The notes beneath the pieces are model-generated. The model made no database searches, was not told where the DNA came from, and saw nothing but the letters and a program-made list of their open reading frames with translations. Source: Actinosynnema sp. ALI-1.44 (GTDB lineage Bacteria; Actinomycetota; Actinomycetes; Mycobacteriales; Pseudonocardiaceae). From it: a stretch of 64,000 bases of DNA. The position numbers were made by a program, and so were the translations under genes. Location of the stretch: the NCBI RefSeq assembly GCF_001984155.1, contig NZ_MTQO01000050.1, positions 372,001-436,000 of the forward strand, written 5' to 3'. Positions 1-64,000 of the stretch are shown here, in pieces. The first letter of the stretch is position 1. Each line of letters begins with the position of its first letter.

Positions 1-61
1 CCGAACGCAGCAGGCGGCCGATCGGGGCGCGCACCGGCCCTGGCATCACCTGTGCTGTCAT
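1..61 (-). CDS. ABC transporter permease, N-terminal fragment (cut by window edge)
   Basis: A minus-strand reading frame starts with ATG at position 61 and runs off the left edge; 20 residues are visible (MTAQVMPGPVRAPIGRLLRS). The start overlaps the stop of the upstream ABC ATPase gene in an ATGA arrangement, which signals translational coupling. By position after an ABC-2 type ATPase, it should be the membrane permease of the same exporter. No membrane segment is visible in the fragment, so the permease call is inference from context. Confidence 0.6.
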   Translation of the reverse strand, partial: MTAQVMPGPVRAPIGRLLRS

Positions 62-1023
62 GACGTCTCCGTGAGCTGGGCGAACAGGTCTTCGAGGCCG
101 GTGCGTTGTTTGTGCACCTCGTGGACCGGGATGTCGGCGCGCACCAACGTCGCCACGACCTCGGGTGCCGTCGTCGACGTCAGGTCGACCAGCAGCCCGT
201 CCGGCATGGGACGGGCGGGGATCCGGTTGTCCCGCAACGCGTCGACCGCGGCCGTGATCTCCGGGGTGGACACCAGCAGGCCCGCGTTCGACGCTTCGAG
301 CATGTCCCTGAGCTCACCCTGGGCGACCACGGTTCCCTGGTGCAGCACGGCGACGTGCGTACACGTTGCCTCCACTTCGGACAGCAGGTGCGACGACACC
401 AGCACGGTCGTCCCGGCTGCGTGCAGGTCCGCGATCACCGTACGGACCTCGCGCGTCCCGGCCGGGTCGAGGCCGTTGGTCGGTTCGTCCAGCACCACGA
501 ACCGGCGCGGCACCAGCAGCGCCGCTGCCAGGCCCATGCGTTGCTTCATGCCGAGCGAGTAGCCGCGGTACCGGCGGCTCGCCGCGCCTGACAGCCCGAC
601 CCGCTCCAGTGCCTCGTCGACCGCCTTGGCGATCGCCGACGACCGCAGCAGCGGCTCGGCCGCCGCGCAGCGCAGCAGGTTCTCCCGCCCCGACAGGAAC
701 GGGTGGAACCCCGGGCCTTCGACGAGCGCCCCGACCTGCGGCAACACGGCCTGTGCCGCCTCGGGCAGCCGCGCGCCGAACAGCTCGACCTCGCCCGCTG
801 TCGGGGTGGTCAGGCCCAGCATCATCCGGATGGTCGTGGTCTTGCCCGACCCGTTCGGGCCGAGCATGCCCAGCACCGCGCCTTCCGGGACGTCCAGGTC
901 GACGTGGTCGACCGCGACGGTGTTGCGGTAGAGCTTGCGCAGGCCCCTGGTCCTGGCTGCCAACACAGGGGTGGGCACGGCGCTGGCCGTGCCCACCCCT
1001 GCTTCCGCTTCAGCGAATGTCAC
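58..1023 (-). CDS. ABC transporter ATP-binding protein (ABC-2 exporter type)
   Basis: This is the 321-residue ATPase of a drug/lipid-type ABC exporter. Walker A (GPNGSGKT) lies near residues 55-62, the signature SLGMKQR near 160 and Walker B (FVVLDEP) near 180, followed by the switch histidine (SSHLLSE). A C-terminal extension of about 90 residues is typical of the CcmA/DrrA class. The GTG start overlaps the stop of the LolA-like gene upstream (GTGA), and its own stop overlaps the permease start, so the three genes form one coupled operon. The substrate cannot be read from the sequence. Confidence 0.93.
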   Translation of the reverse strand: MTFAEAEAGVGTASAVPTPVLAARTRGLRKLYRNTVAVDHVDLDVPEGAVLGMLGPNGSGKTTTIRMMLGLTTPTAGEVELFGARLPEAAQAVLPQVGALVEGPGFHPFLSGRENLLRCAAAEPLLRSSAIAKAVDEALERVGLSGAASRRYRGYSLGMKQRMGLAAALLVPRRFVVLDEPTNGLDPAGTREVRTVIADLHAAGTTVLVSSHLLSEVEATCTHVAVLHQGTVVAQGELRDMLEASNAGLLVSTPEITAAVDALRDNRIPARPMPDGLLVDLTSTTAPEVVATLVRADIPVHEVHKQRTGLEDLFAQLTETS

Positions 1024-2135
1024 TTCACCTGTCCGATAGCCTCAGTGAGCACCTGCTCCGGGACGGCGCCGACCGCCACCCGGCCGTCGGTGGTCACCAG
1101 TGCGGTCGCCACCTTCGTGGAGAAAACGTACCCGGTGCCCCACGGACCCGAGACCTCCTTGCCGAAGGACTTCAGCAGCGAGGTGACGTCGAAGTCCTTG
1201 CCGCGGCCGCCGCCGAAGCCACCCTGGCCGTTCGCGTGCTCCTGGGCCTTGCCCGCCAGCGAGTTCAGGTCACCCGGCAGCTTGGCCACCAGAGTGGTGT
1301 CCCAGCCGTCGCCGACCGTCTTCAGGTTCAGGCCGCTGATCATGTCCTGGAAGCCCTTGCGCGCCTCAGCCGGGTCCTTCGGCTGGTGGTCACCCTTGGT
1401 TGCTTCCTTGACCGTCGCGCCCTGCGGGGGCGTGAACTGGAACAGCTTGGCGTCCTGCGGGCCGACGTTCAGCTCGGTGAACTCGAGCTTCAGCGCCGGG
1501 TCGGACTGGCCGTTGGCCAGCACCTGAAGCCGCAGCGGCAGCCTGGTCTCCGAGTCGACCGCGACGCGGATCTCCCGCAGCAGCGTCCGCTCGGTCGGCT
1601 TCGGCGTCACGACCAGCTCGTACGCGGGCCGCTTGGCCACCCGGGCGGTGCCGTCCACCTTGACGTCGCTGTACTGGCGGACCCAGGTCAGCGCTTCCTT
1701 GCCGATGGTGGCCGGGTCCTTGCCCGCCAGCTTGCCCGGCTCGACGGCCTTGTCACCGTGGGCGAACTTGGTGACCGTGTTCTTCTGCGAGTCCCAGGTC
1801 CAGAGCGTGCCGCCGTCCTCGACGAAGGTCTTCTCCGAGGACTTGCCCGGCAGGGTGGCCCGGAACCGGTTCTGGCCGTCCGACCAGACCGACGCGGACC
1901 CGATCCCGTCGAGCAGCTTGATCGGCAGGCCCAGGTTCTCCGACGCGGACACCTTGCCCGCGAGGGCGGGGATCTTGGCGTTCGCGACCGAGTCGACCAG
2001 CTGGTCGGCGCTGATCTGCGGCAGTACGGGCGGTGGCTCGTCAGCACCGGCCGGGATGGCGAGGACGCCTAACCCGACCACGCCGGCGAGAACGCCAGTA
2101 CCCGCGACGGCCAGTACCGCCTTCTTGGTGTTCAT
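1020..2135 (-). CDS. LolA-like secreted lipoprotein-carrier-fold protein
   Basis: A 371-residue protein with an N-terminal signal/anchor segment (hydrophobic residues about 7-28, ending IPAGADE), followed by an exported domain rich in beta-type patterns. It resembles actinobacterial LolA/DUF2092-type proteins such as the sigma-E regulatory MucB/RseB-like fold. A GGGGAG Shine-Dalgarno sequence precedes the ATG. It is the first gene of the operon with the ABC ATPase and permease, so a role in handling a lipid or lipoprotein cargo at the membrane is plausible. A candidate regulator-binding repeat cluster lies just upstream, shared with the divergent two-component system. The family assignment is from overall pattern and not from a catalytic motif. 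Confidence 0.75.
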   Translation of the reverse strand: MNTKKAVLAVAGTGVLAGVVGLGVLAIPAGADEPPPVLPQISADQLVDSVANAKIPALAGKVSASENLGLPIKLLDGIGSASVWSDGQNRFRATLPGKSSEKTFVEDGGTLWTWDSQKNTVTKFAHGDKAVEPGKLAGKDPATIGKEALTWVRQYSDVKVDGTARVAKRPAYELVVTPKPTERTLLREIRVAVDSETRLPLRLQVLANGQSDPALKLEFTELNVGPQDAKLFQFTPPQGATVKEATKGDHQPKDPAEARKGFQDMISGLNLKTVGDGWDTTLVAKLPGDLNSLAGKAQEHANGQGGFGGGRGKDFDVTSLLKSFGKEVSGPWGTGYVFSTKVATALVTTDGRVAVGAVPEQVLTEAIGQVK

Positions 2136-2196
2136 CCGTCCACTCCCCGTTTCACGTCATGTGTTGTTCCCGCACCACAGAGATTGCCGGGCGGCA

Positions 2197-2254
2197 CCTG
2201 AGATGGGGCTGAGACGCTGAGAGAAAGCTCAGGAATCCCGGCCGCGGAGCTGAG
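2197..2254. promoter_or_regulatory. CTGAGA repeat cluster, candidate response-regulator site
   Basis: The hexamer CTGAGA occurs at 2197, 2208, 2216 and 2249 in the gap between the divergent LolA-like gene and the response regulator. The first two copies are spaced 11 bp apart, the helical spacing expected of OmpR-family direct-repeat boxes. Assignment to this regulator is inference. Confidence 0.4.
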
Positions 2255-2273
2255 AGGCGGGCATGCTGTCCGC

Positions 2274-2978
2274 GTGAGACCTCGGGTGCTTGTGGTTGAC
2301 GACGAACCGGGCGTGCGCCGGGCCCTGCAACGCGGTCTGACCGCGGAAGGGATGGACGTCGTGGTGGCCTCGGACGGCCCGAGCGCGCTGCACGTCGCGC
2401 GGACCGGTTCGTTCGACGTCATCCTGCTCGACATCATGCTGCCGGGTTTGTCCGGTTACCGCGTGCTGCAGGCGTTGCGCGGGGAAGGCGTGCGCACACC
2501 CGTGCTGCTGGTGTCGGCCAAGGACGGCGAGATCGACCAGGCCGACGGCCTGGACCTCGGTGCTGACGGCTATCTGGTCAAACCGTTCTCGTTCGTGGTG
2601 CTCGTCGCCCAGGTGCGGGCTTTGTTGCGGCGCGGCTCGGCCGAGGGCTCCGGCCAGCGGCTGCGGCTGGGCGAGCTCGTGGTGGACCGGGCGACACGGC
2701 AGGTCAGCATGGCGGGCGAGCCGGTGTCGCTGAGCCCGCGCGAGTTCGCCGTGCTGGACGTCCTGGCCAGCCGGGCGGGCTCGGTCGTGACCAAGGACGA
2801 GTTGCTGAGAGCGGTCTGGGGCGACGAGCAGGCGGCGACACGCAACGCCGTGGAGGTGTACGTCGGCTACCTGCGGCGCAAGCTGGAAGCGGTCGGCGCG
2901 GGCGCGATCGTCCGCACGGTACGCGGGCACGGCTACCTGGCGTCCACCGGTGAGATCGACGCCGTGATGGGCACATGA
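2274..2978 (+). CDS. OmpR/PhoB-family response regulator
   Basis: The 234-residue regulator has a receiver domain (acidic pair D9/D10, phospho-acceptor D53 in LLDIMLPG, conserved K83) and a C-terminal winged-helix domain (LSPREFAVLDVLA, then VRTVRGHGYL). It starts at GTG; the stop overlaps the histidine-kinase start (ATGA), so the pair is co-translated. It most resembles MprA/TcrA-type actinobacterial regulators. The neighbouring ABC/LolA-like operon is a likely target, given the CTGAGA repeats in the shared intergenic region. Confidence 0.95.
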   Translation: MRPRVLVVDDEPGVRRALQRGLTAEGMDVVVASDGPSALHVARTGSFDVILLDIMLPGLSGYRVLQALRGEGVRTPVLLVSAKDGEIDQADGLDLGADGYLVKPFSFVVLVAQVRALLRRGSAEGSGQRLRLGELVVDRATRQVSMAGEPVSLSPREFAVLDVLASRAGSVVTKDELLRAVWGDEQAATRNAVEVYVGYLRRKLEAVGAGAIVRTVRGHGYLASTGEIDAVMGT

Positions 2979-4303
2979 GGAAACTCAAGGAGGCCTGGTT
3001 CCGGCGGTCCATCCGGTTCCGGATCGCGACCATGGCCACCGCGGCGACCCTGGCCATCCTGCTCGGCCTGGCCTGGTTGTCCGGGCGGGGGATCGGCGGG
3101 CTGCTGATCTCGTCGACCGACCGCGAGCTGAGGCCGATCCTCGACGCCGCGATCGGCGACGTCCGCGCGGGCCGCACACCGCACCCGGACACGCCGTACG
3201 TGCAGGTCAGGGTGCTGGACACGGCAGGGGCGCCGCAGGACGGCCTGCCCGGTCTCGGCCTGAAGGACTGGGTCGTGCGCGAGCTGAAGGGCGCCGAGCC
3301 GGTGACCCAGTTCGCCGACGACCCGCCGACGCGGTGGATCGGCACAGTCGTCACCGCGCCGGACGGCGCACAACGCCTCGTCGTCGCGGGAACCGGCCTG
3401 TCCGGGTACGAGGAGGCGCAGCGGCACGGCCTCAACTGGCTGCTGATCGCGGGCCTGCTCGGCGCGGCCGCCACCGGGATCGCCACGTGGTTCTCCGTGC
3501 GGTCGTCGCTGCGCCCGGTGGAACGGATGCGGCTGTCGGCCGCCCGGCTGCCTGCGGGGCAACGGTTGCCGCTGCCCGACTCGCACGACGAGCTGCGGTC
3601 ACTCGCCGGTGCGATCAACGGACTGCTCGAACGCCGCGACGAGGCGACCGAACGCCTGCGCCGGTTCACCGGTGACGCCGCGCACGAGCTGCGGTCCCCG
3701 GTCGCGTCGATCAGGGTGCAGGCCGAAGTGGCCGTCGCCAACCCCGACCCGGTGCTGTCCCAGGAGGTCCTCGCCGACATCGTGCAGGAGTCCGAGCGGC
3801 TGTCCACATTGGTGGACGGCCTGCTCACGCTCGCCCGGTCGGACGCGGGGGAACTGCCGGTGGCGCAACCGGTCGACCTCGTCGCCGCCGCGGACGCCGC
3901 GATCGCGCGCTGCGGCAACGACTCGGCCAGGGTGACGCTACAGGCGCCGACGGGCTCGGCGTGGGTCCTCGCCGCACCGGCCGAAGTGGACCTCGTGCTG
4001 GACAACCTGGTGCGCAACGCGGTGCGTTACGCCCGCGCCCAGATCACCGTCGCGGTGCTGCCCGCGGGCCAGTTCATCCGGCTGATCGTGGACGACGACG
4101 GCCCCGGGATCGCACCGGAACACCGGGAGAAGGTGTTCGACCGCTTCTACCGGGTGCAGGACGACCGGGCGAGACAGACCGGTGGATCCGGTCTCGGTCT
4201 CGCCCTCGTCGCCGAGCTCGTCCGCAGACGCAACGGACAAGTCCTGGTCACCGAGTCGCCGGACGGCGGCGCGCGGTTCCAGGTCCGGTGGAAGTCCCTC
4301 TAG
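2975..4303 (+). CDS. Sensor histidine kinase (two-component)
   Basis: A 442-residue membrane kinase. The first transmembrane segment is at about residues 17-37, an extracytoplasmic sensor loop of about 120 residues follows, and a second segment (WLLIAGLLGAAATGIATW) leads into a HAMP-like linker. The dimerisation/phospho-acceptor box DAAHELRSPVA carries the histidine near residue 237. The ATPase domain shows the N box (LVLDNLVRNAVRYA), G1 (DDDGPGI) and G2 (GGSGLGLALV). It is translationally coupled to the response regulator. The signal sensed is unknown. Confidence 0.95.
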   Translation: MRKLKEAWFRRSIRFRIATMATAATLAILLGLAWLSGRGIGGLLISSTDRELRPILDAAIGDVRAGRTPHPDTPYVQVRVLDTAGAPQDGLPGLGLKDWVVRELKGAEPVTQFADDPPTRWIGTVVTAPDGAQRLVVAGTGLSGYEEAQRHGLNWLLIAGLLGAAATGIATWFSVRSSLRPVERMRLSAARLPAGQRLPLPDSHDELRSLAGAINGLLERRDEATERLRRFTGDAAHELRSPVASIRVQAEVAVANPDPVLSQEVLADIVQESERLSTLVDGLLTLARSDAGELPVAQPVDLVAAADAAIARCGNDSARVTLQAPTGSAWVLAAPAEVDLVLDNLVRNAVRYARAQITVAVLPAGQFIRLIVDDDGPGIAPEHREKVFDRFYRVQDDRARQTGGSGLGLALVAELVRRRNGQVLVTESPDGGARFQVRWKSL

Positions 4304-4309
4304 CGGAGG

Positions 4310-4501
4310 CTATGTCAGGAGTTTGACGGCGCCGGACGGGCAGAGCGTGGCCGCCTGCCGGACCACGTCCTCCTCGCCCGCGTCGGGCTGCTCGTGCAGC
4401 ACCTTCACGATGCCGTCGTCGTCCTGGTCGAACACATCGGGGGCGGTCAGCACACACATTCCCGCGCCGACGCACACCTCACGGTCACCTTCAACGTGCA
4501 T
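4310..4501 (-). CDS. [3Fe-4S] ferredoxin, P450 redox partner
   Basis: This 63-residue ferredoxin has only three cluster cysteines, C10, C16 and C54. The position that is a fourth cysteine in [4Fe-4S] ferredoxins is a glycine or alanine, which is the pattern of [3Fe-4S] ferredoxins that feed electrons to actinobacterial P450s. It lies directly downstream of the P450 on the same strand, with 65 bp between the coding regions. A GGAG Shine-Dalgarno sequence precedes the ATG. It is almost certainly the dedicated electron donor of that P450. Confidence 0.93.
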   Translation of the reverse strand: MHVEGDREVCVGAGMCVLTAPDVFDQDDDGIVKVLHEQPDAGEEDVVRQAATLCPSGAVKLLT

Positions 4502-4566
4502 ATCCCACTCCTACCACTACTTACGCCCCGCCGAGGCCTTCGTCAGGACAATGTCAGGAAACGCGT

Positions 4567-5739
4567 TCACCACGTCACCGGCAGCGCGTCGACCCCCTGG
4601 ATCGTCATGATCGGGCGCAGTTCGAGCTCGTCGACCGGCGCCGCCAGGCGCAACCCCGGGACCCGGTCGAACAACGCGGGAAGTGCCAGGTGGAGTTCCG
4701 CCCGCGCCAGGTTCTGCCCGAGGCACTGGTGCACGCCGTAGCCGAACGCGACGTGGTGCGCGGCTTCCCGGCCCAGGTCGAAGCGGTCGGGGTCGTCGAA
4801 CGCGTCCGCCGCGCGGTTGACGAGGCTGCTGGCGATCACGATGCCCTCACCGGCCTTGATGACCACGTCCGCGATGGCGATGTCGTCGACCGCGACGCGC
4901 AGGATCGACTCCACGATCGTCAGGTAGCGCAGCAGTTCCTCGACCGAGGCCGGCACGGTGCCCGGGTCGGCCCGGAAGGCGGCGAGCTGCTCCGGGTGTT
5001 CGAGCAGGGTGATCACCGACAGGGTGATCATCGACGCGGTGGTCTCGTGGCCCGCGCCGAGCAGCAGCAGCGCTGTGAACGCCAGGTCGTCCGTGGTCAT
5101 CGCGCCCGTGTCGACATGGTCGGCCTTGAGGCGGGCGATCAGGCCCGGCGGCGGGTCCTGCGCCAGCGCGGTCATGTAGCCGATCAGGTCCTGGGTGGCC
5201 TTGACGGACACCTCGGGCGTCCTGCCGCGCAGGATGTCGGACGTGGCTTTCTCGAAGAACTCGTGGTCGGCGTAGGGAACGCCGAGCAGGCGGCTGATCA
5301 CCAGCGACGGAACCGGCAGGGAGAACGCGGTCACCAGGTCGGTGGGCGGGCCTGCCGCGAGCATGGTGTCGATGGTGTCGTGCACGACCTGCTCGATGTC
5401 GGGCCGCATCTCCCGGAGCCGCCGGATGGTGAACTCGGAGATCAGCATGCGCCGCACCCGGTTGTGCTCGGGGTCGTCGCGCACGATGAACGGGCGGTTC
5501 GGCGATGTGTGGACGGCCTTGACCGCGGGCGGCACGATCATCGGGAAGCCCGCGTTGGTGCGGTCCGCCGAAACCCGTGGGTCGGCGAGCAGCGCGCGGG
5601 CCTGGTCATGGCCGGAGACGACCCATGCCTCCTGGCCGTTGACCAATCGGATCTTGCGCAACGGCGTGCCGTCCCGCAGTTCCTCGTAACCTGAGGCGGG
5701 GTGGTACGGGCACGTGCGTTGCTGCGGGTATGTGATCAT
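4567..5739 (-). CDS. Cytochrome P450 (CYP105/107-like)
   Basis: The 390-residue soluble bacterial P450 shows the I-helix oxygen-activation motif (GAGHETT), the K-helix ExxR (ESILR) and the heme-cysteine loop FGYGVHQCLGQNLAR. The length is normal for class I actinobacterial P450s. It starts at ATG after a strong AAGGGAAGG ribosome site. It forms an operon with the [3Fe-4S] ferredoxin and faces a TetR regulator whose probable operator covers the P450 promoter. The natural substrate is not evident; the CYP105-like look suggests xenobiotic or secondary-metabolite hydroxylation. Confidence 0.95.
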   Translation of the reverse strand: MITYPQQRTCPYHPASGYEELRDGTPLRKIRLVNGQEAWVVSGHDQARALLADPRVSADRTNAGFPMIVPPAVKAVHTSPNRPFIVRDDPEHNRVRRMLISEFTIRRLREMRPDIEQVVHDTIDTMLAAGPPTDLVTAFSLPVPSLVISRLLGVPYADHEFFEKATSDILRGRTPEVSVKATQDLIGYMTALAQDPPPGLIARLKADHVDTGAMTTDDLAFTALLLLGAGHETTASMITLSVITLLEHPEQLAAFRADPGTVPASVEELLRYLTIVESILRVAVDDIAIADVVIKAGEGIVIASSLVNRAADAFDDPDRFDLGREAAHHVAFGYGVHQCLGQNLARAELHLALPALFDRVPGLRLAAPVDELELRPIMTIQGVDALPVTW

Positions 5740-5762
5740 TCCTTCCCTTTCGTCGCTCCTGC

Positions 5763-5797
5763 CTTGTATTCTACAAGCGTTGAATTGATTCGCGCAA
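5763..5797 (-). promoter_or_regulatory. P450 promoter with overlapping TetR-type operator
   Basis: A perfect inverted repeat CTTGTA-TTC-TACAAG lies at 5763-5777. Read on the minus strand it contains a -10 hexamer TAGAAT (5768-5773), with TTGCGC 18 bp upstream (5792-5797) as -35. A repressor bound here would block the P450-ferredoxin promoter. The divergent TetR gene next to it is the obvious candidate. The palindrome and hexamers are seen directly; the binding is inferred. Confidence 0.6.
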
Positions 5798-5864
5798 CGT
5801 GTTCGGGTCGATGAATGAGCAGGTCATCGGCCATATTGGCGTGTTTTGGCCTATGCTGTTACGG

Positions 5865-6440
5865 GTGGATTTCGATCATCGGAAGGGGCCACGCCGACGT
5901 GGCGAGGCGCTCGAGGAAGCGATCCTGCGTGCGGCCGTCGACGAGCTCACCGAGGTCGGCTACACAGCGGTGAGCATGGAACGGATCGCGATCCGGGCGC
6001 GGACCAGCAAAGCGGCGCTCTACCGGCGCTGGCCCGGCCGGGCCGAGCTGATCGTGGACGCCTACACGAGGTTCGCGGCGCACCAGGTCGAAGTGCCGGA
6101 CACCGGCAGCCTGCGCGCCGACGTCATCGCCCTGCTGAGAGGCATCGCGGACCAGGCCACCCCCGAGACGCTGCACCTGTTCTTCGGCCTGCTGGCCGAC
6201 GCGGGGGAAGAGTTGCGGGACAGGATCCGAGGGCGGTTCGTCGCGGTGAACCCGGCGCGGATGGTCGCGATCCTCGAACGCGCGGAGGACCGAGGCGAGG
6301 TGCGTCCCGGCCTGTCGGAGCGGTTGCGGACACTGCCCCTCGACCTGATGCGCGTGGAAGTCCTGCAGTACGGCGCTGTTGCGGACGAGACGATCGAGTC
6401 GATCGTGGACGAGGTCTTCCTGCCGTTGGTGCGGCCCTGA
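5865..6440 (+). CDS. TetR-family transcriptional regulator
   Basis: A 191-residue regulator with an N-terminal TetR helix-turn-helix (VSMERIAIRARTSKAALYRRW) and a ligand-binding C-terminal domain. I place the start at GTG 5865 because a TATGCT -10 hexamer (5852-5857) lies 7 nt upstream, the layout of a leaderless transcript. A longer frame back to GTG 5799 is open but would include the promoter. The gene is divergent from the P450 and coupled to the downstream NUDIX gene (TGATG overlap). It probably represses the P450-ferredoxin operon. Confidence 0.88.
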   Translation: MDFDHRKGPRRRGEALEEAILRAAVDELTEVGYTAVSMERIAIRARTSKAALYRRWPGRAELIVDAYTRFAAHQVEVPDTGSLRADVIALLRGIADQATPETLHLFFGLLADAGEELRDRIRGRFVAVNPARMVAILERAEDRGEVRPGLSERLRTLPLDLMRVEVLQYGAVADETIESIVDEVFLPLVRP

Positions 6441-7159
6441 TGCCCGCGTTGCGGACCACGGTGACAGTCGACGCGCCCGCGCGTACGGTGGCTGGAGCGG
6501 TGATCGAGTTGGTGTCCGAACGGGCGCACGTGGTTTCTGTTTCGTCGGAGCAGATCATCGCGGTGCTGCCGGGAAAACCGTTCCGCGGCGCGCGGTTGAC
6601 GTCGACCTGCGCGGCTTCCGGTGTGGGGACATCGCTTACGTGCTCGTTGTCCTGGTTGTCGCCCAACGCTTTCGTGGACGGGATAGCGGTCCGCCGACCG
6701 GTTCTGTCGCTGTTGGATTCGCTGGCCTCCGGCGTCCGGCAACGGGCGGAGGAGTTGACCGGCGCGACTGTCGTCGTGGGAACGGCGATAGTGCGCGACG
6801 GTCGGATCCTGGCTCAGCAGCGGGCTTTTCCCGCTGAAGTAGCCGGGATGTGGGAGCTGCCAGGCGGTCGCGTCGAACCGGGGGAGAGTGACAGCGCGGC
6901 TGTTCGGCGCGAATGCCAGGAGGAGTTGGGCATCGAGGTTTCGCCGGGGGACGCGATCGGGCCGGATGTCGTGCTACCCGGCGGGAAACTGCTGCGGATC
7001 TACTGTGCTACAACGGAAGCGGACCCGGTAGCGGTAGAGCACAAGGCACTTCGGTGGTTGAACAGGGAAGAACTCGAGGACGTGGAGTGGCTGCCTGCGG
7101 ATCGAATCCTGGTGCCGGTGTTCCGTGCCCTTGTTGAAGAATCGGCTACCGGGACGTAA
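6440..7159 (+). CDS. NUDIX hydrolase with N-terminal SRPBCC-like extension
   Basis: The 239-residue protein ends in a NUDIX domain with a complete box (GGRVEPGESDSAAVRRECQE then ELGI), typical of MutT-like nucleoside triphosphate pyrophosphatases that clean oxidised nucleotides. About 110 residues precede it. The stretch TTVTVDAPARTVAGAVIE resembles the first strand and helix of SRPBCC/START-fold proteins, but that is a weak pattern match. The ATG shares a base with the TetR stop codon, so the two genes are co-expressed. MutT-type sanitation is the likeliest role; the substrate is unproven. Confidence 0.85.
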   Translation: MPALRTTVTVDAPARTVAGAVIELVSERAHVVSVSSEQIIAVLPGKPFRGARLTSTCAASGVGTSLTCSLSWLSPNAFVDGIAVRRPVLSLLDSLASGVRQRAEELTGATVVVGTAIVRDGRILAQQRAFPAEVAGMWELPGGRVEPGESDSAAVRRECQEELGIEVSPGDAIGPDVVLPGGKLLRIYCATTEADPVAVEHKALRWLNREELEDVEWLPADRILVPVFRALVEESATGT

Positions 7160-7170
7160 GCAACTCAACC

Positions 7171-7893
7171 CGCAACGGCTTGCGCGCTAGCGCAAAGCAA
7201 ACCCACAACGGCTTGCGCGCTAGCGCAGAGGTCGGCTTCGGGGGTGTCTCCTGCCCGTCGGCCTGGGCGAAGCCAACCACGGGCTGTCCAGAGGTCCGCC
7301 TCCCCAACAGGCGGGCCCAGCGACAGCCCTACGGACCTCTTGATAGTCCGTGGTTCCCTTGGGCAGGTCGACGGGCAGGGGACACCCGCGCCCTGAAACC
7401 CCGGGTCACTGAAGCGTGCGCCGGGAGGAACACGGCGCGAAGACCTCCTGCTCAGAGGTCTGCCTCCCGGCGAGGGACCTTCTTTGTCTTTCCGTCTTTT
7501 CGTCTTTCCGTCTTTTCAGACCCGGGATCTCCATTGCGGGTCTAGTGACCACGCCTTACTCCTGGTCAAGGCTCGGGATCCTGTGGGGGAAAGATAGCCC
7601 CTCGCCGGGTGGCAGACCTCAAAGCAGGAGGTTCTTCGCGTCGTGTTTCTCCCGGCGCATACCTTCATGACCCGGGGTTGTGAGGCGCGGGCGCCTCCTG
7701 CCCGTCGACCTGCCCCAGGGAACCACGGACAGTCAAGAGGTCCGTATGACTATCGCTGGGCCCGCCTGTTGGGGAGGCGGACCTCTTGACAGCCCGTGGT
7801 TGGCTTCGCCCAGGCCGACGGGCAGGAGACACCCCCGAAGCACCACTCTGCGCTTGCGCGCACGCCGCCTACTCTGCGCTTGCGCGCACGCCG
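7171..7893. repeat. Nested inverted-repeat block (non-coding)
   Basis: This approximately 720-bp intergenic block between two convergent genes is one imperfect giant palindrome. The segment at about 7236-7386 is the reverse complement of about 7690-7840. Each of these is itself an inverted repeat (7244-7298 with 7332-7385; 7691-7744 with 7778-7832). Two further hairpins lie inside (7419-7428 with 7463-7472; 7603-7612 with 7648-7657). Tandem GC-rich repeats flank it (22 nt twice at 7173 and 7206; 23 nt twice at 7845 and 7871). The centre carries a 15-nt direct repeat at 7486 and 7502. No credible protein is encoded; open frames here have no ribosome sites or recognisable domains. Confidence 0.85.
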
Positions 7894-7963
7894 AGCCGTC
7901 AAATCCCTGTGCGGTGTGCTGGCGCATGCCGACCTGCATGCGCCAGCGTCTCCGATCTGTGCT

Positions 7964-8929
7964 TCAACCGATTCCGGCGAGTCGGGTCACCGCTGCCAGC
8001 CGGTGCCGTCCGCGTTCCGAGGCGCGTTCGGCGCCCGTACTCCTGATCCGGTCGAGTTCGGCGGGGTCGGCCAGCAGGTCCTCCGTGCGGTTGCGGACAC
8101 CTCGCAGCTCTTCGATCACGGCGTCCGCCGTCGTTTCCTTGAGCACGCGGTACGAGTCGATGCCGTCGGCCGTGTCCTGCGGTGACTTTCCTGTGCATGC
8201 GCTGAGGATCTCGAGCATGTTCGCCACCCCTGGTTGTTCGTCCGGTCGGTACTCGACTCGCTCGTAGCCGTCGGTCACGGCGCGGCGGAACTTGCGGCGG
8301 ATCATGTCGGGGGCGTCGAGTACGAACACCACACCGGCTTCGTCGCGTGCCGACTTGGCCATCTTGCGTTCGGGGGCTGCCAGGTCACGGATGCGGGCCG
8401 CCACCTTCGGGGTCACCGCCTTCGGCACGACGAACGCCTCGCCGTAGGTGCTGTTGAACCTTCGCGCCAGCGCCCTGGCCAGTTCCACGTGCTGTGCCTG
8501 GTCCTCGCCCACCGGGACCTCGTCGGCTCCCGGCAGCAGGATGTCCGCCGCCATCAGCACCGGGTACGTCAGCAGGCCCAGTCGGACCGTCTTCGCGCCT
8601 GCCGACTTCTCCTTGAACTGGATCATCCTGGCCACCTCGCCGAAGGTGCAGGTGCATTCCAGCACCCACGTCAGCGCGGTCAGCTGGCTGGCGATGTCCG
8701 ACTGGACGAAGACCCGCTCCGGTTTGATGCCCGAGCCGATCAGCACCGCGAGCATCTCGCGGCTGAGGGCTCTCAGCCGCTGTGGGTTGTACGCCGTCGT
8801 CATCGCGTGCATGTCGCTGACGAAGTACAGGTCGTCGTCGGCGCCCTCACGGGCCCACTGGCGGATCGCTCCCAGGTAGTTGCCCAGCTGGGCACGGCCG
8901 GACGGGGTCGCGCCGGACAGTCTCGTCAT
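7964..8929 (-). CDS. trpS: Tryptophanyl-tRNA synthetase
   Basis: The 321-residue class I synthetase charges tRNA-Trp. The HIGH-type signature appears as TPSGRAQLGNYLGA near the N-terminus and the KMSKS loop as KMAKSARDE; the conserved ECTCTFGEVARMIQFK stretch and the length fit the family. I chose ATG 8929, which has a GGGAGGACA ribosome site. A leader peptide with two adjacent Trp codons and a terminator hairpin precede the gene, so expression should rise when charged tRNA-Trp is scarce. That resembles the auxiliary, indolmycin-resistant TrpRS of Streptomyces, so this may be an inducible second enzyme. Whether another trpS exists elsewhere in the genome is unknown. Confidence 0.95.
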   Translation of the reverse strand: MTRLSGATPSGRAQLGNYLGAIRQWAREGADDDLYFVSDMHAMTTAYNPQRLRALSREMLAVLIGSGIKPERVFVQSDIASQLTALTWVLECTCTFGEVARMIQFKEKSAGAKTVRLGLLTYPVLMAADILLPGADEVPVGEDQAQHVELARALARRFNSTYGEAFVVPKAVTPKVAARIRDLAAPERKMAKSARDEAGVVFVLDAPDMIRRKFRRAVTDGYERVEYRPDEQPGVANMLEILSACTGKSPQDTADGIDSYRVLKETTADAVIEELRGVRNRTEDLLADPAELDRIRSTGAERASERGRHRLAAVTRLAGIG

Positions 8930-8975
8930 CGGTTGTCCTCCCTCTGCAACGGTGTGGCCGCCGCCGGGGGACATG

Positions 8976-9000
8976 AAAAAGGCCGCCCGGTGGGCGGCCT
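8976..9000 (-). terminator. trpS attenuator terminator
   Basis: Read on the minus strand, a 9-bp perfect GC stem (arms 8992-9000 and 8980-8988, 3-nt loop) is followed at once by five uridines (8976-8980). It lies after the trp leader peptide stop and before trpS. The 5' arm can alternatively pair over 7 bases with leader-peptide RNA at 9026-9032, giving an antiterminator. Confidence 0.85.
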
Positions 9001-9008
9001 GTGGCTTG

Positions 9009-9068
9009 TCAGCGCACAGCAGGATGGCCGCCTGGCGCGGCCCACCACATGCCGGTGTTGCTGTGCAT
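9009..9068 (-). CDS. trpL: trpS leader peptide with tandem Trp codons
   Basis: A 19-codon frame encodes MHSNTGMWWAAPGGHPAVR. Codons 8 and 9 are adjacent TGG codons (9042-9047), in a peptide otherwise unremarkable. It ends 8 nt before the terminator stem. A ribosome stalled at these codons would leave the downstream GGCGGCC (9026-9032) free to pair with the terminator's 5' arm; a ribosome reaching the stop would cover it. A TACCCT -10 hexamer ends 6 nt before the ATG, so the leader mRNA probably begins at the start codon. This is too short for ordinary gene finding, but the codon content and position are specific. Confidence 0.85.
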   Translation of the reverse strand: MHSNTGMWWAAPGGHPAVR

Positions 9069-9074
9069 GCGCTC

Positions 9075-9080
9075 AGGGTA
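9075..9080 (-). promoter_or_regulatory. Promoter -10 element of the trpL-trpS transcript
   Basis: The minus-strand hexamer TACCCT matches TAnnnT and stands 6 nt before the leader ATG, predicting transcription starting at or next to that ATG. No strong -35 is visible. Confidence 0.5.
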
Positions 9081-9144
9081 GCAGGGCGCATAAAGAACGC
9101 GTATATGCCGCGCTCATTCGATTCCTCTGGTGCTATGCCGGGCG

Positions 9145-9150
9145 TACCGT
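9145..9150 (+). promoter_or_regulatory. Promoter -10 of the YciI gene
   Basis: TACCGT lies 7 nt upstream of the ATG at 9158, with no Shine-Dalgarno sequence, so a leaderless transcript is likely. Confidence 0.45.
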
Positions 9151-9157
9151 AAATCGC

Positions 9158-9457
9158 ATGTACATCGTGATGCTGGCCTACAAAGCCCCCATAGAAGAGA
9201 TCGACTATCTCCTGCCTGATCATATGGAATGGCTCAGCAAGCACTATGACGCCGGGCACTTTCTGTGCTCCGGTCGTCAGCCGACGCGGACCGGGCGCGT
9301 GATCATCACCCGGCCGATGGCCCGTGCCAAGCTGGAAGCCCTGCTGGCCAGCGATCCGCTGGACATGGCCCACATGGTCCGGCACGAGGTCGTCGAGTTC
9401 GAGGCCACGCGCACGGCCCCGGAACTCGCCAGGGTGAACGAAGCGCTCGCCAGTTAG
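9158..9457 (+). CDS. YciI-family protein
   Basis: The 99-residue protein begins MYIVMLAYKAPIEEIDYLLPD and has the compact alpha/beta ferredoxin-like layout of YciI domains, with a histidine near residue 22-27 (LPDHMEWL) at the usual active-site position. YciI proteins are small dimers of uncertain or chlorohydrolase-related activity. The ATG start is supported by the -10 hexamer 7 nt upstream. It is divergent from the trp leader. No neighbour suggests a specific substrate. Confidence 0.85.
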   Translation: MYIVMLAYKAPIEEIDYLLPDHMEWLSKHYDAGHFLCSGRQPTRTGRVIITRPMARAKLEALLASDPLDMAHMVRHEVVEFEATRTAPELARVNEALAS

Positions 9458-9742
9458 CGCGAAATTGTCGATACCGTGACGACGGTACTGTGATTCGGCG
9501 TGAACCGAACTGCCCGGATCGACCGCCAGCCGGTCCGGGCCGACCGCTCGAAATGCGCATTTGAATGTTCTTTTACCAACGCTGTGCACAAATTGGGGCA
9601 TGGCCCGCTTTGGGTGACGCCGTGGTGGCACCGCCGTACGCCCCGGCCCGTCCCGAGATGAACTCTTCGCGACCCGTGGGCAAACCCTCTGCGGGCCGAC
9701 GCGGGCACTGGCCGATCCGGTGCTGAGCAGGTGCTCGCCCGC

Positions 9743-9910
9743 CTAGGCAGCGGCGGCCTTGGCCTTGCGCAGGGCGAGCACCGGGCACTTGCCGCAGCGG
9801 TCCTTGGACTTGCAGCACTTCTTCTTGACCTTGCCCGCCTTCATGAGGTTGCGCACTGTTTCCGCGGGCGTCTTGCCCACGTACTTGGCTTTGATCTTCT
9901 TCTTGCCCAC
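9743..9910 (-). CDS. Small Cys/Lys-rich protein, unknown function
   Basis: A 55-residue, strongly basic protein starts at GTG 9910 after a GGTGGAG ribosome site. It begins GKKKIKAKYVGKTPAETVRN and then has four cysteines in a CC-x5-C-x2-C pattern (residues 32, 33, 39, 42), which could bind a metal or an iron-sulfur cluster. It ends in an Ala/Lys-rich tail. Two candidate DtxR/IdeR-type iron boxes lie 34 and 83 bp upstream of its start. I do not recognise a named family. It could be a nucleic-acid-binding or iron-responsive protein; that is inference from composition and context. It is not an open-frame shadow, because lysine codons and cysteines are clustered sensibly and the ribosome site is strong. 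Confidence 0.7.
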   Translation of the reverse strand: MGKKKIKAKYVGKTPAETVRNLMKAGKVKKKCCKSKDRCGKCPVLALRKAKAAAA

Positions 9911-9943
9911 GCGCGTGCTCCACCCTCGGGTTTGGGGTCGAAG

Positions 9944-9962
9944 TAAGGCTAGGTTAACCTTG
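9944..9962. promoter_or_regulatory. Candidate iron box 1 (DtxR/IdeR/DmdR family)
   Basis: This 19-bp site matches the IdeR/DmdR consensus TTAGGTTAGGCTAACCTAA at 14 of 19 positions by eye, including the AGG-n-TAGG and TAACCT halves. It stands upstream of the small Cys-rich gene. Confidence 0.5.
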
Positions 9963-9992
9963 CTTGATCCTCCCTGTGCGGCTGGTCACACC

Positions 9993-10011
9993 GAAGGTCA
10001 GGGTAACCTTT
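9993..10011. promoter_or_regulatory. Candidate iron box 2
   Basis: A second 19-bp site matches the same iron-box consensus at 13 of 19 positions, 49 bp from the first. It lies 66 bp before the typA start, so it could affect either divergent gene. Confidence 0.45.
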
Positions 10012-10076
10012 CAGACGGGCCTCGTCCGCATTGGAGCGTGGGGCCATTCCCGTTACCGAGGTACAGGAGCTCTCGC

Positions 10077-11968
<1,892 letters not shown>

Positions 11969-11975
<7 letters not shown>

Positions 11976-11996
11976 TCGGGGACTCCTCCCCAGCCC
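11969..11996 (+). terminator. Candidate terminator at the typA stop
   Basis: GGGCTG (11969-11974) pairs with CAGCCC (11991-11996), and GGGA with TCCC inside. There is no T-tract, so this is a weak call. Confidence 0.35.
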
Positions 11997-12046
11997 CTCG
12001 CCCTACCGTTCGGCCGACACGGTCGCCGGGAGGAAGCGAGGGGCCC

Positions 12047-12559
12047 TTGATCAGCAGGATGACGGTGCCGTTGGCCATCGTCCTCGTACTCGCCGGTTGC
12101 TCTGGGCAGCCCGAGAACCAGGCGCCGCAACCGACGGTGACGACGTCCACGACTTCCAGCACACCGGTGACGACGACAGCCGCGACAACGACGGCTGTCG
12201 TCGACCGGACGGCTCGCGTCTGCGAACTGGTGGACGCCGCCGCTTTCAGCCACCTCTTCGCGCAGGGCATGGCGATCGGCCGCTACAAGGACGGCGCCCA
12301 ACTGCGGACGGCGACTGCCGGGTTGTACGAGGATTTCGCCGCGCGGCTCGGTTCGATAGCCAACCACGCCGAAGGCGCGCTGCGCACGGCGCTGATCGAG
12401 TGGGCCGCCACCAGCACCGAAGTCGGCCAGTACGTCGCCAAGACGAAGCCGAAACGCGGCATCGTGATCGAGTACGGCCCCGCGCACCCGCGGTCGCAGG
12501 CGGCGGAGAAAGCGGCCGAGGCAGTCTGCGGTCATGATCTGCCGAAGCTCAACCAGTAG
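12047..12559 (+). CDS. Small secreted lipoprotein, unknown function
   Basis: A 170-residue protein with a lipoprotein signal (MTVPLAIVLVLAGCSG; lipobox LAGC), a Thr-rich linker of about 35 residues, then a helical domain of about 110 residues with two cysteines that could form a disulfide. I use TTG 12047, 10 nt after GGAGGAAG, which adds LISR and gives the signal a positive charge; ATG 12059 is the alternative. A 9-bp perfect stem (11993-12001 with 12036-12044) encloses the ribosome site. The function is unknown. It sits between typA and the LpqW-like gene. Confidence 0.75.
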   Translation: MISRMTVPLAIVLVLAGCSGQPENQAPQPTVTTSTTSSTPVTTTAATTTAVVDRTARVCELVDAAAFSHLFAQGMAIGRYKDGAQLRTATAGLYEDFAARLGSIANHAEGALRTALIEWAATSTEVGQYVAKTKPKRGIVIEYGPAHPRSQAAEKAAEAVCGHDLPKLNQ

Positions 12560-12720
12560 TCCGCAAAGGATCCGCCCGCGAAGGTTCACATCGGGACCTG
12601 GTGTTTTCCGTCATGCCGCGAAATGCGGTGTTCGCCCTACACGAGCGGCCATGAGCTGGGAAACTCGCGTGCGTGGGTTCTTGGACAATGGCATCCTCTG
12701 CCTCAAGGGGGTGTCGAGCC

Positions 12721-14367
12721 ATGCGAATGGCCGTCGCGGTGGTTGCTGCTGTGGCGGTGCTTTCCGCCTGCTCGAACACGCCTCCACCGCCGGTTGTCGG
12801 CACGGTCGCGCCGAGGCCGTCGGCCGCCGCGGCCAAGCCCGGCGAGATCGTCGTCGGTGTCGACAGCATCACTGGGGGTTACAACCCGCACGCGCTGGCC
12901 GACCAGTCCACGATCACCACCGCGCTGTCCACCCTGTTGCTGCCGAGCGCCTTCCGCACGGCGCCGGACGGCAGCCCGCAGCTTGACCGGACCCTGATGG
13001 TCTCGGCCGACGTCACCAAGAACGAGCCGTACACCGTCACCTACCGGATCAGGGGCGACGCCGCCTGGTCGGACGGCGCGCCGATCGCCGCCGAGGACTT
13101 CCTCTACCTGCGTGCGCAGATGCGCGACGAGCCCGGTGCCGTCGACTCCGCGGGGTACCGGCTGATCACCGACATCAAGTCCGAGGACAGCGGCAAGGTC
13201 GTCCAGGTCACCTTCGCCAGCCCGTACCCGGGCTGGCGGTCGCTGTTCTCGTCGCTGCTGCCCGCCCACCTGCTCAAGGACGCCCCCGGCGGCTGGGATC
13301 AGGTGCTGGAGAGCGGTTACCCGGCCACCGCCGGGCCGTTCTCGATCAAGCAGTTGGACATGCCGCGCGGTGAGATCGTGCTCGAACGCAACGAGCGGTA
13401 CTGGGAGCAGCCCGCGGTCGCCGACCGTGTGACGCTGCGCCGAGCCGACCCGGCTGGCCTGACCGACGCCCTGCGTACCGGCCATGACCAGTTGGTCGTG
13501 GCGAGAACGGACGCGGGTGGCGTCGCCATGCTCCAGTCGCTCGGCGACAAGGTCGTGGTGAAGGCGGCGCCACGGCCGAGCGTGGTCAGCCTGTTCCTCC
13601 GGCCGGCCGGCCCCGACCTCGCGGACGACCGCGTGCGCACCGCGCTGGTGAACCTGATCGACCGGGACGAGGTCATCAAGGTCGGCAGCGGCGGCGGCCC
13701 GAGCACACGGGCGGACTCGCTCGTCCTCGCGCCGTCACAGTCCGGATACGCCCCCACTGGCCCGCTGCCGCAAAATCAGGCCGCGGCGCAGCAACTGCTC
13801 ACCCAAGCCGGTTACTCGCTCATATCGGGCATCTGGGTACGAGAAGGACGCCCTCTGGCGGTGACGCTGGGTGCCCCGACCGACCGGGAGCCGTACCTGT
13901 CGGTCGCCAAGGAGGTCCAGCGGCAACTCGTCGCCGCGGGTGTCCAGGTCACGATGACCACCCAGACCACCGACCAGCTGATGCGCTCCGGCGGTACGGA
14001 CAAGGGCCCGAACATCCTGGTCGGTCCGCGACCGGTCGGCGACAACCCGGCGGCCGTGCTGGCCTCGGTCTACGGGTGCACACCGGCGAACACCGCCGAC
14101 CCGAAAACAGCCCTGCCCGGCAACGTCGTCGGGTTCTGCGACCAGAGCCTGCAGCCGACCATCGACGCCGCGCTCAACGGCTCGAAGTCATTGGCCGAGG
14201 CTATCGGCATCGTCGAACCCCGGCTATGGCGCCAAGCGGTCGCCTTACCGCTGTTCCAGTTGGCCGATTCGGTTGCCGCCCGAGCGGAATTGACAACGGG
14301 TGACCTGACCGCGCCGCTGAACGCCCCGTTCGCGTCAGCGGTCCGGTGGCAACGCAAGCAGAATTAG
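12721..14367 (+). CDS. lpqW: LpqW-like substrate-binding-family lipoprotein
   Basis: A 548-residue SBP family 5 protein. The lipoprotein signal (MRMAVAVVAAVAVLSACS, lipobox LSAC) starts at ATG 12721 after AAGGGGG. The mature part has the typical domain order, with DAAWSDGAPIAAEDF near residue 120 and SAGPFSIK-like TAGPFSIKQL near 215. In mycobacteria LpqW has this fold and sits next to typA; there it is not a transporter subunit but controls mannolipid (PIM/LM) synthesis. Position after typA argues for that orthology. A true peptide-binding role with the importer downstream is the alternative. Confidence 0.75.
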   Translation: MRMAVAVVAAVAVLSACSNTPPPPVVGTVAPRPSAAAAKPGEIVVGVDSITGGYNPHALADQSTITTALSTLLLPSAFRTAPDGSPQLDRTLMVSADVTKNEPYTVTYRIRGDAAWSDGAPIAAEDFLYLRAQMRDEPGAVDSAGYRLITDIKSEDSGKVVQVTFASPYPGWRSLFSSLLPAHLLKDAPGGWDQVLESGYPATAGPFSIKQLDMPRGEIVLERNERYWEQPAVADRVTLRRADPAGLTDALRTGHDQLVVARTDAGGVAMLQSLGDKVVVKAAPRPSVVSLFLRPAGPDLADDRVRTALVNLIDRDEVIKVGSGGGPSTRADSLVLAPSQSGYAPTGPLPQNQAAAQQLLTQAGYSLISGIWVREGRPLAVTLGAPTDREPYLSVAKEVQRQLVAAGVQVTMTTQTTDQLMRSGGTDKGPNILVGPRPVGDNPAAVLASVYGCTPANTADPKTALPGNVVGFCDQSLQPTIDAALNGSKSLAEAIGIVEPRLWRQAVALPLFQLADSVAARAELTTGDLTAPLNAPFASAVRWQRKQN

Positions 14368-14609
14368 CTCTCCGTGGTTGTCCGGTTTCGAAATAGTGCC
14401 AGCGGGTAACGGATGGGTTGCCGACTGCTATCGACGTGTCACCCTTTGGTCACGATCGGACCGGCATTGGTGACCCACGACCTTTTGACTTCCTAGCGTT
14501 CCTCCGCAGTGCGCGGCTCACGGCAGTTGAGCGCGTCTTACAGTCTGGGTGCTTCTCAAGCGACAGATCGGCTTGTGGAGACGACCCTGTGCTAGGAGGG
14601 CACGTGTCA

Positions 14610-16430
14610 ATGAGGAGATCAAAGGCAGTCTCCGCGATTGCGCTGTTCGCCGCGGCGAGCATGGTGCTCGGGGCCTGCGGCTCCGGGTCGGACAGCTCGA
14701 GCGGTGGCGGGGCCACCGAGCAGAACGCGAAGCCGGGTGAGATCGGCGGGCAGGACAAGATCTACAAGCGCCCCCAGGTTCCCGACCTCGGCACCATCAC
14801 CACGGTGACCGAGGAGAACTTCCACGACTACAACAACCTGATCGGCGCGACCAACAACGCCTCGAACCTGCTCATGACGGTGGCCACGCTGCCGTCGCCG
14901 TACATCGGCGTGTTCGAGAACGGCCAGTTCCTCCAGCAGATCGACGGCGACCTGATGGAGTCGGTCAAGGTCACGTCCACCAGCCCGCAGGTCGTGGAGT
15001 ACAAGTTCCAGAAGGCTGCCGTCTGGGATGACGGCGCCCCGATCGGCTGCAAGGACATCTACCTGCAGTTCCTGACCCGCGGCAAGGACACCGGCAAGAA
15101 GTTCGACTCGTCGACCGCCGGGTACGAGGACATCAAGGAGGTCAAGTGCTCCGATGACCTCAAGACCGCCACGCTGACCTTCGACAAGCCGGTCGCCGAC
15201 TACCGCGGCCTGTTCTCGTTCACCAACAACGACGCCCTGCTGCCCGCGCACATCCTCGAGAAGCAGACGGGCGTCGCGGACATCACCAAGCTCACACGCA
15301 CCAGCCCGGAGCTGGTGGCGGACAAGGTCGTGAAGTTCTACACCGAGGGCTGGCTGGGCTACAAGAAGGACATCGGCCCGTCGGCCGGTCCGTTCAAGAT
15401 CGAGAGCACCGACCTGCGCGACGAGCTCGTGCTGGTGCGCAACGACAAGTACTGGGGCGCGAAGTCCGGCCCGGCGAAGGTGATCGTCCGCACGAACACC
15501 AACGCGCAGTCCGCGTCGCAGCAGCTGCAGAACAAGGAAGTCCAGTCGATCGACGTGCAGGCTGACGGCCCGACGGCCATCCAGCTCAAGAACATCCCGT
15601 CGGTGAAGGTCTTCGCCCAGGGCGGCCAGACCTACGAGCACATCGACTTCAACATGTCGCGTCCGCTGTTCAAGGACAACCCCGAGGTCCGCCAGGCCGT
15701 CGCGACCTGCATCGACCGCAACGCCATCGTCGACAACCTGGTCAAGGACATCGACCCGAACGCCAAGCCGCTCGGCAACTTCGTCTTCATGCCGAACGAG
15801 GCCGGGTACGAGGACCACTACCAGGGCATCGGTGAGGGCAAGGTCGCGGACGCCAAGAAGCTGCTCGAGGACAAGGGCTGGAAGCTCGGCGCCGACGGCG
15901 TCTACGCCAAGGGCGGCACCCGCGCGGAGTTCACCCTCGGCTACAAGACGGTCGACCGCCGCCACAAGACCTGGCAGCTCGTCGCCCAGAAGTGCAAGGA
16001 AGCCGGCATCCAGATCAACTCCGGCCAGAAGGACCAGTTCAACGCCGACGACCTGCCCGCCAGCGCCTTCGACGCGGCACTGTTCGCCTGGGTCGGCGGC
16101 CTGACCAAGTCCAGCGCGTTCCAGAACTACCAGACCAAGGAAAAGGGCGGTAACGCCAACTACAACCTGTACTCCAACCCGGAGGTCGACCGCATTTGGG
16201 CGGAGGCCAACAGCAACCTCGACTTCGCGGCTCGCACGAAGCAGCTCAACGAGGTCGACAAGCTGATGGCCAAGGACATGCACTCGATCCCGCTGTTCCA
16301 GCTGCCGGACTTCACCGCCTCCGATTCGTCCATTGGTGTGACGGGTCCGGACGGCAAGGTCGGCGACATCTCCTACCTGAACTTCCAGGGTGGGCAGACT
16401 TGGAACCTTTGGGCCTGGACCAAGCGGTAG
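14610..16430 (+). CDS. Oligopeptide ABC importer, substrate-binding lipoprotein (SBP_bac_5)
   Basis: The 606-residue family 5 binding protein has a lipoprotein signal (LFAAASMVLGACGSG, lipobox LGAC). Its mature domain shows the family landmarks VWDDGAPIGCKD near residue 140 and SAGPFKIES near 258. Start ATG 14610 lies 9 nt after GGAGGG. It heads the dpp/opp-type operon of two permeases and two ATPases. It is Lys-, Asp- and Asn-rich and highly codon-optimised, which suggests strong expression. It should catch peptides or a related solute outside the cell. BldK-like signalling peptide uptake is one possibility. Confidence 0.9.
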   Translation: MRRSKAVSAIALFAAASMVLGACGSGSDSSSGGGATEQNAKPGEIGGQDKIYKRPQVPDLGTITTVTEENFHDYNNLIGATNNASNLLMTVATLPSPYIGVFENGQFLQQIDGDLMESVKVTSTSPQVVEYKFQKAAVWDDGAPIGCKDIYLQFLTRGKDTGKKFDSSTAGYEDIKEVKCSDDLKTATLTFDKPVADYRGLFSFTNNDALLPAHILEKQTGVADITKLTRTSPELVADKVVKFYTEGWLGYKKDIGPSAGPFKIESTDLRDELVLVRNDKYWGAKSGPAKVIVRTNTNAQSASQQLQNKEVQSIDVQADGPTAIQLKNIPSVKVFAQGGQTYEHIDFNMSRPLFKDNPEVRQAVATCIDRNAIVDNLVKDIDPNAKPLGNFVFMPNEAGYEDHYQGIGEGKVADAKKLLEDKGWKLGADGVYAKGGTRAEFTLGYKTVDRRHKTWQLVAQKCKEAGIQINSGQKDQFNADDLPASAFDAALFAWVGGLTKSSAFQNYQTKEKGGNANYNLYSNPEVDRIWAEANSNLDFAARTKQLNEVDKLMAKDMHSIPLFQLPDFTASDSSIGVTGPDGKVGDISYLNFQGGQTWNLWAWTKR

Positions 16431-16575
16431 TGACAGCTTTCTAATGCTGAACCGGGCTTGATGGGGGCCGGTGCGCGGGCTGTGTCGAACCACGGCTCGC
16501 CGCACCGGCCCTGCTCACGTTCAAGTTCATGGCTACCCTGCTACCGCTGGGAGCCGGGCCCTAGGAGTAAGCGAA

Positions 16576-17574
16576 GTGTTCCGTTACATCGTGCGGCGGA
16601 TCCTGATCACGATTCCGCTGCTGCTCGTCGGCTCGTTTCTGGTGTTCGCGCTCGTGCAGGGCATGGGTGACCCGCTCGGAGAGTGGAAACTCCAGAAACC
16701 GCGAACGCCGGACGAGATCGCGCTCGCATACGAGCGCTCGGGTTACAACGACCCGTTCCTTGAGCGTTATGTGAACTGGGTAGGCGGGTTCGTCCAGGGC
16801 GACTGGGGAACGACCGTCATTCCCGGTTCCGGCTCGAAGGATGTTCAGAACGAGGTACTCAACGGCCTGTGGGTCACGTTCCGCCTGGTCATCGGTGCGG
16901 AGATCCTCGCGCTGTTGATCGGCATGGCGGTGGGGGTGATCGGTGCCGTCCGCCAGTACTCGATCTTCGACTACTCGGCGACGAGCGTGGCGTTCGTGCT
17001 CTTCTCGATGCCGGTGTTCTGCACCGGCCTGATGCTCAAGAGCGCCGCGATCCCCTTCAACAACTTCCTCGAGTCCATCGGCATGAACAGATGGATCACC
17101 ACAGCCGGGCCGCCGCCGGGCGGCTTCTCAGGCAGCCTGGGAAACCAGATCACCCAGTACATCGGTACGTTCATGCTGCCGACGATCGCTCTGGTCGCGC
17201 TCCAGTTCGCGCTCTACAGCCGGTTCCAGCGGGCGTCGATGCTGGATGTGCTCGGCCAGGACTACGTGCGCACGGCACAGGCCAAGGGCCTGTCGCAGGG
17301 GCGGGTGGTCTTCCGGCACGCCTTCCGCAACGGCCTGATCCCGGTCGTGACGGTGTTCGCGGTCAACTTCGGCCAGCTCGTCGGCGGGGCGGTGATCACC
17401 GAAACGGTGTTCAACTGGTCCGGGATGGGCAAGCTGCTGATCCGCAGCATCTACGAGAAAGAGCCGTACATGGTGCTTGGTGTGGTCATGCTGACGGCGA
17501 TCGGCATCGTCATATCCAACCTCATCGCCGACATCTTGTACGCACGCCTCGACCCGAGGATTCGCCTTGGCTGA
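16576..17574 (+). CDS. Oligopeptide ABC transporter permease (DppB-like)
   Basis: A 332-residue inner-membrane permease. The N-terminal TM segment (FRYIVRRILITIPLLLVGS) and five more TM segments follow the DppB/OppB layout, and the EAA loop appears as YVRTAQAKGLSQGRVVFRHAFRN. The GTG start at 16576 follows AGGAG by 8 nt. It overlaps the next permease gene by 8 nt. It forms the translocation channel with the DppC-like partner. Confidence 0.93.
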   Translation: MFRYIVRRILITIPLLLVGSFLVFALVQGMGDPLGEWKLQKPRTPDEIALAYERSGYNDPFLERYVNWVGGFVQGDWGTTVIPGSGSKDVQNEVLNGLWVTFRLVIGAEILALLIGMAVGVIGAVRQYSIFDYSATSVAFVLFSMPVFCTGLMLKSAAIPFNNFLESIGMNRWITTAGPPPGGFSGSLGNQITQYIGTFMLPTIALVALQFALYSRFQRASMLDVLGQDYVRTAQAKGLSQGRVVFRHAFRNGLIPVVTVFAVNFGQLVGGAVITETVFNWSGMGKLLIRSIYEKEPYMVLGVVMLTAIGIVISNLIADILYARLDPRIRLG

Positions 17575-18505
17575 CACCACTACCACCACGACCGCGGCGG
17601 CGAGCGGCATCGAGATCGCCAAGCCCCGCAAGCAATGGCAGGTCGTCCTGCGCCGGTTCTTCCGGCACAAGGCGGCCATCGCCGGGCTGATCATCTTCGC
17701 GCTGCTCGTCCTGGTCGCGATCTTCGGTCCGATGCTGTGGAAGTACGCGGCATCGGACCTCAACCTCGGCCGCTACAAGTCCCCGAGCGCCGACCACCCG
17801 TTCGGCACCGGGCAGATCGGTGACGACCTGTTCGCCAAGGTGCTCAGCGGTACCGGCTTCTCGATGCAGATCGCGATCGTCGCCGCGTTGGTCAACACCA
17901 TCGTCGGCGTCGTGCTCGGCGCGATCGCCGGTTACTACCGCGGCTGGGTCGACAGCGCCGTCTCGCGGTTGACCGACCTCGTGCTGATGATCCCGACCTT
18001 CCTCATCGCCGCGGTGCTGTCGCGCAGCACGTTCTCCACCGCGGAGATCGCCAGCGGCGGCGGGTCGAGCAACTGGCTGCAGGTGGCCATCATCCTCGGC
18101 TTCACCAACTGGATGATCGTCGCGCGGACGGTCCGGGGCATGGTGCTCTCGCTGCGGGAGAAGGAGTTCGTCGAGGCCGCCAAGGCGCTCGGCGGCGGCC
18201 CCGGCCGAGTGATCTTCAAGCACATCCTGCCCAACACGATGGACGTGGTGATCGTCAACGCCACGATCTGCGTCGCGCAGGCGGTGCTGCTCGAGTCCGC
18301 GCTGTCGTTCGTCGGGCTCGGCGTCCAGTACCCGGACACGTCGCTCGGCCTGCTGATCAGCGAGAACCAGAACGAGTTGCTGGTGCATCCGTGGCTGTTC
18401 TACTTCCCGTTCATCTTCATCGTGCTGATCTCGCTGTCGGTCAACTTCATCGGTGACGGCCTGCGTGACGCGTTCGACCCACGGCAGAAGAGGGTGCGGG
18501 CATGA
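17567..18505 (+). CDS. Oligopeptide ABC transporter permease (DppC-like)
   Basis: A 312-residue second permease. An N-terminal hydrophilic stretch rich in Thr precedes the OppC-N segment (FFRHKAAIAGLIIFALLVLV), and the EAA loop is FVEAAKALGGGPGRVIFKHI. It starts at TTG and overlaps the DppB-like stop by 8 nt and the ATPase start by 4 nt. It pairs with the DppB-like protein. Confidence 0.93.
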   Translation: MADTTTTTTAAASGIEIAKPRKQWQVVLRRFFRHKAAIAGLIIFALLVLVAIFGPMLWKYAASDLNLGRYKSPSADHPFGTGQIGDDLFAKVLSGTGFSMQIAIVAALVNTIVGVVLGAIAGYYRGWVDSAVSRLTDLVLMIPTFLIAAVLSRSTFSTAEIASGGGSSNWLQVAIILGFTNWMIVARTVRGMVLSLREKEFVEAAKALGGGPGRVIFKHILPNTMDVVIVNATICVAQAVLLESALSFVGLGVQYPDTSLGLLISENQNELLVHPWLFYFPFIFIVLISLSVNFIGDGLRDAFDPRQKRVRA

Positions 18506-19689
18506 GTGACTTCACAGACTTCGGCGACACCGCGCTCAAGGGTGCGCAGCCGGAGGACCGGGCCACCGGTGGCCTGCTCGAGGTCACCGACCTCTCGGTG
18601 GACTTCAACACCGAGGACGGCGCCGTGCACGCGGTGCGCAACGTGTCGTTCTCCTTGGGCCAGCGGGAAGTTCTCGGCATCGTCGGCGAGTCGGGTTCCG
18701 GCAAGTCGGTGTCGTCGATGGCGATCATGGGGTTGCTTCCCAAGACCGCCAAGGTGACCGGCTCGATCAAGTTCCAGGGTGAGGAACTCGTCGGCCTGAC
18801 CTACAAGCAGATGCGGGGTTACCGCGGCAACAAGATCGCCATGATCTTCCAGGATCCGATGACTTCGCTCAACCCGGTTTTCACGGTCGGCTACCAGCTG
18901 GCCGAGGCATACCGGGCGCACCACGCCGTCTCCAAGGCGGCGGCGTGGTCCAAGGCGGTGGAGACCCTCGCCCTGGTGGGCATCCCGCAGCCGGACCGGC
19001 GGGCGAAGCAGTACCCGCACGAGTTCTCCGGCGGTATGCGCCAGCGCGCGGTGATCGGCATGTCGATCATCAACGATCCTGAGCTGATCATCGCCGACGA
19101 GCCGACCACCGCGCTCGACGTGACCGTGCAGGCGCAGATCCTCGAGACGCTGCTGAACATCCGCGACGAGACCAACGCCGCGATCGTGATGATCACCCAC
19201 GACCTGGGTGTCGTCGCGGGCATGGTCGACCGCGTGCAGGTGATGTACGGCGGCACAGTGGTGGAGACCGGAGGCGTGCACGACGTCTTCGAGTCGCCGA
19301 GGATGCCGTACACCGTCGGCCTGCTCGGTTCCATCCCCAACCCGGCACTGCTGGGCAGGCGGCTCACCCCGATCAAGGGCGCGCCGCCGTCGCTGATGAA
19401 CCTGCCGAGCGGGTGCGTGTTCTCGCCCCGCTGCCCGATCGTCACGGACGAGTGCCACTCCGGTGAGCCCCCGCTCGTGCAGACGGGCAACGACGCGCAC
19501 AAGGCACGCTGCATCCGGTGGGAGCACCTCGCCGGGATCGACGACCCGCAGCGGCTCTTCGCCACCGACGAGATCGGTGTCGTGGAGAACCCGGCCGCCC
19601 TCGTGGCGGAGGCACCGGACCTGGTGCAGGTCGAGGATCTGGCCGACGTGGAGAAGCGGCTGGACGAGCAGCGGGCGGAGGACGCATGA
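18502..19689 (+). CDS. Oligopeptide ABC transporter ATPase (DppD-like)
   Basis: A 395-residue ATPase with Walker A GESGSGKS, signature FSGGMRQR, Walker [13 protein letters not shown] and the switch His (MITHDLG). It carries the C-terminal oligopeptide-transporter extension with the CxFxPRC-type cysteine cluster ([10 protein letters not shown]), and a family-atypical tail of about 60 residues rich in Glu/Asp. It is coupled to both neighbours by 4-nt overlaps. Confidence 0.95.
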
Positions 19690-20720
19690 GCGCACAGGCG
19701 CTTGAAGTGAAGAAGGACACGGGCACCGCACCCCTGCTCGAGGTCGACGACCTGGTCAAGACGTTCCCGGTGCGCGGCGGTGGGATCATCCCGCGCACGG
19801 TCGGCCAGGTGCACGCCGTGTCGGGTGTGAGCTTCTCGTTGGCCGAAGGCGAAACGCTCGGCCTTGTCGGTGAGTCCGGCTGTGGCAAGTCCACGACCGG
19901 CCGTGCCGTGCTGCAACTGCACAAGCCCACATCGGGCTCGGTGAAGTTCGACGGCAAGGAACTGACCACGTTGGGCACCCGCGACATGCGCGCGGTCCGC
20001 CGGGACATGCAGATCGTGTTCCAGGACCCGTACGCGTCGCTGAACCCGCGCTGGCAGATCAACGACATCGTGTCGGAGCCGTTCAACATCCACGGCTTCC
20101 AGGGGTCGGACGCGGAGCGCCAGCAGCGGGTGGACGAGCTGCTCGAGCTCGTCGGCCTCAACCCGGAGCACCGCAACCGCTACGGCCACGAGTTCTCCGG
20201 CGGTCAGCGGCAGCGCATCGGCATCGCCCGCGCGCTGGCGCTCAACCCCCGGATGGTCGTCCTGGACGAGCCGGTGTCCGCGTTGGACGTCTCGGTGCAG
20301 GCCGGTGTGGTCAACCTGCTGGAGGAGCTGCAGGAACGCTTCAACCTGGCGTACCTGTTCGTGGCGCACGACCTGTCCGTGGTGCGGCACATCTCACACC
20401 GCGTGGCCGTGATGTACCTGGGCAAGATCGTCGAGATCGGGCCGAGGGAGGACATCTACAACCGGCCGACCCACCCGTACACGCAGGCGCTGCTGTCCGC
20501 CGTGCCGGTGCCCGACCCGCGCCAGGAGCGGGAACGGCAGCGGATCGTGCTCACCGGTGACGTGCCCAGCCCGGTCAACCCGCCGTCGGGCTGCCGGTTC
20601 CGGACACGCTGCTGGAAGGCGCAGGACATCTGCTCGCAGGAGGAACCACCGCTGGTCCCGCACGGTTCGGGCGGTCTGGCCTCGGCGTGTCACTTCGCTG
20701 AGGAACGCCAGGTGCTCTGA
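19686..20720 (+). CDS. Oligopeptide ABC transporter ATPase (DppF-like)
   Basis: The 344-residue second ATPase has Walker [10 protein letters not shown], signature FSGGQRQR, Walker [13 protein letters not shown] and the C-terminal cysteine cluster ([15 protein letters not shown]). The ATG overlaps the stop of the DppD-like gene (ATGA). It closes the importer operon; a stem-loop overlaps its stop codon. Confidence 0.95.
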
Positions 20721-20735
20721 CCTGAGTGGCGTTCC
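20702..20735 (+). terminator. Candidate terminator of the peptide-importer operon
   Basis: Nine-bp perfect arms GGAACGCCA and TGGCGTTCC bracket the stop of the last ATPase gene. There is no T-tract; it overlaps the mshB promoter region. Confidence 0.45.
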
Positions 20736-20748
20736 ATAGGCTGGTGTC

Positions 20749-21594
20749 GTGATGCTGACTGCTCCGCCGAGGCTGCTGCTGGTCCACGCCCACCCGGACG
20801 ACGAGAGTCTCTGGACAGGCGGGACCATCGCGAAGTACGCGGCCAACGGTGCCCATGTCACCCTCGTGACCTGCACGCTGGGCGAGGAGGGCGAGATCAT
20901 CCCCGATGGTCTCGCCCTCCTGGCTGCCGGCGAGTCCGACCAGCTCGGCGGCTACCGCAACGGCGAGCTGCGGGCGGCGTGCGCGGCGCTCGGCGTCGTC
21001 GACCACCGGTACCTCGGCGGGATCGGCCGCTGGCGTGACTCCGGAATGGTCGGTGTGCCGTCCAACCAGCACTCGAGGGCCTTCATCAACGGTGACTTCA
21101 CCGAGCAGGCCGAGCAGCTGCTGGCGATCCTGCGGGAGGTCAAGCCGGACGTCGTCGTCACGTACGGACCGGACGGCGGGTACGGCCACCCCGACCACAT
21201 CCGTGCGCACGAAGTCACCACCGTGGCTTGTGCACAGGCCGATGTCCGCCGGGTCTTCCACGTGGTGACGTCCGAGCGGGCCACGAACGCGGGCGTGGCC
21301 GAACTGGCCGCGGTCGCCGACCTGCCGTACCGGCTGCCGGAGCCGGGCGAACTCCCGGTCACGCCGGACGACGAGATCACCACGGTCGTGCCGATCGCCG
21401 ACCACCTCGACGCGAAACTGCGCGCGTTGCGGGCACACCAGACCCAGGTCACCGTTTGGCAGGACGACTCGGGCTCGTCGTGCTACGCGTTGTCGAACGA
21501 CATCGCGCAGCCGATCGTCGGCCACGAGTACTACATCCTGGCCAGCGGCAGGCCGGACGGCGCCGATGCGGACCTGTTCGGCGGGCTCGGATGA
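20749..21594 (+). CDS. mshB: Mycothiol biosynthesis deacetylase MshB
   Basis: A 281-residue LmbE/PIG-L zinc deacetylase. It removes acetyl from GlcNAc-inositol in mycothiol synthesis. The zinc motif AHPDDES gives H15 and D18 as ligands, and the GYGHPDHIRAHE motif supplies the third histidine. The GTG start is supported by a TAGGCT hexamer (20737-20742) 6 nt upstream, the leaderless layout. The next gene overlaps by 4 nt, as in mycobacteria (Rv1170-Rv1171). Confidence 0.93.
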   Translation: MMLTAPPRLLLVHAHPDDESLWTGGTIAKYAANGAHVTLVTCTLGEEGEIIPDGLALLAAGESDQLGGYRNGELRAACAALGVVDHRYLGGIGRWRDSGMVGVPSNQHSRAFINGDFTEQAEQLLAILREVKPDVVVTYGPDGGYGHPDHIRAHEVTTVACAQADVRRVFHVVTSERATNAGVAELAAVADLPYRLPEPGELPVTPDDEITTVVPIADHLDAKLRALRAHQTQVTVWQDDSGSSCYALSNDIAQPIVGHEYYILASGRPDGADADLFGGLG

Positions 21595-21998
21595 CCCCGG
21601 GCAACGCGCTGAGGCTGCTCGGCCTGCTCGTGGGCAGCTTCGTCCTCGCCGTCGTGGAGTTGCTGTACCTGCCGTTGCGGTTCGACGGCACGATGCTGCC
21701 GATGATCGGTGACAGCCTCGTGTTCCCGATCTCCGCCGTGGTCGCGGCGGTGACGATGCCGTGGCTGGTCAAGGCGGCAGGCAGGATCTCACCACGGGTG
21801 CTGGTGGCCGGTTCGCCGTTGTGGGTGTGGCTGCTGTGCGTGCTCGTCTCGGCGTTTCCCGGGCCCGGCGGTGACGTCGTGCTGATCGGCGACTGGCGGG
21901 CGTTGCTGCTGCTCGGCTGTGGCGCGTTGAGCGGCGCGGTGACGTTGGGCAGCCTGCTCGGCCAGGCGCAGGCCAGGAAATTTTCCCGGCAGGCCTAG
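21591..21998 (+). CDS. Four-TM membrane protein of mshB locus
   Basis: A 135-residue hydrophobic protein with four predicted membrane segments (about residues 8-28, 40-60, 72-88 and 100-122). The ATG overlaps the mshB stop. A conserved membrane protein (Rv1171-like) sits in the same place in mycobacteria. No catalytic motif is visible and the function is unknown. Confidence 0.8.
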   Translation: MTPGNALRLLGLLVGSFVLAVVELLYLPLRFDGTMLPMIGDSLVFPISAVVAAVTMPWLVKAAGRISPRVLVAGSPLWVWLLCVLVSAFPGPGGDVVLIGDWRALLLLGCGALSGAVTLGSLLGQAQARKFSRQA

Positions 21999-22047
21999 GC
22001 ACCAGGCCTCTGCGGAACCGGGCCGCGGCCAGGCCAGGCTCGATCCC

Positions 22048-22884
22048 ATGACGTCGACGGGGCTGGTGGAGACTGCCCGCGCGGGGGACCTCGACGCGCT
22101 GGGGGAGCGGGTTTCGGACGTGGTGGGGCGGTCGATCCGGCACGACGGCTACTACCTGCAGGGGCTCGATCCGTCGGGGATCGAGTCGTTCGGCGTGGGG
22201 TCGCTCGGTCCCGGCGCTCATCGATTGCGGATTCCGTTGGTGAGCGGGAGACGCCGGTACGGACTGCTCACCCTGTGGCGGCATGACGAAGAGTTCGAAA
22301 CGACTCCGGTGCCGTTCGGCCGGACCTTCGCGCCGGTGTTGCGTGAGTACGTCACGTCGGCCGCTTTGGCGCGGTCCGCTCGCCCGTTGCCGCCGGGAGT
22401 GCTTGTGGTCGGCCGGGATCGCGTCACCGCGATGAGCGCGGAAGCGCGGGCGTGGCTGGCGGCGATTCCACATTGGACGAAATGGGAGCGTGGCGCGCTG
22501 CCGCGCGTGGCGATCCGGCAGCTGTCGAAGGCGGCCCGGCTTGCCCTGGTGGACAAGCGGAAGCCTCGTGCGGTCACGTGTGTGCCGGCGGCGCGGTGCG
22601 GCCAGTGGGTCGAGATCCACGGCCAGGTGCTGGCCGACGACCTGACGCTGATCATCCGTCCGGCCAGCGGCGCGCGGCTGGTGTCGTCGTTGAGCTGGTG
22701 GTACGGGATCACGCCGCGTGAGCGCCAGGTGCTGGACCTGGTGTGCGAGGGCGGTTCGGCGAAACGGATCGCGCGGGTGCTCGAACTGTCGACGCACACC
22801 GTGAACGAGTACCTCCAGTCGATCTACCGCAAGACCCGCTCGAGCGGCCGGGACGAACTGGTCGCCCTGCTTCTGCAAGGGTGA
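22048..22884 (+). CDS. LuxR-family HTH transcriptional regulator
   Basis: A 278-residue regulator. The C-terminal LuxR helix-turn-helix reads TPRERQVLDLVCEGGSAKRI followed by STHTVNEYLQSIYRKT. The N-terminal 200 residues do not look like a receiver or a large NTPase and may be a GAF/PAS-type sensor. The downstream metallo-beta-lactamase gene starts at or overlaps its stop, so that gene may be co-regulated. Confidence 0.85.
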   Translation: MTSTGLVETARAGDLDALGERVSDVVGRSIRHDGYYLQGLDPSGIESFGVGSLGPGAHRLRIPLVSGRRRYGLLTLWRHDEEFETTPVPFGRTFAPVLREYVTSAALARSARPLPPGVLVVGRDRVTAMSAEARAWLAAIPHWTKWERGALPRVAIRQLSKAARLALVDKRKPRAVTCVPAARCGQWVEIHGQVLADDLTLIIRPASGARLVSSLSWWYGITPRERQVLDLVCEGGSAKRIARVLELSTHTVNEYLQSIYRKTRSSGRDELVALLLQG

Positions 22885-22889
22885 ACGCC

Positions 22890-23612
22890 ATGCGCATCAC
22901 CGTTCTCGGAAGTTGTGGGGCGTGGCCGGAACCCGGCCGGGCGTGCAGTGGCTTCCTGGTCGAGCACGACGGTTTCCGGCTGGTGCTGGACATGGGGTTC
23001 GGCGTGGCGTCCCGGCTGTTCGAGGTGTGCCCGGCCTCGTCGGTCGACGCGGTCGCGGTGACACACGAGCATCCCGATCACTGCGTCGACCTGAACGCGT
23101 TGCTGCGAGCCAGGTACTACGCCGACGCGCCACGGATTCCCTTGTACTGCACGCCGGGTGTTGTGCGCAGGCTCAGCGTGGTCGAGCCGCGGCCGCCGCT
23201 GTCGGACGCGTTCGACATCTTCGACCTGCCGGGCGCGTACCGGGTGGGCCCGTTCGAGCTGACCGGGATCGCGTTGCCGCACCACGTGCCGAACTCGGGG
23301 ATCCGGCTGGTCACGCGGGACACGGTGTTGGCGTACACCGGTGACACCGGTCCGGTTCCGGCGTTGGTGGAGCTGGCGAGGGACGCGGACGTGTTCATCT
23401 CGGAAGCGACGCTCACCGAGCCCCAGGACGAGCCGCGCACGCTGATGAGCGCACGGGAGGCCGGGGAGGTGGCCGCCCGCGCCGGCGCGAAACGCCTGTT
23501 GCTGACACATTTCTGGCCGGGGAGCGACCGTGCGGCCGCGGTCGAGCGGGCAGCGGCGGTCTTTTCGGGTGATATCGCTGCGGCTTCCGAAGGCATGGAA
23601 CTACGCTGCTGA
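22890..23612 (+). CDS. Metallo-beta-lactamase-fold hydrolase (RNase Z/ElaC-like)
   Basis: A 240-residue MBL-fold protein. It begins MRITVLGSCGAWPEPGRACSG and has the metal motif THEHPDHCVD, a later ligand in GIALPHHVPNSG, and D in AYTGDTG. A final histidine sits in LLLTHFWPG. The family includes cAMP phosphodiesterases and ribonuclease-Z-like enzymes. I use ATG 22890; GTG 22881 would overlap the LuxR stop. The substrate is unknown. Confidence 0.85.
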   Translation: MRITVLGSCGAWPEPGRACSGFLVEHDGFRLVLDMGFGVASRLFEVCPASSVDAVAVTHEHPDHCVDLNALLRARYYADAPRIPLYCTPGVVRRLSVVEPRPPLSDAFDIFDLPGAYRVGPFELTGIALPHHVPNSGIRLVTRDTVLAYTGDTGPVPALVELARDADVFISEATLTEPQDEPRTLMSAREAGEVAARAGAKRLLLTHFWPGSDRAAAVERAAAVFSGDIAAASEGMELRC

Positions 23613-23615
23613 GCT

Positions 23616-24401
23616 GTGGCAGAGGCGATCACCGATCAGCACGTGGCCGTTGTCCTGCGCGTGTTCGTGCGCAGGTGCGACCCGATGGTGCACCGTCTGC
23701 GAGATGACGGTGAACCGGTCGAAGTGGACGAAACAGACCCGGATGTCGATCGGTCCATCGTGGACAAGGTCAAGTCCGTCGTCGCCAGCATCAAGCGGCC
23801 GGGCATGAAGGGCTGGGGCCAGCTGCCGATCGACGAGCGCGTGGACTGGTGGATCAGCCGCGTCGGCCGGTTCACCTCACTGCTGGCCTCGGTGACCGGC
23901 CTGGCCGGGGTGTGGGGCGACCGGCTGCCGCTGCAGGACATGCTCGGCTCGGCGAGCCAGGGGCTGCTGTTGTGCGCCATCGCTTCCGAACGCGGCGTGG
24001 ACGACATCGGCGTGAAGGTCCGGCTGCTCGCCTCGATCCTGTTCGACCGCGACATCGACATGCAGACCGCGCGGGGCAAGGGCGACGCGGCCGCCGACGA
24101 GGAGATGGTCGCCAAGCTGACCGAGGACCAGGACGGCCCCCCGGTCGAGGAGGTCGAGGAACCGGTCAAGGGCAGGAAGTTCGGCGTCAAGGCCGGGTTC
24201 AAGTGGCTGTGGCGGCAGGCCAGGATCCTCTTCTCCATCACCGGTGAGCTGGAGAAACGCCCGCAGGGCCGCTTCTACCACAAGGCAGTGGGCATGCTGC
24301 CCGTCGTCGGCATGGCCGGTGACTACCTCGGCGAGCGCTCAGCGTTGAAACGCGCCGCCAAACGCGGCAGCAAGTGGCTGACTCAGCAGGGGATCCAGTA
24401 G
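23616..24401 (+). CDS. Conserved hypothetical protein
   Basis: A 261-residue protein that I do not recognise. It has a hydrophobic central stretch (about residues 83-130, LLASVTGLAGVWGDRLPLQD onward) and a Lys/Arg-rich helix near 190-210 (KAGFKWLWRQARILFSITGE). The remainder is charged. It may be a soluble or membrane-peripheral protein. It follows the MBL gene by 3 bp, so the two are probably one transcript. It ends inside the convergent GNAT gene by 19 bp. Confidence 0.7.
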   Translation: MAEAITDQHVAVVLRVFVRRCDPMVHRLRDDGEPVEVDETDPDVDRSIVDKVKSVVASIKRPGMKGWGQLPIDERVDWWISRVGRFTSLLASVTGLAGVWGDRLPLQDMLGSASQGLLLCAIASERGVDDIGVKVRLLASILFDRDIDMQTARGKGDAAADEEMVAKLTEDQDGPPVEEVEEPVKGRKFGVKAGFKWLWRQARILFSITGELEKRPQGRFYHKAVGMLPVVGMAGDYLGERSALKRAAKRGSKWLTQQGIQ

Positions 24402-25108
24402 CGGTAGCGGTGGTGTTCGGTGCACCCGAACCCCTCGTAGAGACGGATCGCGGGGTCGTTGTGCTCTGCGACCTGCAACGCCTGCCGCGTGGCGCCCTTG
24501 GCGTGCGCCCACGCGTAGAGCGTCTTGAGCAACCCGACGGCCAGCCCTTGCCGCCGGTACGCCGGTCGCACGGCCAAGCGAGCCACGTGCAGCAGGTCGC
24601 CCACCACAGCGCCACGCACCGCCGCGACAACCTGACCGTCGCGTTCGAGCACGCCGTAGCCAACGCCCGGGGCCGAGGACAGCACGTGCCGCTGGGCGGC
24701 GGTCGGCTGATCGGACCCGGCCGTGAGCTCCCACCACTGAGTTGACGGAGTGTCGTCGACACGTGCGCCCTCATGTTCGCCTGGAGCGAGTGGTCCGGTC
24801 ATCACGAGTGATTCCGCGCCTCCCGGGTGGTCCAGGTGGACCCTCCACCCCAGTCGGCCGATCACGGAGTCCAGCACTGTGCCGATCACCACGTGCGCCG
24901 TCGGCGCGATGCCGTTGCGCTCGGCGAAACCCGCCGACCTGCGCAGCGCGGTCGGCACGTCGACACCGGGATCTCCGCAGGTCAAGGTGCTGTTGGCGCG
25001 CCCGGTGAACCCGCCTGCCGCCCGCATTCGCCAGTCGCCGAGCGGCTCGTCCACCAGGGCGGGCCAGGCCTGCGCGCAGTCGTGCTCCAAGCGGGTGACA
25101 ACGTCCAT
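24383..25108 (-). CDS. GNAT-family N-acetyltransferase
   Basis: A 241-residue protein with a C-terminal GNAT fold. The acetyl-CoA loop is RLAVRPAYRRQGLAVGLL (the Q/RxxGxG pattern) and the final strand is AIRLYEGFGCTEHHRYRYW. About 130 N-terminal residues lack clear motifs and may be a degenerate first GNAT repeat. ATG 25108 was chosen because the longer frame has no ribosome site. The substrate is unknown. Confidence 0.85.
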   Translation of the reverse strand: MDVVTRLEHDCAQAWPALVDEPLGDWRMRAAGGFTGRANSTLTCGDPGVDVPTALRRSAGFAERNGIAPTAHVVIGTVLDSVIGRLGWRVHLDHPGGAESLVMTGPLAPGEHEGARVDDTPSTQWWELTAGSDQPTAAQRHVLSSAPGVGYGVLERDGQVVAAVRGAVVGDLLHVARLAVRPAYRRQGLAVGLLKTLYAWAHAKGATRQALQVAEHNDPAIRLYEGFGCTEHHRYRYWIPC

Positions 25109-25263
25109 GCCGCGATTGTGCAGCGTGGTGCCCTTCCGCCTTGCTGAGATCCTTGTCACCCTCTGACACCGGTTAGTCGTCGGGGGCATGGACGGGGGAT
25201 ACTTGCGATTAACGCGTCTTCCCGAACGCGCGTGTACCAGGTTTCACAAAGGAGCAGAGCACC

Positions 25264-25590
25264 GTGACCTACGTCATCGCCGAGCCCTGCGTCGACTTGC
25301 TCGACAAGGCGTGCATCGAGGAGTGCCCGGTCGACTGTATTTACGAGGGCGACCGGATGCTCTACATCCACCCTGACGAGTGCGTCGACTGCGGTGCCTG
25401 CGAGCCGGTCTGTCCGGTGGAGGCCATCTACTACGAGGACGACGTCCCCGATCAGTGGAAGGACTACACCAAGGCCAACGTCGACTTCTTCGACGAGCTC
25501 GGTTCGCCGGGCGGGGCGTCGAAGGTCGGTAAGGTCGCCGCCGACCCGCAGTGGATCAAGGACCTGGAACAGCGCGAGACCGAGCATTGA
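25264..25590 (+). CDS. fdxA: Seven-iron ferredoxin FdxA/FdxC
   Basis: A 108-residue [3Fe-4S][4Fe-4S] ferredoxin. Cysteines C9, C17, C21, C25 and C40, C43, C46, C50 are in the pattern of actinobacterial FdxC, with the second centre in [14 protein letters not shown]. It starts at GTG after AAGGAG. The stop overlaps the dapC start (TTGA), matching the fdxC-dapC order of mycobacteria. It acts as a low-potential electron carrier in the cytoplasm. Confidence 0.95.
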
Positions 25591-26675
25591 TCACGGGTCT
25601 GCCCGACTTCCCGTGGGACTCGCTCGCGGGTCCCACGGCCAAGGCTCGTGAGCACCGCGACGGCGTGGTCGACCTCTCGGTCGGCACACCCGTCGACCCG
25701 GTGCCCGAGAAGATCAGGGCAGCACTCGCAGCGGTGTCGGATCGTGCCGGATACCCCACCACACACGGCACACCGGAACTGCGTGCGGCGGCGGTCCAGG
25801 CGCTGAGCCGCCGTTTCGACGTCGACACGGTCACGGCGAAGGACATCCTGCCGACGATCGGGTCGAAGGAGCTGGTCGCCTGGCTGCCGACGCTGCTGGG
25901 CACGAGCCCGGGGTCGATCGTCGTGATCCCGGAGCTGGCGTACCCGACGTACGAGGTCGGCGCCCTGCTCGCCGGGGCGGCGGTGGTGCGCACGGACGGC
26001 CTGACAGCACTGGGCCCGCAGAAGCCGTCGATCATCTGGCTGAACTCGCCGTCGAACCCGACGGGCCGTGTGCTCCCGGTCGCCCACCTGCGCAAGGTGG
26101 TCACCTGGGCGCGGGAACGCGGCGCGACGGTGATCTCGGACGAGTGCTACCTGTCCCTCGGCTGGGACACGGAGCCCGTGTCCGTGCTGCACCCCTCGGT
26201 GAACGAGGGCAGCACCCAGGGGCTCCTGGCGGTGCACTCGCTGTCGAAGTCGTCGAGCTTGGCCGGGTACCGAGCGGGGTTCGTCACGGGGGACCCGGCG
26301 CTGGTGGCCGGTCTGCTGTCGGTCCGCAAGCACGCGGGGATGATCGTGCCCCGGCCGGTCCAGGAAGCCATGACGGCGGCCCTGTCCGACGACGACCACG
26401 TCAAGGTGCAGAAGGAGCGGTACCGCGTGAGGCGGGACGTGCTGAAGGCGGCGCTGACCGAGGCGGGTTTCAAGATCGACCACTCCGAGGCGGGCCTGTA
26501 CCTGTGGGCCACGCGCGGCGAGGACGCATGGCAGACCGTGTCGTGGTTCGCCGACCGCGGCGTCCTGGTCGCGCCCGGGACGATCTACGGCCCCACGGGT
26601 TCGCAGCACGTTCGGGTGGCCCTGACCGCGACGGACGAGCGGGTGGCAGCCGCGGCGGCCCGGCTCACTGCGTGA
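25587..26675 (+). CDS. dapC: Succinyldiaminopimelate transaminase DapC
   Basis: A 362-residue fold-type I PLP aminotransferase. It makes N-succinyl-L,L-diaminopimelate in the succinylase branch of lysine/peptidoglycan synthesis. The PLP lysine is in [15 protein letters not shown] and the [12 protein letters not shown] motif binds the cofactor. TTG 25587 overlaps the ferredoxin stop. dapD and dapE lie about 1-4 kb downstream, so three steps of the pathway are here. Confidence 0.92.
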
Positions 26676-26683
26676 TCTCCTGA

Positions 26684-26706
26684 GCCGTGTCCCGCGTGGG
26701 CACGGC
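26684..26706. terminator. Bidirectional terminator between dapC and CHAD gene
   Basis: GCCGTGTCCC (26684-26693) pairs with GGGCACGGC (26698-26706) with one bulged T and a 4-nt loop. It lies between two convergent genes. Confidence 0.5.
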
Positions 26707-26715
26707 CCAGTTGTG

Positions 26716-27654
26716 TCAGCCGGTTTTGCGGTTGAACTCGGCGGCGAAGGCCGCGACCGCGTCCCACCTGTCTCGCCACTGTGACCGGTAGGCGAGGCGG
26801 CGGGCGTGTTCGCGTTCGACGAGGCGTCCGGCGACGAAGATCACGGCGGCGTCGTCCTGGCCTTGCAGCAGGCGGCGGATGGTCTCCTCCGCGACGGCCG
26901 CGTCCTGGTGCTCGCCGAGGACTTCCTGGAACGCCTTGGTGGCCTTGATCAGCTGCTTGACCGGTTCCTTCCCGGCGGGCCCGACCAGTTCGGCGGCGTA
27001 ACGCAAACGCTTGCCCTTGATTCGTAGGGCGTGCAGCTGCTCGTCGACCGGGTCGTCGCCCATGGCCGCCACGGCCTTGAACAGCTTGCGGTACGGGCGG
27101 TAGATGACGCTGACCACCGCGTTGTCCACCACCCGGTCCGCACTGTCCGAAGTGGTCTGCGGGGCGGACGCCGTGGCCGCGGCCAGCGACGTCAGCAGCG
27201 CGGTGTAGCGCTTGGTGCGCAACGCGGCCAGCATCCGGCGCCGTGCCGCCTTCCGCTCCGCGACCAGCCCGCCGAGCAGGCGCTCGACCGCAGCTCGTTC
27301 CTCGTCGTCGAACCCGGCCGCTTCCGCTCGCAGCCGGTCGAGCTGCACGTCGATGTCGCGCACCCGGCCGAGCGCGTTGCCCAGCCACTTGAGTTCGACC
27401 TGCAGCGGAGACACCACGTCGCCGAGCCCGGCGCCGTCCGCGTTGACCGCTGCGCGGAGGCGCCGGATGGTGACGCGCATCTGGTGCAGGTCCTCCGGGT
27501 CCACTCCGGACTTGGTGCCCGCCTCGTGCGCGAGGAGCGCCCGCAGCTGACTGTCCAGCCGCACGCGAACGTGAACGGCTGGCGGGTCCTTGCGACGGGC
27601 CGTAACCGGCTCAGGCGGCAGCCCCAGGTCCACGGGCGTCAGAGAAGTGGTCAC
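26716..27654 (-). CDS. CHAD-domain protein
   Basis: A 312-residue all-helical CHAD domain. It shows the basic and histidine-rich signatures HQMRVTIRRLRAAV near residue 58 and QLHALRIKGKRLRYAAEL near 208, the positions of the polyphosphate-binding residues in the family. CHAD proteins bind polyphosphate or act with CYTH phosphatases. No CYTH gene is adjacent. It starts at GTG. Confidence 0.92.
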   Translation of the reverse strand: MTTSLTPVDLGLPPEPVTARRKDPPAVHVRVRLDSQLRALLAHEAGTKSGVDPEDLHQMRVTIRRLRAAVNADGAGLGDVVSPLQVELKWLGNALGRVRDIDVQLDRLRAEAAGFDDEERAAVERLLGGLVAERKAARRRMLAALRTKRYTALLTSLAAATASAPQTTSDSADRVVDNAVVSVIYRPYRKLFKAVAAMGDDPVDEQLHALRIKGKRLRYAAELVGPAGKEPVKQLIKATKAFQEVLGEHQDAAVAEETIRRLLQGQDDAAVIFVAGRLVEREHARRLAYRSQWRDRWDAVAAFAAEFNRKTG

Positions 27655-27694
27655 ACCATGAATCTTAAGTGAACGAAATGCCTGTTTCCGCCGG

Positions 27695-28672
27695 TCAGTC
27701 GTTGGCGTGCAGTGCTTCGTTCAGGTGAATACCGGACCCGCTGCGCTCGACGACCTCGACGGTCCCGGTGCTGGAGTTGCGCCTGAACAGCAGGTTGCTC
27801 GCACCGGACAGGTCGCGCGCCTTGACCAGCTTGCCGTCCGGCAGCTTGACCTTCGTCCCCGCGGTGACGTACAGGCCCGCCTCGACCACGCAGTCGTCGC
27901 CGAGCGAGATGCCGATCCCGGCGTTCGCACCGACCAGGCAGCGCTCACCGATCGTGATCATCTCCTTGCCACCGCCGGACAGCGTGCCCATGATCGACGC
28001 GCCGCCGCCGATGTCCGATCCGTCGCCGACGATGACGCCCTGGGAAACCCGGCCTTCGACCATCGACGAGCCCAGCGTGCCCGCGTTGAAGTTGACGAAG
28101 CCCTCGTGCATGACGGTGGTGCCGCTGGCCAGGTGCGCACCCAGCCGGACGCGGTCGGCGTCGGCGATCCGGACACCGCTCGGCACGACGTAGTCCACCA
28201 TCCGCGGGAACTTGTCGATGCCGTGCACGGTCACCGCGCCACGCGCTCGCAGCGCCAACCGGGTCTCCGCGAAGTTCTCCACCGGGCACGGGCCGTGGTT
28301 GGTCCACACGACGTTGGCCAGCAGGCCGAAGACGCCGTCGAGGTTCAGGCTGTTGGGGGCGGCGAGCCGGGAGGACAGCAGGTGCAGCCGCAGGTAGACG
28401 TCGTAGGCGTCGTGGGGTGGCTCGGCCAGCGCGCTGATCCCGGTCCGGACCGCGATGATCTCGACGCCACGGGCGTTGTCCGGCCCCAGCATCGCGGACA
28501 CGCCGTTGCCGAGTTCCTCGGCGGCCTCCATCTCGGACAGGTGCTGCGTCCCTGGCGCGGGCGCGTCCCCCAGCTTGGGCTTGGGGAACCAGCAGTCCAG
28601 AACGGTGCCATCAGTGGTGACTGTCGCAAGACCGACGCCGTAGGCGCCGCTCGACTCGGGGTTCGCGCTCAC
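27695..28672 (-). CDS. dapD: Tetrahydrodipicolinate N-succinyltransferase DapD
   Basis: A 325-residue actinobacterial-type DapD. It succinylates tetrahydrodipicolinate in lysine/DAP synthesis. An N-terminal domain is followed by a left-handed beta-helix of hexapeptide repeats ([20 protein letters not shown], then [14 protein letters not shown]). I place the start at GTG 28672 because TACCGT (28679-28684) lies 6 nt upstream; TTG 28678 would abut the -10. Its promoter is inside the 3' end region of the vapC gene. Confidence 0.93.
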
Positions 28673-28696
28673 ACGCAAACGGTAACCAACGATCGG

Positions 28697-29128
28697 TCAG
28701 CGTTCGACGAACGGGTTGCGGATCGTGAGGGACCCGAAGCGCTGACCGTCCTGCATGTCCTCCGACAGCAACGTCGTCGCCCCGCTCCGAAGCGCGCCCT
28801 CGATGACCAGCGCATCCCACCAGTTAAGTTGATAACGCTCGCACAGCGTGCTTGCCGTGACCAGTAATTGAGGATCGGTGTCCGTTGCGCACCATTCGCC
28901 GTAGGCCGCGACGACCTCGCGTGCTTTGTCATGTGACAGGTTGAGTTTGCGGGTGGCTGTCGAATAGAACTCTTGTAGGACCTGTGTGCTCAACGCTCCT
29001 GTGTCGGTATCCCACAGCTTGGCCAGAGTGGCCTGTGCGATCTCGCGCTTTGCCGGATCTCGTCCGTCATGGGCGTAGACCAGGACGTTGGTGTCGATGA
29101 AGACCAGCTCAGGGATTGCGCCTGTCAC
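28697..29128 (-). CDS. vapC: VapC-type PIN-domain toxin
   Basis: A 143-residue PIN ribonuclease. The first acidic residue is in FIDTNVLVYAHD (D12), the glutamate in STQVLQEFYSTA and a late acidic residue in NWWDALVIEGAL, matching the metal-binding quartet. It overlaps the antitoxin gene by 4 nt (ATGA-type). The pair is inserted between dapD and dapE, which are adjacent in mycobacteria. It probably cleaves RNA when the antitoxin is degraded. Confidence 0.92.
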   Translation of the reverse strand: MTGAIPELVFIDTNVLVYAHDGRDPAKREIAQATLAKLWDTDTGALSTQVLQEFYSTATRKLNLSHDKAREVVAAYGEWCATDTDPQLLVTASTLCERYQLNWWDALVIEGALRSGATTLLSEDMQDGQRFGSLTIRNPFVER

Positions 29129-29430
29129 TCGGTGGTTCCTTCGGCTTCCTTGCGGCGTTGCGCTTCTTCTTCGCGCGCGAGCGCGCGGTCGTTTATTTCC
29201 TCGCGAGTCCAGGTGATCAGCTCGCCTTCGCCAGGGCGTCGGCGATTGCCGATCTCTTCCATCAGGGCGAGGGCGCGGTATTTAGCTGCCTCGTAACGAG
29301 TTACTTCCTCTGTCATCTTGGTGAGCTCTTGCGCGAGCAAGGAGCTGACAGACGTTCCGCGCCGGGCTGCCAGCACCTTCGCCTGATCGATGACCTCTTC
29401 GTCTAATTGGACGGTGATGTTCCTCTTCAT
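29125..29430 (-). CDS. vapB: Ribbon-helix-helix antitoxin (VapB-type)
   Basis: A 101-residue protein with an N-terminal ribbon-helix-helix (MKRNITVQLDEEVIDQAKVL, then GTSVSSLLAQEL) and a C-terminal acidic/basic helical tail that should wrap the toxin. TACCGT (29437-29442) lies 6 nt before the ATG, so the transcript is probably leaderless. Just upstream is a six-fold CACGTG array, the likely autoregulatory operator. Confidence 0.9.
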   Translation of the reverse strand: MKRNITVQLDEEVIDQAKVLAARRGTSVSSLLAQELTKMTEEVTRYEAAKYRALALMEEIGNRRRPGEGELITWTREEINDRALAREEEAQRRKEAEGTTE

Positions 29431-29443
29431 GGCCTAACGGTAC

Positions 29444-29500
29444 CACGTGGATGTCACGTGCTCCACGTGGCCTCCACGTGCTCCACGTGAAACCCACGTG
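29444..29500. promoter_or_regulatory. Six-fold CACGTG operator array between vapB and dapE
   Basis: CACGTG starts at 29444, 29455, 29464, 29475, 29484 and 29495. The spacings alternate 11, 9, 11, 9, 11, which makes a 20-bp period, two DNA helix turns. The array begins 2 bp from the vapB -10 and covers the expected -35 region of dapE (-10 TAGCGT at 29506-29511). It is probably bound by the RHH antitoxin, which would link the toxin-antitoxin pair to dapE. Confidence 0.75.
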
Positions 29501-29505
29501 ACGGG

Positions 29506-29511
29506 TAGCGT
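29506..29511 (+). promoter_or_regulatory. Promoter -10 of dapE
   Basis: TAGCGT lies 6 nt before the GTG start at 29518 with no Shine-Dalgarno sequence, so dapE is probably leaderless. Confidence 0.5.
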
Positions 29512-29517
29512 GCGGGT

Positions 29518-30588
29518 GTGACCGTTGAACTTGATCTCACTGCCGACCCGGTGGACCTGACCGCTGTCCTCGTCGACGTCCCGAGCGTCTCGGAGAACGA
29601 GGCCGACCTCGCCGACGCGGTGGAACGCGCCCTGCGCGCCCTCCGACACCTGGAAGTGACAAGGTCGGGCAACACGGTCATGGCGCGCACGAACCTCGGG
29701 CGCGAGCGGCGCGTGGTGTTCGCGGGCCACATCGACACGGTGCCGATCAACGACAACCTGCCGTCCCGGCGGGAAGGCGGGGTCCTGCACGGCTGCGGGA
29801 CGGTCGACATGAAAGGCGGCGACGCGGTGATGCTGCACCTCGCCGCCACCATCACCGAGCCGCGCCACGACGTGACCTTCGTGTTCTACGACTGTGAGGA
29901 GATCGATGCGAGCCGCAACGGCCTCGGCCGGATCGAGCGGGGCGAGCTCAAGGACTGGCTGCTCGGCGACGTCGCCGTGGTGTGCGAACCGTCCAACGGC
30001 GTGATCGAGGCCGGGTGCCAGGGCACGATGCGCATCGAGATCCGCACGACCGGCAAACGCGCCCACACCGCCAGGGCGTGGATGGGCGTGAACGCGATCC
30101 ACGCGCTCGGTGAGGCCCTGCGCAGGCTGGACGCCTACGAGCCGCGGATCGTGGAGATCGACGGCTGCACGTACCGCGAAGGACTGCAGGCGGTGAAGAT
30201 CGACGGTGGCGTCGCGGGCAACGTGGTCCCCGACAGCGCCGTGCTCACGGTCAACCACCGCTTCGCGCCTGACCGGGACCTGGCCGCCGCCGAGAAGCAC
30301 CTGCGTGAGGTCTTCGACGGTTTCGACGTGGCGGTCGTCGACCACGCTGCCGGGGCGCTGCCCGGGTTGCAGGCGCCTCCGGCCAAGGAACTCGTGGAAG
30401 CCGCCGGTGGCCAGCCGGTCGCCAAGCTGGGCTGGACGGACGTCGCCCGGTTCGCGGCGCTCGGCATGCCCGCGGTCAACTTCGGCCCCGGTGACCCGAC
30501 GCTGGCGCACACCAAGGAGGAGCACGTGCACGTCCAGCAGATCAGCGACTGCGCACGTGTGCTGGCCCGCTGGCTGACCGGAGCGTGA
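29518..30588 (+). CDS. dapE: Succinyl-diaminopimelate desuccinylase DapE
   Basis: A 356-residue M20 zinc peptidase-family enzyme. It releases L,L-diaminopimelate. Metal ligands lie in FAGHIDTVP (H,D), [17 protein letters not shown] (catalytic Glu pair) and the C-terminal AHTKEEHV histidine. GTG 29518 is set by the -10 element. It is divergent from vapBC and one gene away from dapD. Confidence 0.93.
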
Positions 30589-30667
30589 TCACCGTTGTTC
30601 AGGCGGTCACCGCGTCGAGGCGAACAAGTCACCGGTTGGGCAGGTGACCACAACTAGACTTGAGCTG

Positions 30668-31428
<761 letters not shown>

Positions 31429-31429
<1 letters not shown>

Positions 31430-31965
31430 TGCGGATCTGCGTGTTCTGCGGCTCCCAGCCGGGCCGCTCGCCCCGCTATGCCACGGCGGCGGCGGAAACG
31501 GGGAAACTGCTGGCGAAGCGCGGGATCACCCTGGTCTACGGCGGCGCGTCGGTCGGCACGATGGGCATCGTCGCCGACGCGGCGCTCGACGCGGGCGGCC
31601 AGGTGATCGGCGTGATCCCGACGAGCATGGTCGACAGGGAGCTGGCCCACCAGGGCCTCACCGAGCTGCACGTGGTCGGCAGCATGCACGAGCGCAAGGC
31701 GCTGATGGCCGAGCTGTCCGACGGGTTCCTGGCGCTGCCCGGGGGCGCCGGGACGCTGGACGAGCTGTTCGAGATCTGGACGTGGGCCCAGATCGGCCTG
31801 CACTCGAAGCCGATCGGGATCGTCGACACGGACGGCTTCTACCAGCCGCTGGTCGAGATGGTCGACCACATGGTCATCGAGGGGTTCATCCGGCCCGGGT
31901 ACCGCGACTTCATCAGCGTCGACAGCGATCCCGCGGCGTTGCTGGACAAGTTCGCCGAACACTAG
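31429..31965 (+). CDS. LOG-family phosphoribohydrolase, short paralogue
   Basis: A 178-residue LOG protein with GSQPGRSPRYA at the N-terminus, TLVYGGASVGTMG and the catalytic LPGGAGTLDELFE motif. Length and sequence fit the Mtb Rv1205-type enzyme, which cleaves N6-modified AMP to a free base. The GTG shares its first base with the stop of the long paralogue, following GGGAGG. It is tandem and coupled with that gene. Confidence 0.92.
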
Positions 31966-32379
31966 TTGTCACGACCGGAAGTCTGTCGAGGGTCTCGACG
32001 GCCCAGCTTCCCGCTGACCGTACCGGCCAAGGCGCCGGTACAACCCCGGTACCGGCCCCTTCGTCCGGCACTGCCCAGAAGAAATCTGGCTGGCGAAAAC
32101 CTGGATCCGCCGAATACCCCCAACGAACTCCCGGTCGTAACCACTGGGAAAGGGCCCGGCGACCGCCGAGCCCTTTCCGTTTCGGTGAAGGTAACTCCGT
32201 CAAATCCAGTTGTCCACAACCGCCCGGTAACCCCCTTGGCCAGGCCTGCCGCCGGTAGACTGGAGCAGGGACGCCCCCCGGGTCGGGTGGGGGACTGCCT
32301 GGGGGTTTGTGTTCCATTCGAGCAGGGCTGCCGGGATGTCGGTCGCGGACTGCTGCTTCAGCGCTGTCACATGTCGCGG
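31966..32379. other. Gene-free interval with two stem-loops
   Basis: The 414 bp between the short LOG gene and the DyP gene hold no convincing gene. One hairpin has arms GCCGGTAC (32033-32040) and GTACCGGC (32048-32055). A second is terminator-like (32147-32178). Nothing else is apparent. Confidence 0.6.
32147..32178 (+). terminator. Terminator-like hairpin downstream of the LOG genes
   Basis: GGAAAGGGC (32147-32155) pairs perfectly with GCCCTTTCC (32170-32178), with CGGC/GCCG pairing inside. There is no long T-tract. It could serve both directions. Confidence 0.5.
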
Positions 32380-33843
32380 TCATCCTGCGAGACGGCGCAG
32401 CGTGCTGAGTGAAGGTGCGAAAGCATAAACTGTCCCCTCCGTTCGCACGAACTGTGCGAAATGCAGTTTCTTTCCCTCTGGTTTGGTGTCCAGCTTCAGA
32501 TTCACGTCGCTGTCCTTGCCGATCACCGGGTCGTTTCCGGTGTCCGTCTGCAGGAAGTCGACGTTGTTGATCCACGCCTGCTGGAGGAACTCGAACTGGA
32601 TGGCGAGGTCCGCCATGTAGGCGATGAAAACGAGGCCACGGTCGGCGTCCGGGCCGTGTCCCGCTCCGGCTGACGGGTCGAATGGCTGGCCGTACGGGAT
32701 TCCCCTGCGGATGATGCGCCGCGTGTCGGCGTTGGTGAAGTCGCCGTCGATGCCGTCACGCGGGTTGGTCTTCCTGATGTGCGAGAAATGCGGTGTGGTG
32801 TGCCCTTCCGGGTCGGGCACATAACTGATCAGGTTGTCGTCCGGCGCGCCCGGTTTGGTCGGTGGCTCGGCGTTCGGGTTGTGCGCCACCGACGCGCCCG
32901 AACGCCACCTGCCGACCGCGCGGGCGGCCAGCCATTCTGTGCCGGTGCCGGGCGGCAGCTCGATCCCCTCCTTGTCGAGCTGCCGACGCGCGGCACCGGC
33001 CTGCGCCCACCAGGCGGGCACGTCCTGTGCCAGCCTTCGCACCACGTGGAACGACCCGTTGCGGGTCCATTCCGGCAGTGGGGGCGCGTCCCCGGTCAGC
33101 TTGGGATGGCCGACGACGAATTCGCCCGCTGGCAGGATCCGGGTGCCCGGTTTGCCGTCGACGTGGATCGGGTCGCGTGGATCGGGCCGATCGAAGCCGC
33201 GCACGCCGGGCTGGCTGACGCCGTCCTTGAACCCGAAGTGCTCGTGTCCCTTGGCTTCGCCCGGCAGGGTCGCGCCCACCTGCTCGAACGTGACCGTCAG
33301 CCCGGCGCGGGCCGCGGCGACACGCAGTTCGGACGCCCGGACCTCGAGCTTGGCCTGGTCGTCCGACGCGACCGTGAGCACGGCGTGCACCGGCTGGTCG
33401 GCACGGCCGAACAGCCACTGGTCCGGTGCGCTGTCGCCGTCGTCGCCGTTGATCTCCGCACGGGCGAACGCGCCCGACGCGAACGCCTCCACTCCCGGGG
33501 GCCGCTGGCCGGGAAACGGCTCAGCGCCCATCAGGAACTTCAGGCCCGCGTACGTCAGGCTCACGTTCACCCACGTCGCGCTCAGCGCTGCCGGATCGCT
33601 TCCCGCGAGGGTGTGCCTGGCCGCGCTGAACTCGGTGTTGAAGGCGGCGACCTGGCGGGTCGTCGCGATCTGCGGGATCAGCCTGCGCAGCCAATTCCGC
33701 ACGGAGTCAAGATCGTCCGGGAACCGCAGGAGCAGGACCGTTTCATGATCCTTGCGAAAACCGGCGAGAATGTCGCCCTGGATGTCATCGGAATGGCGGA
33801 GCGGTAGTGCGCGGGCAGCCGCGTCCGCATCTTGGTCGCTCAT
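32380..33843 (-). CDS. DyP-type heme peroxidase
   Basis: A 487-residue dye-decolourising peroxidase. The distal GXXDG motif is FGFKDGVSQPG and the proximal heme histidine is probably in GHTTPHFSHIRK. The length fits the long (C/D-type) DyPs. There is no Tat or other signal peptide, so it is cytoplasmic or packaged. ATG 33843 follows AGGGGGATTC. It oxidises dyes, phenols or Mn with peroxide. The neighbours give no pathway. Confidence 0.92.
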   Translation of the reverse strand: MSDQDADAAARALPLRHSDDIQGDILAGFRKDHETVLLLRFPDDLDSVRNWLRRLIPQIATTRQVAAFNTEFSAARHTLAGSDPAALSATWVNVSLTYAGLKFLMGAEPFPGQRPPGVEAFASGAFARAEINGDDGDSAPDQWLFGRADQPVHAVLTVASDDQAKLEVRASELRVAAARAGLTVTFEQVGATLPGEAKGHEHFGFKDGVSQPGVRGFDRPDPRDPIHVDGKPGTRILPAGEFVVGHPKLTGDAPPLPEWTRNGSFHVVRRLAQDVPAWWAQAGAARRQLDKEGIELPPGTGTEWLAARAVGRWRSGASVAHNPNAEPPTKPGAPDDNLISYVPDPEGHTTPHFSHIRKTNPRDGIDGDFTNADTRRIIRRGIPYGQPFDPSAGAGHGPDADRGLVFIAYMADLAIQFEFLQQAWINNVDFLQTDTGNDPVIGKDSDVNLKLDTKPEGKKLHFAQFVRTEGTVYAFAPSLSTLRRLAG

Positions 33844-33959
33844 TGAATCCCCCTGGATTCCCCCTGGTGCGGTGGACGGCTCCCCGTGCCGTCCCCTACT
33901 TCCAGTGAGCCCGAGCTGGGCGCCACCTTCAAGGCGATTCACTCGATTGGAGGAAAAAA

Positions 33960-33973
33960 GGACCAATTGGTCC
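33960..33973. promoter_or_regulatory. Perfect 14-bp palindrome upstream of the DyP gene
   Basis: GGACCAATTGGTCC reads identically on both strands. A related half-site GGTCCAATAGG lies about 75 bp further on (near 34046). It is a candidate operator; no regulator gene is adjacent. Confidence 0.35.
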
Positions 33974-34071
33974 GGTCTGCGGTCTACTCTCGGCAGTCGG
34001 ATGCGAGGTGGAATCGTCCGATCTTGTGATGGCTATTCACAAGAACGGTCCAATAGGCTGTGGTATGAGGC

Positions 34072-34740
34072 TCAGGCCGCGTCCGGCAGCTTGTGGTAAA
34101 CGTCGACGTATTCCTGGCCGGACAGTTCCATGATCGAATACATGATCTCGTCGGTCACCGCGCGGCGAATGGCTGGCGAGCCGGCCATTCCGTCATACCT
34201 GGAAAAGTCCAGCGCCTTGCCGATTCGGATCGTCACCCTGGCCGGACGGGGAAAGCGCTGGCCGGGCGGCTGGATCCGGTCGGTGCCGATCACGGCCATC
34301 GGCACGACGGGCACGCCGTTGCTGAGCGCGAGCTGGCCGACGCCGGTGTGCCCGCGGTGCAGCCGCAGGTCACGCGAGCGGGTGCCCTCCGGGTAGATCC
34401 CGAACACGTCGCCCTTGGCCAGGACCTTGCTCGCGATCTCGAGCGCGGCGATACCGGCGCGGGCCTGCCCGCGCTGCACGGGCACCTGGCCGATCGCACG
34501 CATGAACGCGGTGCGGACGCGGTGGTAGGGGGACTTGCCCTGGAAGTACTCCTCCTTGGCGAGGAAGTTCACCTGCCGCGGCACCACGAGCGGGATCAGG
34601 ATGCTGTCGAACACCGACAGGTGGTTGCTCGCCAGGATCACCCCGCCGTCGGCCGGGATGTTCTCGACGCCTTCGACCTTCGGCCGGAACAGCACCTTCG
34701 CGATCACGGCGCACACAGCACGCAGCACGCGGTAGAACAA
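34072..34740 (-). CDS. 1-acyl-glycerol-3-phosphate acyltransferase (PlsC family)
   Basis: A 222-residue membrane-associated acyltransferase. The catalytic HX4D box is SNHLSVFDS and the second block is GIYPEGTRS. An N-terminal hydrophobic helix (RVLRAVCAVIAKVLF) anchors it. It acylates lysophosphatidic acid or a related acceptor in phospholipid synthesis. It starts at TTG after AGGAGG. The gene is divergent from folP2. Confidence 0.92.
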   Translation of the reverse strand: MFYRVLRAVCAVIAKVLFRPKVEGVENIPADGGVILASNHLSVFDSILIPLVVPRQVNFLAKEEYFQGKSPYHRVRTAFMRAIGQVPVQRGQARAGIAALEIASKVLAKGDVFGIYPEGTRSRDLRLHRGHTGVGQLALSNGVPVVPMAVIGTDRIQPPGQRFPRPARVTIRIGKALDFSRYDGMAGSPAIRRAVTDEIMYSIMELSGQEYVDVYHKLPDAA

Positions 34741-34810
34741 GGGGAGCCTCCTGCGGTGGGGGATGCATCTACTCTAAGGCGCCGATTGTCGAATCGATCC
34801 GCGCAGTAGG

Positions 34811-34816
34811 TAACTT
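34811..34816 (+). promoter_or_regulatory. Promoter -10 of folP2
   Basis: TAACTT ends 6 nt before the GTG start at 34823. There is no ribosome site, so folP2 is probably leaderless. Confidence 0.45.
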
Positions 34817-34822
34817 CACTGG

Positions 34823-35692
34823 GTGCTCCCCCTCAAGTTCGGTACCCGCGAGGTGGCCCACGACCGCGCGCTGGTGATGGCGATCGTCAACCGCACCAGG
34901 GATTCCTTCTACGACCGCGGCGCCACGTTCGGTGCCGGGGCCGCGATGGCCGCGGTGGCCGCGGCGGTCGCCGACGGCGCGGACATCGTCGACATCGGCG
35001 GAGTGCGAGCGGGATCACACGGCGAGGTCGTGGACACCTCGGAGGAATTGCGGCGGGTCATCCCCTTTGTCGAAGCTGTCCGATCCCGGTTCCCCGACGT
35101 GGTGATCAGCGTCGACACCTGGCGGCACGAGGTCGCGCAGGCCGCCTGCGAGGCGGGCGCGGACCTGCTCAACGACACCTGGGCCGGTGCGGACCCCCGG
35201 CTGGCGGAGGTGGCGGCCGAGTTCGGCGTGGGCGTCGTGTGCTCGCACACCGGCGGCGTCGAGCCGAGGACGGATCCGCACCGGGTCCGGTACACCGACG
35301 TGGTCGCCCAGGTCGCGGAGGAGCTGGTGCACGGGGCCACCCGGATGGTCGAGCTCGGCGTGCCCGCGCAGGGTGTCCTGATCGACCCGACGCACGACTT
35401 CGGCAAGAACACGTGGCACGGTCTCGAACTGCTCAGGCGGCTGGACGAACTGGTCGCCACCGGCTGGCCGGTGCTGATGGCGTTGTCCAACAAGGACTTC
35501 GTCGGCGAGACGCTCGGCGTGGACCTGGCCGACCGGGTGGACGGCACGCTGGCCGCCACCTCGGTCGCGGCGTGGACGGGCGCGCGTGTCTTCCGCGCCC
35601 ACCAGGTGCGGCAGACCAGGAAGGTGGTCGAGATGGTCGCCAGCATCGCGGGCACCCGCCCGCCTGCCCGCGTCCTGCGGGCGCTCGCGTGA
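34823..35692 (+). CDS. folP2: Dihydropteroate synthase homologue FolP2
   Basis: A 289-residue TIM barrel of the pterin-binding family. The usual DHPS motif NxTPDSFSDGG is altered to NRTRDSFYDRG, and DIGGVRA replaces the usual DIGGEST. The same gene in mycobacteria is reported not to make dihydropteroate, so the true activity is open. The stop overlaps the gpgS start (GTGA), as in the Mtb Rv1207-Rv1208 order, which suggests a link with glucosylglycerate metabolism. Confidence 0.88.
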   Translation: MLPLKFGTREVAHDRALVMAIVNRTRDSFYDRGATFGAGAAMAAVAAAVADGADIVDIGGVRAGSHGEVVDTSEELRRVIPFVEAVRSRFPDVVISVDTWRHEVAQAACEAGADLLNDTWAGADPRLAEVAAEFGVGVVCSHTGGVEPRTDPHRVRYTDVVAQVAEELVHGATRMVELGVPAQGVLIDPTHDFGKNTWHGLELLRRLDELVATGWPVLMALSNKDFVGETLGVDLADRVDGTLAATSVAAWTGARVFRAHQVRQTRKVVEMVASIAGTRPPARVLRALA

Positions 35693-36627
35693 ACCCGGCG
35701 GCGGCTGCCTGGTTCGCGGCGCGGACCTGGCAAGATCCTAAGTGGACTGTCCGGGAGCTCGCCGAGGCGAAGGCCGGGCGCACGGTCAGCGTGGTGCTGC
35801 CCGCGTTGAACGAGGAAGAGACCGTCGGCGACGTCGTGCGCACGGTCCGGCCCCTGCTCGGCACGCTGGTGGACGAGATCGTGGTGATGGACTCCGGGTC
35901 GACCGACCGGACCGCCGAGGTGGCCGGGGCGGCCGGGGCGCGGGTGGTCCGCAGGCAGGACGTCGTGCCCGAGCTGGAGCCGTTGCCCGGCAAGGGCGAA
36001 GTGCTCTGGCGGTCGCTGGCGGCGACCACCGGCGACCTGGTCGTCTTCCTGGACGCCGACCTGGTCGACCCCGATCCGGCGTTCGTGCCCGCGTTGCTCG
36101 GGCCGCTGCTGACCGAGGACGTCCACCTGGTCAAGGGGTTCTACCGGCGGCCGTTGCGGCTGGAGACCGAGGACTACGGAACAGGCGGCGGGCGCGTCAC
36201 CGAGCTGCTGGCCCGGCCGTTGCTCAACGCCGTCCGGCCCGAACTGTCCGGCCTGGTCCAGCCGCTCGGTGGCGAGTACGCGGCGACCAGGCAGTTCCTG
36301 GAGTCCGTGCCCTTCGCCGCCGGGTACGCGGTGGAACTCGCGCTGCTGCTCGACGCCCACTCGCTGTACGGGTTGGACGCGATCGCGCAGGTCAACCTCG
36401 GTGTCCGCAAGCACCGCAACCGGAATCTGCTTCAGCTGGGCGTGATGGCGAGCCAGATCCTCGGCGCGGTGCTGCGCCGGTGCGGCATCGAGGGGCCGAC
36501 GGAGCTGACCCAGTTCGTCCAGGTCGGTGGCGAGTGGATCCCCGACACCGCCGAGTTCGCGGTCGCGGACCGGCCGGCTATGAAGTCTGTTCTCCGCCGT
36601 TCTGGTAAGCCATTTCCGCTTCCATGA
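35689..36627 (+). CDS. gpgS: Glucosyl-3-phosphoglycerate synthase GpgS
   Basis: A 312-residue GT81/GT2-fold glycosyltransferase. It makes glucosyl-3-phosphoglycerate from an NDP-glucose and 3-phosphoglycerate, the first step towards glucosylglycerate and methylglucose polysaccharides. The motifs LPALNEEETVGDV, the metal site FLDADLVDPDP and GGEYAATRQFLE are visible. It is coupled to folP2. Its 3' end overlaps the convergent GNAT gene by 50 bp, the edge of the accessory island. Confidence 0.93.
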   Translation: MNPAAAAWFAARTWQDPKWTVRELAEAKAGRTVSVVLPALNEEETVGDVVRTVRPLLGTLVDEIVVMDSGSTDRTAEVAGAAGARVVRRQDVVPELEPLPGKGEVLWRSLAATTGDLVVFLDADLVDPDPAFVPALLGPLLTEDVHLVKGFYRRPLRLETEDYGTGGGRVTELLARPLLNAVRPELSGLVQPLGGEYAATRQFLESVPFAAGYAVELALLLDAHSLYGLDAIAQVNLGVRKHRNRNLLQLGVMASQILGAVLRRCGIEGPTELTQFVQVGGEWIPDTAEFAVADRPAMKSVLRRSGKPFPLP

Positions 36628-37063
36628 TGGACTCGTCCCTCGGCAATGGGCCGGTCCGGCCGGTCCGCCGGAAGCCCAGTTTTTCGTAGAAGCGTTCCGC
36701 CGAGGGGTTCTGCTCGCCCACCCAGAGCGTGACCCGCCGCTTGTCCTTCGCCCAGTCCAGCACCGCCTGCACGGTCCGCGCCGCGAGGCCGGTTCCCCTG
36801 GCGTCCGGGTGGGCCCAGATCCGGATCAGCTCGGCCTCGTCGCCGTCGACCGGGAACGCCGACGCGATGGCCTGGACCTTGCCGTTGCGGCTGCCGAGGA
36901 ACACCACCGACGTGGTCAGCTTCTCGCGCCACTCGGCTTCGGTGTTGCGCTCCTCGTCCCGGAGGGTCGAGCCGAAGGCGTCGGGGGAGTCCGCCAACGC
37001 CGTCAGGCGGATCTCCCGGAACGCCGCCCAGTCCGCCGGCTGGGCCTGCACCACCTCGTTCAT
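36578..37063 (-). CDS. GNAT-family acetyltransferase (island gene 9)
   Basis: A 161-residue single-domain GNAT. The acetyl-CoA-binding stretch is IWAHPDARGTGLAARTV and the C-terminal strand is PSAERFYEKLGFRRTGR. The start ATG overlaps the stop of the GT-like gene (ATGA), with GGAGGTCC upstream. It is the last gene of the nine-gene overlapping operon, so it may acetylate the pathway's product or serve in self-protection. It runs 50 bp into the convergent gpgS. Confidence 0.85.
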   Translation of the reverse strand: MNEVVQAQPADWAAFREIRLTALADSPDAFGSTLRDEERNTEAEWREKLTTSVVFLGSRNGKVQAIASAFPVDGDEAELIRIWAHPDARGTGLAARTVQAVLDWAKDKRRVTLWVGEQNPSAERFYEKLGFRRTGRTGPLPRDESIMEAEMAYQNGGEQTS

Positions 37064-38091
37064 CGTGCGAGGACCTCCGCGTAGTCCGTGACACGCTCGC
37101 GCGCGTCGAGCAGGGCCGTGTGTGCCTTCGCCAGCATGGCCACATCGAAACCGTGAGCACGCCAGTTGTCGAACGAGATACCGAAACCAAGGCGCTCCCA
37201 CAACTCCGCGTTGCGTTTCTCGTGCGCACCGAACGGCTCCAACAGCACGGATGGTGTCGCTGACCAGAGCGAATCCAGCATGGTGCCGCCGCCCGGCTTG
37301 CTCACCGCCGCGAGTGCGGCTCGAGTGAGGTCGTACGAGCCGTGATGCCCCCGGCCGCGGGTGAACGCCACTTCGCCGTCCTTGATCTCGCCGAACGGCG
37401 GGTAGCCGTCGTCCAGCCAGGGGTGCCAGTCCGGGTCGATCATGAAGTGCCGGACCGCGTCGTCTTCCCGCACGTCGCTCGGCTCGTAGGCGATGACGTC
37501 CAGCACGAACCCGTGTGCTCGCAGTTCGGCCGCGCGTTCCCGGTACGTGCCCATTCCCCAGCCACCGCCGTGGACCAGCAGCCGCCGGTCGCGCTCGTGC
37601 CATGTGATGGGTGGGTCGTTGCTGACCGGGATGCTGTACGGCAGCGTTCGGTTCTCCGCGTCGGCCAGCCAGATCGCGCGTGCGTCCGGGGTGGCACCGA
37701 CCTTCCGGAACGACGGCGAGACGACCGAGTCCACGTGGCAGATGTCCACGTCGGCGTGCTCGTAGCGGTCCAGGATGGGCAGCCAGAAGCCGGAGAACAC
37801 CACGAACTTCCGTACGTCACGGGATCGCCATGACGCCAGCGCCGCGTCCTGGGCCTCGGCGGGGATCGCGACGGAGGCGTCGCGTGCCACCCGCTGGCCC
37901 GCCAAAGCCACGCGGAAGTCCCGGTGGAACGCCCATTTCATCTTCGTCGTCGTCGCGAGGGTGTCCTGCGGCAGCAAGCGTTCCAGCACCGAGACGTGGA
38001 CGTCCACGCCGCGCTCACGCAACCGGTCGGCCAGCAGCAGGCCCGGCACGTGCACGCCGAGCGCAACCCCGGAGGTCAGGATCTCGATCAC
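37060..38091 (-). CDS. GT-B-fold glycosyltransferase-like protein (island gene 8)
   Basis: A 343-residue protein with a GT-B (UGT/MurG-like) appearance. The N-terminus is EILTSGVALGVHVPGLLLAD (a glycine-rich Rossmann loop). The C-terminal half carries SKPGGGTMLDSLWSATPSVL followed by EPFGAHEKRNAELWERLGFG, the usual donor-sugar-binding region. It starts at GTG, overlapping the stop of the kinase gene. It may glycosylate the pathway product. The donor and acceptor are not evident, and a non-sugar role is possible. Confidence 0.75.
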   Translation of the reverse strand: MIEILTSGVALGVHVPGLLLADRLRERGVDVHVSVLERLLPQDTLATTTKMKWAFHRDFRVALAGQRVARDASVAIPAEAQDAALASWRSRDVRKFVVFSGFWLPILDRYEHADVDICHVDSVVSPSFRKVGATPDARAIWLADAENRTLPYSIPVSNDPPITWHERDRRLLVHGGGWGMGTYRERAAELRAHGFVLDVIAYEPSDVREDDAVRHFMIDPDWHPWLDDGYPPFGEIKDGEVAFTRGRGHHGSYDLTRAALAAVSKPGGGTMLDSLWSATPSVLLEPFGAHEKRNAELWERLGFGISFDNWRAHGFDVAMLAKAHTALLDARERVTDYAEVLAR

Positions 38092-38993
38092 AGCTTCGCC
38101 GCCGACGCCACCAGGTTCCGGGTGATCAACCTGCGTGTGCCCGCGTCCTCGCTCTGCCGGGGGACGGTCTCGACCAGCATGATCAGGTAGAGGTAGACCT
38201 GGTAGCAGGCAAGGCGGTGCGCCACCGGCTCGGTGAACTCCAGCGGCCCGTATCCGTCGAGGAACGCGGCGTCCGCGCGGATGTCCTTGAACAGGGCGAG
38301 CGAGACCAGTTCGGCGACCGGGTCGCCCCAGAACGCGCGCTCGCCGTCGATCAGGCCGGTGACCCGGTCACCGTCGAGCAGGATGTTGCCGTCCCACAGG
38401 TCGAAGTGGACGAGGACCGGGTGCCCGACGTCGTCGAACGCGGGCGAATCCAGCGCTGCCAGTACCTTCTCGCCCGCGACCGGCAGGTCCACGGCGTACC
38501 GCTCGGCGTCGGCGAGCACGGACGTCACCATCTGGCGGAAGGCCGACCGCCACGAGCCGTGCAGGCCCAGTTGGGGATAGCCGAAGCCGGTGCCGGTGAT
38601 CTTGTGCAGCCTCGCCACGATCTCGCCGAGTTCGCCGCGGAGCTTGGCGCGCTTGTCCTGCTGCGGCTTGTTCGGGTACCACGGCAGGCCGGGGATCTCG
38701 GTCATCAGCAGGAAGTCCCGCTCAGCGTGGATCACCTGCGGCACGGGCAGTCCGGCTGCTTCCCGGTAGAGCAGCGCCTCGGTGGTCATCAGGCCTTGTT
38801 CGTAGGTCAGCGACGGCGAGGCGGGGTCGGGCGCGACCTTGAGGATGTACCCGGTGTCCGCTGTACGCAGGCGATAGGCCGTGTTGTACGTGCCTTCGGT
38901 GAGCTCCTGCCTGGCCAGCACCGCGGCCGGGTCGATGCCGCACGTCGCCAGCACGTCGTCCAGTTCGCCGGAAGACAGCGTCCGTCTGGTCAC
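38088..38993 (-). CDS. APH-family small-molecule kinase (island gene 7)
   Basis: A 301-residue aminoglycoside-phosphotransferase-fold kinase. ATP lysine K52 lies in YILKVAPD, the catalytic loop HFDLWDGN at about residues 196-203, and the metal aspartate in LIDGERAFWGD near 216. I chose GTG 38993, overlapping the upstream stop (GTGA). It could phosphorylate a pathway intermediate or inactivate the product for self-resistance. Relatives include homoserine and choline kinases, so an antibiotic target is not proven. Confidence 0.88.
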   Translation of the reverse strand: MTRRTLSSGELDDVLATCGIDPAAVLARQELTEGTYNTAYRLRTADTGYILKVAPDPASPSLTYEQGLMTTEALLYREAAGLPVPQVIHAERDFLLMTEIPGLPWYPNKPQQDKRAKLRGELGEIVARLHKITGTGFGYPQLGLHGSWRSAFRQMVTSVLADAERYAVDLPVAGEKVLAALDSPAFDDVGHPVLVHFDLWDGNILLDGDRVTGLIDGERAFWGDPVAELVSLALFKDIRADAAFLDGYGPLEFTEPVAHRLACYQVYLYLIMLVETVPRQSEDAGTRRLITRNLVASAAKL

Positions 38994-40153
38994 GAAACCT
39001 CCGAAACTCGATGAACCCGCCACGGCAGGGTGTCGCAGACTGCGAGCGTCCGCTCCTCTGACCAGCCGATCCCGTCGCCGCTGAGGTGGGCGAGGAGTTC
39101 GCCGTCCGCGGTCCGCCTGGCGCGGATGCCCAACGAGCCGGCGCGGCCGATGTCACGGGGCCCGGCGGCGTCCACAACGGACCCGGTCGCGTCACCGAAC
39201 GACAGGTCCTGCGGCCGTGAGTCCGGCAGGTACTCGATGAACGGGCACGCGGCGTCTGTGGGCGGGTCCATCACGTGCTGCTGTGCGCCGAGTACGACGT
39301 CACGGACCGCGGCGACGTAGTCCCCGGTCAATGCGGCGGGCGGTCGTGGCAACGGCATGAAGGCCGGTACCGTGCACGGCCCCGGCATGGCACGCCATTC
39401 CATCCGATTGCGGCGGCTGAGCAACGTGTTGACCAGCACGCTGTCCCCTGGACCGAGGTACGGCAGCATCGCGCACGCGATCCCGGCCACCAGTGACACG
39501 AACACCGTGGACCGGTTCTTGCGGGAGAACCGCTCCAGTTCGGCCACTTCGTCCGCGGTGAGCACGCGTCGCCGCAGGGCGAAGCCCGCTGCCGGGGTCG
39601 GCGATGGCTGGGCGAGTTCGGTGAACGCGACCTTGCGCCACCATGCGTCGGCCGCGGTGCGACCGTCGTCCAGCAGCCGCGCTTGTGCTTCGGTGTACTG
39701 CCAGAACTGAGTCATCGGAGCGGGCAGTGGCCCGCGGTACAAGGCGGCGAGTTCGGCCAGCAGGACCCACAGCGTCACCGGGTCGGCCATCATGTGGTGG
39801 ATGTGCAGGCACAGCAGGTGCCGGTCGGTCTCCACCTCCGCCAGGCGCAGCCGGACCGGGCTCAGCGCCGTGAACTCGACTGGTGCGTGCAGCAGTTCGG
39901 CGGAGGCGTCGACGAGTTCCAGCTCAGCGGGGACTTCCGGCCTGATGACCTGGGCGTCGTCCTCGATCCGCGTACGCAACAAGGCGTTGCGGTCGACCAG
40001 TTGCTGAAACGCCTGCTCAAGTCGTCGTACGTGTAGCGGGCCGCGCACTTCGACGACCGCGTTCATGGTGAACCACGGCCCGGTGGACCAGCCGGGCTCG
40101 TCGGCGTCGAAGCCGAGCGCGAACCGTTGCCAGACAGCCAGCGGCTTCCTCAT
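38990..40153 (-). CDS. Stand-alone condensation-domain-like protein (island gene 6)
   Basis: A 387-residue single C-domain (BAHD/NRPS condensation superfamily). The active site appears as HIHHMMADP with H119-H120 and D124, against the usual HHxxxDG, so the catalytic histidine is kept but the glycine is a proline. The N-terminal FQQLVDRNALLRTRI block is typical of C domains. It would join an acyl or aminoacyl group from the carrier protein to an amine or hydroxyl acceptor. No adenylation or thioesterase domain is attached. ATG 40153 overlaps the Gfo/Idh stop. Confidence 0.85.
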   Translation of the reverse strand: MRKPLAVWQRFALGFDADEPGWSTGPWFTMNAVVEVRGPLHVRRLEQAFQQLVDRNALLRTRIEDDAQVIRPEVPAELELVDASAELLHAPVEFTALSPVRLRLAEVETDRHLLCLHIHHMMADPVTLWVLLAELAALYRGPLPAPMTQFWQYTEAQARLLDDGRTAADAWWRKVAFTELAQPSPTPAAGFALRRRVLTADEVAELERFSRKNRSTVFVSLVAGIACAMLPYLGPGDSVLVNTLLSRRNRMEWRAMPGPCTVPAFMPLPRPPAALTGDYVAAVRDVVLGAQQHVMDPPTDAACPFIEYLPDSRPQDLSFGDATGSVVDAAGPRDIGRAGSLGIRARRTADGELLAHLSGDGIGWSEERTLAVCDTLPWRVHRVSEVS

Positions 40154-41094
40154 CGGACCAGAGCTCCCCTGGCCGTCGCATGGATCCCGGCCAGCAACGC
40201 GATCCGCTCGCCCGGCGAGTCGGGGCTGGTGAACAACTGATCCAGTTGTGCTTCGTAGTAGTCGATCGGCGGGAACGACCGGATCTCGGTTCGCGCCCCT
40301 TTGATCGACAGGTTCAACGGCAGCGCGGCCGTCGTGGGCCGGAACAGGTTGCGCAGCCGTACGGATGCCGTCTCGAAGAAGAACTCGATCTCGGCGGTGT
40401 GCTTCGGCCCGACCGAGCAGTCCAATGTGGCCTCGCGGCCGTCGTCCCACCGCAGGGCGGCGTGGAATGACGTGTCCGTGCCGTTCGGACCGTCGAACGC
40501 CGATTCGCCGCTGCCCGTGGCACCTCGCAGGCCGACTGTGGACTGCACGGCCTGCAACCAGTAGCTCGCGCAGTCGAAGAAGATCCCGCCACCGAGCTCA
40601 GGCCTGGTGCGGTACGTCCCGTCGGCGGGTGTGAGGAACTGGATCCTCGTGTGAACCCGGCGCAGACCGCCGAACTCGCCGGTGTCGATCATCTGCCGGA
40701 CAGCCGCCTGCCACGGGTGACCGGCTGTCGGAATCGCCTCGGCCACCTCGACGCCGTTCGCGGCTTCCTTGATCGCCGCGTATTCGGACATGGTCAGGCA
40801 CAACGGTTTCTCGACGATCACATGCTTGCCTTGGGTCGCCGCGCGGACCGCCCACTCGTGGTGCGCGGAGTTGTGCAGCGATATGTACACCGCGTTGATC
40901 CCGGGATCCCGGACCAGTGAATCGTAGTTGTCGTGGACGCGTTCGATGCCGTTCCTGGCGGCGAATTCCCTGGCACGGGCGGGATCGCTCGCGGCAACGG
41001 CGTGGACGGTGACGTCCGCGCGGTTGCGGGCGGGCGCGATGATCGCGCGTTCGGCGATCCTGGTGGCGCCGATCAGGCCGAGGTCAAGCCGCAT
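40150..41094 (-). CDS. Gfo/Idh/MocA-family NAD(P)-dependent oxidoreductase (island gene 5)
   Basis: A 314-residue enzyme. The Rossmann loop is GLIGATRIAERAII, the active-site lysine is in VIVEKPLCLT, and the C-terminal half carries GGGIFFDCASYWLQA, where the motif's usual histidine is replaced (Tyr/Trp). Family members oxidise sugars, cyclitols or related alcohols. It overlaps the condensation gene by 4 nt and the ATP-grasp gene by 11 nt. The true substrate may be a sugar, a cyclitol or a carrier-bound amino acid. Confidence 0.88.
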   Translation of the reverse strand: MRLDLGLIGATRIAERAIIAPARNRADVTVHAVAASDPARAREFAARNGIERVHDNYDSLVRDPGINAVYISLHNSAHHEWAVRAATQGKHVIVEKPLCLTMSEYAAIKEAANGVEVAEAIPTAGHPWQAAVRQMIDTGEFGGLRRVHTRIQFLTPADGTYRTRPELGGGIFFDCASYWLQAVQSTVGLRGATGSGESAFDGPNGTDTSFHAALRWDDGREATLDCSVGPKHTAEIEFFFETASVRLRNLFRPTTAALPLNLSIKGARTEIRSFPPIDYYEAQLDQLFTSPDSPGERIALLAGIHATARGALVR

Positions 41095-42298
41095 GGACGA
41101 CTCCTCTGATCGTCATGCCCGCCGCCGCGACGGCGTCGAGCACGCGCTGTCTCAACGCATCGGGCTGCTGGGTGAACAGGGCGAAGTAGAACCGGCCGCC
41201 CGGCTCGGTCAACCTGCTGCCGTTGAGGACAAGCACGCCTTCACGTTCGCCGCCGGTGTAGCGCAGCTCGGCCAGGGCCTCGCAGACGGCCGAAATCCCG
41301 CCGCCGGGCGGGATCGTGAGCTCCAGCTGGCAGAGATGAGCCGCGAGGCCCTGCTTGGCGGCGCGTTCGTGCAACACCAGTGACAGCAGACCCAACGACT
41401 GCCTTGCGTTGATCTCCAGCACCGGCACCAGCGTGCCGTCCCACATCAGCATCGAGTCGACGCCGAACGGGCCGTGGTAACCCGCGGCCGCGAGCCTCCC
41501 GGCGACGGTGTCGATGACCCCGTAGTAGCTCCTTTCCCACAGGTAGTCGATGAACTCCGGTGATGGTGGCGACGATCCCATGTGCCGCAGACCCCTGTTG
41601 GTCATCACCTGGATACCGAGGTGCCGCCAGGTTCCGTCGGGGTCGACGACCGCATGTGCCGAGAAGTCCCGCTGCACGTCGTACTTCTGCTGGACGAGCA
41701 GTTCGATCCGCTTGTCCTGCTTGACCAGCGTCCGCTCGATCGCCCGAAGCACCCCCGGGGATTCCACGACAAGGGCCCCGCGCCCGGACACCCCGTACGG
41801 GTCCTTCACGACGGTCGACGGGAACTGGGTGACCGCCGCCGACAACTCGGCCACCGACCGGACGACGACTCCTGTCCCCGGCAGGTCCATCGACCGCGCC
41901 AAGGCGTTCGACCACGTCTTGGAGTTCACCTCGGCGACGACAACGTTGTCAGGCAATGACTCGGTCAGCTGTGTGGTCTCGGCGAGCACGGCGTACGGCT
42001 CAACGGCGAAACCAGCGACCAAGTCGGGGGACACGTGCCGTTCGATCGGTTCGCCCGGCTCGTCGGCGGTCACGTGTTCGAACGTGATCCCGGCTGACTC
42101 CAGACCTTCGCGGACGGACTCGGCCATGGGATACCGGGTGATCAGCCGGTCGGCGGGCGCGCAGAAGCCCGCGAGGAGTTCGTCCATCGCGGCGACCGCG
42201 TCGTCGGCACCGGCACGGGATATCGCCGGGAGCGTGGCCAGATCCGTCGGCCGCCACCACTTCTCCGCGTCGAACGTGCCCAGTCGCGCCGTTCTCAT
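41084..42298 (-). CDS. ATP-grasp ligase (island gene 4)
   Basis: A 404-residue ATP-grasp enzyme. The nucleotide-binding lysine is in VVKDPYGVSGRGALVV near residue 165, and the metal-binding residues are in GPFGVDSMLMWDG and VLEINARQSLGLL. About 150 residues precede the grasp domain. It lies next to a discrete carrier protein, 4-nt overlap, which recalls BtrJ, the butirosin enzyme that loads glutamate onto ACP BtrI. The likely reaction is ATP-driven attachment of an amino or carboxylic acid to the carrier thiol, or formation of an amide. The substrate is unknown. Confidence 0.88.
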   Translation of the reverse strand: MRTARLGTFDAEKWWRPTDLATLPAISRAGADDAVAAMDELLAGFCAPADRLITRYPMAESVREGLESAGITFEHVTADEPGEPIERHVSPDLVAGFAVEPYAVLAETTQLTESLPDNVVVAEVNSKTWSNALARSMDLPGTGVVVRSVAELSAAVTQFPSTVVKDPYGVSGRGALVVESPGVLRAIERTLVKQDKRIELLVQQKYDVQRDFSAHAVVDPDGTWRHLGIQVMTNRGLRHMGSSPPSPEFIDYLWERSYYGVIDTVAGRLAAAGYHGPFGVDSMLMWDGTLVPVLEINARQSLGLLSLVLHERAAKQGLAAHLCQLELTIPPGGGISAVCEALAELRYTGGEREGVLVLNGSRLTEPGGRFYFALFTQQPDALRQRVLDAVAAAGMTIRGVVHAA

Positions 42299-42564
42299 CC
42301 GGCTGCGAGCGCACTGGTCGACGTGACGTACTCGGTGAACTGGCTGACCGAACGCAGGTGGTCGAGCTCCAGCGTCTCGTAGTCGAGGTCGAGGTCGAAC
42401 GCGTCCTCGATGCCGAGCAGGAACGAGATCATCTGCAACGAGTCGAGCCCGTACTCGTCGACCAGGTCGGCGTCCGAGGCGATCTGGCCGGGCTCGATCC
42501 CGGAGCCGAGCACGCCTGCCAGCACGGTCTTGATGGTGAACTCGGTGTCGGACATGGGTTTCAT
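42295..42564 (-). CDS. Discrete acyl/peptidyl carrier protein (island gene 3)
   Basis: An 89-residue, strongly acidic four-helix carrier protein. The phosphopantetheine serine is S42 in DEYGLDSLQMISF. The ATG at 42564 overlaps the stop of the radical SAM gene (ATGA), and a second methionine at 42555 is an alternative. No phosphopantetheinyl transferase is in the island, so activation depends on a genome-wide enzyme. It is the likely scaffold for pathway intermediates. Confidence 0.92.
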   Translation of the reverse strand: MKPMSDTEFTIKTVLAGVLGSGIEPGQIASDADLVDEYGLDSLQMISFLLGIEDAFDLDLDYETLELDHLRSVSQFTEYVTSTSALAAG

Positions 42565-43736
42565 ACTCCGTTCAGGTAGAGCAGGATGCACTTCGAACAG
42601 ACCGGCATCATGCCGTTGGCCGAGAGGATCTCGCGGATCTCGCGGAACTCGGCGCTCTGCCACAGGTCCTCGACCGGGGTGTCGTAGAGGTTGCCCACCA
42701 CGAACTCGGGGAAGAACTTGCACGAGCTCACCGCACCGTCCGCGTGCACCTCCATCCGGTTGGACACCGCGAGGCACTTGTTGCGGTGCTGTGCCGGGCG
42801 GGACGTGCCGCGGATGAAGTCCTCGACCTCGTCGGCCGCCAGCTGCGGCTGGTAGCGCACCCGGACCCGCCACGGCCGGGAAGCCAGCCGTGCCATGGAT
42901 TCCCGCAGTACCGGGATCTGCTCCTCCGGCAGCCGGTAGGTGTACGAGTGCCAGGTGGGCTGTTTGGTCTTGGTGTCCGGGGCCAACCAGGCGAAGGACT
43001 CCTGGTACACCTTGTCCATCGCCTGCGCCACTTCCGGGCTGATGAACCACGGGAACTGGAAGTACACCGTGTTGACGCCGAGCTCCTCGGCCCACTCCAT
43101 GAACTCGTACATCGTGTACACGGTCACGTGCGACACCATGCAGGACAGCGAGATCTCGCCGTCGAACTCCCCGTTCCGCTTCAGGTCCAGCATCAGCTGG
43201 ATGTTCTCCATGGTGCGCTTGAAGGTGCCCTTGCCGCGCAGCGCCTCGTGGTCCTCACCGAGGCCGTCCAGGCTGATCAGCAGGTTCAGGTTCGCGCCGA
43301 TGCGCAGCAGGTCGTCCAGTTTCCGCTTGAACAGCAACCCGTTCGTGCACATGTTGACCGTGCGCGGGTAGCGCTCAAGAAGTTCGGCGACCTCGTTGAA
43401 CCTGGTGTGCATGAGCGGCTCGCCGCCCCACAGGAACGTTTTGGAACGGACCGGCGCGGTCGTGCGCAGCACCTGCTCGACGACGTCGACGTCCAGTTCC
43501 GTGCGTTGCCGCTGGACGCTGAAGTCGCGGAAGAAGCCCTGCTCGTTCCACTGGTAGCAGTGCGTGCAGCGCAGGTTGCACTTGTAGGTCAGCTGCAGGC
43601 TGACTTCCTGGGGCAGCGGGGCCGCGTACCCCGGGTCCGCCAGCAGGTTCCGGCGCGCCCGCGACCGGATCGCGACGGTGTGCTTGATGTCAGCGAACTC
43701 CTTGGCGGTCAACGTTCGTGTGGTGGTCGGGTGCAT
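42561..43736 (-). CDS. Radical SAM/SPASM enzyme (island gene 2)
   Basis: A 391-residue radical SAM protein. The [4Fe-4S] cysteines C53, C57, C60 are in YKCNLRCTHCY, followed by the SAM-binding WGGEPLMH. The C-terminal region carries extra cysteines (KCLAVSNR, VSSCKFFPEF, PVCSKC) with the SPASM/twitch look, suggesting auxiliary clusters. SPASM enzymes modify peptides or dehydrogenate (for example BtrN). Because a carrier protein overlaps it, the substrate may be carrier-bound; no RiPP precursor peptide is visible nearby. ATG 43736 lies 47 bp inside the MFS gene end. Confidence 0.92.
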   Translation of the reverse strand: MHPTTTRTLTAKEFADIKHTVAIRSRARRNLLADPGYAAPLPQEVSLQLTYKCNLRCTHCYQWNEQGFFRDFSVQRQRTELDVDVVEQVLRTTAPVRSKTFLWGGEPLMHTRFNEVAELLERYPRTVNMCTNGLLFKRKLDDLLRIGANLNLLISLDGLGEDHEALRGKGTFKRTMENIQLMLDLKRNGEFDGEISLSCMVSHVTVYTMYEFMEWAEELGVNTVYFQFPWFISPEVAQAMDKVYQESFAWLAPDTKTKQPTWHSYTYRLPEEQIPVLRESMARLASRPWRVRVRYQPQLAADEVEDFIRGTSRPAQHRNKCLAVSNRMEVHADGAVSSCKFFPEFVVGNLYDTPVEDLWQSAEFREIREILSANGMMPVCSKCILLYLNGV

Positions 43737-44994
43737 TCGATCCTCCTCCTTGCGTTTCGGCCAGTTCGGGCATGGAGCGCAACAGCAGAACGCTGGCGGC
43801 GACGCACGCGCCGCCGACGGCGAGCACGACGGCCAGCCCCGCTGGTGTACCCAGCAGCGACCCCAGCAGGCCTGCGGCGAAACCCGAGGCCAGCGAGCCG
43901 AGCGGGATCGTCGACGACGCCATCGTGCGGGCCGTGGCGTGCACAGTGGACTGTTCGCCCGGCGGGGTGAGCCGCTGGCGGATGCTGGTCGTCAGCACGT
44001 TCCACACCGGCAGCCAGAACGCCGAACAGACCCTGATCACCAGCAGGAGCACGACCGGCGCGACGACGAGCGTCAGCGGCACGGCCAGCCACACCAGGCC
44101 CTCGAACGCACTGGCCAGCAACGCGCTCCGGACGCCGATCCGCGCGGTGATCCGTTGCGTGACGAGTGCGCCGAGCAGCGCGCCGACCGCACCGGCGGCG
44201 AGCAGGAATCCGCCACCCAGGCTGGACAGGCCCAGCACCCGGTAGGCGAAGAGCAGCAGGACCGCGTCCACGATCCCGGTGCCGAAGCCGCGTACGGCCG
44301 TCGCGCAGACCAGTCGACGCAGCAACGGCCGGCTCCACACGAACGACACACCGGCTCGGATCCGCTTGGCCACCGGCGGTGGTGCCGTCAGGCGCGATGG
44401 CAGGTCCTCGACGACCTTGACCCGCGTCCGGCCGAGTGCCGATGCCAGGAACGGCGCCGCGTTCACGGCGATCGCGGTGATCCCGCCGACCAGGCTCGCC
44501 ACCGCGCCCGCGAGCGCCGGACCGACCAGTTTGGACAGACTGTCCGAGCCCTGCAGCCGCGAGTTCGCCGCGAGCAACTGGCCGGGGGACACCAGCGCGG
44601 GCAGGTGGGACTGCCCCGCGATGTCCACGAAAACCGTTGCGATCCCCGCGATGGCGACGACGACCACCATCTGCGTGACGCTCAGCCAACCGGCCGACGC
44701 GGCCACGGGGATGCTGAGGAACGCGACGAACCGGACCAGTTCACCGGCGATCATCACGCCGTGCCGCCGCCGTCCGGCCAGCAGCGCCCCGGCGATCATG
44801 CCGAAGGCCGGGTACGCCAGCCACCCGGCCGCGGACACGAGTCCGACCTGGGAACTCGACGCGTCCAGCACCAGGATCGCGGCGCTCGGCACGGCGAAGC
44901 CGGTCAGCCGGTCGCCGACGAAGCTCATCGTCTGACTGCCCCAGAACCACCGGAACCCGACGGGGAGGCCGGCCGCTGCTGACGTCGGTCGCAT
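43690..44994 (-). CDS. MFS transporter (island gene 1)
   Basis: A 434-residue major facilitator with about 12 membrane segments. It resembles the enterobactin-exporter-like/macrolide-efflux class (MFS_3), with the loop RITARIGVRS between TM segments. ATG 44994 follows AGGGGGACG. It heads the operon and overlaps the radical SAM gene by 47 bp. It probably exports the pathway product and gives self-protection. Confidence 0.9.
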   Translation of the reverse strand: MRPTSAAAGLPVGFRWFWGSQTMSFVGDRLTGFAVPSAAILVLDASSSQVGLVSAAGWLAYPAFGMIAGALLAGRRRHGVMIAGELVRFVAFLSIPVAASAGWLSVTQMVVVVAIAGIATVFVDIAGQSHLPALVSPGQLLAANSRLQGSDSLSKLVGPALAGAVASLVGGITAIAVNAAPFLASALGRTRVKVVEDLPSRLTAPPPVAKRIRAGVSFVWSRPLLRRLVCATAVRGFGTGIVDAVLLLFAYRVLGLSSLGGGFLLAAGAVGALLGALVTQRITARIGVRSALLASAFEGLVWLAVPLTLVVAPVVLLLVIRVCSAFWLPVWNVLTTSIRQRLTPPGEQSTVHATARTMASSTIPLGSLASGFAAGLLGSLLGTPAGLAVVLAVGGACVAASVLLLRSMPELAETQGGGSNAPDHHTNVDRQGVR

Positions 44995-45188
44995 CGTCCC
45001 CCTAGCCTCGGCGCGCGGCGTGACCTGGCGCTGTCGGTGATCATCCAGATGCGGTGCGTTCTGGTCGACACTCAACTGGCGGCAGTTCCTTCAAGCAAGC
45101 AATTAAGTGCGGTGTGATCCACGTTACTTGCGTTGTGCCTGGTCGCCGTGTGGATGGCAACAAATCGCCATGCCGCCCCATCTTGTCG

Positions 45189-45224
45189 ACGAGTAGTGCG
45201 GCTACCTGTTGCATGTCTACTCGT
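45189..45224. promoter_or_regulatory. Inverted repeat, candidate operator of island
   Basis: ACGAGTAG (45189-45196) and CTACTCGT (45217-45224) are perfect reverse complements separated by 20 bp. It lies about 75 bp before the PadR start. PadR or another regulator may bind here; the spacing is wide for a single dimer. Confidence 0.4.
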
Positions 45225-45259
45225 AAAACGGAATCCTTGTCAGATCCGGAGCAAAACGC

Positions 45260-45289
45260 TTGGGCAGTGTGACTTCCAACCCGTAGACT
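45260..45289 (+). promoter_or_regulatory. PadR gene promoter
   Basis: TTGGGC (45260-45265) and TAGACT (45284-45289) are separated by 18 bp and end 8 nt before the ATG. The layout suggests a near-leaderless transcript. Confidence 0.5.
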
Positions 45290-45297
45290 CGCTACGT

Positions 45298-45636
45298 ATG
45301 AAGCCGGACGTGCTGCGTGGACACCTCGACGCGCTGTTGCTCGCCACTCTCGACGGCAGGCGCCTGCACGGATACGCCATCATCGAAGCACTTCAGCTGC
45401 GTAGCGGCGGTGCGCTCGATCTCCCCACGGGCACGGTCTACCCGGCGTTGCGGCGCCTTGAGCGAGCCGGGTACGTCTCAAGCGAGTGGAGCACTGTGTC
45501 GGGCAGGCAACGCCGGACCTACCATCTGACGAAGGCCGGGCAACGCGCGTTGGTCCAGGAGCGGACCGCGTGGCGTGAATTCACGGCCGCCATCGAGGGT
45601 GTGCTCGGGGAGGGGCCATGGCCGGCGCAAGCCTGA
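45298..45636 (+). CDS. PadR-family transcriptional regulator
   Basis: A 112-residue winged-helix regulator. The DNA-binding domain starts HLDALLLATLDGRRLHGYAI and continues with PTGTVYPALRRLERAGYV. It has the short PadR-s2 C-terminal helix. It overlaps the next gene by 19 bp. PadR repressors often respond to drug-like ligands, so it could sense the island's product and control the MFS-led operon and its own pair. Confidence 0.9.
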   Translation: MKPDVLRGHLDALLLATLDGRRLHGYAIIEALQLRSGGALDLPTGTVYPALRRLERAGYVSSEWSTVSGRQRRTYHLTKAGQRALVQERTAWREFTAAIEGVLGEGPWPAQA

Positions 45637-46295
45637 TCGACGACTACGTCGCCGATCTGGACTCGCGGTTAGCGGGGCACCGAAGGACCAAGCTCGACCT
45701 GTTGACCGAGGTGCGCGACAGCCTCGAAGACGCCGCGGAGTGCTACCGGGCCGGGGGAGTGTCCGACGAGGACGCGCAACGCAAAGCGGTCGCCGACTTC
45801 GGCCGGGTCGGGGAGATAGTCCAGGACTACCAAAGCGAACTCGCCGTCGCGTACGGCTCGCGCACGCTGCGGGCCATCCTCTTCGTCCTGCCCGCACTGC
45901 ACCTGGCGTGGGAGGGCAGCCGGATGATCTTCCTCGGCCCATGGGAGGCGGTCCCCGGCGGCCCGATGCCCTCGTGGTTCCTGCCGTTCGCGCAGATCAA
46001 CGACAGCATGGCGTGGGCCGTGGTGATCGCGACCACGCTCGCCCTGCTGTTCGGGCGGTTCATGTCGCGCCGCGCGGCGGACAGCCGTCTGATCGCCCGA
46101 TGTGTGGCCACGGTCGCGTTGGTCACGGCAACCGTCGCATTGCTGGGGAACCTGTCGATCGGGGTCGTGACCGTGATCGTCAAGCCGATGCTGTTCGCCG
46201 TCGCGCCGATGTGCTGGGCGATGTCGCTGTTCGCGTTGCTCGTGTTGTCACGGCTGACCGTGATGGCACGAAAGGCGGTCCGGTTCGCCGCGTAG
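45618..46295 (+). CDS. HAAS/DUF1700-type membrane protein, PadR partner
   Basis: A 225-residue protein. The N-terminal helical HAAS-like segment (LIDDYVADLDSRLAGHRR and DEDAQRKAVADFGRVGEIV) is followed by about four membrane segments (near residues 82-98, 130-147, 160-180 and 185-208). PadR genes are commonly followed by such proteins. It probably acts at the membrane with the regulator. The exact mechanism is unknown. Confidence 0.8.
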   Translation: MAGASLIDDYVADLDSRLAGHRRTKLDLLTEVRDSLEDAAECYRAGGVSDEDAQRKAVADFGRVGEIVQDYQSELAVAYGSRTLRAILFVLPALHLAWEGSRMIFLGPWEAVPGGPMPSWFLPFAQINDSMAWAVVIATTLALLFGRFMSRRAADSRLIARCVATVALVTATVALLGNLSIGVVTVIVKPMLFAVAPMCWAMSLFALLVLSRLTVMARKAVRFAA

Positions 46296-46311
46296 TGGCA
46301 AGATTGCCGGG

Positions 46312-46623
46312 GTGACCACCGCGCTGTTCTACCTCGTCGTCATGGTCTTCGTCGCGGCTGTGGTGTTCCTGCTCGCCTCGGTGCTGTTCGGCCGTGGTGA
46401 GGAGTTGCCGCCGTTGCCTCCCGGCGCGTCGCCGACCAGGCTGCCCGCCGAAGACGTCACCGCCGAAGACGTGGGCAGAGTGAAGTTCCAGATGGTGCTG
46501 CGCGGCTACAAGATGTCCGAGGTGGACTGGGTGCTGAGCAGGCTCGGCACCGAGGTCGACGACCTGCGCACCCGTGTGGTGGAACTGGAACGGCAGTTGG
46601 CGGACAAGGCGGCCACCCAGTGA
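46312..46623 (+). CDS. DivIVA-domain protein (Rv1209-like)
   Basis: A 103-residue protein with an N-terminal TM segment (residues 5-26) and a short DivIVA-like C-terminal helix (VDWVLSRLGTEVDDLRTRVV). The stop overlaps the tagA start (GTGA). The same small gene stands beside tagA in mycobacteria. It may place proteins at the pole or septum; this is inferred from the domain only. Confidence 0.82.
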   Translation: MTTALFYLVVMVFVAAVVFLLASVLFGRGEELPPLPPGASPTRLPAEDVTAEDVGRVKFQMVLRGYKMSEVDWVLSRLGTEVDDLRTRVVELERQLADKAATQ

Positions 46624-47210
46624 CGACCAGCGGGAGGACAACCAGCCGGGGGACAGCCGGAACGGGCAAGCGACTGGTCCGCTGCGCGTGGGGCGACTCG
46701 ACGCCGGATTACGTGTCGTACCACGACGAGGAGTGGGGCGTCCCGCTGCACGGCGTGAACGCGATGTACGAGCGGCTGTGCCTGGAGTCGTTTCAGTCCG
46801 GCTTGTCGTGGATCACGATTCTGCGCAAAAGGGAGAACTTCCGCTCCGCGTTCGCCGGGTTCGACCCGGAGGTGGTCGCCGAATTCGACGAGGACGACGT
46901 GGCCAGGCTGATGGGCGACGCCGGCATCGTGCGCAACCGGGCGAAGATCGTGGCAGCCATCCGCAACGCGGGCGCCGTGCGGTCGCTCGACGTCCCGCTG
47001 GACGAGTTGTTGTGGTCCTTCAAGCCCGCCAGGCACAAGCGGCCGCGCACGATGGCCGACGTGCCCGCCGTGACCGACGAGTCGAAGGCGATGGCCAAGG
47101 AGCTCAAACGCCGTGGTTTCGTCTTCGTCGGGCCGACCACGTCATACGCGCTCATGCAGGCCACCGGGATCGTCGACGACCATATCGCCGCGTGCTGGCG
47201 GGCGAAGTGA
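46620..47210 (+). CDS. tagA: DNA-3-methyladenine glycosylase I
   Basis: A 196-residue TAG enzyme. It removes 3-methyladenine from alkylated DNA. The family signatures RCAWGDSTPDYVSYHDEEWG near residue 22 and SFQSGLSWITILRKRENF near 60 are clear, and the zinc-site histidine is likely in DDHIAAC. The GTG start overlaps the DivIVA-like gene. The first approximately 20 residues are an extra Thr/Gly-rich extension. Confidence 0.95.
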   Translation: MTTSGRTTSRGTAGTGKRLVRCAWGDSTPDYVSYHDEEWGVPLHGVNAMYERLCLESFQSGLSWITILRKRENFRSAFAGFDPEVVAEFDEDDVARLMGDAGIVRNRAKIVAAIRNAGAVRSLDVPLDELLWSFKPARHKRPRTMADVPAVTDESKAMAKELKRRGFVFVGPTTSYALMQATGIVDDHIAACWRAK

Positions 47211-47505
47211 AATGCCGGGGGAAATCGAACCAGTCCGCGCCGCAAGGACGCGTGACCATCTCGTTACCAAAAACGGGGAAAATATGTCGGCGTGTCGCGC
47301 CTCGGCGTGTCGCCCGGCGAAGTCGGTGAAGTCACATCCGCGCCCGCTGCCTCGAATCTGTCGCTCCAGGTCGGTGAGTGGTCACCAAACGACACGCAAA
47401 AGATCGGTTCGATTTCGCGGCGGTGAGCGGATAGGAGAGAATGGCGTTAGCCGAGGCTGGTTGACCCGGCCTGCGGTGGGCAGGCTATGACGGAGGGAGC
47501 ACGCT

Positions 47506-47673
47506 ATGGCGGCCATGAAGCCCCGGACCGGTGACGGTCCCCTCGAGGTGACTAAGGAGGGTCGGGGCATCGTGATGCGCGTCCCGCTGGAGGGTGGTGG
47601 TCGGCTGGTGGTCGAGATGACACCGGACGAGGCCAGCGCCCTTGGCGACGCGTTGAAGGCTGCCGCGGGCTGA
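47506..47673 (+). CDS. DUF3117 small protein (Rv1211-like)
   Basis: A 55-residue protein, MAAMKPRTGDGPLEVTKEGR and on, ending in an Ala/Gly tail. This DUF3117 sequence is conserved across actinobacteria, and the gene follows tagA as in Mtb. ATG 47506 follows GGAGGG. The function is unknown. The 295 bp before it hold nothing else clear, apart from a short direct repeat near 47288 and 47303. Confidence 0.9.
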   Translation: MAAMKPRTGDGPLEVTKEGRGIVMRVPLEGGGRLVVEMTPDEASALGDALKAAAG

Positions 47674-47760
47674 CCCGGAGTTACCCCAGGCGGGCCCCGG
47701 TATCCGCGAGTGGAGCCGGGGCCGCGTCACGTCTTGAAGCGAGTCGCAGGAGGACCAGCG

Positions 47761-49248
47761 TTGCGCACGCCCGTGCCGTCATTACCCAGCCCGACGCCCG
47801 ACATCGAGGTGGCGGCTGCCCCGCGCCGCGGCGTGCCCACAGTGGTCGTCGCGTCCCCGGGTGACGAATCGCCCGAGTACGGCCCGGGCGGAGCGGACCT
47901 CGGCACGGACTGGGCGACAGCGGCGGGCCTGACCGGCAAGGCAGGCGAGGTGCACATCGCGCCGGACCACGCCACGGGTGTCCGCTGGGTCGCCGGTGTC
48001 GGCGAAGGTGCGGCGGCGGACTGGCGAAAGGCGGGCGCGGCCCTCGTAAGAGCCTTCGAAGCACGCGCGGAAGCAGACTCCGACGCGGGCCGCAAGGTCC
48101 CCCGCGCCGTGCAGTTGACCCTGCCGGAGAACACGACACCGGACCAGATCTCCGCGTTCGTGCTGGGCGTGTCCCTCGGCGGCTACCGCTACAAGGTCTC
48201 GTCGACGGAGAAACCGCGCCTGAAGTCCCTGCGCCTGGTGACAGCGGAGGACCTGCGACCCGCAGTCGACCGCGCACTGGCTTTCGCCCAGGGCACAGTG
48301 GCCACACGTGACATGGGCAACACCCCGTCGAACGTGAAGGACCCGACCTGGTTGGCGTCGGCGGCGGTGAAACTGGCGGCGCGGCTGCCAGGCCTGAAGG
48401 TGGAAGTGCGCGACGAGCACTGGCTGGCCGCGCAGGGCTTCGGCGGCCTGCTGGCGGTGGGTGGCGGATCGGCGAGCCCGCCGCGGTTCGTCGAACTGAC
48501 CTGGCGCCCGACCAAGGCAGCCGGTCCCCACATCGCGTACGTGGGCAAAGGAATCACGTTCGACACAGGCGGGATCTCGCTGAAACCCGCGGACGGCATG
48601 CACCTGATGCGAACCGACATGTGCGGCGGCGCGTCGGTCATCGCGGCACTGGTGACCATCGCCCGCCTGGGCCTGCCGGTACGCGTGACCGGCCTGGTGC
48701 CGGTGGCGGAGAACCACGTGTCGGGATCCTCGTACCGCCCGGGTGACGTGATCCGCCACTACGACGGCCAGACAACAGAGGTGACGAACACCGACGCGGA
48801 AGGCCGGATGGTCCTGGCCGACGCGATCGGCTACGCGGTCCGCCGCGTGCAGCCCGACCTGATCGTGGACGTGGCGACGTTGACAGGCGCGATGAAGGTG
48901 TCGCTCGGCGTGCGAACGGGTGGCCTGTTCAGCAGTTCCGACGAACTGGCGGAACGCGTTGCCGCCGCGGGAGCCCGCGCGGGCGAGGCCTGGTGGCGGA
49001 TGCCGCTGCTGGCGGATCTGGAGGACGAGGTCGTCAGCGAGATAGCCGACTGGCGGCAGTGTCCACCTGGGCCGGGAGGAATCACGGCGGCGTTGTTCCT
49101 GCGCAAGTTCACCGGCGGAATCCCCTGGGCGCACATGGACATCGCCGGCCCGGCCCGAGCCGAGAAGATCTATGACGAGGTCGTCCCCGGAGCGACCGGC
49201 TTCTCAACCAGAACCTTGGTGGAGCTGGCGGCTTCGTACACCGCGTGA
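47761..49248 (+). CDS. pepA: Leucyl aminopeptidase (M17 family)
   Basis: A 495-residue zinc aminopeptidase that frees N-terminal residues from peptides in the cytoplasm. The metal-binding signatures are GKGITFDTGGISLKPADGM (Lys and Asp) and the M17 signature NTDAEGRMVLADA. I chose TTG 47761, 7 nt after AGGAGG. The N-terminal M17 domain and the catalytic C-terminal domain are both complete. A strong stem-loop overlaps its stop. Confidence 0.93.
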   Translation: MRTPVPSLPSPTPDIEVAAAPRRGVPTVVVASPGDESPEYGPGGADLGTDWATAAGLTGKAGEVHIAPDHATGVRWVAGVGEGAAADWRKAGAALVRAFEARAEADSDAGRKVPRAVQLTLPENTTPDQISAFVLGVSLGGYRYKVSSTEKPRLKSLRLVTAEDLRPAVDRALAFAQGTVATRDMGNTPSNVKDPTWLASAAVKLAARLPGLKVEVRDEHWLAAQGFGGLLAVGGGSASPPRFVELTWRPTKAAGPHIAYVGKGITFDTGGISLKPADGMHLMRTDMCGGASVIAALVTIARLGLPVRVTGLVPVAENHVSGSSYRPGDVIRHYDGQTTEVTNTDAEGRMVLADAIGYAVRRVQPDLIVDVATLTGAMKVSLGVRTGGLFSSSDELAERVAAAGARAGEAWWRMPLLADLEDEVVSEIADWRQCPPGPGGITAALFLRKFTGGIPWAHMDIAGPARAEKIYDEVVPGATGFSTRTLVELAASYTA

Positions 49249-49284
49249 GTGGTTGGCCGGGGTGGAACCCGGCTGACCACTCAC
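49245..49284. terminator. Bidirectional terminator between pepA and LysR gene
   Basis: GTGAGTGGT (49245-49253) pairs with ACCACTCAC (49276-49284), and GCCGGG with CCCGGC inside, a 15-bp interrupted stem with a 6-nt loop. It overlaps both convergent stop codons. Confidence 0.7.
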
Positions 49285-50180
49285 GAGTGTTCCCGAGCCC
49301 CGCTCAGAGCGAAGTCGCGGAAACTGACGACAGCGGGGCTCAACTGGTCGTGAGCGGGCCACACCAGGGCAAGGGTCCGAAAAGCCCGCGGCGCCAGCGA
49401 GATCTCGACAAGCCCAGGAGACAGCAGCTCAGCCTCGGGCAGGATCGAGACCCCCAACCCGGACAACACCAACCCCCGAACGGTGTCCGCCTCCTGCCCC
49501 TCGAAAGCCATCCGAGGTGTGAACCCCGCGGCGACACACAGGTCGTCGGTGATCTGCCGCATGCCGAATCCGCGCTCCAGCCCGACGATCTCTTCGGTGA
49601 CCAGTTCGGCCACGGCCACTTCCGAGCGGCGGGCCAGCCGGTGGGTGTCCGGCAGCACCAGCTTCAGTTCCTGCTCCTGGACAGGTGCCCAGGCCAGTTC
49701 CGGGCTACGAGGGGGCGGGCTGTAGAGCGCCAGGTCCACTTCGCCGGACGACATCCAGGCGATGATCTCCGCCCGTGACGACTGGAGCAGTCCGAATCGG
49801 ACCTGGGGGTGGGTGAACCGGTAGGCCCGCAGCAGTTCCGGCACCATCGACCGGCCGAGCATGTGCAGGAAGCCCAGCACCACCCTGCCCCTGTCCGGGT
49901 CGATCTCCTCGACCACCTGACGGGTTCCCGTTTCCAGCGCGCCCATGGCTGATGTCGCCGCGGCGGCGAGCAGGCGTCCTGCTCTCGTCAGCTGGATGCC
50001 TCGTCCGTCCTTCACCACCACCGGGGCGCCGATCTCCGTGGACAACGCGGCCAGCCAGCGGCTCACGGTCGGCTGGGGTACGTCCATTTGGGCCGCCACG
50101 CGCGTGATGTTCCGCTCGGTGGCGAGCAGGCGCAGCATCGCCAACCGCGGTGCTATCGACGCGGCCAAGGATTCATTCAC
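49281..50180 (-). CDS. LysR-family transcriptional regulator
   Basis: A 299-residue LysR regulator. The N-terminal helix-turn-helix is LLATERNITRVAAQMDVPQP followed by TVSRWLAALS, then the substrate-binding domain. I use GTG 50180; the frame extends to ATG 50222, which would leave only 25 bp to the divergent MFS gene. It is divergent from the MFS gene, the usual regulator-target arrangement, so it likely activates that exporter in response to a ligand. Confidence 0.85.
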   Translation of the reverse strand: MNESLAASIAPRLAMLRLLATERNITRVAAQMDVPQPTVSRWLAALSTEIGAPVVVKDGRGIQLTRAGRLLAAAATSAMGALETGTRQVVEEIDPDRGRVVLGFLHMLGRSMVPELLRAYRFTHPQVRFGLLQSSRAEIIAWMSSGEVDLALYSPPPRSPELAWAPVQEQELKLVLPDTHRLARRSEVAVAELVTEEIVGLERGFGMRQITDDLCVAAGFTPRMAFEGQEADTVRGLVLSGLGVSILPEAELLSPGLVEISLAPRAFRTLALVWPAHDQLSPAVVSFRDFALSGAREHS

Positions 50181-50247
50181 GTGTGTATCGATGTCTGCAC
50201 GATAGCGTATTGGACGTATCATTTGCTGCTGCTTAACGTCCTTCACC

Positions 50248-51402
50248 GTGGACAGAGTGACGATTGGCATCGCCGCGGGCGGGCTCGCGAGTTTCGCGCT
50301 TCTCTACGCTCCGCAGCCGGTTCTCCCACTGCTCGCGCAGGAGTACCAGATCACCCCTGGGCACGCGGCGCTCGCCGTCGGTGTCTCCACGGGCGCTCTG
50401 GCCGTCGCCGTGTTGCCGATGTCACTGCTGTCCGAGGTCGTCGGGCGGCGGCCGGTCATCCTGGCTTCCGTCGTCGTTTCCACGCTTATCGGGCTATTGC
50501 TGCCGTTCGTCGCCGGATTCGAGTTCCTGGTCGTTCTGCGGGCCATTCAGGGCGTCGCGCTCGCCGGATTTCCCGCCGTCGCGATGGCGTATCTCGCCGA
50601 GCGGGGACGGCTGAAAGCAATCGGCATGCTCATCGCGGGCAACACCTTCGGCGGAATGGTCGGCCGATTGCTCGCGGGGCAAGTCGGGTCCTATCGAGCC
50701 GGTGTCGGACTTGTCGCGGTTGTCGCCGCGATGGCGGCCGTCCTGCTCATCTGGGCACTGCCCAAGGGCGCCGAAACGCACTCCACGCGAATGACCGGTG
50801 GGCTCAGGTCCGCGGTCAGCCAACCGGTGCTGTGGTCCCTTTACGTCGTCGCGTTCCTCACCATGGGGGCGTTCGTCGCGCTGTACAACGCGATCGGGTT
50901 CCGGCTCGCCGCGCCGCCGCTCGAACTCAGCCCGCAGGTGGCGTCCCTCGTTTTCCTCGCGTACGCCATCGGTGGCCTCAACTCGGCCACCCTCGGCAGC
51001 CAGGCCAACCGGCGACGAGTCCTCTTCGGAATGCTCGGTCTCACCGCGCTCGGGATGATCATCACCATCCCGGCGAACGTCGTGACGATCGCGATCGGCT
51101 TCGTGCTGCTCACCGCGGGCTGGTTCGCCGGCCACGCCGCCGCGGGCGCCTGGGTCAACGCGGAAGCGCCCAGCAAAGGCCCGGCGTCCGGGTTGTACAC
51201 GGCCGCGTACTACGCAGGCGCCTCGATCGGCGGCACCGTCGGGACGTCGATCTACGCGGCGTGGGGCTGGAACGTGCTCGTGTTGGTGTCGTTGTCCTGG
51301 TTGTCGCTCGGCGCGTTGGGCGTCGCGCTGGTCTTGCGGCGGAACACCCGGTCCAACGCGAAGAACTTGAGCAGGAACACCGGCGCGCCGCTGGCCAGGT
51401 AG
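50248..51402 (+). CDS. MFS transporter
   Basis: A 384-residue 12-TM major facilitator with the loop SEVVGRRPVILAS between TM2 and TM3. A TAACGT hexamer lies 8 nt before the GTG. The partner LysR gene is divergent. The last 50 codons overlap the convergent GtrA gene by 151 bp on the other strand, an unusual arrangement. Substrate unknown; efflux is likely. Confidence 0.9.
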   Translation: MDRVTIGIAAGGLASFALLYAPQPVLPLLAQEYQITPGHAALAVGVSTGALAVAVLPMSLLSEVVGRRPVILASVVVSTLIGLLLPFVAGFEFLVVLRAIQGVALAGFPAVAMAYLAERGRLKAIGMLIAGNTFGGMVGRLLAGQVGSYRAGVGLVAVVAAMAAVLLIWALPKGAETHSTRMTGGLRSAVSQPVLWSLYVVAFLTMGAFVALYNAIGFRLAAPPLELSPQVASLVFLAYAIGGLNSATLGSQANRRRVLFGMLGLTALGMIITIPANVVTIAIGFVLLTAGWFAGHAAAGAWVNAEAPSKGPASGLYTAAYYAGASIGGTVGTSIYAAWGWNVLVLVSLSWLSLGALGVALVLRRNTRSNAKNLSRNTGAPLAR

Positions 51403-51761
51403 GCAGCCACCAGGCCGAACGCGTGCCAGCCGCGGTCGTCGATCAACGGGTCCAGCAGCCAGTCCATCACCGTCGTGATGCCGACGGACAACGCGCCTCC
51501 CGCCGCGGTCACCACGACGTACGCCACGATCTCGGCCCTGCGGCCCGCGCTGCCCTTGTTGCCCCACGCCCAGCGGCGGATCAGCAGGAAATGCGGTACC
51601 GCGCCGACCAGGAACGCGATCGTGCTCGCGGTCATGGCGTTCGCTTCCCACGCCCAGTACATCGCCAGGAGCACCACCTGGCTGATCCCCGTGGCCAGCA
51701 GCGAGGCCATCGTGTACCGGGTGAAGATGCGAGTCACACCCCGAGACTTCACCTCATTCAC
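51252..51761 (-). CDS. GtrA-family membrane protein
   Basis: A 169-residue protein with four membrane segments, the GtrA flippase-like layout. It starts FTRYTMASLLATGISQVVL after a basic N-terminus. GTG 51761 overlaps the glgA end by 8 bp, so they may be co-translated. GtrA proteins help move lipid-linked sugars across the membrane. The C-terminal tail is Asn/Thr-rich and runs antisense to the end of the MFS gene, so one of the two tails may be elongated. Confidence 0.85.
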   Translation of the reverse strand: MNEVKSRGVTRIFTRYTMASLLATGISQVVLLAMYWAWEANAMTASTIAFLVGAVPHFLLIRRWAWGNKGSAGRRAEIVAYVVVTAAGGALSVGITTVMDWLLDPLIDDRGWHAFGLVAAYLASGAPVFLLKFFALDRVFRRKTSATPNAPSDNQDNDTNTSTFQPHAA

Positions 51762-52926
51762 TGAGGACGCCCTCAGGCAGGGCCGACCTGTAGACATCGA
51801 CAGTCTGGCTCGCGACGTTCGACCAGGCGAAGTCGCGCACCGCACGGTCCCGCCCGGCCGCACCCATCGCCGCGGCCCGGCCGGGGTCGCCGACCAGCTC
51901 GTTGACCTTCGCGGCCAGGCCCGCGCGGAACGCGTCGACGTCGTGCTCGTCGTAGTGCACGAGCAAGCCCGTCTGGTCGTCGGCGACGACCTCGGGGATC
52001 CCGCCGACGTCCGAGGCGACGACGGCCGTGCCGCACGCCATGGCCTCCAGGTTGACGATGCCGAGCGGCTCGTACACCGACGGGCAGACGAACACCGTCG
52101 CGTGGCTGAGGATCTGCCGCACCTCGGCCGGTTGCAGCATCTGCTGGACCCAGAACACGCCTGCCCGGTTCGCCGCCAGCTCGGAGACGGCCTGTTTCGT
52201 CTCCTCGGCGATCTCGGGCGTGTCCGGCGCACCGGCGCACAGCACGAGCTGGGCGTCCGGGTCGATGCTGTGCGCGGCGGCGATCAGGTGCCCGACGCCT
52301 TTCTGCCGGGTGATCCGGCCGACGAACGCCACGATCGGACGGCTCGGGTCGATGCCGTAGTGCTCAAGCGCGTCCGTCTCGGTGACGGGGTGGTACGCGT
52401 TCGTGTCGATGCCGTTGCGGACCACGTGCACACGTGACGGGTCCAACGCGGGGTAGCAGTCGAGCACATCCGCCCGCATGCCCTCGCTGACCGCGATGAT
52501 GGCGTCGGCCGCCTCGTACGCCGTGCGCTCGACCCATGAGGACAACCGGTACCCGCCCTTGAGCTGCTCGGCCTTCCACGGTCTGCGCGGCTCAAGCGAA
52601 TGCGCGGTCACCACGTGCGGCACGCCGTGCAGGATCTTGCCGAGATGACCCGCCATGTTCGCGTACCACGTGTGCGAGTGCAGCAGGTCCACGCCTTCGG
52701 TTGCCGCCGTCATGGCCAGGTCGACCGACAACGTGCGCAGCGCCGCGTTGGCGTGCTCCAGGCCAGGCGCGGGTACGTGCGAGTGCGCGTCCGCTCTTGC
52801 CGCGCCGAACGCGTGGACGTCCACCTCGATCAGTTCACGCAGCCGCGGGACGAGGAAACCGACATGTACGCCTGCCCCGCCGTAGACCTCCGGCGGGTAC
52901 TCGCGTGTCAGCAGACCGATTCGCAC
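51754..52926 (-). CDS. glgA: Glycogen synthase/maltose-1-phosphate synthase (GlgA/GlgM)
   Basis: A 390-residue GT4 enzyme (actinobacterial type). It starts [20 protein letters not shown], with the donor region [13 protein letters not shown] near residue 215 and [19 protein letters not shown] near 310. The mycobacterial homologue makes maltose-1-phosphate from ADP-glucose. A TACCGT hexamer (52935-52940) lies 8 nt before the GTG. The gene is divergent from glgC; the two supply alpha-glucan. Confidence 0.93.
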
Positions 52927-53016
52927 AGGTGGTTACGGTAGTTGCCGTTGCGGCGGTCAGGTGAACGTCACGCCAAACGTGGCGTTTCGATCTGGCAGTT
53001 CGCCCGGTCGTGACAC

Positions 53017-53022
53017 TAGGGT
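53017..53022 (+). promoter_or_regulatory. Promoter -10 of glgC
   Basis: TAGGGT lies 7 nt before the GTG at 53030, giving a leaderless layout. Confidence 0.45.
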
Positions 53023-53029
53023 TCCCTGC

Positions 53030-54247
53030 GTGACAGGCCAGCCGAAGGTACTCGGGATCGTGCTGGCGGGAGGCGAGGGCAAACGCCTCTGGCCCCTGAC
53101 CGCGGACCGGGCCAAGCCAGCTGTTCCGTTCGCCGGGAACTACCGGTTAGTCGACTTCGTACTGTCCAACTTGGTCAACGCCGGCTACCACCGGCTGTGT
53201 GTGCTGACCCAGTACAAGTCGCACTCGCTGGACCGGCACATCTCCACGACGTGGCGGTTGTCCAACATCCTCGGCCAGTACGTCACCCCGGTCCCGGCGC
53301 AGCAGCGCCTCGGCCCGAGGTGGTACACCGGCAGCGCGGACGCGATCTTCCAGTCGCTCAACCTGGTCTACGACGAACGCCCGGACCACATCGCGGTCTT
53401 CGGCGCCGACCACGTGTACCGGATGGATCCGTCCCAGATGGTCGCCCAGCACGTCGACTCCGGCCTCGGCGTGACCGTCGCGGGTATCCGCGTGCCACGC
53501 TCGGAGGCGCATGCCTTCGGCTGCATCGACTCGGACGAACAGGGCAGGATCACCCGGTTCCTGGAGAAGCCGAAGGACCCGCCACACGTCCCGGGGGACC
53601 CGGACGTGACGTTCGCCTCGATGGGCAACTACGTGTTCCGGACCGAGGTGCTGCTGGAGGCACTGCGGGCGGACGCCGCCAACCCTGACTCCGACCACGA
53701 CATGGGCGGCGACATCATCCCCATGTTGGTCGACGACGCCAACGCGGCCGTCTACGACTTCGACGACAACGTCGTGCCGGGTGCGACCGAACGTGACCGC
53801 GGTTACTGGCGTGACGTGGGGACGCTCGACGCGTACTACGACGCGCACATGGACCTCGTGTCCGTGCATCCGGTGTTCAACCTGTACAACCAGGCATGGC
53901 CGATCCGGACCGCGACGCCACCGCTGCCGCCCGCGAAGTTCGTCAACTCGGGTTCGGCGACGGAGTCGATCGTCGGGCCGGGCACGATCGTGTCCGGCGC
54001 CCAGGTGCGTGAGTCCGTCGTCAGCGCGGACGTCGTCGTCGAGGACGGCGCCGTTGTCGAGGGCAGTGTGCTGCTGCCGGGAGTGCGCATCGGCAAGGGC
54101 GCGGTCGTGCGCCGCGCGATCCTCGACAAGAACGTGATCGTCGCGGACGGCGCCCAGATCGGCGTCGACATCGACGCCGACCGGGAGCGCTACACCGTCA
54201 GCGCGGGTGGCGTGACTGTCCTGGGCAAGGGCGCCCAGGTCAGCTGA
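53030..54247 (+). CDS. glgC: Glucose-1-phosphate adenylyltransferase GlgC
   Basis: A 405-residue ADP-glucose pyrophosphorylase. The nucleotide-binding loop is [20 protein letters not shown], the glucose-1-phosphate region is FLEKPKDP and the C-terminus is a left-handed beta-helix. GTG 53030 is set by a leaderless -10; the longer frame from 52961 is not supported. It is divergent from glgA. Confidence 0.95.
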
Positions 54248-54260
54248 GAAACCCCCGCGG

Positions 54261-54321
54261 CTGTGCAACCAATGTGGCCTTCGTTGCGAAAAACGCAACA
54301 AAGGCCACATTGGTTGCACAG
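54261..54321. repeat. Inverted repeat of the CCAATGTGGCC family (also terminator)
   Basis: Two 28-nt arms (54261-54288 and 54294-54321) are reverse complements with one mismatch, separated by a five-A loop. The core CCAATGTGGCCTTCGTTGC is the same element as the direct repeats at 60076-60129. It sits between the convergent glgC and O-methyltransferase genes and could terminate both. Confidence 0.85.
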
Positions 54322-54346
54322 CGTGTGCCCGGCACCACGCTCGTCC

Positions 54347-54985
54347 TCAGTTGACCTTCGCGGCCACCAGCAGGCCGTCGCCGATCGGGAGCAGCACGGG
54401 CACCAGCCGCTCGTCCTGTTTGACCAGGTGGGCGACCTCCCGCATCGCGTTCGTCTGCGGTTCCTGGTCGTTCGGGTCGGCGACCCGGCCGCCCCACAGC
54501 ACGTTGTCGAACGCGACCACGCCGCCCGGCCTCAGCAGCCGCACGCCGTGCTCGTAGTAGGCGGGGTACTCCGTCTTCATCGCGTCGACGAAGATCAGGT
54601 CATAGCCTTCGTCGGTCAGCCTCGGCAGCACGTCCAGCGCGCTGCCCATGATCAGCCGGGTCCTGCCGGGTGCCACGCCCGCGCCCGCGAACGCCTGGCG
54701 GGCAGCCGACTGGTGCTCCGGCTGGACGTCGATCGAGGTCAGCACGCCGTCCTGGGCCATGCCCCGCAGCAGGTAGAGGCCGCTCAGCCCGGCACCTGTG
54801 CCGATCTCGACGACCGCCTTGGCCTGCAGGGCCGTGGCGAGGAACTGCAGCGCAGCCCCTCCCGCAGGCCCGATCGGCACGCAGCCGAGTTCACGTCCGC
54901 GCGCTCGTGCCGCGCTCAGGGTTTCGTCCTCGGCCAGGTAGTCCTCGACGTAGTCGCGCAGCCCGGCCGGCCATTCGGGTGTCAC
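54347..54985 (-). CDS. O-methyltransferase (Rv1220c-like)
   Basis: A 212-residue SAM-dependent class I methyltransferase of the catechol/caffeoyl-CoA OMT family. The SAM loop is VEIGTGAGLSGLYLLRG and the metal aspartate is in LIFVDAMKTEYP. It starts at GTG with TAATCT 8 nt upstream (54994-54999). It stands divergent to sigE as in mycobacteria. The substrate is unknown. Confidence 0.92.
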   Translation of the reverse strand: MTPEWPAGLRDYVEDYLAEDETLSAARARGRELGCVPIGPAGGAALQFLATALQAKAVVEIGTGAGLSGLYLLRGMAQDGVLTSIDVQPEHQSAARQAFAGAGVAPGRTRLIMGSALDVLPRLTDEGYDLIFVDAMKTEYPAYYEHGVRLLRPGGVVAFDNVLWGGRVADPNDQEPQTNAMREVAHLVKQDERLVPVLLPIGDGLLVAAKVN

Positions 54986-55133
54986 GCCCGCCGAGATTAG
55001 CGGCGTCCGGCCCGATTCAGAGCGAACGCGCCGATCGTGTGGATTCTCAGGTTCGTCTTAGCTGAATCTCACGCACCCCATAACGCCGTACACCAAGCTG
55101 TCGACATCAAGGGGAGTCGCACAGCCGAAGTGG

Positions 55134-55159
55134 GGAACACCGTGAACGAGTCCGTCGTT
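55134..55159 (+). promoter_or_regulatory. ECF-type (SigE/SigH-like) promoter of sigE
   Basis: GGAAC (55134-55138) is separated by 17 bp from CGTT (55156-55159), the -35/-10 pattern of actinobacterial ECF sigma factors of this group. It would start transcription near 55166 and allow sigE to activate itself. Confidence 0.55.
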
Positions 55160-55204
55160 GCACCAGTCAGTGGACAGACGAGTCCGCGGGAGGATACCCA
55201 CCTG

Positions 55205-55786
55205 ATGAGCGATTCCGACGTCGCGTTGGCGACGCCAGTCGAGCTGGACGCCCAGCCGACGTGGACACCGCCGAGCTGGGACGAGGTCGTGCGGGAGCAC
55301 GGCGACCGCGTCTACCGGCTGGCCTACCGCCTCACCGGCAACTCGCACGACGCCGAGGACCTCACTCAAGAGACCTTCATCCGGGTGTTCCGTTCGCTGG
55401 CGTCGTACAAGCCGGGCACCTTCGAGGGCTGGCTGCACCGCATCACCACGAACCTGTTCCTGGACATGGCGCGGCGCCGTTCGCGACTGCGAATGGAAGG
55501 CCTGCCCGAGGACACCGACCGGCTCGCGGGCGACGACCCGTCGCCGGAGCAGGTCTACTCGGAGACCCACCTGGACCCGGACCTGCAGGGCGCGCTCGAC
55601 GAGCTGCCGGCCGAGTTCCGTGCCGCCGTCGTCCTGTGCGACGTGGAAGGCCTGTCGTACGAGGAGATCGGTGCGACCCTGGGGGTCAAGCTGGGTACTG
55701 TTCGCAGCAGGATTCACCGTGGCCGTCAGGCCCTGCGCGCCTCGCTCGAGCGGCGCCGTGGATTGACCCGGGAGGCATCAGCATGA
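55205..55786 (+). CDS. sigE: ECF RNA polymerase sigma factor SigE
   Basis: A 193-residue ECF sigma factor. Region 2 ([20 protein letters not shown] and [13 protein letters not shown]) and region 4 ([20 protein letters not shown]) are intact. I chose ATG 55205 because GGGAGG is 10 nt upstream and the ECF promoter starts upstream; GTG 55142 gives a longer 214-residue form. The stop overlaps the anti-sigma gene. This is the cell-envelope stress sigma of the sigE-rseA-htrA-tatB locus. Confidence 0.92.
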
Positions 55787-56388
55787 CCGAGTTGCGCGGG
55801 TGGAATCTGCCCGAGCAGCACCTCATGCCGGACGCGGTCGTGGCGTTCGTGGACGGTGAGCTGTCCATGGGAGCGCGCGACCGGGTGGCCGCACACATGA
55901 TCAGCTGCTCGCTGTGCGCCACGGAGATCGCGTCGCAGCGGCAGGCGCGCGCGGCGGTCCGTGCGGCGGACGCCCCGTCGATGCCCGCCGGGCTGCTGGC
56001 CAGCCTGCAGGCGATCCCGCAGAACACTGAACTGCCCGGAATGCCGGACGGACTGGCTGTGACCAACGACGGCCAGTTGGTCGCCGTCCAGCGGCCGGAC
56101 CGCGTCGGCAGCTCGACGAGCACACCGCTGGGCGCCAAGCCCGCGTTGGGTTCGCAGCCCCGCCTCGGTGAAGGTCCGCACGTGCTCGGTCGCGGTCGTC
56201 GGACGGCTCAGGGCGCGGGAGTGGTCGTCTCCGGGTTGGTGCTGGGCGCGCTCGTGCTCGTCGCGCCGTCCGGTGCACCGGCTGCCAACGGTGGCGCCGC
56301 CACCCCAGGCGCGCCGACGCCCGCCAAGGCGCCCGTCCACGTCGCGTCTGTCCCTGTGCTTGTGGGTCCAGGGCCGATCATTCGCTGA
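55783..56388 (+). CDS. rseA: Anti-sigma factor RseA-like (zinc-containing)
   Basis: A 201-residue anti-sigma factor. The ZAS motif HxxxCxxC is in [15 protein letters not shown] probable TM segment ([15 protein letters not shown]) lies near residue 145-160, and a short Ala/Pro-rich tail extends outside. The ATG overlaps the sigE stop (ATGA). It holds SigE inactive; zinc release by oxidation or proteolysis would free it. Confidence 0.88.
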
Positions 56389-56418
56389 ATTTCCTGCACT
56401 GACTTTTTTCCTAGGACA

Positions 56419-56450
56419 CGAAGCCCCCGTCATACGAAACGGGGGCTTCG
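56419..56450. terminator. Terminator downstream of rseA
   Basis: CGAAGCCCCCGT (56419-56430) pairs perfectly with ACGGGGGCTTCG (56439-56450), 12 bp with an 8-nt loop. It separates rseA from the convergent DUF397 gene. Confidence 0.65.
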
Positions 56451-56456
56451 CGGTGT

Positions 56457-56648
56457 TCAGAGCGACTTGAGCCAGGCGGCGTGCGGGAGGATCAACGCAC
56501 CTCCACCTGGGTTCTTGCTGTCACGGACGGCGAACGAGCCATTAGCAAGCCTGGCAACCTCGACGCAGTTGCCGCCGCCCGAGCCACCGCCGCCCGAGAA
56601 GCTGCTTGTGCGCCATTCAACGCTGGCCAGGAGCTGGTTCTCGGTCAT
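56457..56648 (-). CDS. DUF397-family protein
   Basis: A 63-residue DUF397 protein (VEWRTSSFSGGGGSGGGNCV, then FAVRDSKNPGG). Such proteins are typically encoded next to an XRE/DUF5753 regulator in actinobacteria, and here the regulator is immediately upstream. They may act as a paired control module in development. The mechanism is not settled. Confidence 0.92.
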   Translation of the reverse strand: MTENQLLASVEWRTSSFSGGGGSGGGNCVEVARLANGSFAVRDSKNPGGGALILPHAAWLKSL

Positions 56649-56667
56649 CTCTCGCCCTCCTCGCAGG

Positions 56668-57555
56668 TCACGTGTAGCTGTTCGCGGCCTCCTCGATCAG
56701 GCGGACCGAATCGGCCTCGGGGAGCGCACGCTCAGTGATGGCCCCCCAACTGATAGTACGTTCTCGCACCTTTTCCGGGTCCTCCATGTAGGCGCCGCCG
56801 CCGGGGCCTTCGGCGTAACCGAAGTCCGGGACCGGGTCGGGCAACGTCAGGATCGAGAACGGTCCTTCGAGGGCCGGACCCGCGCCGGTCGACTTGGGCA
56901 GGACCTGGACCGTGATGTGGTCGGTGCCCGCCTCGTCGATCAGGCGCCGGAGTTGGTTGCGCATGACGGTAGGTGACCCGATCTGCCGCTCGAGGATCGA
57001 CTCCTCCAAGACAACGTGGTAGCGAAGCGGGTTTGCTCTGGTGATGACTTGTTGGCGGGTCATTCGAGCCATGGCCCGGCGTTCGACCACATCGGGGGTG
57101 AGTTCCGGATTGATGCCCTTGATCACCGCGCGGGCGAAGTCGATCGTCTGCAGCAGGCCGGGGACGAGCATCGTCTCGAACTGGCGCAACGCCACCAACG
57201 CGGCTTCCACGCTGAGGAAGCCGTGGAAGTCGTCGGGGTGGTCCTTGCGGATCGCTCGCCAGTAGCCGCGTTCGTGCGCGTTGAGGGCCAGGTCGACCAG
57301 CCAGGCTCGCGTGTCCGGGTCGGTGACCCGGTACAGGTCGAGCAACACGACGACGTCACGGCTCTGCACACCCTGCTCGCGGTTCTCGATCCGGCTGAGC
57401 TTCGCGCTCGACCACTTTCCCGCTCTCGCGGCGAGCAACTGCTCGACAGCCTTGTCGATGGTCAGGCCCGCTTCCTCGCGCATCCGTCGCAACGCCTCGG
57501 TCAGCTGCCACCTCCGCACAGTCGCGCTGGCCACGTCGGTGTTGTCTTGGCTCAT
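56668..57555 (-). CDS. XRE-family regulator with DUF5753 domain
   Basis: A 295-residue regulator. The N-terminal helix-turn-helix (LTEALRRMREEAGLTIDKAV and KLSRIENREQGV) is followed by a DUF5753 domain (ETMLVPGLLQTIDFARAVIK). ATG 57555 follows GAGAGG; GTG 57558 is an alternative. It pairs with the DUF397 gene downstream. The pair sits inside the sigE-rseA-htrA-tatB neighbourhood, so it is likely an insertion. Confidence 0.92.
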   Translation of the reverse strand: MSQDNTDVASATVRRWQLTEALRRMREEAGLTIDKAVEQLLAARAGKWSSAKLSRIENREQGVQSRDVVVLLDLYRVTDPDTRAWLVDLALNAHERGYWRAIRKDHPDDFHGFLSVEAALVALRQFETMLVPGLLQTIDFARAVIKGINPELTPDVVERRAMARMTRQQVITRANPLRYHVVLEESILERQIGSPTVMRNQLRRLIDEAGTDHITVQVLPKSTGAGPALEGPFSILTLPDPVPDFGYAEGPGGGAYMEDPEKVRERTISWGAITERALPEADSVRLIEEAANSYT

Positions 57556-57697
57556 CACTGCCTCTCATCAGAACGCCCGTGAGCGCTCGTCGCTCAACTG
57601 GGTGTCATTGTGAACCTTCTGTTGAATGAGCGGTATTTCGTCGGCACTATGGCCCTTGCCCAAGACGATCGATGGGCAACACCCTACTGGAGGCCTG

Positions 57698-58069
57698 ATG
57701 CTATCCGCTGGCGACAACCCGCGCACACCCGAGAGTAAGCGCTCTTCGGCGATCAATAAGCTCTGCGACGCGTTCGTCGTCGATCCGTCGGGGCGGGCTC
57801 CGATCCTGGGGCCGGAGGAGTTCCAGAAGGATCTGCAGGACATGGTCAACGACGAGGCGCCGCGGATCTTCGCCGTCGTGCAGGAGTACGGCGACCGCGT
57901 CGACGGCCAGATCGCCGCGTGGGGCATGGCCTTCGACGACGGCGTCGACGTCTTCTCGTTGGACCAGGGCACGCGCATCCACGTCCGCAACGCGGAGAAC
58001 GCCGTCCACTTCTTCAACTTCGGCACGTGGATCCGCGCGCATCTGATCTGGGTCAAGCCGCAGCACTGA
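57698..58069 (+). CDS. Hypothetical protein
   Basis: A 123-residue soluble protein, MLSAGDNPRTPESKRSSAIN onward, that I do not recognise. It has a mixed alpha/beta look with no obvious motif. ATG 57698 follows GGAGG. It lies 50 bp before htrA and could share its transcript. No signal peptide or TM is evident. Confidence 0.7.
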   Translation: MLSAGDNPRTPESKRSSAINKLCDAFVVDPSGRAPILGPEEFQKDLQDMVNDEAPRIFAVVQEYGDRVDGQIAAWGMAFDDGVDVFSLDQGTRIHVRNAENAVHFFNFGTWIRAHLIWVKPQH

Positions 58070-58119
58070 GGCCGTCCGTTTACTGGGCTTTCACCACCAG
58101 GGAGGCAGGCTTCGCACTG

Positions 58120-59628
58120 ATGAGCCAGCACCCTGAGCAAGATCCGACCCCTGAGCCTGACCGGCTCGGTCCGCGCCCGCTGCGCAGGCCGGCGGTCGAC
58201 CCTGCTCAGGCCTCCGTGTTCGGCAGGCCCGCGGGCGTGGACAGCGCGTTCGCCGCCCGCAACGGCAGCCACCCGGACCCGGCGCTGCGGACGGCTCCGC
58301 CGCCCGCGGCCGCACTGGCCGAGGCGTTCAGCCGATCGCCGCAGGAGTCCGACGTCCTGCTGCAACGCCCGCCAGGTGAGGCGGACGGCGAGCAGGCCGA
58401 GGATTCCCCGTTGTGGACCGCGAAGGAGCCGGACCCATGGCGTGACCCGGGTGCGGGCGCCATGATCGGCCCACCGGCGCTCGACAAGCCGGAACCGGAA
58501 GCCAAGGTGAGCGCGGCCCCGGCGTCCGGGCGGCTGCTCAGCGTGCCCGAGCTGCTGTTCGGACGCCGCGTGAAGACCAGCGCGTTGATCATCCTGGCCG
58601 TGGTCGTGCTGGTGATCGGCGGCGCGGGTGGCGTGGTCGGCTGGTTCATCGCGCGGACAGGGGACTCGCTGACCAGCGACGTCACCCTGGCCGAGGTGCA
58701 GCCGAACATCGAACGGCCGCCGGGCTCGATCTCGGACGTCGCCAAGCGGGTGGCACCCGCGGTGGTGACGATCGAGGCGCTCACGGGCCAAAGCGGGTCC
58801 ACGGGCTCAGGGGCCGTCATCGACGGGCAGGGCTACATCGTCACCAACAACCACGTCATCAGGGACGCCGCGAACGACCAGTCCTCGAAGCTGAACGTCG
58901 TGTTCTCGGATGGCAGCAGGGCCGCGGCGAAGCTGGTCGGCCGTGACCCGAAGACCGACCTCGCGGTGCTCAAGGTCCAGGTCAACAACCCCACTGTGCT
59001 CCAGTTCGGCAACTCCGAGACAGTGGCGGTCGGTGACTCGGTGATCGCGGTCGGCTCGCCGCTCGGGCTGTCCCAGACGTTCACTCAAGGCATCGTCAGC
59101 GCGGTACACCGGCCCCGGCTGTTGAACGGCGAAGGTGGAGACCCGCCGTCGGCCTACGACGCGATCCAGACCGACGCTTCCATCAACCACGGGAACTCCG
59201 GTGGTCCGCTCGTCGACGCGGCCGGTGCCATCGTGGGCATCAACACGTCGATCGTCGCCGCGGACGAGGGTTCCGGGTCGATCGGTCTGGGGTTCGCGAT
59301 CCCCAGCAACGCCGCGCGGAAGATCATCCAGTCCCTCATCCGCGACGGGCAGGTCAAGCACCCGGAGATCGGCGTCAACGCCGTGACCAACGTGAGCGCC
59401 GAGTTCTCGCAGGGTGCCCGCGTGGCCAACGTCGTCGAGAACAGCGCGGCCCAGAAAGCCGGGATCCGCGAAGGCGACATCATCACCAAGATCGGCGACC
59501 GCATCGTCAGGAACTCGCCCGAGCTGACCGTGGCGGTACGGACACATGAAATCGGCGCGAAGGTTCCGGTCGTACTCGTGCGGGACGGCAGAGAACTGAC
59601 TGTCGACGTTGTTTTGCAGTCCGACTGA
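58120..59628 (+). CDS. htrA: HtrA/DegP-like serine protease with PDZ domain
   Basis: A 502-residue membrane-anchored protease. About 150 cytoplasmic residues precede a TM (ALIILAVVVLVIGGAGGVVG). The trypsin domain has the triad His (NNHVIRDAAN), Asp (DPKTDLAVLK) and Ser (GNSGGPLVD). A C-terminal PDZ domain (AGIREGDIITKIG) follows. The ATG at 58120 is set by context. It degrades misfolded or signalling proteins outside the membrane and belongs to the sigE locus. Confidence 0.92.
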   Translation: MSQHPEQDPTPEPDRLGPRPLRRPAVDPAQASVFGRPAGVDSAFAARNGSHPDPALRTAPPPAAALAEAFSRSPQESDVLLQRPPGEADGEQAEDSPLWTAKEPDPWRDPGAGAMIGPPALDKPEPEAKVSAAPASGRLLSVPELLFGRRVKTSALIILAVVVLVIGGAGGVVGWFIARTGDSLTSDVTLAEVQPNIERPPGSISDVAKRVAPAVVTIEALTGQSGSTGSGAVIDGQGYIVTNNHVIRDAANDQSSKLNVVFSDGSRAAAKLVGRDPKTDLAVLKVQVNNPTVLQFGNSETVAVGDSVIAVGSPLGLSQTFTQGIVSAVHRPRLLNGEGGDPPSAYDAIQTDASINHGNSGGPLVDAAGAIVGINTSIVAADEGSGSIGLGFAIPSNAARKIIQSLIRDGQVKHPEIGVNAVTNVSAEFSQGARVANVVENSAAQKAGIREGDIITKIGDRIVRNSPELTVAVRTHEIGAKVPVVLVRDGRELTVDVVLQSD

Positions 59629-59668
59629 GTCGGTAAGCTGAAGACGCTGACTTGGTGGAGGTTGCGGC

Positions 59669-60061
59669 ATGTTCGAGAGCGTCGGGTGGCTGGAGATCCT
59701 CGTCCTGCTGCTGGCTGGGCTGTTCATCCTGGGGCCGGAACGCCTGCCGTCGGCGGCCGCGTGGATCGGCAAGAGCATCCGCAAGGTCCGCGAGTTCGCG
59801 ACCGGTGCCCGTGACCAGCTGCGCAACGAGATGGGCCCGGAGTTCGACGAACTGCGCAAACCGCTGGAGAACCTCCGCGAACTGCGCAGCTTCGACCCGA
59901 AGCGCATGGTGACCCAGCACCTGTTCAACGACGAACCGGCCAACGGCAACAAGCCCAACGGCTACACGCCACCGCCTCCTGCCGCCGCCCCGCCGTCGAG
60001 TCAGACCCCGCCGCCGCTCAACCCCGGCGAGAAGCCGCCTTTCGACCCGGACGCCACCTAA
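59669..60061 (+). CDS. tatB: Twin-arginine translocase protein TatB
   Basis: A 130-residue protein with one N-terminal TM ([20 protein letters not shown]), an amphipathic helix ([19 protein letters not shown]) and a Pro-rich tail. The conserved Glu near the TM and GPER motif fit TatB. It works with TatA/TatC to move folded proteins. It lies 40 bp after htrA. Confidence 0.93.
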
Positions 60062-60075
60062 TCCCCACTCTGCTG

Positions 60076-60129
60076 TGCAACCAATGTGGCCTTCGGTGCG
60101 TCAGATGCAACCAATGTGGCCTTCGTTGC
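60076..60129. repeat. Direct repeat of the CCAATGTGGCC family
   Basis: Two copies (60076-60099 and 60106-60129), 30 bp apart and differing at one base, share the core with the inverted repeat at 54261-54321. They lie just after tatB, between convergent tatB and mrp. Confidence 0.8.
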
Positions 60130-60266
60130 ACACACACTCAGCGTAGGGCATCGCCACCTCAAGACCCCACTTTCGTCGCGGCAACGGCCGCGAAGCGTCC
60201 CGCCGTGTGCACGACGCCCCTTGGCAGGCGATCCGGCCAAGGGGCGTCGACGACGGCAGAATCCGG

Positions 60267-61391
60267 TCAGCGGCCAGCCGGTGAGACCGAAAGCATCCGG
60301 CCTGCCAGGCCACGAGCCCGGACGGTCAGCCTCTTCGCGACGTCCTTCAGCACCACCGAAGCCGGGGCTTCCGGGTCCAGCGTGACCAGCGGCGTGCCCG
60401 CGTCACCGCCTTCGCGCAACCTCGGGTCCAGCGGGACCTGGCCGAGCAGGGGCACCTCCGAGCCGACCGCGCGGCTGAGCGAGTCGGACACGGTCTGCCC
60501 GCCGCCCTCGCCGAAGATGTCCATCCGCGAGCCGTCCGGCATCTGCAGCCAGGACATGTTCTCGATCACGCCCGCGATGCGCTGGCGTGTCTGCAGGGCG
60601 ATCGCGCCCGCGCGTTCGGCGACCTCGGCCGCTGCCTGCTGCGGCGTGGTCACCACGAGGATCTCGGCGTTCGGGATCAGCTGCGCGACCGAGATCGCGA
60701 TGTCACCCGTGCCGGGCGGCAGGTCGAGCAGCAGGATGTCCAGGTCACCCCAGAACACGTCCGCGAGGAACTGCTGCAACGCGCGGTGCAGCATCGGCCC
60801 GCGCCACACCACCGGCGTGTTGCCCGGGGTGAACATGCCGATCGAGATCACCTTCACGCCGTTGGCCTGCGGCGGCATGATCATCTGCTCGACCTTGGTC
60901 GGCTTGCCGGTCGCACCCAGCATCCGCGGCACCGAGTGGCCGTAGATGTCCGCGTCGACCACGCCGACGGACAGGCCGCGCTCGGCCATCGCGACAGCGA
61001 GGTTCACGGTCACGCTCGACTTGCCGACGCCGCCCTTGCCCGACGCGACGCAGTACACGCGCGTGAGCGAGCCCGGTTCGGCGAAGGGGATCTTCGGTTC
61101 GTCGCCGCGCAGCGACTTGCGCATCGCCGTGCGCTGTTCGTCGTTCATGACGTCCAGCTCGACGCGTACTTCGCGCACACCCTCAAGCGCGGACACCGCG
61201 GTGGTCACGTCACGGGTGATCTTGTCGCGCAGCGGGCAACCGGCCACGGTCAGGTAAACGCCGACATCGACGAGGCCGTCCGGGTGCACCGTGACGTCCT
61301 TGACCATGCCGAGGTCCGTGATCGGGCGGTGGATCTCGGGGTCCTGCACGCCCGCGAGCGCCTTACGGACCGCTTCGACAGTGGGAATCAC
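60267..61391 (-). CDS. mrp: Mrp/ApbC-family iron-sulfur cluster carrier ATPase
   Basis: A 374-residue P-loop ATPase. The deviant Walker A GKGGVGKSSVTVNLA lies near residue 120 after an N-terminal MIP18/DUF59 domain. I did not pick out the paired cysteines (CxxC) seen in many homologues. A TAGCAT hexamer (61398-61403) lies 6 nt before the GTG, so it is probably leaderless. It is thought to help load iron-sulfur proteins. Confidence 0.9.
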   Translation of the reverse strand: MIPTVEAVRKALAGVQDPEIHRPITDLGMVKDVTVHPDGLVDVGVYLTVAGCPLRDKITRDVTTAVSALEGVREVRVELDVMNDEQRTAMRKSLRGDEPKIPFAEPGSLTRVYCVASGKGGVGKSSVTVNLAVAMAERGLSVGVVDADIYGHSVPRMLGATGKPTKVEQMIMPPQANGVKVISIGMFTPGNTPVVWRGPMLHRALQQFLADVFWGDLDILLLDLPPGTGDIAISVAQLIPNAEILVVTTPQQAAAEVAERAGAIALQTRQRIAGVIENMSWLQMPDGSRMDIFGEGGGQTVSDSLSRAVGSEVPLLGQVPLDPRLREGGDAGTPLVTLDPEAPASVVLKDVAKRLTVRARGLAGRMLSVSPAGR

Positions 61392-61487
61392 CCCCCAATG
61401 CTACGGCCAGTAGAACGAAACGCCTGGATCGCCCGTGTGAACCAGGGCACTGCGCTTGCAGTTGCGCGCATTCCGTAGCATCGAGTT

Positions 61488-61949
61488 GTGCCGGAGTTAG
61501 GTGCAACCCGGTTGCCCACCCGCAGCGAGATGGACGCTTGGCGTTCATTTCTGCGCGCGCACGCCAAGGTGACCAGGTGTCTCGAAGCCGAACTGCTCAC
61601 TGAGCAGCGGCTTTCGCTCGGCGCCTACGACGTGCTGGCCGAGCTCGCCTCGGCGCCGGACCGAAGTCTGCGGATGGCCGAGCTGGCCGAGGCCGTCCTG
61701 CTGTCCCGGTCGGGTGTCACCCGACTGGTGGATCGGCTCGAGCGGGCAGGCCTTGTCGTCAGGGAGCGCGTCGACGGCGACGGCCGTGGTGTCGTGGCCC
61801 GGCTGACGCAGGCAGGCGCGAACAAGCTCGGAACAGCGTCACGGACGCACCTGGCTGGTGTCGTCAAGCACTTCGTCGAACTGCTTGACGAACAGGAGCT
61901 GCAGACCCTGAGGGTGTTGACGCGGCGGGTAGCCGACGCTCAACCCTGA
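61488..61949 (+). CDS. MarR-family transcriptional regulator
   Basis: A 153-residue winged-helix regulator. The domain runs LGAYDVLAELASAPDRSLRM through VLLSRSGVTRLVDRLERAGL and a wing REVDGDGR-like REEVDGDGR region (VRERVDGDGRG). TAGCAT (61476-61481) lies 6 nt before the GTG. It is divergent from mrp. Ligand and target are unknown. Confidence 0.9.
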   Translation: MPELGATRLPTRSEMDAWRSFLRAHAKVTRCLEAELLTEQRLSLGAYDVLAELASAPDRSLRMAELAEAVLLSRSGVTRLVDRLERAGLVVRERVDGDGRGVVARLTQAGANKLGTASRTHLAGVVKHFVELLDEQELQTLRVLTRRVADAQP

Positions 61950-61967
61950 CGGCCCAACCCCGACGGA

Positions 61968-62510
61968 TCAGCCCTGCTGGTCGTGCCAGGCCGGGTTGTC
62001 CTTGATGGTGTCGGCGGACGCCTTGCGCCGGGGTTTGGTGTTGACGTTGAGGTCCTGGCGGAGCCGGTCCAGTTCACCGCGCAGGTAGTCACGCGTCGCG
62101 ACCTCGCCGACCGCCAGTCGCAACGCGGCCAGCTCACGTGCCAGGTATTCGGTGTCCGCTTTGGTCTGCGCGGCTCGTTTGCGGTCCTCTTCCAGCGAGA
62201 TCCGGTCCCGGTCGTCCTGCCGGTTCTGCGCGAGCAGGATCAACGGCGCCGCGTACGCCGCCTGCGTCGAGAAGGCCAGGTTGAGCAGGATGAACGGGTA
62301 CGGGTCCCATCGCAGCGACGCGGCCGCGAGGTTCAACGCGATCCACACGATCACGATCAGCGTCTGCCAGAACAGGAACTTGCCGGTGCCGAGGAACCGC
62401 GCCAGCCGTTCGGAGAACCGGCCGAACGCCTCGGGGTCGATCTCGAACCGGAGGAACCGGCGCGGCCTGCCGGGCTGGTCGAGCCTGCGGCGGGTCAGCA
62501 GTTCAGGCAT
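61968..62510 (-). CDS. DUF1003 membrane protein (Rv1231c-like)
   Basis: A 180-residue protein with two TM segments (WQTLIVIVWIALNLAAASL and FILLNLAFSTQAAYAAPLIL), followed by a charged coiled-coil C-terminus. The start ATG 62510 overlaps the CBS gene end. The same pair stands together in mycobacteria. It may help a magnesium or other transporter; the function is not proven. Confidence 0.88.
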   Translation of the reverse strand: MPELLTRRRLDQPGRPRRFLRFEIDPEAFGRFSERLARFLGTGKFLFWQTLIVIVWIALNLAAASLRWDPYPFILLNLAFSTQAAYAAPLILLAQNRQDDRDRISLEEDRKRAAQTKADTEYLARELAALRLAVGEVATRDYLRGELDRLRQDLNVNTKPRRKASADTIKDNPAWHDQQG

Positions 62511-63771
62511 CGGTGGTGGCCTCCCACAACCCGTTCTCCCGCCAGCCTTCCGGCAGCAGGTGGTCCAGCACGTCGTCAACGGTGACCGCGCCGAGCAGGT
62601 GCTCGGTCTCGTCCACGACCGGCGCGCAGACCAGGTTGTACGCGGCGAAGTACCTGGTCACCTCGCCCAGCGACGCGGTCGGCGGCAGCTTGGCCAGTTC
62701 GGTGTCCAGCACGCCCGCGACCAGATCGGACGGCGGTTCACGCAGCAGGCGCTGGATGTGCACGCAGCCGAGGTACCGGCCGGTCGGCGTGGCCGACGGC
62801 GGCCGGGTCACGAACACCAGGCTGGCCAGCGCGGGCGTCAGGTCGGGGTTGCGCACGCGCGCCAGCGCTTCCGCGATCGTCGCGTCCGGTGTCAGCACGA
62901 TCGGCTCCGGCGTCATCAGACCACCGGCCGACTCGGCCGAGTACTCGAGCAGGCGCTTGACCGGTTCGGACTCCTCCGGCTCCATCAGCTCGAGCAGCCT
63001 GTTCTTGTCCATTTCGGACAGCTCGGCGAGCAGGTCGGCGGCGTCGTCGGGGTCCATCGCCTCCAGGATGTCGGCGGCGCGTTCGTCGTCGAGGTGCGCG
63101 AGCAGGTCCTTCTGGTCCACGTCACCGAGTTCCTCGATCACGTCGGCGAGCCGTTCGTCGTCGAGCGCGTCCGCGACCTCGTAGCGCCGTTTGACCGGAA
63201 GGCTGCGCAGCACGGCGGCGACGTCGGCCGCGCGCATCCCTTCGAAGGTGGTGAGAAGTTGTTGTGCGCCTTGGGGTTGCGCCTCCAACTCGACGACACC
63301 GGGGCCGCGCACGTCCTCCCACTTGACGATCCGCACCGGGCCCCGCCTGCCGAACCGCCCGGTGCGTTCCCGCAGCGCGACCCGGCCGAGCACCCAGTCA
63401 CGGGTGCGGGTCGGCTCCATGCCGATGTCGTCGACGACCGCGTTCGCCCCGCTGGCCTCGACGGTGACATGTGCGTCCAGCAGCTGGCCGACGACGAGGA
63501 CCTCGTTGGGGCGCTGGTGGAAATGCCGCAGGTTCACCGAGCCGGTCGACAGCGTCACCGCGTTCGCCTCGATCGACGTGACCCGCAGCATCGGCACGAA
63601 GATGCGCCGCCGTGTCGCCAGTTCGACGACGACACCGAGGACCCTCGGTGGCAGCCGGTCCGCGCGCAGACCCGCGACGACGTCGCGGACGCGGCCGATG
63701 CGCTCGCCGTCCGGCCCGAACACGGCAAGACCGGCCAGCTGACCCGCGAAAACGCGGTTGGTGGCACCCAC
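62503..63771 (-). CDS. MgtE-N/CBS-domain protein (Rv1232c-like)
   Basis: A 422-residue cytosolic protein. An N-terminal PRC-barrel-like region precedes an MgtE intracellular N domain (AADVAAVLRSLPVKRRYEVA, then repeated LxDERxADI units) and two CBS domains near the C-terminus. The membrane transporter domain of MgtE is absent, so this is a sensor-like half. It starts at GTG. It overlaps the DUF1003 gene by 8 bp, its probable partner. Confidence 0.9.
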   Translation of the reverse strand: MGATNRVFAGQLAGLAVFGPDGERIGRVRDVVAGLRADRLPPRVLGVVVELATRRRIFVPMLRVTSIEANAVTLSTGSVNLRHFHQRPNEVLVVGQLLDAHVTVEASGANAVVDDIGMEPTRTRDWVLGRVALRERTGRFGRRGPVRIVKWEDVRGPGVVELEAQPQGAQQLLTTFEGMRAADVAAVLRSLPVKRRYEVADALDDERLADVIEELGDVDQKDLLAHLDDERAADILEAMDPDDAADLLAELSEMDKNRLLELMEPEESEPVKRLLEYSAESAGGLMTPEPIVLTPDATIAEALARVRNPDLTPALASLVFVTRPPSATPTGRYLGCVHIQRLLREPPSDLVAGVLDTELAKLPPTASLGEVTRYFAAYNLVCAPVVDETEHLLGAVTVDDVLDHLLPEGWRENGLWEATTDA

Positions 63772-63867
63772 GCGATCAGGCTAGTCCGCACCCGGCAGGA
63801 ACGCCGGGCGCCCCACGCGCGTCTAGGGGATATGTCACGTGCGCAGGACCCGGTCACCGTGTGATGC

Positions 63868-64000
63868 GTGCTGGTCGAGGAGACCATCGGCCGCGGTGAG
63901 GGGCAACGGTGGGGACTGTACGAGGTCGGCGAGTACGACACGCGAGACGACGCGGTCGAAGCGACGGAGCGGTTGGCAGTGGAGTACCAGCCGCAGCACC
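63868..64000 (+). CDS. Small protein, cut by window edge
   Basis: A frame opens at GTG 63868 and runs to the edge; 44 codons are visible (MLVEETIGRGEGQRWGLYEV, then GEYDTRDDAVEATERLAVEY). An in-frame stop lies just upstream. The codon pattern is coding-like, but no domain can be named from this fragment. It is divergent from the CBS gene. Confidence 0.6.
   Translation, partial: MLVEETIGRGEGQRWGLYEVGEYDTRDDAVEATERLAVEYQPQH

What the first reader, a model, noticed from the sequence alone, without database searches (positions are those of the whole stretch)
36578..46295. A nine-gene, almost fully overlapping biosynthetic operon inserted in a conserved backbone
The genes run MFS, radical SAM/SPASM, carrier protein, ATP-grasp, Gfo/Idh, stand-alone condensation domain, APH-like kinase, GT-B-like protein, GNAT, all on the minus strand and nearly all coupled by 4-nt overlaps. 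A divergent PadR-HAAS pair is at the head. There is no adenylation domain, polyketide synthase or RiPP precursor, so it does not fit the standard cluster classes. The flanking genes (gpgS and the DivIVA-like/tagA pair) are, as I recall, adjacent in mycobacteria, which argues for a discrete insertion. I could not match it to a known product.
Basis: partly seen in the sequence, partly recalled or inferred. Interest (0 to 1): 0.9.

Follow-up and report, generated by a model that had tools for sequence, protein, structure and literature searches.

The report
Unnamed radical-SAM carrier-protein glycoside cluster
A tightly packed set of eight or nine genes in a soil actinobacterium belongs to a widespread but unnamed family of biosynthetic clusters that probably loads an acid onto a small carrier protein, works on it with radical and sugar chemistry and passes it to an acceptor; the product is unknown.

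Summary
In detail: nine minus-strand genes (MFS, twitch-type radical SAM, carrier protein, ATP-grasp, Gfo/Idh, condensation domain, APH kinase, GT-B-like, GNAT), mostly with 4-nt overlaps. The interpretation needs three corrections. (1) The set recurs: of 42 radical-SAM loci from 14 named actinobacterial genera, a Bacteroidota and an Acidobacteriota MAG, CP is near in 41, GT-B 41, ATP-grasp 40, condensation domain 40, APH 36, Gfo/Idh 30; in a family-wide genome sample 25 of 25 loci have CP and 24 of 25 ATP-grasp. (2) PadR-HAAS is backbone: 7 of 15 cluster-free loci have PadR at this site, 4 of them beside cydABDC or its remnants. In the window the PadR-cydA leader meets the cydC-MFS leader, so cydABDC was lost. 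(3) GNAT occurs only in this genus's clusters and, in one cluster-free relative, at the same place, so it may be backbone too. Insertion between cydC and gpgS is supported. No search I made tied the set to a product. Best reading: a butirosin-like, carrier-protein-based glycoconjugate pathway, in some genomes joined to terpene genes. Substrate, order of steps and product are inferred.

The parts
43690..44994 (-). MFS exporter
   Evidence: PF07690; same MFS family in 20 of 42 loci, window included, by clustering
42561..43736 (-). twitch-type radical SAM enzyme, most conserved gene of the set
   Evidence: PF04055 + PF13186; CX3CX2C and four auxiliary Cys; PDB profile hits SkfB, BlsE, BtrN
42295..42564 (-). 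stand-alone carrier protein, Ser39 phosphopantetheine site (start may be 42555)
   Evidence: PF00550; Ser39 in 41 of 41 aligned copies
41084..42298 (-). ATP-grasp enzyme, distantly PGM1-like
   Evidence: PGM1_C in 4 of 25 and PreAtp-grasp in 2 of 25 members; PDB 8ynd E 1.2e-13 over positions 285-389; K127, K165, E295, N297, R299 in 41 of 41, L050 included
40150..41094 (-). Gfo/Idh oxidoreductase, Lys96/Tyr178
   Evidence: PF01408; Tyr178 aligned with a Tyr of sugar 3-ketoreductase 3rbv; in 30 of 42 loci
38990..40153 (-). stand-alone condensation domain, HHMMADP motif
   Evidence: PF00668; a condensation domain near the rSAM in 40 of 42 loci
38088..38993 (-). APH/fructosamine-kinase-like kinase
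   Evidence: PF01636, PF03881; catalytic residues in 36 of 36
37060..38091 (-). GT-B-like glycosyltransferase with no Pfam family
   Evidence: Glyco_tran_28_C in 1 of 24 members; PDB 9wde E 2.8e-5 over 260-343; in 41 of 42 loci
36578..37063 (-). GNAT acetyltransferase, edge gene, possibly backbone
   Evidence: PF00583; tblastn finds it only in this genus's clusters; a GNAT homologue lies between cydC and gpgS in cluster-free G294 (L101)
44995..45297 (.). scar of cydABDC loss: PadR-cydA leader (PadR side) next to cydC-MFS leader (MFS side)
   Evidence: alignment and BLAST against L051, L052, L070, G397, G398, G402
45298..45636 (+). PadR regulator, backbone, not of the cluster
   Evidence: PF03551; at the site in 7 of 15 cluster-free loci
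45618..46295 (+). HAAS-type membrane protein, backbone partner of PadR
   Evidence: NF038403
35689..36627 (+). gpgS, backbone flank
   Evidence: NF010496, 433.7 bits
46312..47210 (+). DivIVA-domain gene and tagA, backbone flank
   Evidence: TIGR03544, TIGR00624

Best explanation
It is one copy of a widespread, unnamed cluster family that makes a small glycosylated amino-acyl (or other acyl) conjugate on a stand-alone carrier protein. Inferred steps: the ATP-grasp, standing in for an adenylation domain, activates a carboxylic acid, most likely an amino acid, and loads it on the CP (as BtrJ/BtrI do in butirosin, recalled). The twitch-type radical SAM enzyme abstracts hydrogen from the tethered acyl group or from the sugar partner and oxidises it, with the Cys-ligated auxiliary cluster as electron acceptor (as in BtrN, recalled). 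The GT-B enzyme adds a sugar; Gfo/Idh, which has the Lys/Tyr pair seen in an NDP-sugar 3-ketoreductase, reduces a sugar ketone. The free-standing C domain transfers the acyl group to an amine or hydroxyl acceptor, which varies between genomes (in three loci perhaps a terpenoid). The APH kinase phosphorylates an intermediate or gives self-protection; the MFS protein exports the product. Shown: gene content, conserved catalytic residues, joint occurrence, insertion site. Inferred: substrate, order of steps, product.
For: Co-occurrence within nine genes of the rSAM in 42 loci: CP 41, GT-B 41, ATP-grasp 40, C 40, APH 36, Gfo 30. In 25 loci from a 297-genome family sample, CP lies within 1.5 kb at 25 and ATP-grasp at 24. 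Distance matrices of seven genes correlate, r 0.74-0.95 in 21 comparisons, 0 of 999 permutations reaching r in each. Catalytic residues nearly invariant. rSAM profile hits include BlsE (2.7e-6) and the BtrN auxiliary region (2.8e-6). Gfo/Idh matches sugar 3-ketoreductase 3rbv over 5-257 (1.3e-16, fifth hit). rfbA/rfbB lie some 2-8 kb upstream of the rSAM in L059, L060, L063, L066, L074, L075 and L117, rfbA alone in L118; in the Kribbella loci (L059, L060, L063) other genes stand between. CP overlaps the ATP-grasp gene also in L050, without rSAM or GT-B. Terpene genes in L079, same families in L078 and most in L056. Plasmid copies.
Against: No substrate or product is known. The ATP-grasp's top solved hit is a peptide ligase and the next are acyl-CoA carboxylase subunits (1.4e-7, 3.4e-5), not CP loaders; 8 of 25 members hit a biotin carboxylase model. 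L050 also encodes an amino acid--[ACP] ligase-like protein (108.7 bits, below its cut-off of 357), so the ATP-grasp may do another job. CP was found in only 2 of 14 more distant ATP-grasp loci, L022-L035, which reach only 1.5 kb each side. Homology to BtrJ was not tested. The best solved rSAM hits are a peptide maturase (SkfB, 1.3e-12), 5wgg and sulfatase-maturating enzymes, ahead of BlsE and BtrN. The best Gfo/Idh hits are a plant AX110P-like protein (3.8e-28), 4had and 1,5-anhydro-D-fructose reductases, ahead of 3rbv. The C domain's best hits are ordinary NRPS domains. L056 has rSAM, CP and C without ATP-grasp or GT-B within the fetched stretch. No aminotransferase, as would follow a BtrN-type ketone, is in the window cluster. 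The GT-B assignment rests on weak sequence hits; its structure job did not finish.
Confidence: 0.4

Rival explanations
1. The ATP-grasp is a PGM1/BesA-type peptide ligase working on free substrates; the CP is charged by another enzyme, in trans or unrecognised, and the product is a small modified dipeptide glycoside.
For: PDB 8ynd 'ATP-grasp peptide ligase' E 1.2e-13 and L-propargylglycine--L-glutamate ligase E 8.1e-5; PGM1_C in 4 of 25; one of 25 members hits L-aspartate--L-methionine ligase; L050 has a separate amino acid--[ACP] ligase-like gene.
Against: CP and ATP-grasp lie close together in 40 of 42 loci, the Bacteroidota one included. I recognised no other loading enzyme among the accessory families I looked at, but most neighbouring genes were not annotated.
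Confidence: 0.3
2. A RiPP-like pathway: the radical SAM and PGM1-like enzymes act on a short ribosomal peptide that annotation misses.
For: PGM1 links an amino acid to a ribosomal peptide in pheganomycin, whose genes also include a radical SAM enzyme (passages of PMC8939145); many of the 25 NCBIfam rSAM families shown for the window protein are peptide maturases; top solved rSAM hit is SkfB.
Against: No room for a precursor between the overlapping genes; short frames in the 150-210 nt before MFS differ in length and residues between six genus members (read by eye, no rate test); CP and C domain are not part of RiPP logic.
Confidence: 0.08
3. A cell-envelope or redox-cofactor pathway, comparable to mycofactocin, rather than a secreted metabolite.
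For: Insertion beside the cytochrome bd operon in this genus; GT + rSAM + oxidoreductase is the mycofactocin kind of mix (recalled).
Against: Patchy: no match at E 1e-70 in 395 other genomes of a phylum sample, 23 of 297 in the family at 1e-80; plasmid-borne copies; MFS genes and, in three loci, terpene genes beside it; in the loci mapped cyd genes were recognised beside the cluster only in this genus.
Confidence: 0.12

Closest known systems
Butirosin AHBA side-chain pathway (BtrI, BtrJ, BtrN; recalled)
   Same: stand-alone carrier protein, ATP-grasp enzyme, twitch radical SAM enzyme, sugar context
   Different: no 2-deoxystreptamine genes, BtrK, BtrO, BtrG or BtrH recognised in the window operon; a C domain instead of BtrH; homology to BtrJ not tested
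Mitomycin early steps (MmcB carrier protein, MitE ligase, MitB glycosyltransferase; recalled)
   Same: substrate on a carrier protein meets a glycosyltransferase
   Different: MitE is an acyl-AMP ligase, and the radical SAM class differs (recalled)
Pheganomycin PGM1 ATP-grasp ligase
   Same: PGM1_C or PreAtp-grasp hits in some members
   Different: PGM1 joins an amino acid to a ribosomal peptide (passage); here CP, C domain and GT-B, no precursor found
Free-standing type II condensation enzyme (4znm; SgcC5 of C-1027 by recall)
   Same: stand-alone C domain expected to use acyl-CP
   Different: HHxxxDP in the window protein; weak similarity (E 3.4e-4, behind ordinary NRPS C domains)
Sugar 3-ketoreductase 3rbv (KijD10 by recall)
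   Same: Gfo/Idh fold, Lys and Tyr at matching positions
   Different: fifth hit, low similarity; sugar substrate of the window enzyme unknown

Membership tests
Butirosin-type AHBA pathway | ATP-grasp gene next to stand-alone carrier protein gene | tested here: met
   4-nt overlap in window; 40 of 42 loci hold both
Butirosin-type AHBA pathway | ATP-grasp homologous to BtrJ | not tested
   no BtrJ sequence in hand
Butirosin-type AHBA pathway | decarboxylase, monooxygenase, acyltransferase BtrH and cyclotransferase BtrG | tested here: not met
   no such family among the window operon genes
BtrN-like radical SAM dehydrogenase | CX3CX2C plus a four-Cys twitch auxiliary cluster | tested here: met
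   C53, C57, C60 and C321, C339, C380, C383; BtrN aligned over the auxiliary region; BtrN's own spacing is recalled
BtrN-like radical SAM dehydrogenase | alcohol oxidation activity | not testable with these tools
   needs assay
NRPS / NRPS-like cluster | adenylation domain | tested here: not met
   none in the operon
NRPS / NRPS-like cluster | C domain and carrier protein with catalytic residues | tested here: met
   HHMMADP and Ser39
RiPP cluster | precursor peptide | tested here: inconclusive
   no convincing conserved frame in the 150-210 nt before MFS in six genus members, judged by eye; genes overlap inside the operon; other places not searched
PGM1-type ATP-grasp ligases | PreAtp-grasp and PGM1_C domains | tested here: inconclusive
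   2 of 25 and 4 of 25 members; the window protein itself does not hit
Named NCBIfam radical SAM families | score over the curated cut-off | tested here: not met
   window protein: best E-value is N_Twi_rSAM, 101.7 bits against 170; the 25 families shown (of 76) are all under their cut-offs

The most novel reading that the evidence does not exclude
A separate assembly logic: an ATP-grasp charges a stand-alone carrier protein, the tethered amino acid is altered by a radical SAM enzyme and glycosylated while on the carrier, and a free C domain hands the finished glyco-aminoacyl unit to whatever acceptor the host supplies, including terpenoids. This would be a portable, cross-phylum decoration cassette outside the NRPS, PKS, RiPP and terpene classes.
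Probability: 0.25. Interest if true: 0.85.

Novelty: new variant of a known kind. Interest (0 to 1): 0.62.

Why it matters
If the reading holds, a biosynthetic family spread over many actinobacterial genera has no named product that my searches found, and two of its genes are annotated 'hypothetical protein' on an annotated plasmid copy. It would give a testable case of ATP-grasp charging of a carrier protein and of radical SAM chemistry next to, perhaps on, carrier-bound substrates, and a marker set (rSAM + CP + ATP-grasp + GT-B + C) for mining. The history of the insertion site also shows how a neighbouring regulator can be mistaken for a cluster's own.

Tried and rejected
Nucleocidin was considered because S. 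calvus carries a copy (L075); the literature search (listing and starts of abstracts only) gave no link, and no direct comparison with the nucleocidin genes was made. The viral-contig scan with the ATP-grasp found nothing. The phylum sample with the rSAM found only the window's own genome. The promoter scan, tandem-repeat and Rfam tools were not run; antiSMASH and MIBiG are not on hand. Most subscription journals are not held, so a product may be published outside this library. PadR as the cluster's own regulator was rejected. The regex count of the C-domain motif takes the first match and mis-scores some rows; only the motif of the window protein and the column conservation (26 sequences of the C family) are relied on.

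Limits of the counts. In one search, L085 and L086 were left out. Near-identical rows remain (L039/L076; L042/L045/L080; L048/L082), so the 42 are not 42 independent events. The 36 loci were found through rSAM peptide patterns, so conserved rSAMs are favoured; one search is a sample without those patterns. The profiles were built from the same families that they count; the condensation profile also holds one L085 protein put in by eye, the L086 hit lies in a 1362-aa NRPS-like protein, the L077 hit is weak (92 bits), and of the C-type families only one or a few members were checked with Pfam. Gene calls outside the window come from my own script.
Full report
What is there. The nine genes are as described, on the minus strand between 36578 and 44994. 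Six of eight junctions overlap by 4 nt (five if CP starts at 42555), the others by 11 and 47 nt. Pfam and NCBIfam name MFS, radical SAM, carrier protein, Gfo/Idh, condensation, APH and GNAT, but leave the ATP-grasp and the GT-B-like protein without a family over cut-off. On an annotated Streptomyces plasmid that carries the set, the same two genes are 'hypothetical protein'. GC content does not step at the cluster.

Where the window lies. The genome (11.7 Mb, 54 contigs) is unnamed. Genomes given as its genus have contigs of the same length as named Kibdelosporangium records (G397, G400, G403 against L053, L051, L070), so it is most likely a Kibdelosporangium.

How common. A GTDB scan with the rSAM gave 36 loci, from 14 named actinobacterial genera if the Rhodococcus-labelled record is counted with Kibdelosporangium, with which it groups, plus one Cyclobacteriaceae and one Acidobacteria MAG. 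With five further loci and the window this makes 42. Profile searches of their gene calls find, within nine genes of the rSAM, CP in 41, GT-B in 41, ATP-grasp in 40, a condensation domain in 40, APH in 36 and Gfo/Idh in 30. In 297 genomes of the family, 23 have the rSAM at E 1e-80, at 25 places; within 1.5 kb CP is found at 25 and ATP-grasp at 24. An earlier search of 397 genomes of the order with the ATP-grasp matched in 36 genomes; 13 matches have 39% identity or more, own included, and 12 of these 13 have the rSAM beside them. A phylum-wide sample of 396 had only the window's genome at E 1e-70. Two Streptomyces linear plasmids carry copies. The family is real, patchy and, at least in part, mobile.

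Joint inheritance. Pairwise distances of seven genes correlate between 0.74 and 0.95 in 21 comparisons, with 0 of 999 permutations reaching r in each. This is expected of genes moving together, but also of plain vertical descent, so it supports linkage and not function.

The site. Of 20 loci fetched around gpgS, 5 carry the cluster and 15 do not (absence of the rSAM from those 15 genomes). Of the 15, 7 have PadR between gpgS and the DivIVA-domain gene (G402, G215, G055, G294, G408, G409, G411), 4 of these with cyd genes (G215, G055, G294; decayed in G402); 6 have gpgS next to DivIVA and tagA without PadR; in 2 (G401, G407) the neighbours were not found. Six of eight genomes of the genus have the cluster. 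In K. aridum, the Rhodococcus-labelled strain and K. philippinense the cluster lies between cydC and gpgS and cydABDC is still there. In the window, G398 and G397 it is gone. The window's stretch between PadR and MFS matches, on the PadR side, the PadR-cydA leader (68-77 nt at 91-94%, of which the first 23 nt lie inside PadR) and, on the MFS side, the cydC-MFS leader (about 200 nt at 77%, of which about 60 nt lie inside MFS). So PadR-HAAS came with the backbone. Whether it now controls the operon is open. Cytochrome bd subunit I genes are found at two other places in this genome. A GNAT homologue (50% over 143 aa) sits between cydC and gpgS in cluster-free G294 (L101), and tblastn finds GNAT in no cluster outside this genus (within it, K. 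philippinense lacks it), so it may be backbone; that rests on one genome.

Enzymes. The rSAM has 147 of 391 positions conserved at 95% or more, more than its partners. Its C-terminal cysteines fit a twitch domain. Its best solved hit is the peptide maturase SkfB; BlsE and the auxiliary region of BtrN follow lower. The ATP-grasp keeps its catalytic residues in 41 of 41 copies; its top solved hit is a peptide ligase, over the C-terminal part only, followed by acyl-CoA carboxylase subunits, and a few members hit PGM1_C or PreAtp-grasp or a biotin carboxylase model. The Gfo/Idh has Tyr178 where 1,5-anhydro-D-fructose reductase 4koa has His; sugar 3-ketoreductase 3rbv, 1ydw and 4had have Tyr there. 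That Lys and Tyr are the catalytic pair is recalled. The APH kinase and the CP keep their catalytic residues.

Variants that inform function. L050 pairs CP, ATP-grasp and a C domain without rSAM or GT-B, and also has an amino acid--[ACP] ligase-like gene: this suggests a CP-centred trio but speaks against the ATP-grasp being the only loader. L079 is joined to polyprenyl synthetase, squalene-hopene-cyclase-like and terpene synthase genes and a luciferase-like monooxygenase; L078 has the same gene families and L056 most of them. That the terpene is a diterpene is a guess. L056 lacks ATP-grasp and GT-B in the fetched stretch, while a full set (L057) lies elsewhere in the same chromosome. Minimal sets (L068, L069, L076) have, of the shared genes, only rSAM, CP, ATP-grasp, APH, GT-B and C. 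dTDP-glucose genes stand near several copies.

Verdict. The product is unknown and the mechanism above is an inference from domain logic and analogy; I hold it at 0.4. The most useful single experiment is the acyl-CP assay.

Noticed in passing
window 44995-45297: Deletion scar: PadR-cydA leader and cydC-MFS leader are now neighbours, which may have put the operon close to a PadR-controlled promoter.
   Followed up: partly
L070:13952-14943: In K. philippinense the condensation gene of the cluster is interrupted by an IS630-family transposase.
   Followed up: partly
L056 and L057: One Kutzneria chromosome has a full cluster and a second rSAM-CP-C copy set among terpene genes without ATP-grasp or GT-B in the fetched stretch.
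   Followed up: partly
L050:4861-10636: A locus of G378 (same genus group as Micromonospora lupini, g39) with C domain, amino acid--[ACP] ligase-like protein, CP and related ATP-grasp but no rSAM or GT-B.
   Followed up: partly
L117 (NZ_CP134205.1): Plasmid copy followed by deoC, further Gfo/Idh, GT2, a second ACP and an aminotransferase: perhaps a larger sugar pathway. deoC, GT2, the second Gfo/Idh and the second ACP were not found at E 1e-15 in the other loci searched; an aminotransferase match of 32% lies at the edge of L044.
   Followed up: partly
L052: A record titled Rhodococcus rhodnii carries a Kibdelosporangium-type locus; a contig of the same length is in G399, given as the window's own genus. 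The title looks wrong.
   Followed up: partly
L093 (G402): Decayed cydA and cydC pieces at the same site in a cluster-free relative, which suggests that cyd loss here happened more than once.
   Followed up: no
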